A DNA stretch of 64,000 nt, taken from positions 496,001 to 560,000 of the forward strand of contig CANXME010002010.1 in assembly GCA_948144175.1 (NCBI GenBank), in the 5' to 3' direction. The notes beneath the pieces were generated by a model that had not been told where the DNA came from, ran no database searches, and was given only the letters and a program-made list of their open reading frames with translations. Below, one piece after another: positions 1-64,000 of this stretch. This stretch comes from Closterium sp. NIES-65 (Eukaryota > Streptophyta > Zygnematophyceae > Desmidiales > Closteriaceae). Position numbers and translations under genes: made by a program. The stretch's first letter is position 1; the number at the start of each line of letters is the position of its first letter.

Positions 1-246
1 TTGGATGTTGAAGCCGAGGCCAAACTGATCGCACGAGCGACGGTGGAAACCCTCGCGTTTTGGGGAATGTGCCCCGTGGATGGGCCGAAACTCAGGAAGA
101 TCGGCATCGCGGTGCCGCTTGACGCGCAGATGGAGTACGACATCGAACACAGGGGGAGGAAGAGGCCGAGGGGCAAGCAGGGCAAGGAGAGCTCGGGGAA
201 GAAGGGGAAGAAGGGCAGAGCGGGCAAGGACAGCACGGCGGCGTAG
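1..246 (+). CDS. C-terminal end of an unknown basic protein (partial)
   Basis: The frame is already open at the window edge and runs to a TAG at 244-246, so only the last ~81 residues are visible and the true start lies outside. The first half is mixed (ARATVETLAFWGMCPVDGPK). The last ~35 residues are rich in Lys, Arg and Gly and resemble a nuclear-localisation or nucleic-acid-binding tail. I do not recognise the family. Support that this stretch belongs to a repeated unit is a degraded copy at 599-716 that keeps the same order but lacks the basic tail. It could be the end of a transposon protein or of a repeated host gene. Confidence 0.4.
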   Translation: MDVEAEAKLIARATVETLAFWGMCPVDGPKLRKIGIAVPLDAQMEYDIEHRGRKRPRGKQGKESSGKKGKKGRAGKDSTAA

Positions 247-251
247 TCGGC

Positions 252-995
252 ATAACAATCTGCCATGGGCGGCAGGAGGGAGCGCAAGTAGGTCTTCTTG
301 CTAGGATGGCCTGGTATGGGCGGCGTCGATTATGTGTTTTTTTTGGGATTTCTTTTTTCGTTTGATTGTATAGTTTTCGTTGGGATTTCTTTTGTTGGCT
401 GTAACTTTTTGGTAGTGCATGTTACTAGAACACTCCTCGGCAAGGTCGACCTTATCTCTACCATGTTACTCAAATGCGGGCCCAGTTCGATGAACCCCGT
501 CGGCGTATAGCAACTCGGCGTCGACATAGTGCGTCTGGCTGTATGCATGTATATACTCGGCGATGAGCCTCGTCGGCTATGCCGAGATGGTCAATGGTCG
601 GCGCTTTGGGGAATGTGCCGCGCCGCCCAGGTGGCCGAAACTCTAGGAGGTCGGCATCGATGTGCCGTTTGACGCGCATATCGAGCGGGCATGGACAGCA
701 CGGATGCGTAGTCGGCGCACGGAGGGAGCGCTAGGTGGTATGATTGCTCGGTTATAGCGTGATCGGCGCCGTTTGCGCCGTTTGCATGCAGTCAGGGATG
801 TCGACATGAATAAGGCACAATGAATTGCACACACATGGTGGCGACTATGTCGGAGTCCGACATATCTGGTTCGGATGTATGTGTTGGATCATGTATGTTC
901 GTGTTGCATGAGAATCAACAAGTACGATGGGAACACTACGGTTTGCTAAATCAGGGCATCATCAACCTACGCTAACACATATACACCGAGGATCT
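252..995. other. Intergenic stretch, no gene seen
   Basis: Apart from the degraded repeat copy at 599-716, I see no supportable coding region, RNA or terminal repeat. The stretch is rich in GTCGG/CCGAC words, as is the neighbouring Crypton-like gene, and may belong to the same element downstream of its stop codon at 996. Confidence 0.5.
599..716 (+). repeat. Degraded second copy of the 52-251 segment
   Basis: Bases 599-716 repeat 52-251 with scattered changes: both hold TTTGGGGAATGTGCC, GGCCGAAACTC, GGTGCCG or TGTGCCG, TTGACGCGCA and GACAGCACGG. The second copy lacks ~80 bases that encode the Lys/Arg-rich stretch in copy 1; the loss lies between short GAG matches. The second copy has no useful open frame. 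Confidence 0.7.
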
Positions 996-3900
996 TCATG
1001 CCGACTTCTTGCGCTTTGACGGAGGACGCTGCGCAGGTGCGGTCTGCTTGGCCAAGTCGGCCACGGTCTTCGGCATCTGCTCCTCCCAGGTGTCTGGAAA
1101 CAGGCGGTCGACCCACGTCGTCGGCTTCAGCTCGAGCGCCACCAGCGCACAGGCGAGGCGTAGCTTCGAGACCACCTTGGGGCCAAGCCCCTTGACGCCC
1201 ATGCCAGGCTCCTTGGACATCGTCGGTGCCGTCTCCGGGTTGAGCACCGTGAGGGCATCGCAGAAGCTCCCAATGCCCGGTGACGCGATCGTGTTCAGTG
1301 CATCGACCACGGCTTCGGTGTCGGCATCGCCGTCGCTCGCGCGTAGCTGGCGCACCGCATCCATGGCCTTCAGCATGCGGCGCACCCTCATGTTGAGTGC
1401 ACCCTGGGTCGCGCCTTTGAGGAGGGTGTGGCGGTCGATGAACCCCGGCTCGGCGACCCTGTCGCAAAGACGACGGGTGTCATTGGCGGTGGCGGAGTTC
1501 CAGAGGCGCCAAGCGTCCCGCACGGTCTTTGAATCCCGCCAAGGTTGCACCACGTTGAGCTCGTAACTGGCCTCCTCTGCTGTCTGGGGGGGTGGCGGGG
1601 GTTTCCCATCATCTCTCTTGGCTCCGGTCCCCGTGTTGGCCGAATCCGCGGAGCCACCCTCGCCCGGAGTTTGATCGGTAGCCGACGGCGGCGCCGCCGG
1701 CATCCTCCGGGCTTCTGACACACGGAGTGCCTCGGTGAGTCGAGCAAGCTCGGAGGTGAGCGACGCGATGGTGTCGTTTTGCTTCTCGATCGTCTCCTGA
1801 AAGCCTAGCTTCTCGAGCGCCGAGCGCTCGACCTCCTTCTTCAGCGCCTCCTTGAGGGACATGTTGTGATACTGGGTGTCCATGCGCACGGATATTTCCT
1901 GCAATGTTGGGTGTGCGGAAAGGCGACAAGAGGTTAGAATTCACCGGCTAAAATTCAACGACGCCGACGTGGTCGGCAACTCACCTCCGGTTGTATCTGA
2001 GTCGGGTCCCGGCGCTTTTTGATCGTATCGGTGTCGACCGACTCGACCCTTTTCGCCCAGTGCTGGAAGAGGGCAATCCTGCAGAGCTTGGAACCTTGGA
2101 CGTACGGGTGCCACGGTGTGCGGACGAGCTTCACCGCGAGGTCCTCGGCGACGATTCGTCGGAACATCACGAGGGTGCGCAAGAAGTGCACTGCGGCTGC
2201 AGCGGCGTCGCTCCCGTTGACGGCACGCGTCTCCGCCTGCAAGTCGGAAAGTGGCGTGGGTTAGTAGGGAGTTGGGCAGCCAACTAGGCCACGACGACTG
2301 AAAAACATTGTCGGCGTCGAGTGACATACATCGCGCAGCATAGCATCCACGCCGGGGAAGATGTGCTCGGCGAGCAGGTCCAGGAGTTTGTCGGAGGGCT
2401 TGACCCTGCTGCGCCCCAAGAAGTAGTCTTGCTTGAGTCCCGAGTAGCCGGCATCACCACCCCAACGGGAATGGCCGTGATGTACGCACGCGTCATCTTG
2501 TCGAGAGCCCAGTGTCCCAGCTCGGCGATCTGGGCGTGCGGCGTCCCTCCGATGGCTAACTCCTGCGCACCTCCGGCGCGGGCGGCGTGCACGTTCCTTT
2601 TGCAGAACACCTTGTTGGTCGTCCACACCTGCCGAGTCCAACGTTGGTGGGTGGCGGAGGAGAGCTCCTCCTGCTCCTTGTCGTTTCTGGCGAAGAAGAG
2701 ATGCTTCTTGTACCAGCGTTCGCGTTCTGTGGTGTCAGGCGGCGAAAGAAAGTCGGTGCCGGAGAACTGACCGATCTGGTCGAGGATGAAGTGCAGCCAC
2801 AGGCCGGTCTCGCCGACGGCGCACAGCTCCGCTTCCAGGTGTCGCGCAGCGTAGCTCTGCTGAAGACGGGCATCCTTGGAAGTCTTCGAGTTACGCGCGG
2901 CGATCACCATGACGACCGGCTGGCTATCCGGGTTCACCTCCGAGGTGCTCGCCAGGTGGTACAAGAAGATGTCGGGGAGCGTGATCTCGCGGATGCTGGC
3001 GCCGCGCAGGAGAGTGTGGTGGGAGAGTAGCGTGAGCACCTTGATGAGGAGGAATCGCCACAGCGTCTGCGACGGAGTGGTAGCACGCGGGTTCCACGCC
3101 GCCGCCGCCCATGTCGGCAGCACCCTCATCATGATCTGGCGGAACTGCTCGGCGGTGTAGGTATCGCCGATGGTGCCGCGTCGACGGTCGGCGCAGTTCC
3201 TGAACGCAAATCGGCGGGGAAAATCTGTTAGACTGCGTTGACTTCACAGTGCACAGTGACATATAATAAGGTTGTCGACCAACTTACTTGAGGTCCCTCT
3301 CGTTCTTGTGGCGGACGTTGAACCGCACCTCCGATCTCACCACCGAGATCTCCCTCATGATGCCCAGCTCCTTCTCTCGGTACAGCGTTGCCTCCACCCT
3401 CGCCGCCATCTGGCATGCCTTTATGCGCCCGAGGATCGTGTGCACAGTTGTCGACCTCACAGACCCCGTTCGCGTGGCATTGTTCTCCTCCCCGGGCTGG
3501 TCAACAATGAGGTTACACTCACGGCTCATTTGCTTCACGTAGGCGCGCAGCCGGGTTTCGGTGACCCTAGGGCCGTGCAGCCAGATGTACTGTCGGCGGA
3601 CCACTTTCTCGTTGCACCAATCCTTCTTCTTGTTGTCGCAGATGTAGTGGTCGATCTCGTCGACGTGCCTAAGTCGTTGCTCATGGGGTAGCTTGTCGCA
3701 TATCTGCTTCAGCATCTTCGCCGCCCACCTCTTGTAGTGGTAGATGAACGCGGTGTACAGCCTGAGCGTGCTATTCTTCTCCAAGCATTGTAGGTGTCGT
3801 AGGGCGTCCATTATGAGCACGTCAATGCTGGAGTACACCATGTCGTCCACTACAAAGTCCGTCGCCTTCCACCCTTCGCGCGGCACCGCCATGTGCTGAT

Positions 3901-4276
3901 TGTCCTCCTCCTCGTCCACTTCGAGCATGTCACGTATGTATTCGAATTCCCGCCTAAGGCATTCTTCCAAGGTGCGCGGATTCGTGCTACGCGGAGGACG
4001 GTCGTCAACTTCGTCGTCGCTCTCGTCGTCGTCGTCACCACCTTGGTTTTCCGAGCCGGCCGGCACCGACGAAGGTCCAGTCTGCCCATCTACCGTCGGT
4101 GTCGACTTCTTCGTAAACTCCCCAATTGGCGGATTCGGTATGTCCTTGGTGTACTCCCCTTCGGGAATCTGAGTAAGTTTGTCAAGATCGTAAAGCAACT
4201 TCAGCGTCTCTACGGGGGCAGAGGACGGACTGTGGTCGGTTGGGGTACCAACGTCGGGCATGTCGACGTCGTCCAT
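996..4276 (-). pseudogene. Crypton-type tyrosine recombinase (YR) with C-terminal GCR1_C-like domain, four exons
   Basis: Minus-strand exons are 4276-3288, 3199-2330, 2236-1985 and 1898-996, with donors GTAAGT, GTATGT and GTGAGT, acceptors ending CAG, and matching phases; about 1,004 codons. Exon 1 holds an acidic N-terminus and a helical core-binding-like region. Exon 2 holds the recombinase: LLRGASIREITLPDI (first Arg), RHLEAELCAVG (Crypton signature), HAAR (HxxR), ELGHW, and AYITAIP with the likely nucleophile Tyr. DYFLGRSRVKPSDKLL and IFPGVDAML follow, as in the Ndc10/Crypton fold. Exon 4 starts with a coiled coil (KKEVERSALEKL...), then SKTVRDAWRLWN...MRVRRML, like GCR1_C, and ends in KRKKSA. 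Cryptons are DNA transposons that move by YR recombination. A one-base frame break near 2455-2465, just after the Tyr motif, suggests this copy is inactive; a sequencing error is possible. Element ends were not found. Confidence 0.8.
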
Positions 4277-4558
4277 GACCGCTCGTATGCTCTACCGCCG
4301 GCCGTGGAAGAGGGAAAGATTGGTCAACCAGAGATGGTACTGATTCACGGGTGCGGTGTACGCCGTAATCGTCCTGCGGCGGCCTTCCTCGAATTCCCTC
4401 CCAAGTGCTTCTAACTCAGCGTCGACCTCGAGTCGTGCTTCTAACTCAGCGTCGACCTCGAGTCATTCTAGTTGCGCTTTGATGTCGTCGTCTACCGAAT
4501 CGGCGGGGGGTGGGATAAGTTGTTGTGGCTGTTGGGCACTAGCCCTTCCTCTGGCCAT
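4277..4558 (-). other. In-frame upstream extension of the Crypton-like gene (likely lost N-terminus)
   Basis: Upstream of the ATG at 4276 the same frame extends back to an ATG at 4558 and would encode MARGRASAQQPQQ..., then a Glu/Leu-rich coiled coil doubled by a tandem repeat. Two in-frame stops interrupt it: TGA at 4463-4465 and TAG at 4292-4294. I infer that the ancestral protein started at 4558 and that this copy has decayed, with 4276 the first usable start now. A 5' UTR read by chance is the alternative. Confidence 0.45.
4405..4464. repeat. Perfect 30-bp tandem duplication
   Basis: Two identical 30-bp units (4405-4434 and 4435-4464, beginning GTGCTTCTAACTCAGCG). The length is a multiple of three, so on the minus strand it duplicates ten residues of the coiled coil (LEVDAELEAR type) without shifting frame. 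Confidence 0.85.
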
Positions 4559-5584
4559 GCGTCGCCGACTCGGTAAGGTTGGGAGATGCTATCGTCGCCC
4601 TGATCTATCGTCGCCGACTTTCCTATATGACGACCTAGAACCTAGTAAGGCGAAGTCGACGATGGTCGACCCCAACACCGACCTATGGCACTCTATTCCA
4701 GGTCGTCGCCTTTGTCCCGCCGCTCGGTCGACTCGGCCGTCGAGTAACCTACACCCGCAGAGATAGCGAGGGTCCTGTGAAGAAAACGAAGTGCTAGATG
4801 GCGCACAGGAGCATGAGAGAAACATGAAGCTGAACCGGCAGAATGAGAGCGATGTGCGTGGTCAAGGAGGGGTATGGTTGCGAGCCACTGCGCACCTGCC
4901 GCGCTCCACGCAGCCCTCTTTGCAAGCGCCGCTGTGCACGTGCATGACGTGTCACGATCGATGCATGTCTAGTGTCACGCCGCTCTGCGCTCAACGGCAC
5001 TCCCGCCGGTGCCTTGCCACGGTGGAATTCACGTGCGCCACGTGCAATAGGCCAATCACCTAGTTCCACTCTCCCGAAATGCCGTAGCGTCCAGCTCTCC
5101 CGCGCAAACCTCATCGACCTGCGAGTAGGCGCGTGGCCGGAGGCTTGGTCGACGCCGACATTTCCATGAGTCTGGGGCTCTCTTCGCCTATGCATTGTTT
5201 GGTCGCGCAGCGAAATATACCCGGTGGTGCGAAGCGGGGCCACGTCGGCGCCGTCGTGGCACCTCCCGATTGTCAGGCTCGATCTCGGCCGTCCCTACTA
5301 AGCCACGTGGCAGTAATCGCGGCTCGGCGCACAACGTGTCGAGCTGTGGTTCAGGGTCCGCTGAGGTATCCTTCTCGGGTTTCTCTCAGCGAAACCCGAG
5401 GTCGTCAGATAGTCGACAATCTCGAGGGGTTCAGAGCCCCAGAGGACTGCCTGGTCGCCCCAGTTTGCCACTCGCAAGTCGTCAGGAGCTCGTCAATCCC
5501 GAGGGGGTTCGTTGTCCTATCGCAACCGCGAAATTGGGCGGCAGTTTTCGTCGGCTGAGGTATACCATCCCATTGCTCAGAGGC
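4559..5584. other. Stretch without a supportable gene
   Basis: Open frames here (for example 5133-5590 plus) have skewed composition and no recognisable motif. A small inverted repeat, CGGGTTT...CGAAACCCG, sits near 5377-5400. This interval probably holds the 5' flank of the Crypton-like gene and intron sequence of the GH16 gene whose last exon starts at 5727. Confidence 0.45.
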
Positions 5585-5689
5585 CGATGATGCATCATGA
5601 TAAACCTACAGCATTGTTGCCCCGCGACTACTTTCAGCAATGTTTTGTAAAACGTAGGGCAATGTTTGGGCGAGTTTTTTTTTGCAGAG
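5585..5689 (+). repeat. Dispersed repeat, copy 1 (inverted copy at 46064-46167)
   Basis: About 100 bp, including CATTGTTGCCCCGCGACT, ACTTTCAGCA and GGGCAATGTTTGGGCGAGTT, recurs in reverse complement at 46064-46167 with modest divergence. The borders are sharp near ATGATAAACCT and TTTTTGCAGAG. No coding capacity and no clear TSD; it may be one end of an old DNA transposon. Confidence 0.75.
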
Positions 5690-5726
5690 TACGGTAGGGG
5701 CGTTGCTGACGCATTTCTATTTACAG

Positions 5727-5919
5727 ATGGTTCATTGATGGCGAACTCGTGCGCACGGTGATGAAATCCACGAGCAGCAGCTTTCCCTCTATGAACGTCT
5801 ATTTATACTCCAGCTTATGGAACGCTTCTTTCATCAACGGTGGCTCGTGGGCTGGAGTTAACAGTGATCCTACAAATGCCGCTTACACGATTGCTGCCAA
5901 GAACATCAACATTCAGTAA
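5727..5919 (+). CDS. Last exon of a GH16 (XTH/EG16-like) glucanase/transglucosylase
   Basis: A consensus acceptor (TTTCTATTTACAG) precedes 5727. The exon encodes WFIDGELVRTVMK..., then NVYLYSSLWNA, and ends at TAA 5917-5919 after 63 codons. 'FIDG..VR' followed by 'Y.SLWNA' is the signature of plant GH16 wall enzymes just after the catalytic strand; the catalytic motif itself would lie in upstream exons, which I cannot find nearby. No C-terminal XET_C extension follows, which fits EG16-type or other short GH16 proteins better than typical XTHs. Expected role: cutting or rejoining xyloglucan or mixed-linkage glucan in the wall. The gene is either truncated, or the Crypton-like unit upstream sits in a long intron. 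It converges on the UAM gene 400 bp away. Confidence 0.65.
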
Positions 5920-6319
5920 ACCTGGAGAAGATCAAACTTACCTGTTGTACGACTATTTATTGTAGTACCCGTATGTATAATACAAAGCTCTTGGGGTTGT
6001 ATAATCTCAGTAAAGATCCATCATTGCTCGTTATCACATGGGAAACCTGACCACAACACATCCATGGTATGATTCGTGCTCCAGGTAACGGTCATAGCTT
6101 CTTTCATCACAGCTTTGAAGGGTCAAGCTCAAGCACCTTTTAAACTGTGAAGCCCTGTCCTGCTATGCACGACAGGAGGGGTTTGCATAAAAACTGTGCC
6201 ACAAAGAGGCTTTTGCATAGAAACTGTGCCCAGGTTTGCACATGTAGCTGTTGCAGCATATCAATAAATGTAAAGCTGAACAGGCTGCTCTATTGTGTAT
6301 CTTCTCTACTACTTAACCC
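5920..6319. other. Shared 3' flank between convergent GH16 exon and UAM gene
   Basis: About 400 bp of non-coding DNA holding both 3' UTRs. A small imperfect duplication (TTTGCATA-AAACTGTGCC, twice within 6183-6231) is present. On the minus strand the UAM stop is followed by TTTACATTTATTGATATGC, a plausible polyadenylation region; I cannot choose a site. Confidence 0.5.
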
Positions 6320-6693
6320 TCAGTGATCAACCTCAGGTGGAGGTGTTGAGGAAGAATTCATAGTCTTCCATGCATCTATCCAGGTAACCATGGCTTCTGC
6401 CAGCTTGTTAAGAGATGAGTCAGCTTTGCCAAGCTTCTCCTTCACCTGAGAAATAGAAAGAGTAGTTCCAGGCAGAAAAAGGTCAGGAAGAACCCCAGAG
6501 ACAGAGCAGGAAATTACTGCAGCCTCTACTCACCTGTTTGGCGATTTCCAGGTAGCATGCCTCCACCGTTGTAGCTTCAGCAGGTAGCTGCATGGATTGG
6601 AAGAATGGTACAATCTCCTCTTGCCAGAAAATGCCCTTGTACTCCTTCCTGCACAAATGAAAACATCAGCATGCCAGCGCTTGGCAGGATTAC

Positions 6694-6738
<45 letters not shown>

Positions 6739-8162
6739 ATATGCGAGAATTACCTCAAGCAGGCGAACGCATTTCCGGATTTCTGCCTCCAAACGTAGGG
6801 AAGCCCTGATTTCACACCGTACCGCAAATGGTCGCATATAACCTGGAGAACAACATCCCACATCAAAATAATATTGACAGTACACATCTACAAAATTTCA
6901 AGGCAGCTACTTACCTTCGAGCACCATCCAGCCCACATGTCATCATGAAAGCCGAAAGGTTGTCCTTCACCAATGGGCGGAAAGTACATCGCGGGGCCAA
7001 TGATCTCACGGTCAAAAGCGAGGTTGAATCCTGACATAGGAAACAAAACACCCTGCAAAATGCACCATGTCAGTTGGTCTTCCAACCCCAGTAGTAAAGC
7101 TGGAGAACAATGCAGAAACAGTAGGTAGCAATGTTACTTTGGGAATGGTCTGCACGCAGTCTACATAGCGAAGATTGCGCTCGTTCGGCTTGACAAGCTG
7201 AGTCGGGGCATCGTAGTCGGGGTTATTCAGCCAGAGACCGTGAGATATTACAGTCCTGACACCCTCCCGCAGACTGCAAGACACGCACAAACGTGAGAAC
7301 ATTTTAAATAAACGAAAAAGAAAAAAAGAAGGAAATCGTGCGCATACCTGAAAGGATAACCACGGACAAAATCCGTGGAGTCCTCAAATGGGTCGTAAAG
7401 AGTGTTAAAGTGAAGTGGTGTTGCTGGCCTCTGAAGATTCTGAATGTGCTTCAGCACCGGATCCAACTCCAATCCTGGAGCTGGAAAACCTTTCAAACGG
7501 TAGCAGTCGTCGGCCAGCGTGTAAATGAACCTCTTCTTCGAGATAAGCCACCCAAAGCATCGGCACGCACTGTTGAAGATCGAGAGAGGGAGAGGCAAAG
7601 AGAGGGAGAGGCGAAGCGAGGGGGAATGGAAGCGAGGGGGAGGGGGAGGAAAAACGAGGGAGGGGGAGGGGAAGCGAGGGAGAGGGAGGGGAAGCGAGGG
7701 AGGGGGAGGGGAAGCGAGGGAGGGAGAAAAGGACCGAGAGAGAGGGAGGGGGAGCGAGAGAGGGAGAGAAAGCGAGAGAGAGGGAGTGAGAGAGAGGAAG
7801 AAAGGGAGAGAGAGAGAGGGAGAGGGAGAGAGTTTCACACCAGTGTAAGCTTACGTGACAGCAACCTGTTTGGCAGAAGTATCCTGAGCTCACCTGTCTT
7901 TCGACGAGATGCATGCAGAACGGTTTCCCAGCATCCGCTTGACATCGCTCCTTGTGAACGATTCAACATCAAGCCCAGGTGGTGCTCTCAGCTTCGCGGA
8001 TGCATCAGGACCAGTCTGAACCACGATGATGTGGTACGGCCTCAACACATCGTACCACGACTGGAAAAAATCGCCACTCTCTCCGCTAGTTGCAAGAACG
8101 ACATCGATTTCGCTTGAGTGGGGAACCAGCGCGACAGGTCCAGGTCCAGACGACTTACTCAT
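6320..8162 (-). CDS. UDP-arabinopyranose mutase / reversibly glycosylated polypeptide (GT75)
   Basis: Seven exons: 8162-7894, 7569-7348, 7273-7138, 7052-6915, 6842-6754, 6648-6534, 6445-6320; all GT-AG, phases agree, 364 residues, normal for the family. UAM/RGP interconverts UDP-arabinopyranose and UDP-arabinofuranose for wall pectin, xylan and arabinogalactan and acts on the cytosolic face of the Golgi. Diagnostic blocks: [95 protein letters not shown] and [13 protein letters not shown]. Arg159 and Arg166 match the two conserved arginines, one of which is reversibly glycosylated. Oddities: the usual Asp triad reads A-D-D at 109-111, and the N-terminal 'VQDGD' block reads VQTGPD, so this may be a divergent, possibly non-catalytic class-2-like member. 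The start at 8162 is chosen to match family length; an in-frame ATG lies nine codons upstream at 8189. Confidence 0.9.
6697..6737 (+). repeat. 41-bp poly(A) run in UAM intron 5
   Basis: An uninterrupted A run on the plus strand, so poly(T) in the transcript. It lies ~50 bases upstream of the intron 5 acceptor (AG at 6650-6649) and could act as a very long polypyrimidine tract. Length is likely variable. Confidence 0.95.
7575..7831 (+). repeat. Polypurine GA/GGGA microsatellite filling UAM intron 1
   Basis: About 255 bp of almost pure purine on the plus strand (GAGAGGGAG, GGGGAAGCGAGGGAG units). It makes up most of intron 1 (7570-7893) and is pyrimidine-only in the transcript. The units are partly mirror-symmetric. 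Confidence 0.9.
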
Positions 8163-8676
8163 CTTCGAATGCAAGATTCTACGATTCACAGGAAAAACTC
8201 GTCAGATGTGCCATTCTTTGATGAAGGGAGCGTCATAAATCAGCCAGGAAACGTCCTGTCCTCCGGTGAAGATAATGCGCGCTGCGAAAGCCATCGGAAG
8301 CCCTATTGATGTGACTAGTTGCTGACGGGTGACTCACTAACTTGTGCGCGCTGTTGCGAAACCCTTTTGGGCCATGTCATACGTATTCGTTTTTTGCTCG
8401 AAACCTTCCAGACGTAATGAACATGTCGGACTTGCACAACATCGCACTCCACCGCAATATGCTGAATTGTGACACGCCGTTTCTCTTCTACTTTGTGATG
8501 CGACACAGCAAGCGGAGTTGGTAATATTGACTTCAATATCGAAGAGTGCGCGGAAGTCAATATCGAAGAGTGATCACAACTTCTACTAGGGCGTGGAACA
8601 TTTCCGACCAAATGATTGGGCCTCGCGAATGCGAAGGGTGTAACAGAGACGCAAAGGGTGTAGCATAGTTTTTAAA
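8163..8676. other. Upstream (promoter-side) region of the UAM gene
   Basis: No gene is visible. A short direct duplication (TCAATATCGAAGAGTG at 8533-8548 and 8557-8572) lies ~370-410 bp upstream of the start codon. No clear TATA box can be assigned. Confidence 0.45.
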
Positions 8677-8952
8677 TGTTATGAATGAACTTGCAGAGTG
8701 CGCAGTAAAACGAATATCGAGAATGAGAATTACAGAATGTCTGAATGAACAATGAAGTAGCGAGGCCTAAATAGGGAAAAAACTAGCTAGGCGGAAAGAT
8801 TGGGCGAGGATGGCTCGGTGATGGTTGCGATTGGAGCGGAGGCCGACTCGGGAGTGGTTCGGTGCGACGAAATAGGAAGGTCAGGTTCGTCGCGTGACCC
8901 TCGGGATGGCCTCGCTAACGAGTGTCTCAGTAAGGATTTGTAAATCCTTACA
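8677..8952 (-). repeat. Solo LTR, G family (276 bp)
   Basis: Runs from TGTTATGAATG to AATCCTTACA and matches the 276-bp LTR at 44490-44765 over its full length with scattered substitutions. No internal region is attached and the 5-bp flanks (TTAAA / CTCTC) do not match, so it is a solo LTR or old fragment. Orientation follows the second copy, which has a primer-binding site. The last 22 bases hold a near-perfect 10-bp inverted repeat. Confidence 0.8.
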
Positions 8953-9508
8953 CTCTCCCACCTTCTAAACAAGGCAGCCCTGTACTGAAAACAGGTCCCA
9001 CACTAGCAAGGATGCCGTAGATCTCCCCTTCAGCTGAATCCGACGGCTGAAATGCCTTTGACATTTTTTTTTTTGAAAAGGTTGGAATGTAGGCCGTTGA
9101 TGAAGTACGATTTCGATCTGACGGTCGAAGATGAACTGGCCCAATATGAAGTAGAGGTTGGAATGTGAGCCGTTGATGAAGTACGATTTCGATCTGACGG
9201 TCAAAGATGTACTGGCCCAATATGAAGTAGAGGTTGGAATGTGGGCCGTTGATCGAGCAAATGTAGATCTGACGGTCGAAGCAGTTGCGAGTTTGGAGGG
9301 AAGCTGCTGACGCGAAATTCAATCGCGATGTAGCAGAAACCGTTGATCGTGTCGGTGCGATCGCGAGCGTCCGTCGTGCTGACGCAAACTGACAAAGTCA
9401 GAAAGGACCGAGAAAACGCCAAGGAAAGAACAGTGCAAAGCACTTTCTCCCCCCCCCTCCAAGAAAGCACACCAGAAAATGTTTCACAGCTGCGCCGAGA
9501 TGAAAGCC
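8953..9508. other. Non-coding stretch with a 76-bp tandem repeat
   Basis: Apart from the tandem array at 9081-9284 and a C run near 9451-9460, nothing is recognisable. This is the left flank of element A1. Confidence 0.5.
9081..9284 (+). repeat. 76-bp tandem repeat, ~2.7 copies
   Basis: Units begin GTTGGAATGT at 9081, 9157 and 9233, exactly 76 bp apart. Each holds GCCGTTGAT ... GATCTGACGGTC, an imperfect inverted pair. The first two units are nearly identical; the third has diverged and is incomplete. Confidence 0.9.
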
Positions 9509-9639
9509 TGTCAGAATGTTATCTTACGTTCTAGCCTGTAGTGGGGTGCTCTATAGCGAGTACAACCCTTCTAGGGTTTGCTATTTGTATCCTCATTCCT
9601 GCTAGTTCAATCCTCTCTTCTTTCTTTCTAATTTTGTCA
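9509..9639 (+). repeat. 5' LTR of LTR-A1
   Basis: 131 bp, TGTCAGAATG to TTTTGTCA; near-identical to 18261-18391. Confidence 0.9.
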
Positions 9640-9654
9640 TGCTATCAGAGCAGG
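9640..9654 (+). promoter_or_regulatory. Primer-binding site of LTR-A1
   Basis: TGCTATCAGAGCAGG directly follows the LTR; one base differs from the usual complement of the initiator tRNA-Met 3' end. Confidence 0.75.
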
Positions 9655-9714
9655 TCGATCCTCTTGGATCGATCCTGTAGGTGGGTTACCACCTCCTCGC
9701 TTCCGCTGCACCTT

Positions 9715-10080
9715 TTTCTTCCCGCCGTGCGCCCCGAGGCGCGCGGCGGTTTTCTGCCCGCCGTGCGCCCCGAGGCGCGCGACGGTTCTCTGCCCGCTGT
9801 GCGCCCCGAGGCGCGCGGCGGGCTTCTGCCCCGTCGTTCGCCGCGCCGCCCTTTAAAGGCGCCGCGACGGGCGACGGGGACCCGTCGCGGCCCCGCCGCC
9901 TCACGTCGCGGCCCCGCCGCCCTACGTTGCGGCCCCGCCACCCTACGTTCGCGGCCCCGCCGCCCCACTTCGCGGCCCCGCCGCCCTTTTGTCGCGGCCC
10001 CGCCGCCCCACCTTCGCGGCCCCGCCGCCCTACACCTGTGGCCCCGCCGCCCTCCTTGCGCCCCGACCCCATTTCCCGTC
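9715..10080 (+). repeat. GC-rich tandem repeats in the LTR-A1 leader
   Basis: Two arrays: a ~36-bp unit containing GTGCGCCCCGAGGCGCGC (9725-9840), and a ~20-bp unit built on CGCGGCCCCGCCGCCC (9885-10060). The same arrays occur in reverse at 28340-28760 in A2. Open frames through them are compositional artefacts. Confidence 0.85.
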
Positions 10081-10105
10081 GCCTGGGGGAGGGGGGGCGA
10101 GTGCC

Positions 10106-10241
10106 TGTCAGATGATTATATATTGCTGATGCATATATGTAGGCTGTAGTGGGGTAGCCCATATGGGGTACAACCCAATTAGGGTTGGTACTTGTACTTG
10201 TTTCATTTCATAGTGCATCATTCCTCGCCTCTATCTCAACA
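10106..10241 (+). repeat. 5' LTR of Copia-B
   Basis: 136 bp, TGTCAGATGATT to ATCTCAACA. Confidence 0.95.
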
Positions 10242-10255
10242 TGGTATCGAGCAGG
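10242..10255 (+). promoter_or_regulatory. Primer-binding site of Copia-B
   Basis: TGGTATCGAGCAGG, tRNA-Met-like, directly after the 5' LTR; the same sequence is used by Copia-D. Confidence 0.8.
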
Positions 10256-10259
10256 TTCC

Positions 10260-11150
10260 CTAGTGGGAACTGTTCCTAGGGCCCACCCACTATTCAGTCC
10301 TGCCCGGAGCGCGCTCTGCCCTAGCCCGAGTCGCGCTGGGCCTTTTTTTTTCCTTTGGCGGCCCGATCGCGTCGAGCCGCCCGCGATTTTTGGCGCGCCA
10401 CCTACGCGGCCTCGTCGCGCCGCCCCTAGACGGCCGCGCCGCGTCGCTTGTGCCGCCCTCCAGTCGCGCGCCGCCCCCTCTGACCCTCGCGACGCCGGCG
10501 CCGTCTCTGACGGCCCCGCGATCGCCTGCGACGGCCCCGCCGTCCCCTCTGCCGGCCCCGCCGCTGCACTTGACGGCCCCGCCGTCCCCTCTGCCGGCCC
10601 CGCTGCTGCACCCGACGGCCCCGCTGTCCCCTCTGCCGGCCCCGCCGCTGCTTCAGACGGCCCCGCCGCTGCACCTGACGGCCCCGCCGTCCCCTCTGAC
10701 GGCCCCGCCGCTGCACCTGACGGCCCCGCCGTCCCCTCTGACGGCCCCGCCACTGCACCTACCGGCCCCGCCGCTACCCCTGACGGCCCCGCTGCTGCAC
10801 CTGTAGGCCCCGCCGTCTCACCTGCCGGCCCCGCTGCTTTACCTGACGGCCCCGCCGCTTCACCTACCGGCCCCGCCACTACCCCTGACGGCCCCGCCAC
10901 TGCATCTCCCGGCCCCGCAGCTGCATCTCCCGGCCCCGCCGCCCCAGCAACTGCGCCGCCCCAGCAGCCGAGCCGCCCCAGCGGCCGAGCCGCCCCAGCA
11001 GCCGAGCCGCCCCAGCAGCCGAGTCGCCCCAGCAGCCGAGCCGCCCGAGCCGCCCGAGCCGCCGAGCCGCCCGAGCCGCCCAGTAGCCGAGCCGCCCGAG
11101 CCGCCCGAGCCGCCCAAGCCGCCCGAGCCGCCTGCACTGCCCTGTCTGGT
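10260..11150 (+). repeat. GC-rich repetitive leader of Copia-B
   Basis: About 0.9 kb between PBS and gag, made of GGCCCCGCCG-based units (10500-10960) followed by GAGCCGCCC-based units (10960-11140). No start codon for gag lies in it. It stays open in several frames on both strands purely from composition. Confidence 0.85.
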
Positions 11151-11196
11151 GAGCACTGAGCTTTGCTCTGCGCATTGCCCTCACCCTACTGCTGTC

Positions 11197-12430
11197 ATGG
11201 CTACTCCCAGTGTCCTCACCTTTGACGCTGAGGGCAGAGCCATCGACTTTGACGTGTGGGTAGACGACCTACTGCTTTTCCTACAGAGCGACAGAGCTGA
11301 CGGCCTCTCTCTCTTTGATCTCACCTCTGGTGCCTCTCCCGCCCCTGCTGCTACTGAGGATGCCACTGTTCGCTCACAGTGGGCCACACGTGATGCTGCT
11401 GCACGTCTTGCTGTGCGTCGCCACCTCCCTCCCTCTGAGCGTGCACACTTTGGGTCGTACAAGAGTGCTCAGACCTTGTACGACGCCGTTATTGCACGCT
11501 ACTCCTCCCCTGCCACAGCTACACCGAGCCGCCTCATGCTACCGTACCTCTTTCCCGACCTTGCTTCTTTTGCCACAGTCACCGACCTCATTACCCACCT
11601 GCGCACTAGTGACGCTCGCTTCCGCGCTGTGCTTCCTGCTGAGTTCTGCGCCAAGAACCCCCCCCCCCATGTACTTCACTCTCTACTACATTGTCACCCG
11701 CCTCCCTGACTCCCTTCGCGGAGTCAGGGACGACTTACTCTCAGTCTGCCCCACCACTCTCACTGTTGAGCTCCTCGAGAAGTCCCTCCTAGCAGCCGAG
11801 AAGAGCATTCTCGCTGTAGGGGCCTCTCGTGGTGACCCGCGCACCCCCATCTTTGAGGGGTGTTCCCCCTCCCCCCTCCTGCCCTCTGTCGCCTCTACTG
11901 CTACGGCCGACCTAGTTGGTTTTGAGTCGGTCGGTGCGGAGTCTGCCCCCGGTGGGAGACGTCGCTCTGGCAAGGGCAAGGGGGGCAGGAGCGGTGGTGG
12001 AGGCGGCGGGGGCGGTGGAGGCGGCGGTGGAGGCAGCGGAGGAGGTGGGGGTGGTAGCGGGAGTGGTGGCGGGAGTGGAGGTGTCACCGGCGGCAGTGGA
12101 GGCGGGGGCGGCAGCGGCGGTGGTGGTGGGAGTGGAGGCGGAGGCGGCGGTGGCGGCGGCGACGGTGGGAGTGGCGGTGGAAGCGGAGGTGGTGGCGGCG
12201 GCGGCGGAGGAGGCGGCGGCGGAGGTCGTGGCTCGTCGCAGAGGAGTGGCTCCGGTGGTGGTCAGCGCCGGCAGGAGCGGCAGCAGCGTGGTCAGGAGAC
12301 CCTCTCCCCCAGCAGCTCCGTCAGAGGGGTGGGGGTACTGGTCCGTGCACCTACGTCTTGCGCACTGGCGACCGTGCGGGTGAGCCGTGTGGTGGTCCAC
12401 ACTCCACCCAGCGCTGCTTCGGCCGCCTGA
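11197..12430 (+). pseudogene. gag region of Copia-B
   Basis: Starts MATPSVLTFDAEGRAIDF, the N-terminus shared by Copia-C, D and E. A helical Gag core (DDLLLFLQ, YSSPATATPSRLMLPYLFPDL) is followed by the conserved AVGASRGDPRTP and FEGCSPSPLLPSVAS blocks. A Gly-rich stretch (~11996-12238) comes next, then Cx13Cx3Hx4C (12346-12417) in place of the usual CCHC knuckle. Packages element RNA in the virus-like particle. Fossil. Confidence 0.85.
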
Positions 12431-15400
12431 CTGACGCTTGGCGCCGCCAGTTTCCTGACGCCTCTGAGATCCCTCGCTGGGACCAGCTGTCTAGGGCAGG
12501 AGTAGCTATCTTTGATCTTGACTTTGATGCTATTCTTGCTGCCATGTATGCTGTGACTATTAGTGAGGAGGGTGACTGTTACCGGTGTTTCCCGCCCGAC
12601 CCGGGCATTGGTACTGCGGCTCTAGGTGCTGTTGAGGCTGCTGCTCCAGGTGCTGGTGAGGCTGTCGCTCTAGGTGCCAGTGAGTCTGTGTCCTCAGGTG
12701 CTGGTGAGTCTGCTCTCTCAGGTACTGCGTCGGCTCCGCCCTCTCTCACCTTCACTCTTGACTCAGGAGCGTCTCGCTCCTTCTTTCGAGACCGCACCAC
12801 ACTCACGCCGCTTAGTCGGCCAGTGGCAGTCTCCCTGGCGGACCCCTCTGGGGGTCCTGTTCTGGCTCGCTACTCCACTGTCCTTCCGTGCCCTGCGGTC
12901 CCGTCTGGCTCCCTGTCCGGTCTCTACCTCCCCTCGTTCTCTACGAACTTGGTGGCGGGTGCTGACCTATAGGATGCAGGGGTTGACCAGTTCACCCCTG
13001 CGCGCCGACGGGACACCCACTGCACGGACGCGGACACGGGTCGACACTTGACCACGTTCACACGTGGGCCGGGGTCGAGCCTGTACACACTCACTATTCC
13101 GTTTCCTCCTCCTGCGTCTGGTCAGGTAGCTGCGTCGGGTCAGGTGTTTGCTGCAGCGTCCAGGTCTGGTCCTGAGTCTGCCCCCTGCTCGTGTCGCCTC
13201 CTGTCCCACGAGACCCTCCTGTGGCACCACCGCATGGGTCACCCCTCCCTGCCTCGTCTCCGGGGCATGGCCTCTCGCCTTCTTGTCTCTGGTCTTCCGT
13301 GGTCCCTCCCTCCCCTTCCTCCGGGGCCTGGCCCTCCCTGTGTCCCCTGTGTCGAGGATCGCCTGCGGGCTTCCCCTCACTCCTCCCCGTTTCCTCCGAC
13401 GGAGGCCCCGATGCAGACGCTTCACATGGACGTGTGGGGCCCAGCCCGCGTCCGTGGACAGGGTCACGAGCGCTACTTCCTGCTGGTGGTTGACGACTAC
13501 TCGCGTTACAACACAGTCTTCCCCTTGCGCAGCAAGGGTGAGGTCACTGAGGTGTTGATCGACTGGATCCGCGCGGCTCGTCTCCAGCTCAGGAGGAGCT
13601 TTGGCTCAGACTTTCCTGTTTTGCGTCTGCACTCGGACAGAGGCGGAGAGTTCTCCTCCGGCCTTCTACGAGCCTACTGTCGTGCACGAGGCATCCGCCA
13701 GACCTTCACGCTTCCGGACTCTCCACAGCAGAATGGGATTGCTGAGCGCCGCATCGGCATAGTCATGGACGTCGCCCGTACGTCCATGGTGCATGCGGCT
13801 GCCCCCCATTTTCTGTGGCCGTTTGCGGTTCGGTACGCCGCGCATCAGATCAACCTTCAGCCCAGGGTCTCCAGACCGGAGACCTGCCCAGCTTTGCTGT
13901 GGACGGGGAAGGTTGGCGATGCGTCGGCGTTCCGTGTCTGGGGATCTCGGGCGTTTGTCCGCGACTTGTCTGCGGACAAGCTGTCCCCTCGTGCTGCTCC
14001 ATGCGTCTTCCTGGGATTCCCCCCCGACGCCCCTGGGTGGCAGTTCTACCACCCCACCTCTCGACGTGTTCTGTCCTCCCAGGACGTCACGTTCGATTAG
14101 TCAGTTCCCTTCTACCGGCTCTTCCCCTACCGCACTCCGTCCCTCCCCCCACCGCCCCTCTTCCTGGTCCCAGGTCCCCCACCGGTAGACCCCCTCCCCC
14201 CTCAGGGTCCTGCCCCTTCAGGTGTGTCTCAGGTAGACGCGGTCGAGCCTGTCGAGGTCACTGGTGACTCTGGTGCTGCTGCGGGTGCGGAGCCTCAGGG
14301 TGCTGAGCCTGGGGGTGCTGAGCCTGGGGGTGCTGAGCCTGGGGGTGCTGAGCCTGGGGGTGCTGAGCCTGGGGGTGCTGAGCCTTGGGGTGCTGAGACT
14401 GGGGGTACTGAGCCTGGGGGTGCTGAGCCTGGGGGTGCTGAGCCTGGGGGTGCTGAGCCTGGGAGTACTGCGTCTGGGGGTGCTTCGCCTGGGAGTGCTG
14501 CGCCTGCTGCGTCTGTTCCTGGTGGTTCTCCGGACCGTTCTTTGCGCCGCGAGCCGCTCTCTCCTCTTGAGCTGCGTGAGTGGTCTGCCCGGCGCTGGAG
14601 GCGAGCTGCTGGAGCTGGGGGTGCTGCGGGTGCTGGAGGTTCTGTTGCTGCCGAGGGAGCTGGTACCACGGGTCCCGAAGGTGCTCGTCCTGAGAGTACT
14701 GGAGCTGCCGGGCCCGGGGGTGCCTCTGGAGCTGGAGCTGCTACGGGTGCTGGCGCTGAGCCTACGACTGCCGGTCCTACTGAGGGTACTTCTGGCGCTG
14801 CTGGAGGTGCTGGAGTTGGAGCTGCTACTGGTGCTGGTGCTGCCTCCGGAGGTGTTGGTGCTGTCCCTGCTGTCTCTAGCGGTGCTGCGCGGCCTCGGCC
14901 GTACTTCGTTCCGCTCCTTCAGCAGGTTCTTGGTCTCCCGCCTTCCACTGGTCCTTCTCCTCTCGTAGAGTGTCCACAGCCTGTCCCGTCGCAGTCACAG
15001 TTACAGCCCGCCTCTCCCCTGCCTTCTCCTTCTCCCTACACTGGTCCTACTGGAGGTCTTGCTGAGCGTCGTGAGCCTGCGTCCCGCCCTGCGTCGCTAG
15101 TCCGCGCTGCTCGCCCTAGTGGTCGCGGTTCGCGTCAGCGTCCTCCTCCTGTCCCTGGCACATACAGGATGTCACTGCGTCCGTCTACTGCTCCTCTGCG
15201 TGCCCCTTTGCCTTCTCCTCCTCAGTCTTCTCTTCCTACACTTGCTGACCTGGAGTCGGACTCTCGCCGTGCTGCCAGTCCTACTGTCACGCGTCTTCTT
15301 GCTACTCTTGTCACTGACCCTTCCTTTGAGTCCGCTGCTGCGTCTGCCCTAGTTGCTGAGCTGGTCGACTTTGCTGCTGCGTGTCGTCTAGACTACGCTG

Positions 15401-17187
15401 CCAGTCTTGTTGCTGAGTCTGCTGAGTCTGCTGAGTCTGCGTCTGTTGCGTCTGCGTCTGCCTGTCCTCCGTCCGTCGGGGGTGACTGTGCTCTTGGCAC
15501 GGACGTCCTTGAGGACAGGCAGGAGGAGTTCCAGTGCTTTGCCGCCGCTTTGCCCCATCTCGTGTCCATGCTTGTTGCCCCTGAGGGAGACCCGGATGCT
15601 CTAGACATCCCGACCCCACGCTCTTACGCAGAGGCGATGGCCGGTCCCTACTCCTCTCAGTGGCAGTCAACCATGGACGCAGAGATGGCTTCTTGGAAGT
15701 CCACAGGCACCTACGTTGACGCTGTTCCCCCTCCTGGGGCGAACATTGTCAGTGGCATGTGGATCTTCAGGGTGAAGCGGCCGCCGGGTTCTCCGCCTGT
15801 CTTCAAGGCGCGCTACGTGGCTCGTGGCTTCAGTCAGCGACAGGGAGTTGACTTCTTTCAGACCTTCTCCCCGACCCCGAAGATGACCACTCTTCGGGTT
15901 CTACTGCACGTCGCTGCTCAGCGTGACTACGAGCTACACTCTCTTGACTTGCGCACTACTTTCCTGCAGGGCCGCCTGCACGAGGAGATCTGGCTGCGCC
16001 GCCCTCCTGGCTTCACTGGGTCGTTCCCTCCTGGTACCCAGTGGAGCCTCCGGCGGCCAGTCTACGGTCTCCGCCAGGCGCCGCGTGAGTGGCACGACAC
16101 ACTTAGGACTACACTTGCGGCTCTTGGGTTTGCTCCTTCTACTTCTGACCCGTCGCTGTTTCTGCGCACCGACACCTCGCTGCCGCCGTTCTACATCCTC
16201 GTGTACGTCGACGACTTGGTCTTTGCCATTGCGGACACTGCCGCACTCGCCCACGTGAAGTCCGAGCTGCAGAAGAGACACACGTGCACAGACCTGGGTG
16301 AACTGACAAGCTATCTTGGCTTGCGGATCACCCGGGACAGAGCACGCCGCACCATTACCCTGACTCAGTCACACATGGTGCAGCAGGTCCTTCAGCGCTT
16401 CGGCTTCACGTACTCCTCGCCTCAGTCCACTCCTCTGCCTACGGGACACTCGCTCTCAGCTCTGCCTTCGGATGAGTCCGTAGAGTCGAGTGGTCCGTAT
16501 CCAGAGCTTGTGGGCTGCCTCATGTACCTGATGACCTGCACTCGACCTGACCTCGCATACCCTCTCAGCATCTTAGCACGCTATGTTGCTCCCGGCCGTC
16601 ACCGGAAGGAGCACATGGATGCAGCTAAGAGGGTGTTGCGCTACTTGTGCAGTACGTCGGGCATGGGGCTAGTGCTTGGAGGGCGAGAGCGGCCTGTGCT
16701 CACTGGGCACTCAGACGCTTCTTGGGCTGACGACCAGGCTACTCAGCGGTCGTCTCAGGGTTACACCTTTAGTCTTGGCTCTGGCTCTGTCTCTTGGCGC
16801 TCTACTCGCTCTTCTTCTGTTCTCAGCTCCAGCTGTGAGGCTGAGATCTACGCCACGGCCATGGCTGCCCAGGAGCTTCGCTGGCTCACCTACCTGCTGA
16901 CTGACCTTGGAGAGCGGCCTCGTTCTCCTCCAGTGCTGTACGTCGACAACAAGGCAACCATTGCCTTGTGTCAGGAGCACAGACCGGAGCACAGGACGAA
17001 GCACATTGCTCTGCGCTACTTCCTTGCTCGAGAGCTGCAGCAGCGTGGTCAGCTTCTTCTGCGTTTCGTGGCTAATGAGGCCAACACTGCTGATGTGTTC
17101 ACCAAGGCACTTCCGCCTCGTGACCATCAGCGCTTTTGCACTCTGCTAGGCCTTGTGCCCACTGGGCCTCACTTGCTTACCTCTTGA
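12431..17187 (+). pseudogene. pol region of Copia-B (protease, integrase, RT, RNase H)
   Basis: Protease motif LDSGASRSFF is near 12755, GAG-pre-integrase HHRMGHPSLPRL near 13225, integrase core (MDVWGP, HSDRGGEFSS, SPQQNGIAERR) 13420-13760. A linker of GAEPG repeats covers 14296-14470, RT with YVDDLVFA near 16205 spans ~15690-16420, and RNase H (CEAEIYATAMAAQELRWL, then KHIALRYFLARE) runs to 17187. Fossil; breaks are counted in the parent entry. Confidence 0.88.
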
Positions 17188-17407
17188 CCTTGCTTGTACT
17201 TCTGCATATATATATCCTTGCTCTTGCTTGTTTAGCACTGTTATATATATATGCTCTGCTGCATGTGAACTGGCCTTGTGGCCTTGACCTTGTGCTCGGA
17301 ATTTGTGTGGTATCCTTGAGATCCACCCTGGGCTTGCTTTGCTTTGCTTTGCTTTGCTTGACTGGTCTTGTGACCCCTTGCTCTCCCCCACTTTTCCTAT
17401 GGGGGTG

Positions 17408-17543
17408 TGTCAGATGATTATATATTGCTGATGCATATATGTAGGCTGTAGTGGGGTAGCCCATATGGGGTACAACCCAATTAGGGTTGGTACTTGTACT
17501 TGTTTCATTTCCTAGTGCATCATTCCTCGCCTCTATCTCAACA
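17408..17543 (+). repeat. 3' LTR of Copia-B
   Basis: 136 bp, about one difference from the 5' LTR; followed by TSD GTGCC. Confidence 0.95.
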
Positions 17544-17548
17544 GTGCC

Positions 17549-18260
17549 GCCTTCCCACCCTGCCTACCCGCCATCCCGCCCTGCCTACCCGCCATCCCAC
17601 TCTTTCTGTGTTAGGGTTTGGGGGTGGCACGCAGGTGGTGGCGAGTATGGGGGTGGCACTTCCTCATTCCTCCCTTTGCTCCTCCTCCTCCTTCGTCTCC
17701 CACTGCTGTAGCTGTCGCTGAGGGGGGTGGATGTGTGGGAGACTGGGGTTTAGGGTTTAAGGGGGGTGCGTGGGAGTGGAGCTAGCGGTGTAGCAGCGGG
17801 TGTGTGCCAGGAGGAGTGGGATAGTCTGGGGAAGCTGCATGGAGGTTGCCGTCGTGTCGCCAACAGCACCTGTATTCCGGGGACTTCCCCCGGTAGCCCA
17901 GTCGTAGACTTCTACGCCAGCCGCCCGTGGGTCCGTTGCTCGTCTGCCGCTACTTTAGCCGCGGGGCCAGTTACTCCAGTATTCCGGGGGCTTCGCCCGG
18001 TAGCCGCTGTGCCAGTCTGCCTACTGTTGCCCGTGTGTCTGCAGCTTCAGTCGTCGCCTCCTATCTCCTCTCCTCTCACTCTCTCTCTCCTCCTCCTCAC
18101 TTGCCTGTTGTGACTACCACTAGCTTTGCTCATAATTGTGAACTTTAAACTATTGCTTCTTGAACTTGTGCTCAGAATGTGTGGTGACATTGTGATCCAC
18201 CCTGAGCTTGTACTGCTTTGCCTGCTCTGCTGATTACACCCCACTTTGGCTATGGGGGTG
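17549..18260 (+). other. Right internal part of LTR-A1
   Basis: No coding capacity. 17665-17815 is the module shared with A2 (28040-28190) and F (49485-49610). 17875-18010 holds a twice-repeated GTATTCCGGGG hairpin-like unit. The end, GGCTATGGGGGTG, is the polypurine tract. Confidence 0.75.
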
Positions 18261-18391
18261 TGTCAGAATGTTATCTTATGTTCTAGCCTGTAGTGGGGTG
18301 CTCTATAGCGAGTACAACCCTTCTAGGGTTTGCTATTTGTATCCTCATTCCTGCTAGTTCAATCCTCTCTTCTTTCTTTCTAATTTAGTCA
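18261..18391 (+). repeat. 3' LTR of LTR-A1
   Basis: 131 bp; TGTCAGAATG to TTTAGTCA. Confidence 0.9.
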
Positions 18392-19695
18392 AAACCAACA
18401 AAAATCCATGTGTTAAGTCCCACTGAAGCAAATGTCGAGCGTAGAAAGCCAGGTGAAGACTCGTCGGTGTGGAAAGTCGATGACGAATGCCAGGTGTTAC
18501 GTGCCCAAAATTTCTTGGAGGGCGAACCAGCATATGTAGCCCGGAAACCGCGTCGGAAAAACCATGTTACTCGAACTGAACATTTTTGTCTTCAATTCGC
18601 CAGAATCAGACGATATCTTCAGCAGTTGCAGCTGGCAGCAGTTGAAATCGAATCGTTTGCCGTGGGCGGGTCGAGTTGAGCGGATTGTCGTTAGTAGAGT
18701 TGGATGGGGCGTCCCGAAATCCTCTGGCCGTGAAATCAGGGGTGATTCGAAATTGTCGGCGATGAATACGATTGATGACGAAGTCGAAAACGAGACTCGA
18801 TGAAAGTCATCGAAGAAGTAACCAATTGCGAATGTCATCCCGAAAATGTTGTCGAACGCAGTCCAGTGTCAGATGATGTCAGCACCTCCAGCGGTTTTGT
18901 CCAGACTCGCCGAGAAGTTTGTCGCGATGCGCCGAGGACTCCTGGGCAGAGATGAAAAATTACAGTTGTCTCTCCCCCCCTCCACTGTTGCTGCTGCCAC
19001 CTCCAGTTCGTCGTAAGTCGTTCGTACCCCTGAAAACATCCGTGTAGTTCCCGCGCTGTTGCCCCACGTAAATGTCGTGCGCTTTTAACCAAACGCCGAA
19101 TGCTCCTCCGAAATTGTCGGCGCTCCTTGCCGTAAAACCTGTAAGTCCCACGGACAAACTCCGAAATTGTCGCTCGAATCTAACCCCGGAAATCCGCAGT
19201 CGCAGTTGTAGTAGCAGTTCGCCTCCGAAAATCTCGGACGTGCTATAGCCGCCCACTCGGTCACCATCAGTTTCCTTCGGTTTACCCGACCCCAGCATGT
19301 GGGTACAATCGAGAACCGGGGACTGCCATGGGTTATTCCGAGACCGAATTGCACGGAACCTAGAGGCATCAACGCCGTTGACTCCGTAGTCAAAACTGCT
19401 CCTGCCGATGCTGTTTAACAAAACCCCACCAGCGCGTTGCAGATGTTTCACCGCATCGCTCGTCGCCGGTCGATTAGTTCCCGAAGCTACGACTGCTCCC
19501 CCGCTCCCCTTTTTTGAAGAATTTCCCGAGGTGTGCGTTTAAACACCGGGGGTCCTAGGCATCCTTGCCGCTGTGTTTCTTGCCAGGCAACTTCGAAAAG
19601 TGCCCTTCAGGCGAAGTCCCCCAACGACTCAACCGCACTCCAAGAAGCGAAGAAATACCCGCAGCTTCATTTTTTTTTTGGTCGTTTCACCCCCC
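18392..19695. other. Non-coding host DNA with a recurring TCCGAAATTGTCG word
   Basis: No gene is supportable. The word TCCGAAATTGTCG and near variants recur (about 18747, 18838, 19106, 19159, 19221). The same occurs at 36466-36945, and more weakly at 26840-27455. Before the insertions of Copia-M and A2/C, these three blocks would have been one continuous ~2.7-kb segment. Confidence 0.5.
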
Positions 19696-19700
19696 GAGAA

Positions 19701-20969
19701 TGTTGACTCTAAGTACTATGCGGAAGCGTGTAAAACTGAACCACAAACTCAAACTTGGCAACACTTAACTTCACTTTATACCCTCCGAGTGTGACAGCAT
19801 GTCACCTCATAGCCAAGGGCGTAAGAAAAATAAAGTGAGTAGTTATGCATTGCTTGAATTGTGGAGTGAGGAATCTGGTCGAGCAGCGTTTCGGCAGCAC
19901 TACGTTGTGTTTCTACTCTCGTCAATACGTAGTAGTAGAATTCCGAGCTTGAAAAAGCATAATAACATTGATTGACTTCAAGCAAATACAAGCACACATT
20001 TATATGAAGTCCTAAACACACAAAGGAAAACATAAAGCAGTTGCTTAACTGGAATCCAGCCCTTCGCTTTGCTGTAATAGAAAACGGTTGTGAAACTGCT
20101 GAAGAATTTGGCTCAATCTGCCTCATTAGAATTAACTGTAATCCACTTGAATTGAGTCCAAAGTCCCCTGCTGATTCACGTCATGAATTTCCGCGAGTTC
20201 ACATGAGGAATCATGGATACTCGTGTGAGAATCCGTTTTCCAGTTGTAAAACGGATTTTACCGTTGATAAAACGGTATTTACCGTTTTGTACCTGCTTCG
20301 AAATGATCACGCTAAGCGGCGTGACTTTCGTGCGAAGTCGGCTGTTTCCAAGTCAGCGCGGGATACGGTTGGTCAACCGTAATCCCGTGGCACCCCCGGT
20401 CAAGCGAGAAAAGCCGATCGCTGATGCGATCGTGCTTTGTCTCACGCGGGGCAGGGCAATAATTGCCCTGTCCAGCTGCGATCGTGTAACTGTGCACGGT
20501 CGCAACAGTTGCGACACACGCGTGGGCCCTGTGGGGCCACACGCGAATGTCAGGACCACACGCTCGGGTCCTGACAGTCGCGCCCCTTTTGACCAGTGCG
20601 AAACTGGTCAAAGGGCCGAGTCAAGAAAAGACTCGAGCCACACTCCCCCGACACACTCGACATTCACAACAGCTCTCATGAAAATAACTCGCCATTCATG
20701 AAACACAGAACACTCATGAAACACAGAACTTTCATGAGCGCACATGTTCGTTGATGAAAACAAACATGAGCGTACATGAGCCGACATGAGCGAACATGAG
20801 CCGACATGAACGAACATGACTCGTTATGATCCGTCATGACCGAACATGATCCCACAGCAACAACACATGAAACGAAATGCGAAAACGAATGCACACAGAA
20901 CAGACACAAAATGCATAACATCACGCAGGCGGCTGGTTGCAGTGCAAAAATAGTATTTTGCACCCAACA
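19701..20969 (-). repeat. 3' LTR of Copia-M
   Basis: 1269 bp; TGTTGACTC at the low end to CACCCAACA at the high end as read on the plus strand. Contains 12 CATGA words within ~160 bp (20680-20850) and five AACGG/CCGTT words within 20232-20277, both repeated in the other LTR. Confidence 0.95.
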
Positions 20970-20980
20970 AACTCCCCCTC
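20969..20980 (-). promoter_or_regulatory. Polypurine tract of Copia-M
   Basis: Minus strand GAGGGGGAGTTT abuts the 3' LTR, the expected plus-strand primer site. Confidence 0.8.
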
Positions 20981-21015
20981 AAGCAGTCGCCTGCTTGCAC
21001 TTCCTTTGCGTGAGC

Positions 21016-24000
21016 CTAGTTAAGGCTCATACCGCACAACTTAGCACAGCGCCAGTGGGGTTCTTCAGCAAGCCGCTTCGTGAGAAAATCTGCGGGCTGT
21101 TGCTGTGTTTTCACATAGAGGGGCTGGATTGATCCCCTCTGCACCTCCTTCCGCAGCCAATGCCATTTGATCTGCATGTGCTTGGTAAGCCCATGCAGCA
21201 CCGCGTTCTTGGACATTGCAATAGCACTGGAGTTGTCACAAAACAGCGGTGTAGCCGTTTTCTGCTCGTGTCCGATCTCCTCCAGCAGCTTCCTCAGCTA
21301 AATCAGCTCCTTGGCTGCATGATACATTGACATGTACTCGGCTTCAGCAGAAGAACCCGCCGTTTCCACCTTTTTCTTTTACCTCCAGCTTACGGGCCCA
21401 CCACCAAGCACGCACACATATCCTCCCACTGACGACATGTCCTCCTTTTCCGATGCCCAAGTTGCATCAGCAAACCCCGTGAGAAACAGCTCCCTGTCCC
21501 CAAGAAGCTCCCCCTTCTCGTTGAGAACCTCTGCTCCTTTCTGCTTCTTTTGAGCCACGGCCGAGTATTGAACTCCAACAGTGGGATAGGAGTTTAAATA
21601 CTTGATGATGCGCTCAGCTGCATCCAACTGCTCCTCGGTGGGATTTTGTACCACCCTAGCTTGCTGCCCTACAGCAAACGAGACATCCGGCCTTGTGTTT
21701 ACGGCTGCATAAAGCAAACTCCCCACCATTGACTGAAAACGAGCCTGCTCCCTCTGATCCACCCCTTCATTCTCACCAGCCTTGACGAGTTTGAACTCGG
21801 ATGGAAGTGGTGTGACAATTTTCCTTCCGACCTCAATCTCATACTTGCTCCCCATGTCGTTGATATACTTCTCCTGGTGCAGCTTCACCCATCCATTGCT
21901 GACATCCCTCTCAATATGCATCCCAAGGTAGTAATTCGCCTCCCCCAGGGTCTTGCACTTGAAGTTTTGCATCAGCTTCTGCTGCACCTTCATCACCTCT
22001 TGCTTGCTGCTCCCGAACAAGAGGATGTCGTCCACGTACACCAGAAACATGACGAGGCTCTCCTTCTCCCCCATGAGGAAAAGACCCTCGTCACATGCGC
22101 TCGCCATGAAGCCTATCTCCTCTAGAACTGAAGACCGCTTCTTGTACCAGCAACGTGGTGCTTGTTTGAGGCCATAGATGTCCTTCTTCAGTTTGCACAC
22201 ACGCCCAGTACCGTCCTCATAGCCCGGCGGCTGCGACATGAACACCTCCACATCTATCAGCCCATAGAGGAAGGCTGTGGTGATATCCATCTGGATTATC
22301 ACCCACCCACACACAGCTGCACCGGCGAGGAGAACGCACAATGTTGGTGACATAGCAGTTGCAGCAAAGGTTTCCTTGAAGTCCTCTCTCTCCTTTTGCT
22401 GGTATCCCCTTGCAACCAGCCTACTCTTGTAAAGTGACACGGCTCCTTTGTTGTCAGTTTTAATCCTTGGAATCCAGCCACAGCTTATGGCTTTCTTCCC
22501 CTCCGGCAGTGGCACCAGCTCCCATGTCCAATTTTCCATTTGGCTGTTGTATTCAGCATCCATTGACGCCAACCACTTGTCCCTATCCGGTCCTTTGAGC
22601 GCTTCTTCCATGTTCAGCGGTTGAGTTGGTGCGGGTGCCATGAAGCAATAGACATCCTCCTCCTCTTCCTCATCAGAGTCACAGCTACTTTGAAGCACCA
22701 GCAATGCGTCATGTTGCTGCTGCTCTCCCCTTGCTCCTCCGTCATTCCTCAGCTTCAATGCGGCTGCTCGCATTTGGCTTGCAATCATGGGTGAAAGAGC
22801 ACGACCTGTGGGAGGGGATTTGATTTGGGTCCTTCTTGGGGGAAGAGTGGGGGGAATCACACGTGTTATAGGGTGAGGTTTTTCAGGTGCAACCATTGGT
22901 TCCACATCCTTGACCACAGGAAGCTCTACTGCACCCTCCTCTTCGAGTGCCGTTGCACCTTCCTCCTCTACCCACTCCTCCGCATCAAACCCCATTGTTG
23001 CTTGCTCCAGCTGCTGCATGATTTTCTCCTTTGGCTGCTTGGACCAGCTCCCATAGGTGATGTCCTCCATGAATTTGACATCCCTGCTGTCAAACACCAC
23101 TCCTTTGCTCGGCTCCCATAGCAGCCACCCCTTGCTTTCCGCTGCCAACCCCAAGTGCACACACCAAACAGCCGTTGCACCCAACTTACTACGGTGTGCT
23201 TTGGGGATGTGAGCCATTGCCATGCAACCAAACACACGCAGCATGTCAATGGGCGGCTTCCTCCCAAGCCACCTCTCCATGGGGACCCATGACTCACCAC
23301 CAACGTTGGTGAACACCCGGTTCTTCACCACCGTGGCGTGGCGCACAGCATGTGGCCACTTGGAGTTACCCAACCCTGACTCAATGAGGAGTGCACGTGC
23401 TGTCTCCAAGACCGTGCGGTTGGCCCTTTCAGCTACGCCGTTGGACTGCGGTGTGTATGAGGTGGTGAGCTCGCGGATGATGCCCTGCTTCTTCAGCCAT
23501 GCAGTCAGCTCCTCCCCAAGGAACTCCCCACCCCGGTCAGTCCTAATCCGCATCACCTTGTGCCCGGACTGCTTCTCCACCAACGGCAGCCAATCGTCAC
23601 GTATGATGGACGGCACGTGGTCCTTCTTCTTGATTGGATAAGTCCAAGTCACTCGGCTCCAATCATCAACAATTGTGAGAAAATACTTCTCACCCCGTTC
23701 CCCTATCAACGGTAGCGGCCCCACCACATCCATGTGCACGAGCTCTAAGAGCTTCTTGCCGCCACCCTCGGTTGCATGAAAGGGGAAGCGTGTAAACTTG
23801 CTTAGCATGCAAGTTTCACACTTGTGAGAGACCGCTGCACCAATCAGCTTCAGCCCCTTGACCCCTTCCCCCTTTTGCAGTTGCTGCAGTGCGGGCATAG
23901 CTATGTGCCCGAGGCGACGGTGGGCTGTCATCCAGTCCGTTTCACCGCTCCTCGCTGAAACCTTCAGCTCCTCTGCAGCTACAGCATTGCACTCCCCCTC

Positions 24001-25503
24001 AGATCCACCCTCCTTGCCCCATAACACCACCGGCAGCTGCCACATTGACTTGCAAATGTCGCGGTTCTCGTGAAGGTCCCACAACACTCGCTTTCCCAGC
24101 TGTCCCGTGAATGTCTTGGCACCATCGGTGGAAGTGCTGACCCCACATTTGCCCAGCTTCCTGAGGGAGATCAGATTCGCCTTGAGGTCAGGGACGAGTA
24201 GCACATCGCTCAACACCACCGGCTTGCCGTCGGCACCCTTGAATGCAGCACGTCCCGCCCCCGTCACCTTGAGAGCGTGCCCGGATGCCGACTTCACCTC
24301 AGCAATTGGTGCGGTCCCGACCTTGTCAAGGAGATCGGCCCTTGGAGTCATGGTCCATGCCGCTCCCGTGTCCAATATCCACGTGTTGAGCGGGGGCAGT
24401 GAAGCTCCAGCATGGGCGATCACCGCCTCCTCTTCCGGCTCCCCAACGTGGAAGAATTGACCGGCTTCCCGTTGCTCATTTTCAGCCGGTTCTTCATCGG
24501 CTACCGCTTCGGCGCCGCTCCCATCCTTGGTCCTGTTGGAGGGGGTCCACCAAGAAGGTTTAGAACGACACTTAAACCAAGGGTGACCCACCTTCTCACA
24601 ATACCAGCACTTGCCCTCCATTTTCCCACCTCCCTTTCCTCCCCCTTTGCCACCACGGCCTCCACCACGTCCCGTTCCCTTGCCACCTTGCTGACTTGAG
24701 GGCTCCTCATCCTTAGCAGCCCCCCTCCCCGCCCCTTGCCATTTCTTGCCTTTACCCCCTTTGCCTCCTTGCATGGCGTAGCTGCTGCTCCCCTCTTCAC
24801 TTCCGCTTAATTGGCGCCTCCGGAAGTCCTCCTCAAGTATCTTGGTGCGGATCCACTCCAACGTCCAGAGGCTCTGGTTTTGGGGAAGGCTTAAGCCGCT
24901 CGTGAAGATCATCCAAGATTCCGGCAGCAGTGACAACATCTTTACACACTTGGTTTGCTCGGGGTAGACGATTCCAACGATGGCAAGCTTGGCGTAGAGT
25001 TCTCTCAACTTGTCTAGGATGGGCTGAACGGGTTCTCCTTCACTGAGGCGTAGGGTGGAAAGCTCTCTCTCCAACATGAGAGTAGCTACAACTGATGTGG
25101 GGGCATGGAGATCCTTGAGCACGGTCCATGCCTTAGGACCACACTCTTCCTCCGGTAGAAGGTGCATGATATGCTGGCGTTGAGCGAGATCTAGGCATTG
25201 AGACAAGATGTAGTACCCGGCGGATGAACGTTCGTCCCACTCGTTCTGAAGCTCCGGGGCACTAGGTCGTTTCTCGCTGCCTATCATAAGCTTTAAAAGA
25301 CCTATTTGCCGAAAATACAGCTGCATCTTCCAAGACCAATCGTCATAGCCCTCTCCACTAAACTTGTCGACGGAGAAGTTCTTCAACACCTCTCTTAGCA
25401 GCGGGCCCTGGCTCGTCCGGGCTATCCTAGGCGCGGAGACACCAGATTCTTGGCTACCACTACTCGCGGGGGCTGAGTTCCCTTCTTCTCCAGGCGACCC
25501 CAT
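21016..25503 (-). pseudogene. gag-pol region of Copia-M
   Basis: In order from 25503: UBN2-type Gag (NFSVDKFSGEGYDDWSWKMQ), CCHC knuckle CWYCEKVGHPWFKC near 24600, protease ILDTGAAWTM near 24380, GAG-pre-integrase HRRLGHIAMPAL near 23905, integrase core (HMDVVGPLP, RTDRGGEFLG, TPQSNGVAERANR) 23730-23400, RT (KSRLVARGYQQ, then LVYVDDILLFG near 22040), and RNase H ending with KHMQIKWHWLRKEV and ADFLTKRL near 21016. One long frame covers most of it. All enzymatic domains are recognisable; fossil status as in the parent entry. Confidence 0.93.
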
Positions 25504-25534
25504 CGATGGATACGTTGAGAATGGCTAAGGACCA

Positions 25535-25546
25535 GCTCTGATACCA
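25535..25546 (-). promoter_or_regulatory. Primer-binding site of Copia-M
   Basis: Minus strand TGGTATCAGAGC, exact complement of the initiator tRNA-Met 3' end as used by most plant copia elements, two bases inside the 5' LTR. Confidence 0.9.
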
Positions 25547-25548
25547 CG

Positions 25549-26817
25549 TGTTGACTCTAAGTACTATGCGGAAGCGTGTAAAACTGAACCACGAACTCAA
25601 ACTTGGCAACACTTAACTTCACTTTATGCCCTCCGAGTGTGACACCATGTCACCTCATAGCCAAGGGCGTAAGAAAAATAAAGTGAGTAGTTATGCCTTG
25701 CTTGAATTGTGGAGTGAGGAATCTGGTCGAGCAGCGTTTCGGCAGCACTACGTTGTGTTTCTACTCTCGTCAATACGTAGTAGTAGAATTCCGAGCTTGA
25801 AAAAGCATAATAACATTGATTGACTTCAAGCAAATACAAGCACACATTTATATGAAGTCCTAAACACACAAAGGAAAACATAAAGCAGTTGCTTAACTGG
25901 AATCCAGCCCTTCGCTTTACTGTAATAGAAAACGGTTGTGAAACTGCTGAAGAATTTGGCTCAATCTGCCTCATTAGAATTAACTGTAATCCACTTGAAT
26001 TGAGTCCAAAGTCCCCTGCTGATTCACGTCATGAATTTCCGCGAGTTCACATGAGGAATCATGGATACTCGTGTGAGAATCCGTTTTCCAGTTGTAAAAC
26101 GGATTTTACCGTTGATAAAACGGTATTTACCGTTTTGTACCTGCTTCGAAATGATCACGCTAAGCGGCGTGACTTTCGTGCGAAGTCGGCTGTTTCCAAG
26201 TCAGCGCGGGATACGGTTGGTCAACCGTAATCCCGTGGCACCCCCGGTCAAGCGAGAAAAGCCGATCGCTGATGCGATCGTGCTTTGTCTCACGCGGGGC
26301 AGGGCAATAATTGCCCTGTCCAGCTGCGATCGTGTAACTGTGCACGGTCGCAACAGTTGCGACACACGCGTGGGCCCTGTGGGGCCACACGCGAATGTCA
26401 GGACCACACGCTCGGGTCCTGACAGTCGCGCCCCTTTTGACCAGTGCGAAACTGGTCAAAGGGCCGAGTCAAGAAAAGACTCGAGCCACACTCCCCCGAC
26501 ACACTCGACATTCACAACAGCTCTCATGAAAATAACTCGCCATTCATGAAACACAGAACACTCATGAAACACAGAACTTTCATGAGCGCACATGTTCGTT
26601 GATGAAAACAAACATGAGCGTACATGAGCCGACATGAGCGAACATGAGCCGACATGAACGAACATGACTCGTTATGATCCGTCATGACCGAACATGATCC
26701 CACAGCAACAACACATGAAACGAAATGCGAAAACGAATGCACACAGAACAGACACAAAATGCATAACATCACGCAGGCGGCTGGTTGCAGTGCAAAAATA
26801 GTATTTTGCACCCAACA
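25549..26817 (-). repeat. 5' LTR of Copia-M
   Basis: 1269 bp, same length as the 3' LTR and ~99.6% alike by eye. Confidence 0.95.
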
Positions 26818-26822
26818 GAGAA

Positions 26823-27459
26823 TTCCGCTTCCCGCCGTTCACCCAACGTCCGCATTTTTCGGATGGGGTATAGTCGTTGTTGCCCGCGCGAACCCAGCCA
26901 CGGTGGAGGGGCAAAAACTATCGGAGTCGGGGACCCTTAATTAAAAGGAACAGTCGCCCAACCGTTTTGCAGCCCACCGCGACCGTCACGCCACTAAAAC
27001 TCCACAGCTCCTGGTCCCTGCTTTGCCGCTGCGTCGTCACCTCGTGTAGACGCCCGGGTCAGGAGAAACCAGCGAACTGCACCGTTGTTGTCATGCGGCG
27101 CCCCGATTTTTTCGCGTGCTGTTTCACCCCGCCCGCTTTTGTCGGAGTAGAACAGTGCCGCAACTCCCCTTTTTTTTGTTTTTTCTGTACAGCTGTTGAA
27201 CGAGCACCAACCCAGGTGCCTTTAACCAGCGCAGGGTAGGCCCGTGTTCACCCCCGTTATTCGGCTAAGTAAGTTGACTGCATGAGTCAGAACTAAAACT
27301 TGGTGGGGATGGTGAGGTTCAGGCGACGGAAGGTCACAGGCCGTTGACACCGGCTTTTAACCTGCCCTTCACGCCGTTTCTCGACCCCCGCTTAGCCGTC
27401 GGGCAGTTTCTTCCCGTGTGTCCCGGCGGCCTGTACCGACTCCTCCGTAAATGTCGGGG
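26823..27459. other. Non-coding host DNA between Copia-M and LTR-A2
   Basis: About 640 bp, no gene seen. Contains degenerate relatives of the TCCGAAATTGTCG word (for example TCCGTAAATGTCGG near 27445). Continuous with 19695 and 36229 once the insertions are removed. Confidence 0.5.
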
Positions 27460-27464
27460 CAGTA

Positions 27465-27592
27465 TGACAAAATTAGAAGAAAAAAGAGGGTTGAACTAGC
27501 AGGAATGAGGATACAAATAGCAAACCCTAGAAGGGTTTTACTCGCTATAGAGCACCCCACTACAGGCTAGAACATAAGGTAACATTCTGACA
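27465..27592 (-). repeat. 3' LTR of LTR-A2
   Basis: 128 bp; preceded by TSD CAGTA and followed by the polypurine end (minus strand TATGGGGGTG). Confidence 0.9.
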
Positions 27593-28786
27593 CACCCCCA
27601 TAGCCAAAGTGGGGTGTAATCAGCAGAGCAGGCAAAGCAGTACAAGCTCAGGGTGGATCACAATGTCACCACACATTCTGAGCACAAGTTCAAGAAGCAA
27701 TAGTTTAAAGTTCACAATTATGAGCAAAGCTAGTGGTAGTCACAACGGGCAAGTGAGGAGGAGGAGAGAGAGTGAGAGGAGAGGAGATAGGAGGCGACGG
27801 CTGAAGCTGCAGACACACGGGCAACAGTAGGCAGACTCGCACAGCGGCTACCGGGCGAAGCCCCCAGAATACTGGAGTAACTGGCCCCGCGGCTAAAGTA
27901 GCGGCAGACGAGCAACGGACCCACGGGCGGCTGGCGTAGAAGTCTACGACTGGGCTACCGGGGGAAGTCCCCGGAATACAGGTGCTGCTGGCGACACGAC
28001 GGCAACCTCCATGCAGCTTCCCCAGACTATCTCACTCCTCCTAGCACACACCCGCTGCTACACCGCTAGCTCCACTCCCACGCACCCCCCTTAAACCCTA
28101 AACCTTAGTCTCCCACACATCCACCCCCCTCAGCGACAGCTGCAGCAGTGGGAGACGAAGGAGGAGGAGGAGCAAAGGGAGGAATGAGGAAGTGCCACCC
28201 CCATACTCGCCACCCCCTGCTTGCCACCCCCAAACCCTAACACAGACAGGGTGTGATGGCGGGTAGGCAGGGTGGGATGGCGGCGCTCGCCCCCGTCCCC
28301 CGAGGGTCGCCTCGACAGGCGACGGGAAATGGGGCCGGGGCGCAAGGAGGGCGGCGGGGCCACAGGTGTAGGGCGGCGGGGCCGCGAAGGTGGGTCGGCG
28401 GGGCCGCGACAGAAGGGCAGCGGGGCCGCGAAGTGGGGCGGCGGGGCCGCGAACGTGGGGTGGCGGGGCCGCGAAATGGGGCAGCGGGGCCGCAAAGTAA
28501 GGCAGCGGGGCCGCGACGTGAGGCGGCGGGGCCGCGAAGCGGGGCGGCGGGGCCGCGACGGGTCCCCGTCGCCCGTCGCGGCGCCTCTAGAAGGCGACGC
28601 GGCGAACGACGGGGCAGAAGCCCGCCGCGCGCCTCGGGGCGCACAGCGGGCAGAGAACCGCCGCGCGCCTCGGGGCGCACGGCGGGCAGAAAACCGCCGC
28701 GCGCCTCGGGGCGCACGGCGGGCAAAAAACCGCCGCGCGCCTCGGGGCGCACGGCGGGAAGGAAAAGTTGCAGCGGAAGCGAGGGG
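27593..28786 (-). other. Main internal part of LTR-A2
   Basis: Aligns with the interior of A1 in reverse: the shared module at 28040-28190, GCGGGGCCGCGA arrays at 28340-28560, and GCCTCGGGGCGCAC arrays at 28620-28760. Long open frames here are compositional. Confidence 0.8.
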
Positions 28787-28923
28787 TGTCAGAATGAGAA
28801 ACGAGAATGAATGACTAGAAATGAGGGTTGGGTACAAATAGGTCAAACCTAACCCTAGAAATGTGTACCCACTATAGGCTAACCCACTATAGCCTAAACA
28901 AGTACAACATACAATGTTTGACA
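28787..28923 (-). repeat. 3' LTR of Copia-C
   Basis: 137 bp; plus-strand ends TGTCAGAATGAG and ATGTTTGACA. Confidence 0.93.
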
Positions 28924-29149
28924 CACCCCCATAGGCAAAGTGGGGGAGAACAAGGGGTCACAAGACCAGTCAAAACAAAGCAAAGCTCAGGGTGGATCTC
29001 AAGGATACCACACAAGTTCCGAGCACAAGCAAGCGGTCACAAGACCAGTTCACATGCAGATTTATAAAAGAACAAGAGATACAGTGATCACAACCTAGCA
29101 AGAGTAAGCATGCAGGTATATATATATAGAGATCACTGTACAAGCAAAG

Positions 29150-32100
29150 TCAAGAAGTGAGCAAATGAGGGACAGTAGGCACGAGGCCTAGAACAGTACA
29201 GAAGCGCTGATGGTCACAAGGCTGAAGCGCCTTGGTGAACACGTCAGCAGTGTTGGCCCGAGTGGCCACGTAACGCAGACAAAGCTGACCTCGCTGCTGC
29301 AGCTCTCGAGCAAGAAAGTAGCGCAGAGCAATGTGCTTCGTCCTGTGCTCCAGTCTGTGCTCCCCACACAAGGCAATGGTGGCCTTGTTGTCGACGTACA
29401 GCACTGGAGGAGAACGAGGCTGCTTTCCAAGGTCAGTCAGCAGGTAGGTGAGCCAGCGAAGCTCCTGGGCAGCCATGGCCGTGGCGTAGATCTCAGCCTC
29501 ACAGCTGGAGCTGTGAACAGAAGAAGAGCGAGTAGAACGCCAAGAGACAGAGCCAGAGCCAAGGCTGAAGGTGTAACCCTGGGACGACCGCTGAGTAGCC
29601 TGGTCGTCTGTCCAAGAAGCGTCTGAGTGCCCAGTGAGAACAGGCCGGTCTCGCCCTCCAAGCACTAGCCCCATGCCCGACGTACTGCACAAGTAGCGCA
29701 ACACCCTCTTAGCTGCATCCATGTGCTCCTTCCGGTGACGGCCGGGAGCGACATAGCGTGCTAAGATGCTGAGAGGGTATGCAAGGTCAGGTCGAGTGCA
29801 GGTCATCAGGTACATGAGGCAGCCCACAAGCTCTGGATACGGACCACTCGGCTCTACGGACTCATCCGAAGGCAGAGCTGAGAGCGAGTGTCCCGTAGGC
29901 AGAGGAGTGGACTGAGGCGAGGAGTACGTGAAGCCGAAGCGCTGAAGGACCTGCTGCACCATGTGTGACTGAGTCAAGGTGATGGTGCGGCGTGCTCTGT
30001 CCCGGGTGATCCGCAAGCCAAGATAGCTTGTCAGTTCACCCAGGTCTGTGCACGTGTGTCTCTTCTGCAGCTCGGACTTCACGTGAGCGAGACCAACTGT
30101 GTCAGAAGTGGCAAAGACCAAGTCGTCGACGTACACGAGGATGTAGAACGGCGGCAGCGAGGTGTCGGTGCGTAGAAACAGCGACGGGTGAGCAGTAGAA
30201 GGAGCGAACCCAAGAGCCGCAAGTGTAGTCCTCAGTGTGTCGTGCCACTCACGAGGCGCCTGGCGGAGACCGTAGACTGGCCGCCGGAGGCTCCACTGGG
30301 TACCAGGAGGGAACGACCCAGTGAAGCCAGGTGGGCGGCGCAGCCAGATCTCCTCGTGCAGGCTGCCCTGCAAGAAAGCTGTGTTGAAGTCAAGAGAGTG
30401 GAGCTCGTAGTCACGCTGAGCGGAGACGTGTAGCAGAACCCGAAGAGTGGTCATCTTCGGGGTCGGGGAGAAGGTCTGGAAGAATTCAACTCCCTCTCGC
30501 TGACTGAAGCCTCGTGCAACGTAACGCGCCTTGAAGACAGGCGGAGAGCCCAGCGGCCGCTTCACCCTGAAAATCCACATGCCACTGACGATGTTCGCCC
30601 CAGGTGGGGGAACCTCGTCGACGTAGGTGCCTGTGGACTTCCAGGAAGCCATCTCTGTGTCCATGGCTGACTGCCACTGAGAGGAGTAGGGACCGGCCAT
30701 CGCCTCTGCGTAAGAGCGTGGGGTCGGGATGTCTGGTGCATCCGGGTCTTCCTCAGGGGCAACAAGCATGGACACGAGATGGGGCAAAGCAGCGGCAAGG
30801 CAACCAAACTCCTCCTGCCTGTCCTCAAGAACGTCCGTGCCAAGAGCACACTCACCCCCGACGGACGGAGGACAGACAGACTCAGACTCAGCAACAAGAC
30901 TCGCAGCGTAGTCTAGACGACACTCAGCTGCAAAGTCGACAAGCTCAGTGACTAAGGCAGACGCAGCAGCGGACTAAAAGGAAGGGTCAGTGACAACCAT
31001 AGCCAGGAGACGTGTGACAGTAGGACTGGCAGCGCGAAGGGTGTCTGACTCCGGGTCAGCAAGAGCAGGAAGAGAGGACGCAGGAGGCGACGGGAGAGAG
31101 ACACGCTGCGGAGCAGTGGACTGACGAAGCGCCATCTGGTGAGTGCCTGGGACAGCAGGAGGACGCTGACTCTGGACACGACTACCAGTGGTAGCAGCAC
31201 GAACAGGCGACCCTCGACGAGACGCAGGTGACACAGGACGTGACGCACGCTCACGTCTCTCAGCAAGACCTCCAGTCGGACCAGTGTAAGGAGTAGGCAC
31301 AGGGAGTGGGGAGGCAGGCGGTAACTGTGGCTGTGACTGGACAGATGGCGGACACTCTAAGGCGAGAGGAGGACAAGGAGGAGGACGCTGACCAAGAACC
31401 TGCTGAAGGAGCGGAACGAAGTACGGCCGTGGCCGTGCAGCAACTCTCGAAGCAGTAGAGACACCAGCGGCAGGGTCCTCAGAACCAGTAGAAGCTCCAC
31501 CCTCCGGGTCCTCCACTCCAGCGGCAGCAGCAGCACCTCCAGAAGCACCAGCAGCACCTCCAGCAGCAGCAGCACCTCCAGCACCAGGGTCCGCAGCACC
31601 CGCAGCAGCTCCAACGCCCGGGTCCTCAGTACGAGCAGCACCTCCAGCAGCACCTCCAGCAGCAGCAGCACCTCCAGCACCAGGGTCCGCAGCACCCGCA
31701 GCAGCGTCAACTCCGGGGACCCCAGCACCAGCAGCTCCACTCCGGAGACTGATGTGCCGAGCGTACCACTCTCGAAGCTGTGGGGAAGAGGGCGGCTCCC
31801 GCCGTGGTGGGGAAACACGAGTACCAACTCCAGTAGCACCACGAGCCCGAGACGCACCCCGCCGGAGGCTGCAGTACCGTGAGTACCACTCACGTAGCTG
31901 CTGCGAAGAGGGAAGTCCTCCAGGCGCCTCACAGTCAACTGCAACACCACCAGGCTCAGCACCCCCAGACTCAGCAACGCCAGGCCCAGTACCCTCAGAC
32001 CCAGCACCCCCAGGCTCAGCACCCCCAGTCTCAGTACCCCCAGACCCAGCACCCCCAGGCTCAGCACCCCCAGTCTCAACACCCCCAGACTCAGCACCCC

Positions 32101-33950
32101 CAGGCTCCGCCCGCTCAGGCTCCGCATGCTCAGGCTCACCACCTCTAGCAGGACGCGAGTCGACAGCTACCTCGGCAGGCTCAACCGGGTCTACCTGAGA
32201 GACACCTGAGGGAGCGGCACCCTGAGGGGGGAGGGGGTCTACCACTGCAGCACCTGGCGCGAGGAAGAGAGGCGGGGGAGGGAGCGGGGCAGTGCGGTAG
32301 GGGAAGAGGCGGTAGAAGGGCACGGACTCGTCAAAAGTGACGTCCTGAGAGGGGAAGACGCGGTGCGAGGCGGGGTGGTAAAACTGCCAGCCAGACGCAT
32401 CCGGGACAAAGCCAAGAAAGACACAGGGAGCAGTGCGGGAGGAGAGCTTATCCGCAGACGTGTCGCGAACAAAAGCTCGGGATCCCCAGACACAGAAGCG
32501 TGTTGCATCGCCAACCTCCCCCGTCCACAGCAGTGTGGGCGAGGTCTCCGGAGCGGAGACACGGGGCCAGAGGTTGAGCTGATGCGCAGCGTACCGGACC
32601 GCAAACGGCCACAGAAAGTGGGGGGCAGCCGCGTGGACTAAGGAGGTACGAGCGACCTCCATGACCAAGCCAATGCGGCGCTCAGCAACCCCATTCTGGT
32701 GTGGAGAGGCCGGAAGCGTGAACGACTGGCGAATGCCGTGCTCTGCACAGCTGCCAAGAGGTCGGAGGAGAACTCGCCACCTCTGTCAGAGTGCAAGCGC
32801 AGGACAGGAAACTCCGAGCGAAAACGCTCTCGCAGCTGAAGACGTGCTCTGCTGATCCAAGGGATCAGGACATCAGGGACTTCACCCTTGGTGCGCAAGG
32901 GGAAGACCGTGGTGTAGCACGAGTAGTCGTCAACGACGATCAAGAAGTACCTCTCCTGGCCCTGACCACGGACGCGGGCTGGGCCCCACACGTCCATGTG
33001 GAGCGTCTGCAAAGGAGCACTCGTCGGGGGGAACGAGGAGGAGTGAGGGGCAGCGCGCTGCCGCCCCTCGACACAGGGAAGACAAGGAGGAGCAAGGGAG
33101 GGTGGGAGGGGAGTGAGTACCCGAGGAAGACCAGAGACAAGGTACCGGGCGTGCATGCCCCGAAGGCGCTGCACTGACGGGTGACCAAGTCGGTGGTGCC
33201 AGAGGACAGTCTTGTGCGCTAGAGAGCGACACGAGCAGGGGGCAGACAGCTGACCTGACGCAGACGCAGACGCAGACGCCGCTACCTTAGGGGACTCAGT
33301 GGTCAGTGTGTACAGGTCCGAGCCCGGCTGCCGAGTGAAGGTAGCCAGGTGACGGCCCGTCCGAGCACACGTGCAGTGTGTCACGCGCTCGTAGGCAGGG
33401 GTGAACTGGTGAACACCCCCATCCTGAAGCGCACAACCCGCCACCAAGTTCGTAGAGAACGAGGGGAGGTGGAGACCTGACAGTGTGCCCGACGGGACAG
33501 CACGACAAGGAAGGACAGTGGAGGAGGTCGCAATGACCGGACCCCCAGAGGGGTCAGCGAGCGAGACGGCGACTGGTCGAGCAAGGGGCTCAAGAGCATT
33601 GCGGTCACGAAAGAAACAGCGCGAAGCGCCTGAGTCTAGAGTGAAGGTGTGCAGTGCCTCAGTGGACTCAGTAGTACCTGGGGTGGCGGACACACAAGCA
33701 CCTAGAGCAGTAGCCTCACCAGCACCTGGGGCAGCAGACACGCAAGCACCTAGGGCGGCAGCCTCACTCGTGCGGATGCCTGGGTCAGGCGGAACACTCA
33801 GGTACTGGTCCTCCTCTCCACTAATAGTCAATGCATACATTGCTTTGAGAATAACATCAAAATCAAGAGCATAGATATCGATATCCTTCTTGAGGAGATC
33901 AGCCCACTGAGGGAGCTCAGGAGCGTCAGGAAACTGAGCACGCCAAGCGT
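29150..33950 (-). pseudogene. pol region of Copia-C
   Basis: Minus strand: protease LDSGASRCFF near 33635, GAG-pre-integrase HHRLGHPSVQRL near 33190, integrase (MDVWGPARVRG, HSDRGGEFSS) 33010-32660 and on to ~32300, linker of short repeats 31520-32135, RT with YVDDLVFAT near 30125, RNase H (CEAEIYATAMAAQELRWL) near 29480, end at 29150. Fossil. Confidence 0.88.
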
Positions 33951-35138
33951 CATCTAGGCGAGAGAAGCAGCGCCGCGCAGTGTGCGCCCTCCCGCACGTC
34001 TGTCCCTTGCGGCGACCAGTGCGGATGACGTACGTGCAGCTAAGGCTACCCCCCCCCCACCCCCGTGCTGAAAGTACCACTCACGAAGCTCCTGGGAGGA
34101 CTGAGGGTGCTGCGCACTCTGGCCAGTGCCAGAGCCTCCACGACCACCACCGCCGCCTCCACCACAACCACCACCGCCCCTGCCGCCGCCACGTCCACTG
34201 CCGCCACCACCACCGCCCCCACCCCGGCCACCGCCGCCGCCGCTGCCTCCACCACCCCCACCGCTGCCACTAGCCCCTCCAGCCCCGCCACCGCTTCCAC
34301 CGCCGCCACCACCCCCACCACCGCCTCCCCCGCCGTCACCCCCACCGCCCTTGCCTCCCCTGCCCTTGCCGCTGCGGCGCCCGCTGGGAGCGGACGCAGA
34401 GCCGACCTGCTCAGCACCAAGAAGGTCGACAGCAGCAGCAGAGGCGACAGAGGGGAGCAGGGGGGAGGGGGAACACCCCTCGAAGAAAGGGGTGCGGGGG
34501 TCGCCACGAGAGGCACCTACAGCTACAATACTCTTCTCAGCTGCAAGTAGTTCCTTCTCTAGGGCGGCAATGGTGAGCTCGGTGGGGCAGCGAGCTAGGA
34601 AGTGGTCCCTGACCGTACGCAGAGTGTCAGGGAGGCGGGTGACTAGGTGGTAGAGAGTGAGCCAGAGCGGGGGAGGGTTGGAGGCAAGAAACTCAGCGGG
34701 CATGGCTGCACGGAAGCGGGCATCACTAGTACGGAGGTGAGTGATGAGGTCAGCGACTGTCTGGAAGGCGGACAGGTCCGGGAACAGGTAGGGAAGGGAG
34801 AGACGGCCTAGTGCAGCTGAGGCCGGGGAGGAGTAGCGCGCAACTACAGCAGTGTACAGGGCCTGCGCAGTCTGATGCTGGCCAAAGTGCTCGCGCTCAT
34901 CGACTGGCAGGGAGTTGCGAATAGCAAAGCGGGCGTGGGCATCGCGAGTCTGCCACTGCGAGCGAGCAGTAGCGGCAGCAGTAGTAGCAGGAGCAGGGAC
35001 TGTGCCTAGTGCGTGATCGTACAGCGAGATATCCTCTCTGGCAGTGAGCTGGAGGAACAGGTGCAGATCATCGAGCCAAGTCTCAAACTTAATCGGGCGG
35101 CCCTCAGTATCGAACGAGAGAACTGTAGGGCTAGCCAT
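33951..35138 (-). pseudogene. gag region of Copia-C
   Basis: Starts MASPTVLSFDTEGRPIKF at 35138. Gag core, then EGCSPSPLLPSVAS, a Gly-rich tail (~34345-34128) and Cx13Cx3Hx4C (CTYVIRTG...C..AHTARRC, ~34037-33966). Very close to Copia-E Gag. Fossil. Confidence 0.87.
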
Positions 35139-35887
35139 AGCTGAAGCAGTAGCAGTGGCAGCAGTAGTAGTAGCAGGAGTAGCAGTAGCAGCAGTGGTAG
35201 AAGCAGTAGGGCGGCGCGACTCGGCTTGGGCGGCGCGGCTCGGCTAGGGCGGCGCGGCTCGGCTAGGGCGGCGCGGCTCGGTCGGGTCGCGCGGCTCGGT
35301 CGGGTCGCGCGGTTCGGCTCGGTCCTAGAGGGGCGAGCGCGGGGCCGGGTGGGGCTGCTAAGGGAGAGCGCGGGGCCGTCCAGGGCGAGGGCGAGGCCGG
35401 TCGGGGGCCGTTCGGGGCTAGCGCGGGGCCGTTCGGGGGCCGTGAGAGGCTAGCGCGGGGCCAACGGGGGCCTTAGGGGGCTAGCGCGGGGCCGAGGGGG
35501 GCCGTGAGAGGCTAGCGCGGGGGCCGCACGGGGCCATTCGGGGCTAGCGCGGGGCCGTTCGGGGGCCGTGAGAGGCTAGCGCGGGCCGACGGGGGCCTTA
35601 GGGGGCTAGCGCGGAGCCTGAGGGGGCCGTGAGAGGCTAGCGTGGGGCCGATCGGGGGCCGTGAGAGGCTAGCGCGGGGCCACACGGGGCCTTGAGAGGC
35701 TAGCGCGGGGCCGTAAGGGGCCTTAAGAGGGCGACGCGAGGGGCCGTGAGGGGCCTTAAGGGGCGACGCGAGAGGGCCTTAGGGGGCCTTAAGAACGAGG
35801 CGCTCGAGGCGCAGGAAAAAGGCGGCGCACGAGGGCGCGGCTAGCGGAAACGGTGGGCCCTAACGTTTCGGTCCTAGGTGAAACCTA
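35139..35887 (-). repeat. GC-rich repetitive leader of Copia-C
   Basis: On the plus strand GGCTAGCGCGGGGCCG-type units, 20-60 bp, repeated from ~35410 to 35700 with CGGCTCGG units at 35200-35320. No gene. Confidence 0.85.
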
Positions 35888-35901
35888 GGCTCGTAATACC
35901 A

Positions 35902-36037
35902 TGTCAGAATGAGAAACGAGAATGAATGACTAGAATGAGGGTTGGGTACAAATAGGTCAAACCTAACCCTAGAAATGTGTACCCACTATAGGCTAACCCA
36001 CTGTAGCCTAAACAAGTACAACATACAATGTTTGACA
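35902..36037 (-). repeat. 5' LTR of Copia-C
   Basis: 136 bp, followed on the plus strand by TSD AGGGG. Confidence 0.93.
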
Positions 36038-36095
36038 AGGGGGTGGTAACCCACCCACAGGATCGATCCAAGGGGATCGACCTGCTCTGATACCA

Positions 36096-36223
36096 TGACA
36101 AAATTAGAAGAAAGAAGAGGGTTGAACTAGCAGGAATGAGGATACAAATAGCATACCCTAGAAGGCTTGTACTCGCTATAGAGCACCCCACTACAGGCTA
36201 GAACATAAGATAACGTTCTGACA
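36096..36223 (-). repeat. 5' LTR of LTR-A2
   Basis: 128 bp; followed by TSD CAGTA at 36224-36228. Confidence 0.9.
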
Positions 36224-36228
36224 CAGTA

Positions 36229-37017
36229 CGTTGAACGCCGTTTAATCGTGGGTCGCTTGCAGCTGTCCCCGAAAACGACTTCTCTGGTAGGAGAAACCGC
36301 TCTCAAAACTGCCGGCCAGCTCGCAACAACTCCAAGCACGCAGCGTCGCACGAGTCGTATTCCGAGGTTACCGGCCCCGGTTTCCCTCGTCGCCTGCGCC
36401 CCACTTCTGCTAAGTGCGATATGGCCACTCCGCTTTTCGTTGCAGCCCGTAAGTGTCGGCGGGTCCGAAAATCCCGTCTGTCCACGTGCACTCCTGCCGA
36501 AATCTTCGATGACACGCCCGCCATGCAGTAAAAGCCGCTGCACTTCAGGTCGGGCGGGGCGACAGTTGACCCCGCATAATTCGGGCAATTCGCGTGTCGT
36601 CTCTCCTCGTCCACCGATATTTTCGGACGCAAAACTCCATTTGCGCCTGGTGAGTTCCCCAGCCGACTTTTTCTTCACAGCAGATCCGAAATTGTCGCCC
36701 ACAGTGACGCACGTTCCTTGTCGACAACTGCCGAGCCACACTCCGTGAGTCACGCGCGCAAAATGACGACGAGCCACCGTCGTAACTTGCCGCTTCAGAC
36801 GAACTCCGAAGTTGTCGCGCAGCTGTTGACCCAGGTCCGACGGCGTCAACTGCCACACACGTTGACGACTTCCGCAAATTTCGTGCAGGTGCCGACGCAG
36901 GTCCGCTGACGCTAGCTGCCTCACAAAATTCCGAAATCGTCGTTAAAACCGCAGCGGAATAGTAACTCACTTTTAATGTCGCGACAGCTACAGCTGTCCG
37001 TTGCCCGGGGGGATGGA
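36229..37017. other. Non-coding host DNA with recurring TCCGAAATTGTCG word
   Basis: No gene recognised. Variants of the word lie near 36466, 36499, 36622, 36686, 36808, 36876 and 36930. The open minus frame through here shows only the repeat-derived DNFG motif. Confidence 0.5.
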
Positions 37018-37021
37018 GGCC

Positions 37022-37154
37022 TGTCAGAACTTTATAGCTTACTTATTTGTGTAGGCTATAGTGGGGTATCCCATAAGGGGGTACAACCCAATTAGGGTTT
37101 CCTATTTGTACTCACTTCGTTCATAGTCATTTCATTCTCGTTCACTTCTTCTCA
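37022..37154 (+). repeat. 5' LTR of Copia-D
   Basis: 133 bp, TGTCAGAACTTT to CTTCTTCTCA. Confidence 0.92.
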
Positions 37155-37168
37155 TGGTATCGAGCAGG
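37155..37168 (+). promoter_or_regulatory. Primer-binding site of Copia-D
   Basis: TGGTATCGAGCAGG, identical to Copia-B. Confidence 0.8.
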
Positions 37169-37214
37169 TTCCCCTGTGGGAACTGTGCTTAGGGCCCACC
37201 ACCACTACCTTGAA

Positions 37215-37860
37215 ATTTTTTTTTTTTGCCCTAGCCGCTAGCGCGCCGCCCGCCCTAGCAGCCCGAGCGCCGCCTTAGCGCCCGCGCCCCGCTGCCCGCC
37301 CTAGCGCCCTAGCGCCCTAGTGCCCGCGCGCTGCCCACCCTAGCGCCCCGCTGCCCGCCCGTGCGTCGCCCTCAGCAGCCCGACGCGCCGCCCGTGCAGC
37401 CGCCCGTGCCGCCGCCCGTGCAGCCGCCCGTGAGCTGCCCGTGCGCCACCCGACATGCCGCCCGTGCAGCCGCCCGTGAGCCGCTCGTGCAGCCGCCCGT
37501 GCTGCCGCCCGACGTGCCGCCCGTGCAGCCGCCCTCAGCCGCCCGACGTGCCACCCGTGCAGCCGCCAGTGAGCCGCCCGTGCAGCCACCCGTGCAACCG
37601 CCCGTGCAGCCGCCCGTGCAGCCGCCCGTGCAGCCGCCCAACGTGCCGCCCGTGAGCCGCCCCAGCCGCCCGTGCAGCCGCCCGTGAGCCGCCCGCGAGC
37701 CGCCCGTGAGCCGACCGCCACGACGCCCGCGCCGCCCGTGAGCCCCCGCGTCACCCGAGCCGCACGAGCCGCCCGAGCAGCAGAGCCGCCCGAGTCGCCC
37801 GTGCCGCTGCGTGCCCGAGCCGCCCGAGCCGCTCGAGCCGCCCGAGCCGCCTGAGGTGCC
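37215..37860 (+). repeat. GC-rich repetitive leader of Copia-D
   Basis: Built on a 12-bp unit GTGCAGCCGCCC and relatives (37380-37700), then CGAGCCGCC units. No gene; frames remain open through composition. Confidence 0.85.
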
Positions 37861-37980
37861 GAGCTCCTGCTCCTGTGGGGCTGCTACTGCTCCTGGGCCG
37901 GCGGAGTTGCTGTGCTGCCGTGTTGCTGTGCTGCTGAGCGGCTCGACCCTTCCTGTCCGGTGAGACTGTCGGCTGCTATC

Positions 37981-39260
37981 ATGGCCACCCCTAGTGTCCT
38001 GGCCTTTGACGCTGAGGGTCGCGCCATTGACTTTGCGGTCTGGGTCGACGACCTGCAGCTGTACTTGCTATGCGATACGGTAGATGAATTTTCTCTCTTT
38101 GACTTTGTCTCTGGCGCTGTCCCTGCCCCTCCTGCTGATGCTGACCCCACTGTTCGCTCCAAGTGGGCCTCACGCGATGCTGCTGCACGTCTTGCTGTGC
38201 GTCGCCACCTCCCTTCCTCCGAGTGTGCACACTTTAGTCAGTGCAAGACTGCTCAGGCCTTGTACGACGCTGTAGTTGCGCGCTACTCCTCCCCTTCCTC
38301 TGCTACACTGAGCCGCCTCATGCTACCGTACCTCTTCCCTGACCTTGCTGCCTTTCCCACAGTCGCTGACCTCTTTACCCACCTCCGCGCTAGTGACACT
38401 CGCTACCGAGCTGCGCTTCCTGCTGACTTCTGCGCCGCAAACCCCCCTCCCATGTACATCACCCTCTACTTTCTCGTCACCCGTCTCCCTGAGTCCCTTT
38501 GTGTAGTTAGGGACCAGTTTCTCTCTGTCTGTCCCACCACCCTCACTGTCGACCTCCTCGAGAAGTCCCTGCTAGCGGCCGAGAAGAGCATAGTCGCTGT
38601 AGGGGCCTCTCGTGGTGACCATCGCACCCCCATCTTTGAGGGGTGTTCTCCTTCCTCCCTGTTACCCTCTGTCGCCTCTGCTGCTGCGGCCGACCTCGTT
38701 GGTTTAGAGTCGGTCGGTGCGGCGTCTGCCCCCAGCGGCAAGGGGGCAAGGGGGGCAAGGGAGCGGGTGGAGCTAGCAGGGGCGGTGGCGGAGGAGGTGG
38801 GGGCGGCGGGGGGAGTGGGGGTGGCGGTGGGGGTGGTGGCGGGAGTGGAGGTACTAGTGGCGGCAGTGGAGGCGGAGGTGGCGGCGGAGGTGGTGGCGGA
38901 GGTGGCGGTGGGAGCGGCGGGGGCGAGGGTGGCGGTGGCGGCGGTGGCGGCGGAGGCGGGGGTGGCGGTGGTGGAGGTTGTCGGAGTGGTTCGTCCCAGC
39001 GGAGCAGCACTGGGGGTGGTCAGCGCCAGCAGCACCAGCAGCAGCAGCAGCAGCAGCGCTCTCGCGACGTCCCCGCCCCTCAGCAGTTCCGTGAGTGGTA
39101 CTCGCAGCGTCAGCGTGGTGGGGCGTTTGGTCCCTGCACCTACGTCCTTCGCACCGGCGACCGCGAGGGTGAGCAGTGTGGGGGCACCCACACCGCCCGC
39201 CGCTGCTTTAGTCGCATGACAGACGCTTGGCGCCAGCAGTTTCCGGAGGCCTCTGAGATC
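37981..39260 (+). pseudogene. gag region of Copia-D
   Basis: Starts MATPSVLAFDAEGRAIDF. Gag core, EGCSPSSLLPSVAS, Gly-rich stretch (~38795-38985), a poly-Gln run near 39035, and Cx13Cx3Hx4C (CTYVLRTG...C..THTARRC, 39135-39206). Fossil. Confidence 0.85.
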
Positions 39261-42200
39261 CCCCGCTGGGGAGAGCTGTCTAGGGGTGGTGTAGCTACTT
39301 TTGATCTTGACTTTGATGCTATCCTTGCTGCCATATATGCTGTGACTGTTAGTGATGAGGGTGACTGTTACCGGTGTTTCCCGCCCGACCCGGGCATTGG
39401 TACTGCTGCTCTAGGTGCCAGTGAGGCTGCTGCTCTAGGTGCTAGTGCGTCTGTCTTCTCAGGTACTGGTGAGTCTGCACTCTTAGGTACTGTGTCGGCT
39501 TCGGCCTCTCACACCTTCACCCTGGACTCTGGGGCGTCTCGCTCCTTCTTTCGGGACCGCACCACTCTCACGCCGCTTAGTCGGCCGGTTGCGGTGTCCC
39601 TGGCTGACCCCTCTGGGGGTCCTGTCCTGTCTCATTTCTCCACAGTCCTCCCGTGTCCGGCGGCTCCCTCTGGCACCCTATCTGGTCTCTACCTCCCCTC
39701 GTTCTCTACGAACCTGGTGAGTGGTGCTGACCTACAGGATGCGGGTGTCCACCAGTTCACTCCTGCTCGTCAGCGGGTGACACACTGCACAGAGGCTAGC
39801 ACAGGTCGCCACCTGGCTAGGGTCGAGCCTGTACACACTGACCACTCCTTCTCCTCCAGGTGCTGAGTCTGGTAGGGTCCCTTCGTCTGGTCAGGTGTTT
39901 GCTGCAGCGTCCAGGTTTGGTCCTGAGTCTGCCCCCTGTTCGTGTCGCCGTCTGTCTCACGAGACCCTCCTCTGGCACCACCGCCTTGGCCACCCCTCTC
40001 TGCTTCGGCTCAGAGGCATGGCCTCCCGTCTTCTTGTGTCTGGTCTCCCCCGGTCCCTCCCTCCCCTACCTCAGGGCCCTGGCCCTGCCTGTGTCCCCTG
40101 TGTCGAGGGGCGCCAACGTGCTGCCCCTCACTCCTCCCAGTTTCCTCCGACAGAGGCTCCGTTGCAGACTCTTCACATGGACGTGTGGGGCCCTGCCCGC
40201 GTCCGTGGACTCGGTCACGAGCGCTACTTCCTGCTGGTGGTTGACGACTACTCGCGTTACACCACAGTCTTCCCCTTGCGCAGCAAGGGTGATGTCACTG
40301 AGGTGCTTATCGACTGGATCCGCGCAGCTCGTCTCCAGCTCAGGCAGAGCTTTGGCTCGAACTTTCCTGTGTTGCGTCTGCACTCGGACAGAGGCGGAGA
40401 GTTCTCCTCTGGCCTTCTGCGTGCCTACTGTCGTGCGCGAGGCATCCGTCAGACCTTCACGCTTCCGGACTCACCGCAGCAAAATGGGATTGCAGAGCGC
40501 CGCATTGGCATGGTCATGGACGTCGCTCGTACGTCTATGATGCATGCGGCTGCCCCCCATTTTCTGCGGTCAGGTACGCGGCGCATCAGATCAGCCTCCA
40601 CCCCAGGGTCTCCAGGCCGGAGACCTCCCCAGCCCTTCTGTGGACGGGGAAGGTTGGTGATGCGTCTGCGTTCCGGGTCTGGGGATCTCGGGCGTTTGTC
40701 CGCGACTTGTCTGCGGACAAGCTGTCCCCTCGCGCTGCTCCCTGCGTCTTCCTCGGGTTGCCCCCTGACGCCCCTGGGTGGCAGTTCTACCACCCCACCT
40801 CTCGCCGTGTTCTGTCCTCCCAGGACGTCACGTTCGACGAGTCGGTACCCTACTACCGCCTCTTCCCCTACCGCACTCCGTCCCTCCCCCCACCCCCGCT
40901 CTTCTTGGTACCAGGTCCCCCCCCGGTAGACCCCCTCCCCCCTCAGGGTCCTGCCCCTTCAGGTGTGTCCCAGGTAGACGCGGTCGAGCCTGTCGAGGTC
41001 ACTGGTGACTCTGGTGCTGCTGTGGGTGCTGAGCCTAGGGGTGCTGTGACTGGGGGTGCTGTGCCTGGGGGTGCTGAGCCTGGGGGTGCGGAGTCTGGGG
41101 GTGCTGAGCCTGGGGGTGCTGAGCCTGGGGGTGCTGAGTCTGGGGGTGCTGAGCCTGGGGGTGATGAGCCTGGGGGTGCTGAGCCTGGGGGCACTGAGAC
41201 TGGAGGTACTCCGCCTGGAGGTGCTTTGCCTGAGGGTCCTGAGCCTGGAGGTTCTTCGCCTGGAGGTTCTCCGCCTGGAGGTGCTTCGTCTCGCCGAGAG
41301 CCACTCTCCCCACAGGAGCTGCGTGAGTGGTTTGCACGGCGCTGGAGGCGTGCTGCTGGTGCTGGAGGTTCTTCGGCTGCTGAGGGTGCTGCTGCCGCGC
41401 ATCCCGGAGGTGCTCGTACTGTGGGTACTGGAGCTGCTGGGCCTGAGGGTTCTCCTGGAGCTGGTGCTGCTGAGGGTGTTGGCGCTGAGGCTACCGCTGG
41501 CGGTCCGACTTGTAGTGCTCCTGGTGCTGCTAGGAGTTCTGGGGCTACTGGAGGTGCTGCTGGAGGTTCTGGAGCTACTAGAGGTGCTGCTGGAGGTGCT
41601 GCTGGAGCGGGTACTCCTGCTGGGGGTACTGGTACTGTCCCTGCTGTTTCTGGCGTCGCCACGCCGCCCCGACCGTACTTCGTTCCGCTCCTGCAGCAGG
41701 TTCTTGGTCTTACGCCTTCTCCTGGTCCTTCTCCTCCTCCCTTAGAGGGTCCACCGCCTGTCCGGTCACAGTCACAGCTACAGCCTGCCTCCCCTTTGCA
41801 TGCTCCTTCTCCCTACACTGGTCCGACTGGAGGTCTTACAGAGCATCGTGAGCCTGCGTCCCGTCCTGCGTCGCCTATTCGTGCTGCACGCACTAGTGGT
41901 CGCGGTTCGCGTCAGCGTCCTCCTTCTGTCCCTGGCACGCACCGGATGTCTCTGCGTCCGTCTACTGCTCCTCTGCGTGCCCCTTTGCCTTCTCCTCCTG
42001 CTTCCTCTCTTCCTGCTCTTGCCGACCCGGAGTCGGACTCTCTTCGTGCTGCCTGTCCTACTATCACGCGTCTCCTTGCTACTGCTGTCACTGACCCTTC
42101 TTTCGAGTCTTCTGCTGCGTCCGCCCTTGTTACTGAGCTCGTCGACTTCGCTTCGCGCTGTCGTCTAGACTACGCTGCTAGTCTTGTCGCTGAGTCTGAG

Positions 42201-43929
42201 TCTGCCTGTTCTCCGTCCGTCGGGGGTGAGTGTGCCCTTGGCACGGACGTCCTTGAGGACAGGCAGGAGGCTTTTAGTGTCTGGCCGCCGCTTCACCTCA
42301 TCTCGCGTCTGTACTGCTCGCCCCTGAGGGAGACCCGGATGCACTAGACATCCCAACTCCGCGCTCCTACGCGGAGGCGATAAAGGGTCCCTACTCCTCT
42401 CAGTGGCAGGCAGCTATGGATGCAGAGATGGCTTCCTGGAAGTCCACAGGCACCTACGTTGACGCTGTCCCCCCTCCTGGGGCGAACATCGTCAGTGGCA
42501 TGTGGATTTTCTGGGTGAAGCGGCCGCCGGATTCTCCGCCTGTCTTCAAGGCGCGTTACGTGGCTCGTGGTTTCAGTCAGCGGCAGGGAGTTGACTACTT
42601 TCAGACCTTCTCTCCCACCCCGAAGATGACCACTCTTCGGGTACTGCTGCAAGTTGCTGCTCACCGTGACTACGAGCTGCACTCTCTCGCCTTCAGCACT
42701 GCTTTCTTACAGGGCAGCCTGCACGAGGAGATCAGGCTGCGTCGCCCACCTGGCTTCACTGGGTCTTTCCCTCCTGGTACCCAGTGGAGTCTCCGGCGTC
42801 CAGTCTACGGTCTCCGCCAGGCGCCACGTGAGTGGCACGACACACTGAGGACTACGCTGGCGGCACTTGGGTTTGCTCCTTCTACTGCCGACCCGTCGCT
42901 GTTTCTGCGCACCGACACCTCTCTGCCGCCGTTCTACATCCTCGTGTACGTCGACGACTTGGTCTTTGCCACTGCTGACACTGCTGGACTCGCCTACGTG
43001 AAGTCCGAGCTGCAGAAGAGACACACGTGCACTGACCTGGGTGAACTGCGCAGCTACCTTGGCTTGCAGATCACCCGGGACAGAGCACGCCGCACCATTA
43101 CCCTGACTCAGTCACACATGGTGCAGCAGGTCCTTCAGCGCTTCGGCTTCACGTACTCCTTGCCTCAGGCCACTCCTCTGCCTACTCGCCACTCGCTCTC
43201 AGCTCTGCCTTCGGATGAGTCCGTAGAGTCGAGTGGCCCGTATGCAGAGCTTGTTGGCTGCCTCATGTATCTGATGACCTGCACACGATCTGACCTTGCA
43301 TACCCTCTTAGCATTCTCGCACGCTATGTTGCTCCTGGGAGACACCGACCAGAGCACATGGCTGCAGCGAAGAGGGTGTTGCGCTACTTGTGCAGTACGT
43401 CGGGCATGGGGCTAGTGCTTGGAGGGCGCAATCCAGTGGTCCTCACTGGGCACGCGGACGCTTCTTGGGCTGACGACCAGGCTACGCAGCGGTCGTCACA
43501 AGGTTACACCTTCAGCCTTGGTTCCGGCTCTGTTTCGTGGCGGGCTACCCGCTCGTCTTCTGTCCTCGGCTCCAGTTGTGAGGCTGAGATCTACGCCGGG
43601 GCTATGGCTGCCCAGGAGCTTCGCTGGCTCACCTACCTGCTGACCGACCTTGGAGAGCCGCCTCGTTCTCCTCCAGTCCTGTACGTAGACAACAAGGCCA
43701 TGCTGGCCTTGTGTCGAGAGCAACGACTGGAGCACAGGACAAAGCGCATTGCTCTCCGCTACTTTCTTGCTCGTGAGCTACAGTAGCGTGGACAGTTGCG
43801 ACTTGCGTACGTGGCCTCTGAGGCCAACACTGCTGATGTCTTCACCAAGGCACTTGCGCCTTGTGATCATCAGCGCTTCTGCACGCAGCTGGGTCTTGTG
43901 CCTGTCTTGCCTCACTTGCTCACTTCTTG
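39261..43929 (+). pseudogene. pol region of Copia-D
   Basis: Protease LDSGASRSFF near 39525, GAG-pre-integrase HHRLGHPSLLRL near 39980, integrase (MDVWGPARVRG, HSDRGGEFSS) 40170-40560 onward, GAEPG-type linker 41023-41290, RT with YVDDLVFAT near 42950, RNase H (CEAEIYAGAMAAQELRWL) near 43585 to 43929. Fossil. Confidence 0.86.
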
Positions 43930-44143
43930 ACCTTGTTTGTACTTTCACATATATATACTCTTGCTCTTGCTTGCTTAGACTCTTGTATATCTATATATGT
44001 GATCTTGCATGTGAAGTGGCCTTCTGGCCTTTGAACTTGTGCTCGGAATATGTGGTGACTTTGTGGTCCACCCTGAGCTTTGCTTTGCTTTGCTTGACCT
44101 GTCTTGTGACCCCTTGTTCTCCCCCACTTTGCCTATGGGGGTG

Positions 44144-44275
44144 TGTCAGAACTTTATAGCTTACTTATTTGTGTAGGCTATAGTGGGGTATCCCATAGGG
44201 GGTACAACCCAATTAGGGTTTCCTATTTGTACTCACTTCGTTCATAGTCATTTCATTCTCGTTCACTTCTTCTCA
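44144..44275 (+). repeat. 3' LTR of Copia-D
   Basis: 132 bp, preceded by the polypurine end CCTATGGGGGTG. Confidence 0.92.
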
Positions 44276-44765
44276 AGGCCACGGTCGATCGCGACCGTTC
44301 GAGGCAAGGATCTGGCGGTGCCGAAGGAGTACCCGTAAAACCATGGCCACGAGGAGCAACTAACTCGTTCTCCTGGCCGGCCTACGCAACTCCTGGACCC
44401 CAAGACATCCTTCCTCGTCCCCCCCCCCCCCCAAGGGGTATTACACTCTAAAAAGTGGGGTGAGCTAGGAAAGTAGCTCTGATACCAGGTGTTATGAATG
44501 AACTTGCAGAGTGCGCAGTAAAACGAATATCGAGAATGAGAATTACAGAATGTCTGAATGAACAATGAAGTAGCGAGGCCTAAATAGGGAAAAGGCTAGC
44601 TAGGCGGGGAGGTTGGGCGAGGATGGCTCGGTGATGGTTGCGATTGGAGCGGAGGCCGACTCGGGAGTGGTTCGGTGCGACGAAATAGGAAGGCCAGGTT
44701 CGTCGCGTGACCCTCGGGATGGCCTCGCTAACGAGTGTCTTAGTAAGGATTTGTAAATCCTTACA
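44276..44765 (-). mobile_element. 5' end of a G-family LTR element: LTR, PBS and leader remnant
   Basis: LTR 44490-44765 (276 bp) matches the solo LTR at 8677-8952. On the minus strand it is followed, after two bases, by PBS TGGTATCAGAGC (44487-44476) and ~200 bp of leader with a 14-C run near 44430. The rest of the element is absent, so it is a truncated fossil; Copia-D borders it on the left. Confidence 0.75.
44490..44765 (-). repeat. 5' LTR, G family
   Basis: 276 bp; plus-strand ends TGTTATGAATG and AATCCTTACA with the same terminal inverted repeat GTAAGGATTT / AAATCCTTAC as the solo copy. Confidence 0.85.
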
Positions 44766-44972
44766 TTAAAGATATTATGTACTCGCACTAGGGGCACCAC
44801 TAAAGGGTAATTACCTTTCGGGTGACCAACATCGAGCCTGCTGACGTACACAGTCCGCCACGTGGCTTGATGATACCCATCAGATCTTTTGATATCCCCT
44901 GTGGTATCCGTCATCTCTCAGTGGTCACCAATACCCATACGGGGTAGCTATAAACTCTCTGCAGACTTCCTA

Positions 44973-45463
44973 CGGGCGCGTGTCTTTTGGTGTAGAGGTT
45001 AAAAAAAAAACTTCTGGCTGGTTACCGTTTTCGCTAGATTCGTCAATGGTTGTTAGCGATGGTCGTGTGTCCAAGTTCAAAGTTGATGAATTTGTTGGAC
45101 ACCGAACTGAGGTCGAATTTTGCGGCCACGTAAATCCAAACGTGTGTTCTTCTGCTAGTGCACAGTGAAATTTTCGTACTGCACGAAACAAAGGAATGAC
45201 ATCGTAGGAGGTTACTAAAGTCGGATTTGGTGACGAACTACGCTTCCTAGACAGGGTAACCTACGAAACATGGGCATGACTCGGGATTTACCGTACAAAG
45301 TCGAACTGTGATAGTCGAACTTCGTTGTGCCAAGTGCTTGATGTGAAAGATTAGCTGCGATTTGACCACAAAATTTTAGATGACCACAGGTCGACCAAAG
45401 TTCAAACTTGAAAAGTTGTGCAAAAATGATGAACTTGAAACACACTCCAAAAGACACGCGCCC
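44973..45463. mobile_element. MITE with GGGCGCGTGTCTTTTGG terminal repeats
   Basis: 491 bp between TA dinucleotides (44971-44972, 45464-45465). The left end CGGGCGCGTGTCTTTTGG pairs with the right end CCAAAAGACACGCGCCC, one extra C at left. No transposase. TA target duplication suggests Tc1/mariner-type mobilisation; the internal region also looks partly inverted. Confidence 0.7.
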
Positions 45464-45465
45464 TA

Positions 45466-45750
45466 ACTGGGAACCGAACATTTCAACGGCATGTACACCG
45501 TACGTACCGGATATCAGCAGATTTGAACGCGTTTTCTATCTGACGAAGTACAACCCTAGAAACCTCTCAACCCCCCCTCTCAATTCCTCCACGTACCTCC
45601 CAAACCTCGTAAGCTCACTCTACTTAGCGTTAGCAAGTTAGCGGAAATCTTGCGACCATATTTAGCAGTGCTCCTTACAGGTATGTCCTCGACCTATCTT
45701 AAGTAAACGTAGTTACAGTTATATGCATGATTTCACTGGTAAACCAGTGT
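45466..45750. other. Non-coding stretch
   Basis: AT-moderate, no gene, RNA or terminal repeat seen. Confidence 0.4.
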
Positions 45751-45990
45751 GACGCTTCAAAAGGGCTGCGCCATGGAGCCCATGCATGGCGCAGCCACGA
45801 ATGCGCCATTGGCACGGCGCAGACTAATGGTTGCGCCATGCAGCCAACGCATGGCACAGCCGTGAATGCGCCATGCATTGGCAAGGCGCAGGAATAATGG
45901 TTTGCGCCACGCAGCCAACGCATAGCGCATCCGCGAATGCGTGATGCATTGCCATGGCGCTTCACACGGGCTGCGCCATGCAGCCAAAGC
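45751..45990 (+). repeat. ~70-bp minisatellite, ~3.4 copies
   Basis: Units begin TGCGCCATG at about 45767, 45833, 45903 and 45972 (66-70 bp). Each holds GCAGCC, GCATGGC and GAATGCGCCATGCATTGG, which are partly self-complementary (CATGG/GCGCC words), so single strands could fold. Confidence 0.85.
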
Positions 45991-46063
45991 ATCGACGGTT
46001 TCTTCTTTTTATTCCCTTAACTTGGTGCAAACATGTACATAGATCTCAACCATATACTCTCTT

Positions 46064-46167
46064 CTCTGCAAAAAACAACTCGCCCAAACATTGCCCTAGG
46101 TTTGGCAAAAGACTGCTGAAAGTAGTCGCGGGGCAACAATGTTTGAGGTTTATCATGATGATTCATC
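46064..46167 (-). repeat. Dispersed repeat, copy 2 (inverted copy at 5585-5689)
   Basis: Reverse complement of 5585-5689 over ~100 bp with small differences; both copies lie a short distance upstream of a plus-strand exon-like segment. Confidence 0.75.
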
Positions 46168-46222
46168 AGCATGCGAGGAATGTAGGGAGACTGCTCGTAA
46201 GGATTCCCACAGTTTGCTTCAG

Positions 46223-46313
46223 AGGTTCGGCAACCAAACCAGGAGGTATGTTTCCAGTGACTTGGTTCATTCCCGACACATACACATCGCTCACACGTGT
46301 GATGCCTTTCAAG
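46223..46313 (+). CDS. Possible orphan exon, GH3 beta-xylosidase-like
   Basis: An acceptor (TTTGCTTCAG) and a donor (AAG|GTCAGT) frame 91 bases encoding GSATKPGGMFPVTWFIPDTY and ten more residues. 'PGG.FPVTWF...Y' resembles the block N-P-G-G-x-L-P-V-T-W-Y-P near the end of the second domain of plant GH3 beta-xylosidases. No neighbouring exons were found, so it is a gene fragment, an exon of a gene broken by repeats, or a chance match. Confidence 0.35.
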
Positions 46314-47160
46314 GTCAGTCTAGATACAGTTTATTAAGCGCCCAAACCGAGTGTACTCATCAGCATACTGCAAATCAACGGCAGTCTTAAACAGCCTTCG
46401 ACATTATCACACGCGCAACAGGGTAGTCACTCACTGTCACAGCAATAATCACCATAAGAAACCTCGGGTTTCAATATTTGTCCACAAAAATACATGGTAT
46501 ACAAAATGTAACTAACATTCACATGTAATATCTACATCAATATATCAGAGCGTAGTCAAGTACCTAATACACCTGCACAGCGCAGAACAGTAACAGCCGT
46601 TAAACTACCCTTCCGTCAAAGGGGAAGGAAGGGTTTACTCAGCACCAACACACAGCGTGGTTAGGTCAGCCATAGTACGGACGTTGCAAAAAACTCCAAA
46701 CAGCGGCATACCTTAAATGCCGCGTGTTGCTGTGACCGGGAACCGGGAACGAGGTGCAGAAAATGCCATCTTCAGAAACTCGGCGATATTATGACGATAG
46801 TAATCTTCACAAAAATAAACTCCTGTGATAGTAGTCTCCGACGCTTGTCGACAATTACAAATCTCAGAAGTGAATAATATCCTGCTGATGTCATGCACGA
46901 ATCCAACATGGTACAGAAACTCACCAGATGTGCACAACAATCAATCCTCGATCGTAGTTCGTGTCTCGGTAGCGCAATCGCGGGTTTATTGCAGGCTGGA
47001 CAAAGTTCGCTGGTGTCGACTGGCACAGCAGAGTTTAATATCCTGCGGGAGGGAGGATGTAAGACAGATTGAACAGCGTCAAATATGTTAGTGCTCTATG
47101 TATTATATCGCAAAGGATAACGTGGAATCAACAATCAGCCAAGCACCACGGCAAGCTGCC
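46314..47160. other. Non-coding stretch, no supportable gene
   Basis: Normal base composition. On the minus strand 47040-46720 two splice-like boundaries flank short frames with CPACNK and FCEDYYRHN, but I recognise no family. Possibly decayed host exons. Confidence 0.35.
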
Positions 47161-47282
47161 TGAATCAAGGAAAATGGAGCATGATAGCCGCTACGAGAGA
47201 AAACAACTGAGTGCTAGCTGCTGAATCAAGGAAAATGGAGCATGGCAGCCGCTACGAGAGAAAATGGAGTGCTGAGCTGTGG
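47161..47282 (+). repeat. 61-bp tandem duplication
   Basis: Units 47161-47221 and 47222-47282 (TGAATCAAGGAAAATGGAGC..., GCCGCTACGAGAGAAAA...) with a few differences. Confidence 0.85.
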
Positions 47283-47720
47283 ATGGAATATGAGTAGCGA
47301 CTGAGCGAAAGCATCTCCCCTCCCCTCCCCCACACCAACAACTGCTATGGTGTTGTGCCGCACGTGCTGATTGGCGAATTTTTGGCGATATTATTTGCGA
47401 AATCGTTTCAGTGCGATCCAAACGGAAGTGGCGAAGAAAGGAAACCCTGTGCTCTCACCTAAATCGCGCGCCTAGCCACATCCGCGCTGTCACATTCGAG
47501 CGTGACACAGCCAAGTCAGTAGAGGTGTTGTTGGACGTGTCAGCAACGACTTATCTGCGGCAAGATTTGTTTTCGTCACCTCCGTTATAACACCCCTGAT
47601 TTTCAGCCAATGCGATTTCGAGTTCCGTAATGCAAGCAGGTTGCGTTGCAGAATCATTCCAACGAAATGGCACCACTGTAAACCCAACACAACCGTAGCA
47701 ATTTTGTTGTACCAACCCTA
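47283..47720. other. Non-coding stretch
   Basis: No gene, RNA or element end recognised. Confidence 0.4.
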
Positions 47721-48251
47721 CGTAAGCCCCCGGATAGAAGCGCAGACCTCGGATAAGCGCCGGCGCTTATAAAAGGATGAGGGCGCTTATATCCGGTCCT
47801 GGATTATAAGCGCACCCCTGAAGGCTTACGGATTATAAGCGCCACCTTCTGTAATATTTTTTTATATTTTGACTGAAAACGCTGAAACGAAACACAATAT
47901 TCCATCCCCACATTCAGAATTTCGAAACCCTTGCCCCTCGCGCGACTCAATGCCTTCGCGTCCAGTCAGAATGAGCTGTCATGGGGTCAATCTGACTCAT
48001 TCTGACTGTGTGTGTTGGCAGGGAATCAGCCACTGCCAATTCGCGCGAAATTCACATTCAATACCCTCTACAATATCGATTCTATTCAAACCGCAAGGAC
48101 GAGATGAACAATGAAGTGTAAAAAAAACTAGATTTCATATATGTCATTATATAAGCCCCGGCGCTTATAAAAATCCTCAAGTATACGTGCACCCCCTAAA
48201 AAACAATGTTTTTTTATACCCCCAGGGGCGCTTCTATCCGGGGGCTGACGG
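47721..48251. mobile_element. Pogo-like MITE 1 (TA-flanked)
   Basis: 531 bp between TA pairs (47719-47720, 48252-48253). Ends CGTAAGCCCCCGGATAGAAG and, read inward from the right, CCGTCAGCCCCCGGATAGAA. Subterminal GGATTATAAGCGC / GCGCTTATAAAA words repeat several times. No transposase; likely moved by a Tc1/mariner-pogo-type enzyme. Confidence 0.75.
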
Positions 48252-48359
48252 TAAATTGGCACGTGCGGCGCTCGTGGGATGCCAATTGCTCGTAGCTGGA
48301 GAGACAATGTGGAAGGGGGAACATTGTTTTCGCCCAGCAGCCATTGCTTGAGCAATGTT

Positions 48360-49118
48360 TGTCAAGATACTAAGCACGAGGTAAGTGTGTTTAGGACGGG
48401 CCTAGGCTTAGTAGCCTAGGCCAAGGAGATCGAGGGGTTTGTGCCAAGGAGAAAAGTCGAGAGAACGAATGATTCAATATGAGAAACAAGTACAAGTTAT
48501 AGTTCAAGAAAGGTGCACCACCTAACCAGCAAGATAACTACACAAAGTCTACACTACAGGCAGTTATTGATTAATGTACCGTATTCACCCGGATATACCC
48601 CCAGGTGGGGGTGTAAAAAAACATGGAAAAATGGTGGGTGGGCTTATAATGTGGTAAATTTTATAACCCCATGGGCTAAATAAATGACACTTATGGAAAT
48701 TTAATTTTATAACACTGGAATGTGGATTTCACCCTGGCGATTTAAATCGATGCTAACACAAAGAGGTTCCATGCTGAAAAGTTCCGAGAATGTGTCGTAC
48801 AGTCAAGAATCCCAGTCAGCACCAGTCAAATGTTGCAGATTTCGCGCACGTGCACCTCCTGTGGAAATTTTGCCAAGCGAGCCAGGGGGGAATTCGTCAT
48901 GCACGTCTGTGACGATTCGTTTAGGTGCGTTAGTGGCGATTTCGCTAAAACAAAAAGCAGAATTCATTGGGTGCGCTTATACAAAGATTGACAGAAATTG
49001 GGGTGGGCTTATAATCGGCAACTGGCTATAAGCCCACTAGTACGATTATAACCGCATAGGTGTAACATAGGCCTGGGGGTATATCCGGGTGAATACGGTA
49101 TACAATTACATTCTGACA
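48360..49118 (-). repeat. 3' LTR of LTR-F (carries MITE 2)
   Basis: 237 bp of LTR split by MITE 2; the intact sister LTR shows the empty target site GATTAATGTATACAATT. Confidence 0.9.
48579..49098. mobile_element. Pogo-like MITE 2 inside the LTR-F 3' LTR
   Basis: 520 bp with ~25-bp TIRs (CCGTATTCACCCGGATATAC at left, its complement at right) and TA duplication (48577-48578, 49099-49100). GGGCTTATAATGTGG and GGGCTTATAATCGG words are subterminal. The empty site in the other LTR proves the exact insertion. A ~100-codon open frame inside shows no family features. Confidence 0.9.
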
Positions 49119-51271
49119 CACCCCCTAACTGCCTGCAGTGAAGAACCATGTGCAGAATCACCCCCAGAAGGGGTACACCAAGCGCAGCGGAAGACAGCAG
49201 AGAAGAATGCGAGGAGGAGGAGACGAATGAGAGAGAGATGAGAAAAGAGGAATGCGGAGAGGAGGTGGGGGGGAGCCACGCGGCGAGCCCCTCTTACGAA
49301 CCCCCGTTTTACAAAGGGGGGGAGGGTGAGAGAGGGAGGAGAGGAGGTGGGGGGAGCCAAGCGCGGCGAGCCCCTCTTACGAACCCCCAAGTCCACACCC
49401 TCTTTCAGCCACCCCCCTCAACCTCACCCCCCTTGTCAACCGCCCCCTGGAACCTCACGCAAACAGACCCAACCCCCTGACACACACCCGCTGCTACACC
49501 CCTGTTCCACTCCCCCTCCACCCCCTAGCACGATTCCGTCGACTCCCACACACCCACCCCCCTCAGCGGTAGCTGCAGCAGTGGGAGACGAAGAAGGAGG
49601 AGGAGAAGGAAGGGGCGACACAAACGGAGCACCCCCACACCCGCAGACGGGGTGGGGGGGGGGGGAGAGCAGACCAGTGCGCACGAGGGCGCAGAAAGCA
49701 GCAGAGCGCACGAGGGCGCGGGCACGAGGCACGAGGCACACGGCAGGCAGGCAGCAGGCTCGAGGCACAAGGCACGAGCAGTCACAGGCACAGGCACAGG
49801 CAGAGGCACAGGCACAGGCACAGGCACAGACAGGCAGGCAGTAGGCTCGAGGCACAAGGCACGAGCATGCACAGGCACAGGCACAGGCAGAGGCACAGGC
49901 ACAGGCACAGGCACAGACAGGCAGGCAGTAGGCTCGAGGCACAAGGCACGAGCAGGCACAGGCACAGGCACAGGCAAAGGCACAGGCACAGGCACAGGCA
50001 AGCAGGCAGTAGGCTCGAGGCACAAGGCACGAGCAGGCACAGGCATAGGCACAGGCAGAGGCACAGGCACAGGCACAGGCACAGGCAGGCAGGCAGCAGG
50101 AGGCTCGTGGCACAAGGCACGAGCAGGCACAGGCACAGGCACAGGCACAGGCAGGCAGGCAGTAACAGTAGCAGCAGTAGAGCGCACGAGGGCGCGGGTG
50201 AGACAGAGCGCACGAGGGCGCGGGCAACAACAGGCAGAACAGGCACGGGCAGCACAAGGCAGCACAAAGCGCACGAGGGCGCGGGCAGCAGCAGAGCGTA
50301 CCGGGTCCAGGGGCGGCTTCTGAGGACCAGGGGCGGCTGCTGAGGTCCAGGGGCGGCTGCTGCAGGGGCTGCTGCTCCAGGGGCCAGGGGCGGCTACTGC
50401 ACGGGCGGCCGCTCTAGGGACCAGGGGCGGCTGCTCCAGGGACCAGGGGCGGCTGTACCAGTGGCGCCTGCTGCTGCAGGCCTGGCGGCGGCTGCTGCTG
50501 CAGGGCGGCGGCGGGTGCTGCTGCAGAGCGGCGGCGGCTGCTGCTGCAGGCTCTGGCGGCGGCTGCTGCTGCAGGCTCTGGCGGCGCCGGCTCCAGGGGC
50601 GGCTGCTGCTGCAGAGCGGCGGCGGTTGCTGCTGCTGGTAGAGCGGCGGCTGCTGCTGCAGGCTCTGGCGCCGGCTGCTGCTGGCTCTGGCGGCGGCTGC
50701 TGCTGCAGGCTCAGTGGCGGCAGCTGCTGCAGGCCTGGCGGCGGCTGCTGCTGCAGGGCGGCGGCGGCTGCTGCTGCAGAGCGGCGGCGGCTGCTGCTGC
50801 TGGTAGAGCGGCGGCTGCTGCTGCAGGCTCTGGCGGCGGCTGCTGCTGCAGGCTCTGGCGGCGGTTGCTGCTGCAGGCTCTGGCGGCGCCTGCTGCTGCA
50901 GGCTCTAACGGCGCCCCGCGGGTCCCGCAGGGGGCGTCGCGACGAGCATGGGCAACGCCCCGCGGGTCCCGCACGGACGTCGCGACGAGTAGGGCGACGC
51001 CGCGCGGGTCCCGCACGGGCGTCGCAACGAGCAGGAGCAGCACCCACGGGGCGCCGCGACGAGAAGGGGCGGGCAGCGCGCAGGCCCCCCCGAGGGCGCT
51101 TCGACGAACGGGCGCGCGGCGGGCAGAAAAAGCCGCCACGCGCTCCGAAAGCGTGGCGGGAAGAAAATGCAATGCCGCGCACCACGGGGCGCGCGGCGGA
51201 TAGTAGGGCAGCGGAAGCAGTTGGTGGGCCCGATGAACTAGGCGGCAGGATCTTGCCAGCTCTAGATACCA
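49119..51271 (-). other. Internal region of LTR-F
   Basis: 49485-49610 matches the A1/A2 module. 49740-50165 is an array of GGCACA/CAGGCA hexamers arranged in ~60-120-bp higher-order units containing GGCTCGAGGCACAAGGCACG. 50390-50910 is GGCGGCTGCTGCTGCAG repeats, and 50910-51190 GC-rich CGCGGGTCCCGCA units. No protein function is supportable. Confidence 0.75.
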
Positions 51272-51508
51272 TGTCAAGATACTAAGCACGAGGTAAGTGT
51301 GTTTAGGACGGGCCTAGGCTTAGTAGCCTAGGCCAAGGAGATCGAGGGGTTTGTGCCAAGGAGAAAAGTCGAGAGAATGAATGATTCAATATGAGAAACA
51401 AGTACAAGTTATAGTTCAAGAAAGGTGCACCACCTAACCAGCAAGATAACTACACAAAGTCTACACTACAGGCAGTTATAGATTAATGTATACAATTACA
51501 TTCTGACA
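51272..51508 (-). repeat. 5' LTR of LTR-F
   Basis: 237 bp; plus-strand ends TGTCAAGATACT and CATTCTGACA, followed by TSD ATGTT. Confidence 0.92.
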
Positions 51509-51513
51509 ATGTT

Positions 51514-51818
51514 TTCCAACCCTAGCATTGAATCAAGTCTCATCTATCATTCTTCGTGCAATGGTCAAGCGCATAGATGGTGAAAACCCGATTCTGGGCA
51601 TGGATTGTGGCGTAATTTTTTTTGTAGAGTTAGTTTCCATGTACTATTTCGACAGTGTGTTATGGCAGAATGAGTGTGACGTTTCCACAAATAGAACGGG
51701 CATTTACCCAATTTTAAATAGGTTATAGTACCAAACAGAGAGTAATAGCTTTTGGAATTGACTATGTACGGAGAGTGTTAGAGGATCCAGTAACAAACTG
51801 TGGTATGTAACTTGAGAG
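51514..51818. other. Non-coding stretch between LTR-F and Copia-E
   Basis: About 300 bp, AT-richer than the elements; no gene recognised. Confidence 0.4.
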
Positions 51819-51823
51819 AGAAA

Positions 51824-51973
51824 TGTCAAACATTATATATGTTGTTGTAGTTGTTTAGGCTACAGTGGGTTAGCCTATATGGGGTACACATTTCTAGGTT
51901 TCATATTTGTACTCATTTCACTGTTAGTTCATTCATTCTTGTATAGAGCAGGTCCTTCATTCTTGTTCATTCA
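51824..51973 (+). repeat. 5' LTR of Copia-E
   Basis: 150 bp, TGTCAAACATTA to TGTTCATTCA; includes an extra TATAGAGCAGGTCC copy, a PBS-like sequence, near its end. Confidence 0.88.
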
Positions 51974-51987
51974 TGGTATAGAGCAGG
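51974..51987 (+). promoter_or_regulatory. Primer-binding site of Copia-E
   Basis: TGGTATAGAGCAGG, tRNA-Met-like. Confidence 0.8.
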
Positions 51988-52039
51988 TCCTTCCTAGGAC
52001 CGTTTTTTCTAAGGGCCCACCACTACCTACCTGCCTATC

Positions 52040-52727
52040 TGCCTACCTACCCTAAGGCGCCTCGGCGTTCACGCCTCTAGAGGCCCTGTAGGCCCCGCGC
52101 TTTTGCACCTAGAGGCCCCGAATCGGCCCCGCGCCTAACCCTAGAGGCCCGCGCCGGCCCCGAGCTCGTCCCCTCTAGGCCCGCGTCGGCCCCGCGCTTA
52201 CCCCTAGAGGCCCGCGACGGCCCCGTCCCTACCCCTAGAGGCACGCGACGGCCCCGTCCCTACCCCTAGAGGCCCGCGACGGCCCCGTCCCTACCCCTAG
52301 AGGCCCGCGACGGCCCCGTCCCTACCCCTAGAGGCCCGCGACGGCCCCGTCCCTACCCCTAGAGGCCCGCGTCGGCCCCGTCCCTGCCCCTAGAGGCCCG
52401 CGTCGGCCCCGTCCCTACCCCTATCAGCCCGCGTCGGCCCCGCGCTTACCCCCACCCGCTCCCCGCGCTCGCCCTTAGCGGCCTCGAACGGCCCCACCCA
52501 GAACGAGCCGCCCGCACCGAACAGCCCGGCCCTAACGGAACAGAGCCGCCCGAACCAAGCCGCCCCACCCGAGCCGCGCCGCCCGACCCGAGCCGCCCGA
52601 ACCGAGCCGCGCCGCCCGACCCGAGCCACGCCGCCCTACCTATACCGAGCCGCGCAGCCCTACCTGTACCGAGCCGCGCCGTCCTACCTACCCTACTGCT
52701 CCTACTGCTTTTACTACTTCTGCTACC
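52040..52727 (+). repeat. GC-rich repetitive leader of Copia-E
   Basis: A 32-bp unit (CCCCTAGAGGCCCGCGACGG + 12 bases) repeats ~8 times at 52130-52440, then CCGAGCCGC units to 52680. No gene. Confidence 0.88.
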
Positions 52728-53900
52728 ATGGCTAGCCCTCCTGTGCTAGCCTTCGATGCTGAGGGCCGCCCAGTGAAATTCGACACCTGGCTTGATGACC
52801 TACACCTCTTCCTACAGCTCACTGCCAAGGAAGACATCTCACTGTACGATCACGCCTTAGGCCACGCTACTGCTCCTGCTGCTACTGCTGACAACACTGC
52901 TCGCTCACAGTGGCAGACTCGTGACGCCCATGCTCGCTTCGCTATTCGCAACTCTCTGCCGATAGATGAGCGTGAGCACTTTGGGCAGCACAAGACGGCA
53001 CAGGCACTGTACACTGCTGTCGTTGCCCGCTACTCCTCACCGGCCTCTGCCGCTCTAGGCCGTCTCTCTCTTCCCTACCTGTTCCCCGACTTAGCTTCCT
53101 TTCACACTGTCGCTGACCTCATTACCCACCTCCGCACTAGTGAGGCTCGCTTCCACGCCGCTATGCCTGATGAGTTCCTTGCCACGAACCCACCCCCGCT
53201 CTGGCTCACTCTCTACCACCTAGTCACGCGCCTCCCTGACTCGCTGCGCTCAGTCAGGGACCACTTCCTTGCTCGCTGCCCCACCGAGCTCACCATTGCC
53301 CTCCTCGAGAAGGAACTCCTTGCAGCCGAGACTAGCATAGTCGCTGTAGGTGCCTCTCGCGGTGACCCCCGTACCCCGTTCTTTGAGGGGTGTTCTCCCT
53401 CCCCCCTTCTTCCCTCTGTCGCCTCTGCTGCTGCTGTCGACCTCCTTGGTGCTGAGAAGGTCGGGACTGCGTCTGCTTCGAGCGGGCGCCGCAGCGGCAA
53501 GGGCAAAGGGGGCAAGGGCGGTAGTGGTGACAGCGGGGGTGGCGGTGGTGGGGGAGGTGGTGGCGGGGGAGGTGGCGCGGGTGGGGGAGGTGGCAGCAGT
53601 GGTGGGGGTGGCGGCAGCGGCGGGGGAGGTGGCCGGGGCGGAGGAGGTAGTGGGGGTGGTGGTGGACGAGGCGGCGGCCGGGGTTGGGGTGGTCGAGGAG
53701 GTGGCAGCGGCGGTGGTGGTCGTGGAGGCACTGGCGGTGGCCAGGGCGAGCAGCACACTCCCTCGCCCCAGGAGGTCCGTGAGTGGTACTCTCAGCACGG
53801 GGGGGGGGGGGGGGGGTGGCCTTAGCTGCACGTACGTCATTCGCACTGGTGACCGCACTGGCCAGCCGTGTGGGGGACCGCACGCCACACAGCGTTGCTT
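52728..53900 (+). pseudogene. gag region of Copia-E
   Basis: Starts MASPPVLAFDAEGRPVKF. Gag core (DDLHLFLQLTAKEDISLYDH; LGRLSLPYLFPDL), EGCSPSPLLPSVAS, Gly-rich stretch (~53530-53745), Cx13Cx3Hx4C (CTYVIRTG...C..PHATQRC, 53827-53898). Fossil. Confidence 0.87.
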
Positions 53901-56900
53901 CGCTCGTCTGAGCGATGCTTGGCGTGTTCAGTTCCCTCAGGCCACTGAGCTGCCCCGCTGGCTTGATCTCCTGAAGAAGGGGATTGATATCTATGCTCTA
54001 GACTTTGATGCTATTCTCTCTGCCATGTATGTGATGTCTACTAGTGGAGAGGGTTCTGAGTACTTGAGTGTCCCGCCCGACCCGGGCATTAGGACTAGTG
54101 CGTCTGCTGCTCCAGATACTCACGTGTCTGCTACCCCAGGTGCTGGTGAGGCTGCTGCTCTAGGTGCGTGCGTGTCTGCCCCCCCTGGTACGGTGTCGAC
54201 TGCAGCACTGCACACCTTCACACTGGATTCAGGTGCCTCTCGCTGTTTCTTTCATGACCGCACTGCCCTTGAGCCCCTTGCTCGGCCAGTTGCTGTCTCC
54301 CTTGCTGACCCCTCTGGGGGTCCGGTCATTGCGACCTCCTCCACTGTCCTTCCCTGTCCTGCGGTCCCGTCGGGCACACTGTCAGGTCTCCACCTCCCCT
54401 CGTTCTCTACGAACTTGGTGGCAGGTTGTGCTCTCCAGGACGGGGGTGTTCACCAGTTCACCCCTGCCTACGAGCGTGTGACACACTGCACGTGTGCTCG
54501 TACGGGCCGCCACTTGGCTACCTTCACCCGGCAGCCGGGGTCGGACCTGTACACACTGACTACTGCCTCCCCTCAGGTCGCTGCGTCTGCGTCTGCGTTT
54601 GCGTCCGCGTCAGGTCAGCTGTCTGCCCCCTGCTCGTGTCGCTCTCTAGCGCACGAGACTGTCCTCTGGCACCACCGACTTGGCCACTCGTCTGTGCAGC
54701 GCCTTCATGCCATGCACTCCCGGTACCTTGTCTCTGGTCTTCCCAGGGTCCTCCCTCCCCTCCCACCCTCGCCTGCTCCTCCCTGTCTTCCCTGTGTCGA
54801 GGGGCGGCAGCGCACCGCTCCTCACTCCTCCTCGTTTCCCCCGACGACTGCTCCTTTGCAGACACTCCACATGGACGTGTGGGGCCCAGCCCGCGTCCGT
54901 GGTCAGGGTCAGGAGAGGTACTTCCTGATCGTTGTTGACGACTACTCGCGCTACACCACGGTCTTCCCCTTGCGCACCAAGGGTGAGGTCCGTGATGTTT
55001 TGATCCCTTGGATCCGCAGAGCTCGTCTCCAGCTCAGCGAGCGTTTCCGCTCGGACTTTCCTGTCCTGCGCTTGCACTCTGACAGAGGTGGTGAGTTCTC
55101 CTCCGACCTCTTGGCAGCTTACTGTGCTGAGCACGGCATTGAGCAGTCGTTCACGCTTCCGGCCTCTCCACAGCAGAATGGGGTTGCGGAGCGCCGCATT
55201 GGCCTGGTCATGGAGGTCGCTCGTACCTCCCTGATCCATGCGGCTGCCCCCCACTTTCTGTGGCCGTTTGCAGTCCGGTACGCTGCGCATCAGCTCAACC
55301 TCTGGCCCCGTGTCTCCTTGCCGGAGACCTCGCCCACACTGCTGTGGACGGGGGAGGTTGGCGATGCGTCGCGTTTCCGAGTCTGGGGATCTCGAGCTTT
55401 TGTCCGCGATTCGTCTGCGGACAAGCTCTCCTCTCGTGCTGTTCCCTGCGTCTTCCTCGGCTTTGTTCCGGACGCGCCTGGTTGGCAGTTTTACCACGCC
55501 ACCTCGCGCCGGGTCTTGCCCTCTCAGGACGTCACTGTTGACGAGTCTGTCCCCTACTACCGCCTCTTCCCCTACCGCACTGCCCCACTCCCACCCCCGC
55601 CTCTCTTCCTCGCGCCAGGTGCTGCTGACGTAGACCCCCTCCCCCCTCAGGGTGCCGCTCCCTCAGGTGTGTCTCAGGTAGACCCGGTCTAGCCTGTTGA
55701 GGTTGCTGTCGACTCTCGTCCTGCTGGGGGTGCTGAGCCTGGGGGTGCGGACTCTGGGGGTGCTGAGCCTGGGGGTGCGGACACTGAGGGTGCTGAGCCT
55801 GGGGGTGCGGACACTGGGGGTACTGAGCCTGGGGGTGCGGTGACTGGGGGTGCTGAGCTTGGGGGTGCTGGGACTTGGGGTTCTGACTCTGGCGGTGCTG
55901 GTCCTGAGCGTACTACACCTGCACGAGACCTCTCCTCGGAGCAGTTGCGTGAGTGGTACTTACAGTACTGCAGCCTCCAGAGAGGTACCTCTGGGACCAG
56001 CCGCACTACAGGGACTGGTGCTGGCACTTCTCCTCCTAGTCGGGAGCTCCCCTCTCTTGTGCGGATCCGTGAGTGGTACGAGCGCCGTTGCACACTTCGG
56101 AGTGGTGCGCCTCGTCTCATGGACCCGGGTGTTGGGGCTGCTGCTGGTGCTACGGACCCGGGCGTTGGAGCTGCTGCTGGTGCTGAGGACCCGGGCGTTG
56201 GAGCTGCTGCTGGTGCTGAGGACCCGGGCGTTGGAGCTGCGACTGGCGCTGCGGACCCTGGCGTTGGAGCTACTGCTGGTGCTGCAGACCCGGGAGTTGG
56301 AGGTACTACTGGTGCTGCGGACCCGGGCGTTGGAGCTGCTGCTGGTGCTGAGGACCCGGGCGTTGGAGCTACTGCTGGTGCTGAGGACCCGGGCGTTGGA
56401 GCTGCTGTTGGTGCTGCGGACCCTGGCGTTGGAGCTGCTGCTGGTGCTGCAGACCCGGGAGTTGGAGGTACTACTGGTGCTGCGGACCCGGCCGTTGGAG
56501 CTGCTGCTGGTTCTGGTACTGCCGTTGGGGGAACTGGTCCTGTCCCTGCTGTGTCTGGCGTCGCCGCGCGCCCTCAGCCGTACTTCGTTCTGCTCCTTTA
56601 GCAGGTTCTTGGTCTCTTGCCTCCTCCTGGTCCTCCTCCCTTAGCGTGTTCACGGCCTGTCCAGTCACAGTTACAGTTACAGCCGGCCTCCCCACTGCCT
56701 GCTCCTTCTCCTTACACTGGTCCTACTGGCGGTCTTACTGAGCGTCGTGAGTCTGCGTCTCGTCCTGCGTCGCCTGTCAGTCCTGCTAGTGCTAGTGCTC
56801 GTACTTCGCGTCAGCGTCCTCCTCCTGTCCCCGGCACGCACCGGATGTCTCTGCGTCCGTCTACTGCTCCTCTGCGTGCCCCTTTGCCTTCACCTCCTGC

Positions 56901-58830
56901 GTCCTCTCTTCCTATTCTTGCCGACCCGGAGTCGGACTCTCTCCGTGCTGCCAGTCCTACTGTCACGCGTCTCCTTGCTACTGTCGTCACTGACCCTTCT
57001 TTCGAGTCTACTGCTGCGTCTGCCCTTGTTACTGAGCTCGTCGACTTTGCTGCTCGCTGTCGTCTAGACTACGCTGCTAGTCTTGTCGCTGAGTCTGAGT
57101 CTGTCTGTCCTCCGTCCGTCGGGGGTGAGTGTGCCCTTGGCACGGACGTCCTTGAGGACAGGCAGGAGGAGTTCCAGTGTCTGGCCGCTGCTTCACCTCA
57201 TCTCGTGTCCGTACTGCTTACCCCTGAGGGAGACCCGGATGCACTTGACATCCCGACTCCGCGCTCTTACGCGGAGGCGATAGAGGGTCCCTACTCCTCT
57301 CAGTGGCAGGCAGCTATGGATGCAGAGATGGCTTCCTGGAAGTCCACAGGCACCTACGTTGACGCTGTTCCCCCTCCTGGGGCGAACATCGTCAGTGGCA
57401 TGTGGATCTTCAAGGTGAAGCGACCGCCGTGTTCTCCGCCTGTCTTCAAGGCGCGTTACGTGGCTCGTGGCTTCAGTCAGCGGCAGGGAGTTGACTACTT
57501 TCAGACCTTCTCCCCCACCCCGAAGATGACCACTCTTCGGGTACTGCTGCACGTTGCTGCTCACCAGGACTACGAGCTGCACTCTCTCGACTTCAGCACA
57601 GCTTTCTTGCAGGGCAGCCTGCACGAGGAGATCTGGCTGCGTCGCCCACCTGGCTTCACTGGGTCTTTCCCTCCTGGTACCCAGTGGAGTCTCCGGCGTC
57701 CAGTCTACGGTCTCCGCCAGGCGCCACGTGAGTGGCACGACACACCGAGGACTACGCTTGCGGCTCTTGGGTTCGCTCCCTCTACTGCCGACCCGTCGCT
57801 GTTTCTGCGCACCGACACCTTTCTGCCGCCGTTCTACATCCTCGTGTACGTCGACGACTTGGTTTTTGCCACAGCTGACACTACTGGACTCGCCTACTTG
57901 AAGTCCGAGCTGCAGAAGAGACACACGTGTACTGACCTGGGTGAACTGCGCAGCTACCTTGGCTTGCAGATCACCCGGGACAGAGCACGCCACACCATTA
58001 CTCTGACTCAGTCACACATGGTTCAGCAGGTCCTTCAGCGCTTCGGCTTCACGTACTCCTCGCCTCAGGCCACTCCTCTGTCTACTCGCCACTCGCTCTC
58101 AGCTCTGCCTTCGGATGAGTCCGTAGAGTCGAGTGGCCCGTACCCAGAGCTTGTTGGCTGTCTCATGTACCTGATGACCTGCACTCGACCTGACCTTGCA
58201 TACCCTCTTAGCATTCTTGCACGCTATGTTGCTCCTGGGAGACACCGACCAGAGCACATGGCTGCAGCGAAGAGGGTGTTGCGCTACTTGTGCAGTACGT
58301 CGGGCATGGGACTAGTGCTAGGAGGGCGGAGTCCAGTGGTCCTCACTGGACACGCAGACGCTTCTTGGGCTGACGACCAGGCTACGCAGCGGTCGTCACA
58401 GGGTTACACCTTCAGCCTTGGTTCCGGCTCTGTTTCGTGGCGGGCTACTCGCTCGTCTTCTGTTCTCGGCTCCAGTTGTGAGGCTGAGATCTACGCAGGG
58501 GCCATGGCTGCTCAGGAGCTTCGCTGGCTCACCTACCTGCTGACCGACCTTGGAGAGCCGCCTCGTTCTCCTCCAGTCCTGTACGTCGACAACAAGGCCA
58601 TGCTGGCCTTGTGTCGAGAGCAGAGACTGGAGCACAGAACAAAGCATATTGCTCTCCGCTACTTCCTTGCTCGTGAGCTACAGCAGCGTGGTCAGTTGCG
58701 ACTTGCGTACGTGGCCTCTGAGGCCAACACTGCTGATGTCTTCACCAAGGCACTTCCGCCTTGTGATCATCAGCGCTGTTGTACCCAGCTGGGTCTTGTG
58801 TCTGTCTTGCCTCACTTGCTCTCCTCTTGA
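53901..58830 (+). pseudogene. pol region of Copia-E
   Basis: Protease LDSGASRCFF near 54222, GAG-pre-integrase HHRLGHSSVQRL near 54675, integrase (MDVWGPARVRG, HSDRGGEFSS, SPQQNGVAERR) 54865-55195 onward, repeat linkers at 55720-55870 and 56120-56510 (DPGVGAAAGA units), RT with YVDDLVFAT near 57850, RNase H (CEAEIYAGAMAAQELRWL) near 58480, end at 58830. Fossil. Confidence 0.88.
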
Positions 58831-59042
58831 CTCTCTTTGTACTGTTACATATATATATTACTGCTCTTGCTTGTTTAGTCATATATATATATATGTACTC
58901 CTGCATGTGAACTGGCCTTGTGGCCTTGAACTTGTGCTCGGATTGTGTGGTGACGTTGTGATCCACCCTGAGCTTGCTTTGCTTTGCTTTACTTGACTGG
59001 TCTTGTGACCCCTGGTTCTCCCCCACTTCGCCTATGGGGGTG

Positions 59043-59167
59043 TGTCAAACATTATATATGTTGTTGTAGTTGTTTAGGCTATAGTGGGTTAGCCTATAGG
59101 GGGTACACATTTCTAGGTTTCATATTTGTACTCATTTCACTGTTAGTTCATTCATTCTTGTTCAACA
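59043..59167 (+). repeat. 3' LTR of Copia-E
   Basis: 125 bp, TGTCAAACATTA to TTGTTCAACA, then TSD AGAAA. Confidence 0.92.
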
Positions 59168-59172
59168 AGAAA

Positions 59173-59944
59173 CAATCCCATTTTAAACTTGGTTTGTTGG
59201 GGAAAGGAATGGAGAATGAGCTTGGAAGTGAAACAGGGCTACGGCGCTGCCACGTTAGGCGCGGCTGGCCTAGCCCGCCATCGTGACTAAGGAGCTGCGC
59301 CGTAGCTAGAGAGAAGATGAGTAGAGTCTTGCAGCGGAAGAACTAAGAAGTGGAAGGTGGGATCCGAGATGGCAAGAAGATTAGAATAGAATGAAAGATG
59401 ATTACAAGATTCAGAGGAGCTACTTTATGTTAGGAAGGAGGAAGCGCGGCTCGTAAGGAAAACCCTATCGCCATGCTTCTAGCATGGCATCTTGGCATAG
59501 CGCCTCGATGCCACGCTCTGCTGGATTCTAGTACCTTCTAATCAGTGACGAGGATGAGAGAGTGAGCTCCGAGGTTTACACCTATCTATATTCGGAGCTA
59601 TCTAGGCAAGGGGAGTTCCAACTGTTCGGGTGTTCCCATGCACGCAGGCATGGCGAATCCCAACCTGTAACAGGAAGGCTTATGGGGTGCAGCCACCTTC
59701 CCCATGGCAAGAATGGTTGCACCTTCATGGGCTTTTCCCGGCAAGGAAGGGCGCACCTGTAACAAGACGAAGGCGATCTTACCATCCTCGATTTTGCCAA
59801 CTCAGCTCCTTGTGATCCGAACCAGAATCCGAAACACACCCTAAGTACATTTCGTGAATTCAATGTTGGAACTCCAACATTGAAATGTGCGACCCGACTT
59901 TCTGAGTTTCCAACCGTGGGAACCAAGTACAGAGAGCACACTAG
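59173..59944. other. Non-coding stretch right of Copia-E
   Basis: No gene recognised. Contains small inverted words (ATGTTGGAACTCCAACATT near 59862) and AGCATGGCATCTTGGC-type repeats near 59480. May be the flank or part of an older element. Confidence 0.4.
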
Positions 59945-60391
59945 TGTTGGACACAACGTGGCAGAGAACTACCTACAGCGCAACAGATTACTTGACAGCA
60001 CAAGACCCTACAGCTACGACTTCTTCCAGCAGTGCACGTACTCATCATGATCAACGACGACCTGAAAGACAACAAGATAGAGAAGTCTCTGCCCATTACA
60101 TTAGTGTTTTCCTAGACTTTGCTGATTGGTTCTAGGACTAGACAACAAGGTTAGGATGCTATGTACCTAATAATAAATGCTTTGCCTTGCTGTTCCTGGC
60201 TCTAGGAAGGTGAATGGCGACCTGAGCGACCTGCTCGAGGTGCCATAGCCAGTATCCTAGTATAATAGGATGTACCTCTGAAATGTAAGCCATCATATGA
60301 TCTCTTGTAAAGCTATCTTGCTACTATCTTTCTAGAATTCTCCTACCTACTACTACTACTACTCTGCCAAAACAGCTTAGTGGCTGTATCA
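59945..60391 (+). repeat. Tentative 5' LTR of the Ty3/gypsy element
   Basis: TG...CA ends and an adjacent PBS-like site support it; the partner LTR would lie beyond 64000. An (ACT)n-like run sits near its end. Confidence 0.45.
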
Positions 60392-60439
60392 TTTGGTATC
60401 TGAGCTATCTTCGATCCTCCTTTTCTTGAAAACAGCATC

Positions 60440-61130
60440 ATGACGACTAGTAAGGTACCTTCCCGTGATGAATGGGCCAGCTACTTGGAAACGTACTGAT
60501 CCCAACTTGTTGCTGAAGTTAGAGAGAGCTTGCAAGCTGAGATGCAAGCTAGTGTAGCTGTAGCTGGAGTGGCGGCAGCAACCTCGAGCCCTGCTGCACC
60601 GCCAGACGGAAATCAGCGCGCTAGACCCGCTCTTCCTGATTTTTTCATTCCCGGGAGAAACCAACCAGTTGTGAGCCGTTGGCTCTTTCTTGTTGAGCAA
60701 TACCTGCTCCTAAGTCACATAGTTCCTGCCGAGTGGACTGCTTTCACCGGCACCCTTCTTCATGGATCTGCTATCACCTGGTGGCAATCCGTGCATGCGA
60801 CCATCCAATCATGGGATCAATTCAAGCAAGTCTTCACTGCTACCTTTCAACCGGTGAACCCGAACATCCGAGCACGAGACTTCTTGGCTACTCTGAAGCA
60901 GCTCAAATCTGTTCAAGAATACGCTTCTCGCTTTCGTGACATCGCTTAAGAGATCCCGGACCTTTCCGATGCTGAACGGATGGATCGCTTCAAGCGCGGG
61001 CTGAAAACGAACGTGCGCATGGAGGTCGAGCTGAGGGACTGCTCTACACTCGAGGAAATGATACGCGTGGCTGAACGGCAAGAAAGGACACATCTGGAAG
61101 GTCTGCCACCAACGTACCAATCTGCCCCCG
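60440..61130 (+). pseudogene. gag region of the Ty3/gypsy element
   Basis: MTTSKVPSRDEWASYLETY opening, then a capsid core with LPDFFIPGRNQPVVSRWLF, GSAITWWQSV and ASRFRDIA, followed by RFKRGLK and VELRDCSTLEEMIRVAERQE. This is the plant gypsy retrotransposon Gag (PF03732-like) pattern. Fossil. Confidence 0.8.
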
Positions 61131-64000
61131 ATACTTCCAACACCGGGAAACTCAAGCCGCCAGTAAACTTGGGGCAACTTTCTGGTGACTATACCTGCCC
61201 CACTATCTCTTCTCTTGAAAGCCGTAACCCCTCTGAACCCCTTCTCCTCTCTATGCTGATTCACGGTCAGAAAGTGAAAGCCTTACTTGACAGTGGTGCT
61301 TCCTCTAGCTTCATCTCCTCCTCTCTACTCTCCAAGCTTTCCCTCCCAACTCAAACTGATTCCCTACCTCAAACAGTGTTGATGGCGAACAGAACCTCGA
61401 TCTCATGTGGACGAGTACCACTTCCTGTTTGATGCACCATTGGACCCTACAAAGACAAGATTCGATTTCAGCAGGCATCTCTTGGAGATTATGAAGTGAT
61501 TTTTGGACGTGACTGGCTTTCCCTATAAAATCCCAAGATCGATTGGACCCTTGGAACCGTCACCATCTCTCACTCTGGAAGAGACATCACTTTACCTACC
61601 TTCTCCTCCTCCTCCTCTACCCCCACTTGCTGCCACCTCCTCTCAAAACGGCAACTAAAAAAATCCCTCAAGGACCCAAGCTCTCAATTCTTCCTCTGTT
61701 TTTTGAATCAAATTTCAGAAACTCCTATTCTCCCTTCCCCTCCCAAGGCTGCTGAAATCCCTTATGAGATTCAACAGGTTGTCCATGCGTTCAAAGACAT
61801 CTTCCCTGCTGATCTTCCTTCTTCACTTCCTCCCAAGCGTGCCATAGATCACCGCATCATCTTGCAACCCGGTGCTGAACCTACCGTTCGTACTACGTGC
61901 CGGATGAGTGCTGCTGAGCTGAAAGAAGTCCAGAAGCAGGTTGAGGAGCTTCTTGAGAAGGGCTTCATCCGTGTCAGCTCCTCTCCCTATGCAGCACCGA
62001 TTCTCTTCGTAAAAAAGAAAGATGGCAGCATGCGCATGTGCGTTGACTACCGCGCGCTCAACAAAATCACCGTCAAGAATCGCTACCCGCTACCTCGAGT
62101 GGAAGAACTCTTTGATCAACTTGGTGAGGCCACAATTTTCAGCAAGCTGGACCTACAAAACGGGTACCATCAAGTGCGTGTCGCTGACGAAGACATCGAG
62201 AAAACCGCCTTTCGAACACGGTATGGGCATTTCGAGTTTCTCGTGCTTCCTTTCGGACTAACGAATGCCCCTGCCACCTTCATGTCCTTGATGCACAGTG
62301 TCTTTTGGGATTTCTTGGACCGGTTTGTCATCATCTTCATCGATGACATTCTGATTTATAGCAAATCCTTGAAGGAACACGCCGAGCATCTAAGACAAGT
62401 CTTCACACGGCTTCGTGAGCATGGTCTCTTCGCCAAACAGAGCAAGTGTGAGTTTGCCAAGCCCTCGATTCCTTTCTTGGGCCACATCATCTCACACAAC
62501 CAACTTGCTATGGACCCTTCCAAAGTCCAAGCCATCAGAGAATGGAGGGAGCCAACCTCTATCAAAGAAGTGCAAGCCTTCCTTGGTCTTGTCAAGGAAG
62601 TTCATTCGACACTTTGCTGCTATCACCTCTCCCCTATCCAACCTTCTTCGCAAAACTGAACCATTCCATTGGGACTCTGACCAGCAAACAGCCTTCAATG
62701 CTCTCAAGTGTGCACTAACCTCTTCTCCTACTCTAGCCCTACCCAACCCCTCTCTTCCCTACGTGATATGGACAGATGCGTCTCAGGTTGCAACGGGTGC
62801 AATTCTTTGTCAGGATCAAGGGCATGGCCTTCAGCCTATCGCCTTCGAGTCCCAGAAACTTATACCAACTATGCTACTCACGATCGCGAGACGCTGGCCA
62901 TCGTCCCTGAAATCAAGAAGTGGCGCTGCTATGTTCACATGCAGCCCGTCACTGTTCTTACCGATCACTGCACCCTGCAATATCTGAAGACGCAGCCCCA
63001 TCTCACCCCGAGGCAGGCAAGATGGATGGAGTACCTGGAACATCGAGTACCGCGCTGGCCGCCTCAACCCTGCTGATTCCTTGACCCGACCTCCTCAACC
63101 TCAGCTCACCACCATCGGAAGCGTCTCATGGGACGAAAGTTTCATAAAAAGGTTCACCAAAGGGTATCGTCGTGACCGTTTCTATCTCTACTCTGCTGCT
63201 GATGATAAATCTGTCTTCTACGAATCCTCCTTTTGGTATAAGGCAGATTCCCAAGTCATCTGCGTCCCTGCAGAGCGCAAGCTTCGTCATCTCCTGCTAC
63301 GCGAGCATCATGACCAGAATGGGCACTTCGGAGTGGACAAAACGCTTGCTGCCATATCTTCCAACTTCTTCTGGCCCAAACTCTCTCGAGATGTCCGCTC
63401 CTACGTACGCAGCTGCCACACATGCCAGTGCAACAAAGCTTGCAACGCAGCACCCTACGGCCTCCTACACCCTCTGAAAACTCCTTAGCTCCCATGGACT
63501 CATGTGACACTCGACTTTATCACAGATCTGCCTCGCACCTCCTCCCGTCACAACGCCATCCTCACTGTCGTGGACAAACTGAGCAAGATGGCACACTTCC
63601 TCCCTACCTCCACCACCGCTACTGCTGAGAACGTCGCTGATCTCTTCTTCAACGAGGTGGTACGTCTCCATGGCATTCCTTCCGTACTAATAAGTGACCG
63701 TGATTCTCGGTTTGTTGGCAGATTTTGGCAGTGCCTGTTCAACAGATTGGGCACCAAGATTCGTCTCTCCACTGCCTACCATCCTTAGTCCGATGGGCAG
63801 ACCGAGAGGATGAATCGAACCCTTGAAGATGCCCTGCGTGCATGCGTGAGTGCACGGCAAAACGATTGGGACCAGCACCTGCCATCGATCGAATTCTCCT
63901 ACAACAACACGGTGAACCTCTCCACGGGAAAAACCCCTTTCTTACTCGCTACAGGGCAGCAGCCCCGCACACCAACTTCTCTCGTACGCAGCAGTGACAC
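61131..64000 (+). pseudogene. pol region of the Ty3/gypsy element (partial)
   Basis: Aspartic protease ALLDSGASSSFISS near 61285; RT 61900-62600 with [35 protein letters not shown] and [10 protein letters not shown]; RNase H WTDASQVATGAIL near 62770; integrase HHCC finger (EHHDQNGHFGVDKT ... CHTCQCNKA, 63305-63440) and core TLDFITDLPRTSSRHNAILT from ~63505 to the window end. Fossil. Confidence 0.87.

Follow-up and report, generated by a model that had tools for sequence, protein, structure and literature searches.

Evidence for a large two-gene Crypton-like DNA transposon in the genome of a probable streptophyte alga

Introduction

The locus examined here raises the question of whether a four-exon gene resembling a Crypton recombinase belongs to a mobile element in a green-lineage genome, and how such an element would move. 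The window analysed is a single stretch of 64,000 nucleotides, and the sequence-only reading from which this work started had placed the gene at positions 996-4276. Kojima and Jurka (2011) described Cryptons from fungi, animals, oomycetes and a diatom (stramenopiles) (PMC3212892). Most described hosts carry them in very low copy number, and the elements are hard to delimit. Their known footprint consists of 4-6 bp direct repeats, some encode an additional C48 peptidase, and Ndc10 is regarded as Crypton-derived (PMC3212892). In the green lineage, the same source lists a green-algal mitochondrial gene as possibly Crypton-derived and includes Chlamydomonas in its tree (PMC3212892). The literature searched, a scope outside which most subscription papers and Repbase fall, contained no description of a streptophyte Crypton.

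The recombinase gene and its active site

The gene occupies the minus strand from window position 4276 to 996. Its four exons, defined by open frames and splice sites, are present as the sequence-only reading had drawn them, and their standard GT...AG borders were confirmed. Exon 1 (3288-4276) encodes an acidic N-terminal part followed by a helical region, which may correspond to the DNA-binding core domain expected at this place; Pfam gives no significant match for this exon. Exon 2 (2330-3199) carries the catalytic domain, recognized by its NDC10_II match, its alignment with Cre, and its invariant residues. Exon 3 (1985-2236) leads into exon 4 (996-1898), which encodes a coiled coil and then a conserved tail domain (PWR..V..AW.LWN...RRL.DR...RR).

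An HMM search for Ndc10_II had been proposed as a check, and it returned a significant match. In a search of 24,736 models, exon 2 matched Pfam NDC10_II with E 5.9e-14 (52.3 bits, cut-off 26.3), and the match is therefore above chance. The next match, Phage_integrase (E 0.058), covers the H-R-W-Y part of the exon. All eight members of a small recombinase family alignment match NDC10_II. Other collections were less informative: PHROGs gave a weak integrase match (E 0.006), NCBIfam gave sub-threshold matches only, and a PDB sequence search found nothing for exon 2 or for its profile.

Within the eight-member alignment, which includes a member (on C430, locus L032) of 43% identity, H204, R207, H229, W230, and Y239 are invariant, and R65 is identical in the seven members that cover it. 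The minus-strand codons lie at 3006-3004 (R65), 2589-2587 (H204), 2580-2578 (R207), 2511-2509 (W230), and 2484-2482 (Y239). A profile comparison (hhalign) with Cre, taken from the phage P1 record, aligned 43 columns without gaps at E 5.4e-4 and a probability of only 30%, placing Cre H289, R292, W315, and Y324 in register with H204, R207, W230, and Y239. Local alignment sets Cre R173 opposite R65; over the full length it scores 59, a value that none of 500 shuffles reached (shuffle mean 33.3, maximum 58). These five Cre residues are the ones we take to be catalytic, and the conserved R/H/R/Y, whose place in the active site had been named as a further check, align with them. Lambda integrase gave no useful alignment with the recombinase as a comparator. 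AlphaFold reached a mean pLDDT of 34 on the shallow recombinase alignment, which is too poor to use, so the fold assignment rests on sequence.

Purifying selection on the recombinase is evident from codon comparisons, with an exon 2 dN/dS of 0.17-0.18 between subfamilies and a median of 0.38 across 382 pairs with dS above 0.02 (33 distinct sequences). The NDC10_II match, the alignment with the Cre active site, and the evidence for mobility given below support an Ndc10/Crypton-type tyrosine recombinase, and the original identification is borne out.

The proposed GCR1_C-like tail was not supported. Neither exon 4 nor four tail members matched GCR1_C, and the candidate was rejected. The tail domain is conserved and contains a W-x-x-W, and its weak likeness to GCR1_C amounts to 14 columns shared with another host gene. 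A six-frame genome scan for GCR1_C, in which four candidates were scored, produced a single match, in another gene. This match, the only one above the cut-off in the genome (L001, C1988:105092-108187, protein E 4.2e-6), belongs to a glutamine- and methionine-rich gene with no recombinase match within the 3.1 kb examined; it is perhaps a domesticated DNA-binding gene.

All motifs quoted in the sequence-only reading exist, but a frameshift splits the series. In the window copy, LLRG...YITAIP and DYFLGR...IFPGVDAML are in different frames. The frame changes within 2430-2452 (minus strand), just after 2452 and after codon 249 of exon 2, so the spliced frame has no read-through and cannot give a whole protein. 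Sixty recombinase loci, corresponding to 43 distinct places, were examined, and 42 of these places read through to DYFLG without a change of frame. The sole exception is the window copy, whose frameshift is therefore private among the loci examined. The window element is a decayed copy that has retained its catalytic residues, with the frameshift located downstream of them.

Extent, ends and target of the element

The recombinase gene is real, but positions 996-4276 cover only part of the mobile unit. The whole element spans C1712:490078-501570 (11,493 bp), from window position 5570 to 5,922 bases beyond the left window edge. Its part inside the window (1-5570, minus strand) was delimited by the limits of similarity to a copy on C637, by the shared left-end motif, and by empty sites. 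Similarity to the C637 copy is 96-98% and ends at both element borders, and the exact left base was fixed by the motif common to the copies. At least 149 matches to the exon 2 protein, at 78-100% identity, occur in the 874-Mb genome, a lower bound drawn from 575 first candidates. The NDC10_II family has at least 125 matches listed in the genome, partly from other subfamilies. A further subfamily is represented by C1769:2628904-2650531 and other NDC10_II matches with 374-aa frames; its matches lie 10.42 kb apart on one strand and perhaps form another tandem family.

The left end, at 5540-5570 on the minus strand, reads GGATGGTATACCTCAGCCGACG. The left ends of 20 copies were inspected (the window and C637 copies, then ten, then eight). 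Apart from minor variation, 19 share the start GGATGGTATACCTCAGCCG; the exception is the copy on C1880. Nine right ends, those of the window and C637 copies and of seven of the ten, read as ...CCGCTGRGGTGTTCG, again with minor variation. The right-end search motif was unmatched in the other three (C2261 at 1.34 Mb, C985, and C1703), and a laxer scan located a variant right end in C985. As in Cryptons, long terminal inverted or direct repeats are lacking, and the two ends share only an inverted half-site of 6-7 bases.

Three of the 19 usual left flanks repeat another flank, leaving 16 that are independent. Fifteen of these end in G, and 13 have T or C as the penultimate base. Uninterrupted empty sites were found for all four insertions tested with joined flanks. 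The window insertion has two empty-site relatives of about 80% identity, one of them at 46074-46275 (plus strand), outside the element. Five empty sites at 89-91% identity match the C2313 insertion (four were read), the best for C637 reaches 99% (three were read), and C1880 has one, at 99%, on C2155. The join exceeds the empty site by one base at C637, C1880, and the window, and by one or two at C2313; hence, there is no fixed target duplication. Bases common to both ends number one to four and are imperfect (CGG at C637). The search for further copies and the comparison of flanks, also proposed at the outset, defined ends, empty sites, and target in this way.

Tandem junctions and an internal end-like site

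Among the 149 listed recombinase matches, 11 same-strand neighbor pairs lie 9.7-12.8 kb apart, some of which are probably one array present on several contigs. Three tandem junctions were read (C2133, C1780, and C2261), and in each the 3' end of one copy abuts the 5' end of the next exactly. The C2133 and C1780 junctions, from one subfamily, read GCTGGGATCTTCAGCATAATATAGCTCAGC. Arrays of this same-subfamily type could alternatively have grown by unequal crossing over. The C2261 junction, near 36,660, reads ...GGCTGGGGTGTTCG up to the join and GGATGATATACCTCAGCCG after it. It connects copies of two subfamilies, 94% and 88% identical to the window element, and because of this difference the two did not arise by simply duplicating a single copy.

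Tyrosine recombinases use inverted half-sites arranged around a spacer (PMC3212892). In all three junctions, GCTGGG and CTCAGC stand 18 bases apart as inverted half-sites. The right-hand half-site, GCTGGG, is in each case one base off a perfect palindrome, and the window's own right end would give the perfect half-site GCTGAG.

An end-like site of the form GCTGAG-N19-CTCAGC also occurs inside the element at 5360-5390, where it corresponds to the left end of the C1880 copy. It is the only match to GCTGAG-N14-24-CTCAGC in the window, with 0.20 expected; the pattern is short, and 19 of 100 shuffled windows contain at least one match. The same N19 layout appears near the left ends of the C2133 and C1780 copies, and in the C2261 pair the second member retains the CTCAGC half only. 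The C1880 copy starts at the internal site, with ten bases before CTCAGC versus 11 at a normal end, and this start is a true insertion boundary, one case in 20. Its left junction (L079) contains two bases, CT, that come from neither the empty site nor, exactly, the element; perhaps they are spacer carried from an earlier site.

The second gene

The element contains a second gene (gene 2) on the opposite strand, convergent with the recombinase gene. Its main frame lies outside the window (C1712:491943-495446) and is open for 1,167 codons in the window copy and 1,163 in the C637 copy. Splice sites indicate further exons after it, and the 3' end enters the window at 1-246 (plus strand), encoding a basic tail with the stop codon at 244-246. 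The last part of the gene contains one stop in the window copy and one in the C637 copy, at different places.

Acidic runs are abundant in gene 2 and yield weak, chance-like matches. The parts searched have no significant Pfam, NCBIfam, or PDB relative. An AP2-like domain, suspected by eye, was rejected (hhalign probability 0.1, no Pfam match). Structure prediction for the C-terminal stretch gave a mean pLDDT of 49, too poor to use.

A 103-aa C-terminal stretch of gene 2 has at least 150 matches (the first 150 of 362 candidates were scored). For 117 of the 149 listed recombinase matches, this stretch lies within 6 kb on the opposite strand, at a median distance of 3.3 kb, and 117 of the 150 listed gene 2 matches are linked to a recombinase likewise. 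The 32 unlinked recombinase matches may have lost gene 2, or their partner may lie beyond the matches listed. Between subfamilies, the stretch shows dN of 0.15-0.25 and dS of 0.48-0.69; the main frame of the window and C637 copies gives a dN/dS of 0.70, so constraint is clear for the C-terminal stretch only. Fourteen copies (e.g., C1749:2529486 and C1006:813271) are mosaic, with 96-97% identity to the window copy in the recombinase against 64-65% in the gene 2 stretch. This pattern suggests that subfamilies have swapped their recombinase and gene 2 halves.

Genomic setting and host

The element is inserted between two plus-strand GH16 exons of a host gene, one of which lies just outside it at 5710-5919. 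Cellulose synthase genes (PF03552) are represented in the genome by 82 exon matches, with a best E of 1.2e-158. Weaker bacterial members of this family match in three of 14 control genomes, so strength and coverage of the matches matter. XET_C has no match in the genome and none in the 14 controls, and its absence therefore says little. Together, the PF03552 genes and the GH16 gene at the insertion lend indirect backing to the green-lineage host proposed initially. Judged by these genes, the host is probably a streptophyte alga.

Other repeats share the window. Positions 10105-12200 belong to a repeat of very high abundance (24,723 first candidates), with 84-98% identity to those copies that were scored. 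Positions 21382-25524 (minus strand) hold an open frame of 1,381 aa for a Copia-type polyprotein, with matches to gag, integrase, and reverse transcriptase.

Proposed mechanism and alternative explanations

We consider it likely that the window element is a degenerate member of a family of large Crypton-like DNA transposons with two genes that move by a Cre-like circle route. In this mechanism, the recombinase would excise the element and close it end to end into a circle, with a pair of inverted half-sites (GCTGRG-N18-CTCAGC) flanking a spacer where the ends meet. The circle would then join a short, weakly specified target (about T-T-Y-G) by Cre-type strand exchange, and integration would leave no target duplication beyond one or two bases. 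New circles would also enter beside resident copies and generate head-to-tail arrays, which could be explained because the resident right end, TTCG, fits the target preference. Gene 2 may act as a helper, for example in DNA binding. A circular route has been proposed for Cryptons by analogy (PMC3212892), and the tandem junctions and empty sites fit such site-directed integration, with the circle itself as its presumed intermediate.

A more far-reaching and more tentative reading, which we hold to be somewhat short of probable, is that these copies constitute a separate streptophyte lineage of Crypton-like elements. Such a lineage would have its own partner protein in gene 2, more than a hundred copies, circles aimed at resident ends, a usable internal duplicate of the end site, and exchange of recombinase and gene 2 between subfamilies.

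Unlikely, but the best of the alternatives, is an ordinary CryptonF or CryptonS, perhaps acquired from a fungus or an oomycete, in which gene 2 is cargo without a role. The recombinase family is the same, and CryptonS elements also lack GCR1_C, have a conserved C-terminal region, and in some cases encode an extra protein (PMC3212892). However, the C-terminal GCR1_C domain of CryptonF is not found in the recombinase, and the gene 2 parts searched give no match to C48 peptidase. CryptonS elements have 5-6 bp repeats and mostly TATGG termini (PMC3212892), whereas the element has GGATGGTATACC at its left end, GTTCG at its right end, and one to four shared bases. The linkage of gene 2 to 117 of the 149 listed recombinase matches, together with the constraint on its C-terminal stretch between subfamilies, also argues against mere cargo. 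The element is provisionally grouped with Cryptons by its NDC10_II kinship and its behavior, and assigned to neither CryptonF nor CryptonS.

A Starship-like, virus-like, or retro-type (DIRS, Ngaro) recombinase element is very improbable. Its large size, the recombinase towards one end, and the second gene would suit such an origin, and tyrosine recombinases are reported from polinton-like viruses (PMC12220804) and from algal DIRS-type retroelements (PMC4157794). Yet DUF3435 (PF11917) is absent from the Pfam matches up to E 10, a range in which HMMER filters drop most very weak matches. Neither reverse transcriptase nor DDE enzyme has a Pfam match in the four recombinase exons and the gene 2 parts searched, capsid has none in the searched parts of both genes, and two scans of viral contigs (protein and profile) returned no relatives. 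Moreover, 11.5 kb falls below the 15-kb minimum of Starships (PMC12134995). Least credible of all is that the copies were carried along passively by segmental duplications and unequal crossing over, with a dead or domesticated recombinase: some flanks are shared (3 of 19) and same-subfamily arrays exist, but 16 independent left flanks, clean empty sites, the C2261 junction between two subfamilies, retained catalytic residues, and dN/dS well below 1 speak against it.

Comparison with known systems

For the Crypton-like transposon that we favor, near-identical copies, exact ends, empty sites, and tandem junctions define a concrete recombination site that is testable in vitro. The lox site has 13-bp arms and an 8-bp spacer. 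The element resembles Cre/lox of phage P1 in its inverted half-sites around a spacer and in the correspondence of R173, H289, R292, W315, and Y324 to R65, H204, R207, W230, and Y239. In contrast, its half-sites are recognizable over 6-7 bp only and stand 18 bases apart, and elsewhere the recombinase has little similarity to Cre. Starships, which carry a DUF3435 captain, likewise place the recombinase gene towards one end and contain other genes, but the element has no PF11917 match and measures 11.5 kb against 15-700 kb (PMC12134995).

With Cryptons, the element shares the NDC10_II recombinase kinship, the lack of long inverted repeats, and a few bases common to both ends, and it would share the circle-type integration proposed for them (PMC3212892). 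It differs in being 11.5 kb long, in carrying a convergent second gene that looks unrelated, in the lack of a GCR1_C match, and in its streptophyte-like host. Where described Cryptons have 4-6 bp repeats, it has one to four imperfect shared bases and empty sites one or two bases shorter than the join, and its recombinase matches number at least 149 compared with the very low copy numbers of most hosts (PMC3212892). In the land-plant lineage, the DNA-binding domain ALOG also derives from a recombinase, one whose reported origin is different and lies in a retroelement (PMC3537659). The element would bring Crypton-like DNA elements into that lineage, with a tyrosine recombinase that carries R-H-R-Y in intact copies.
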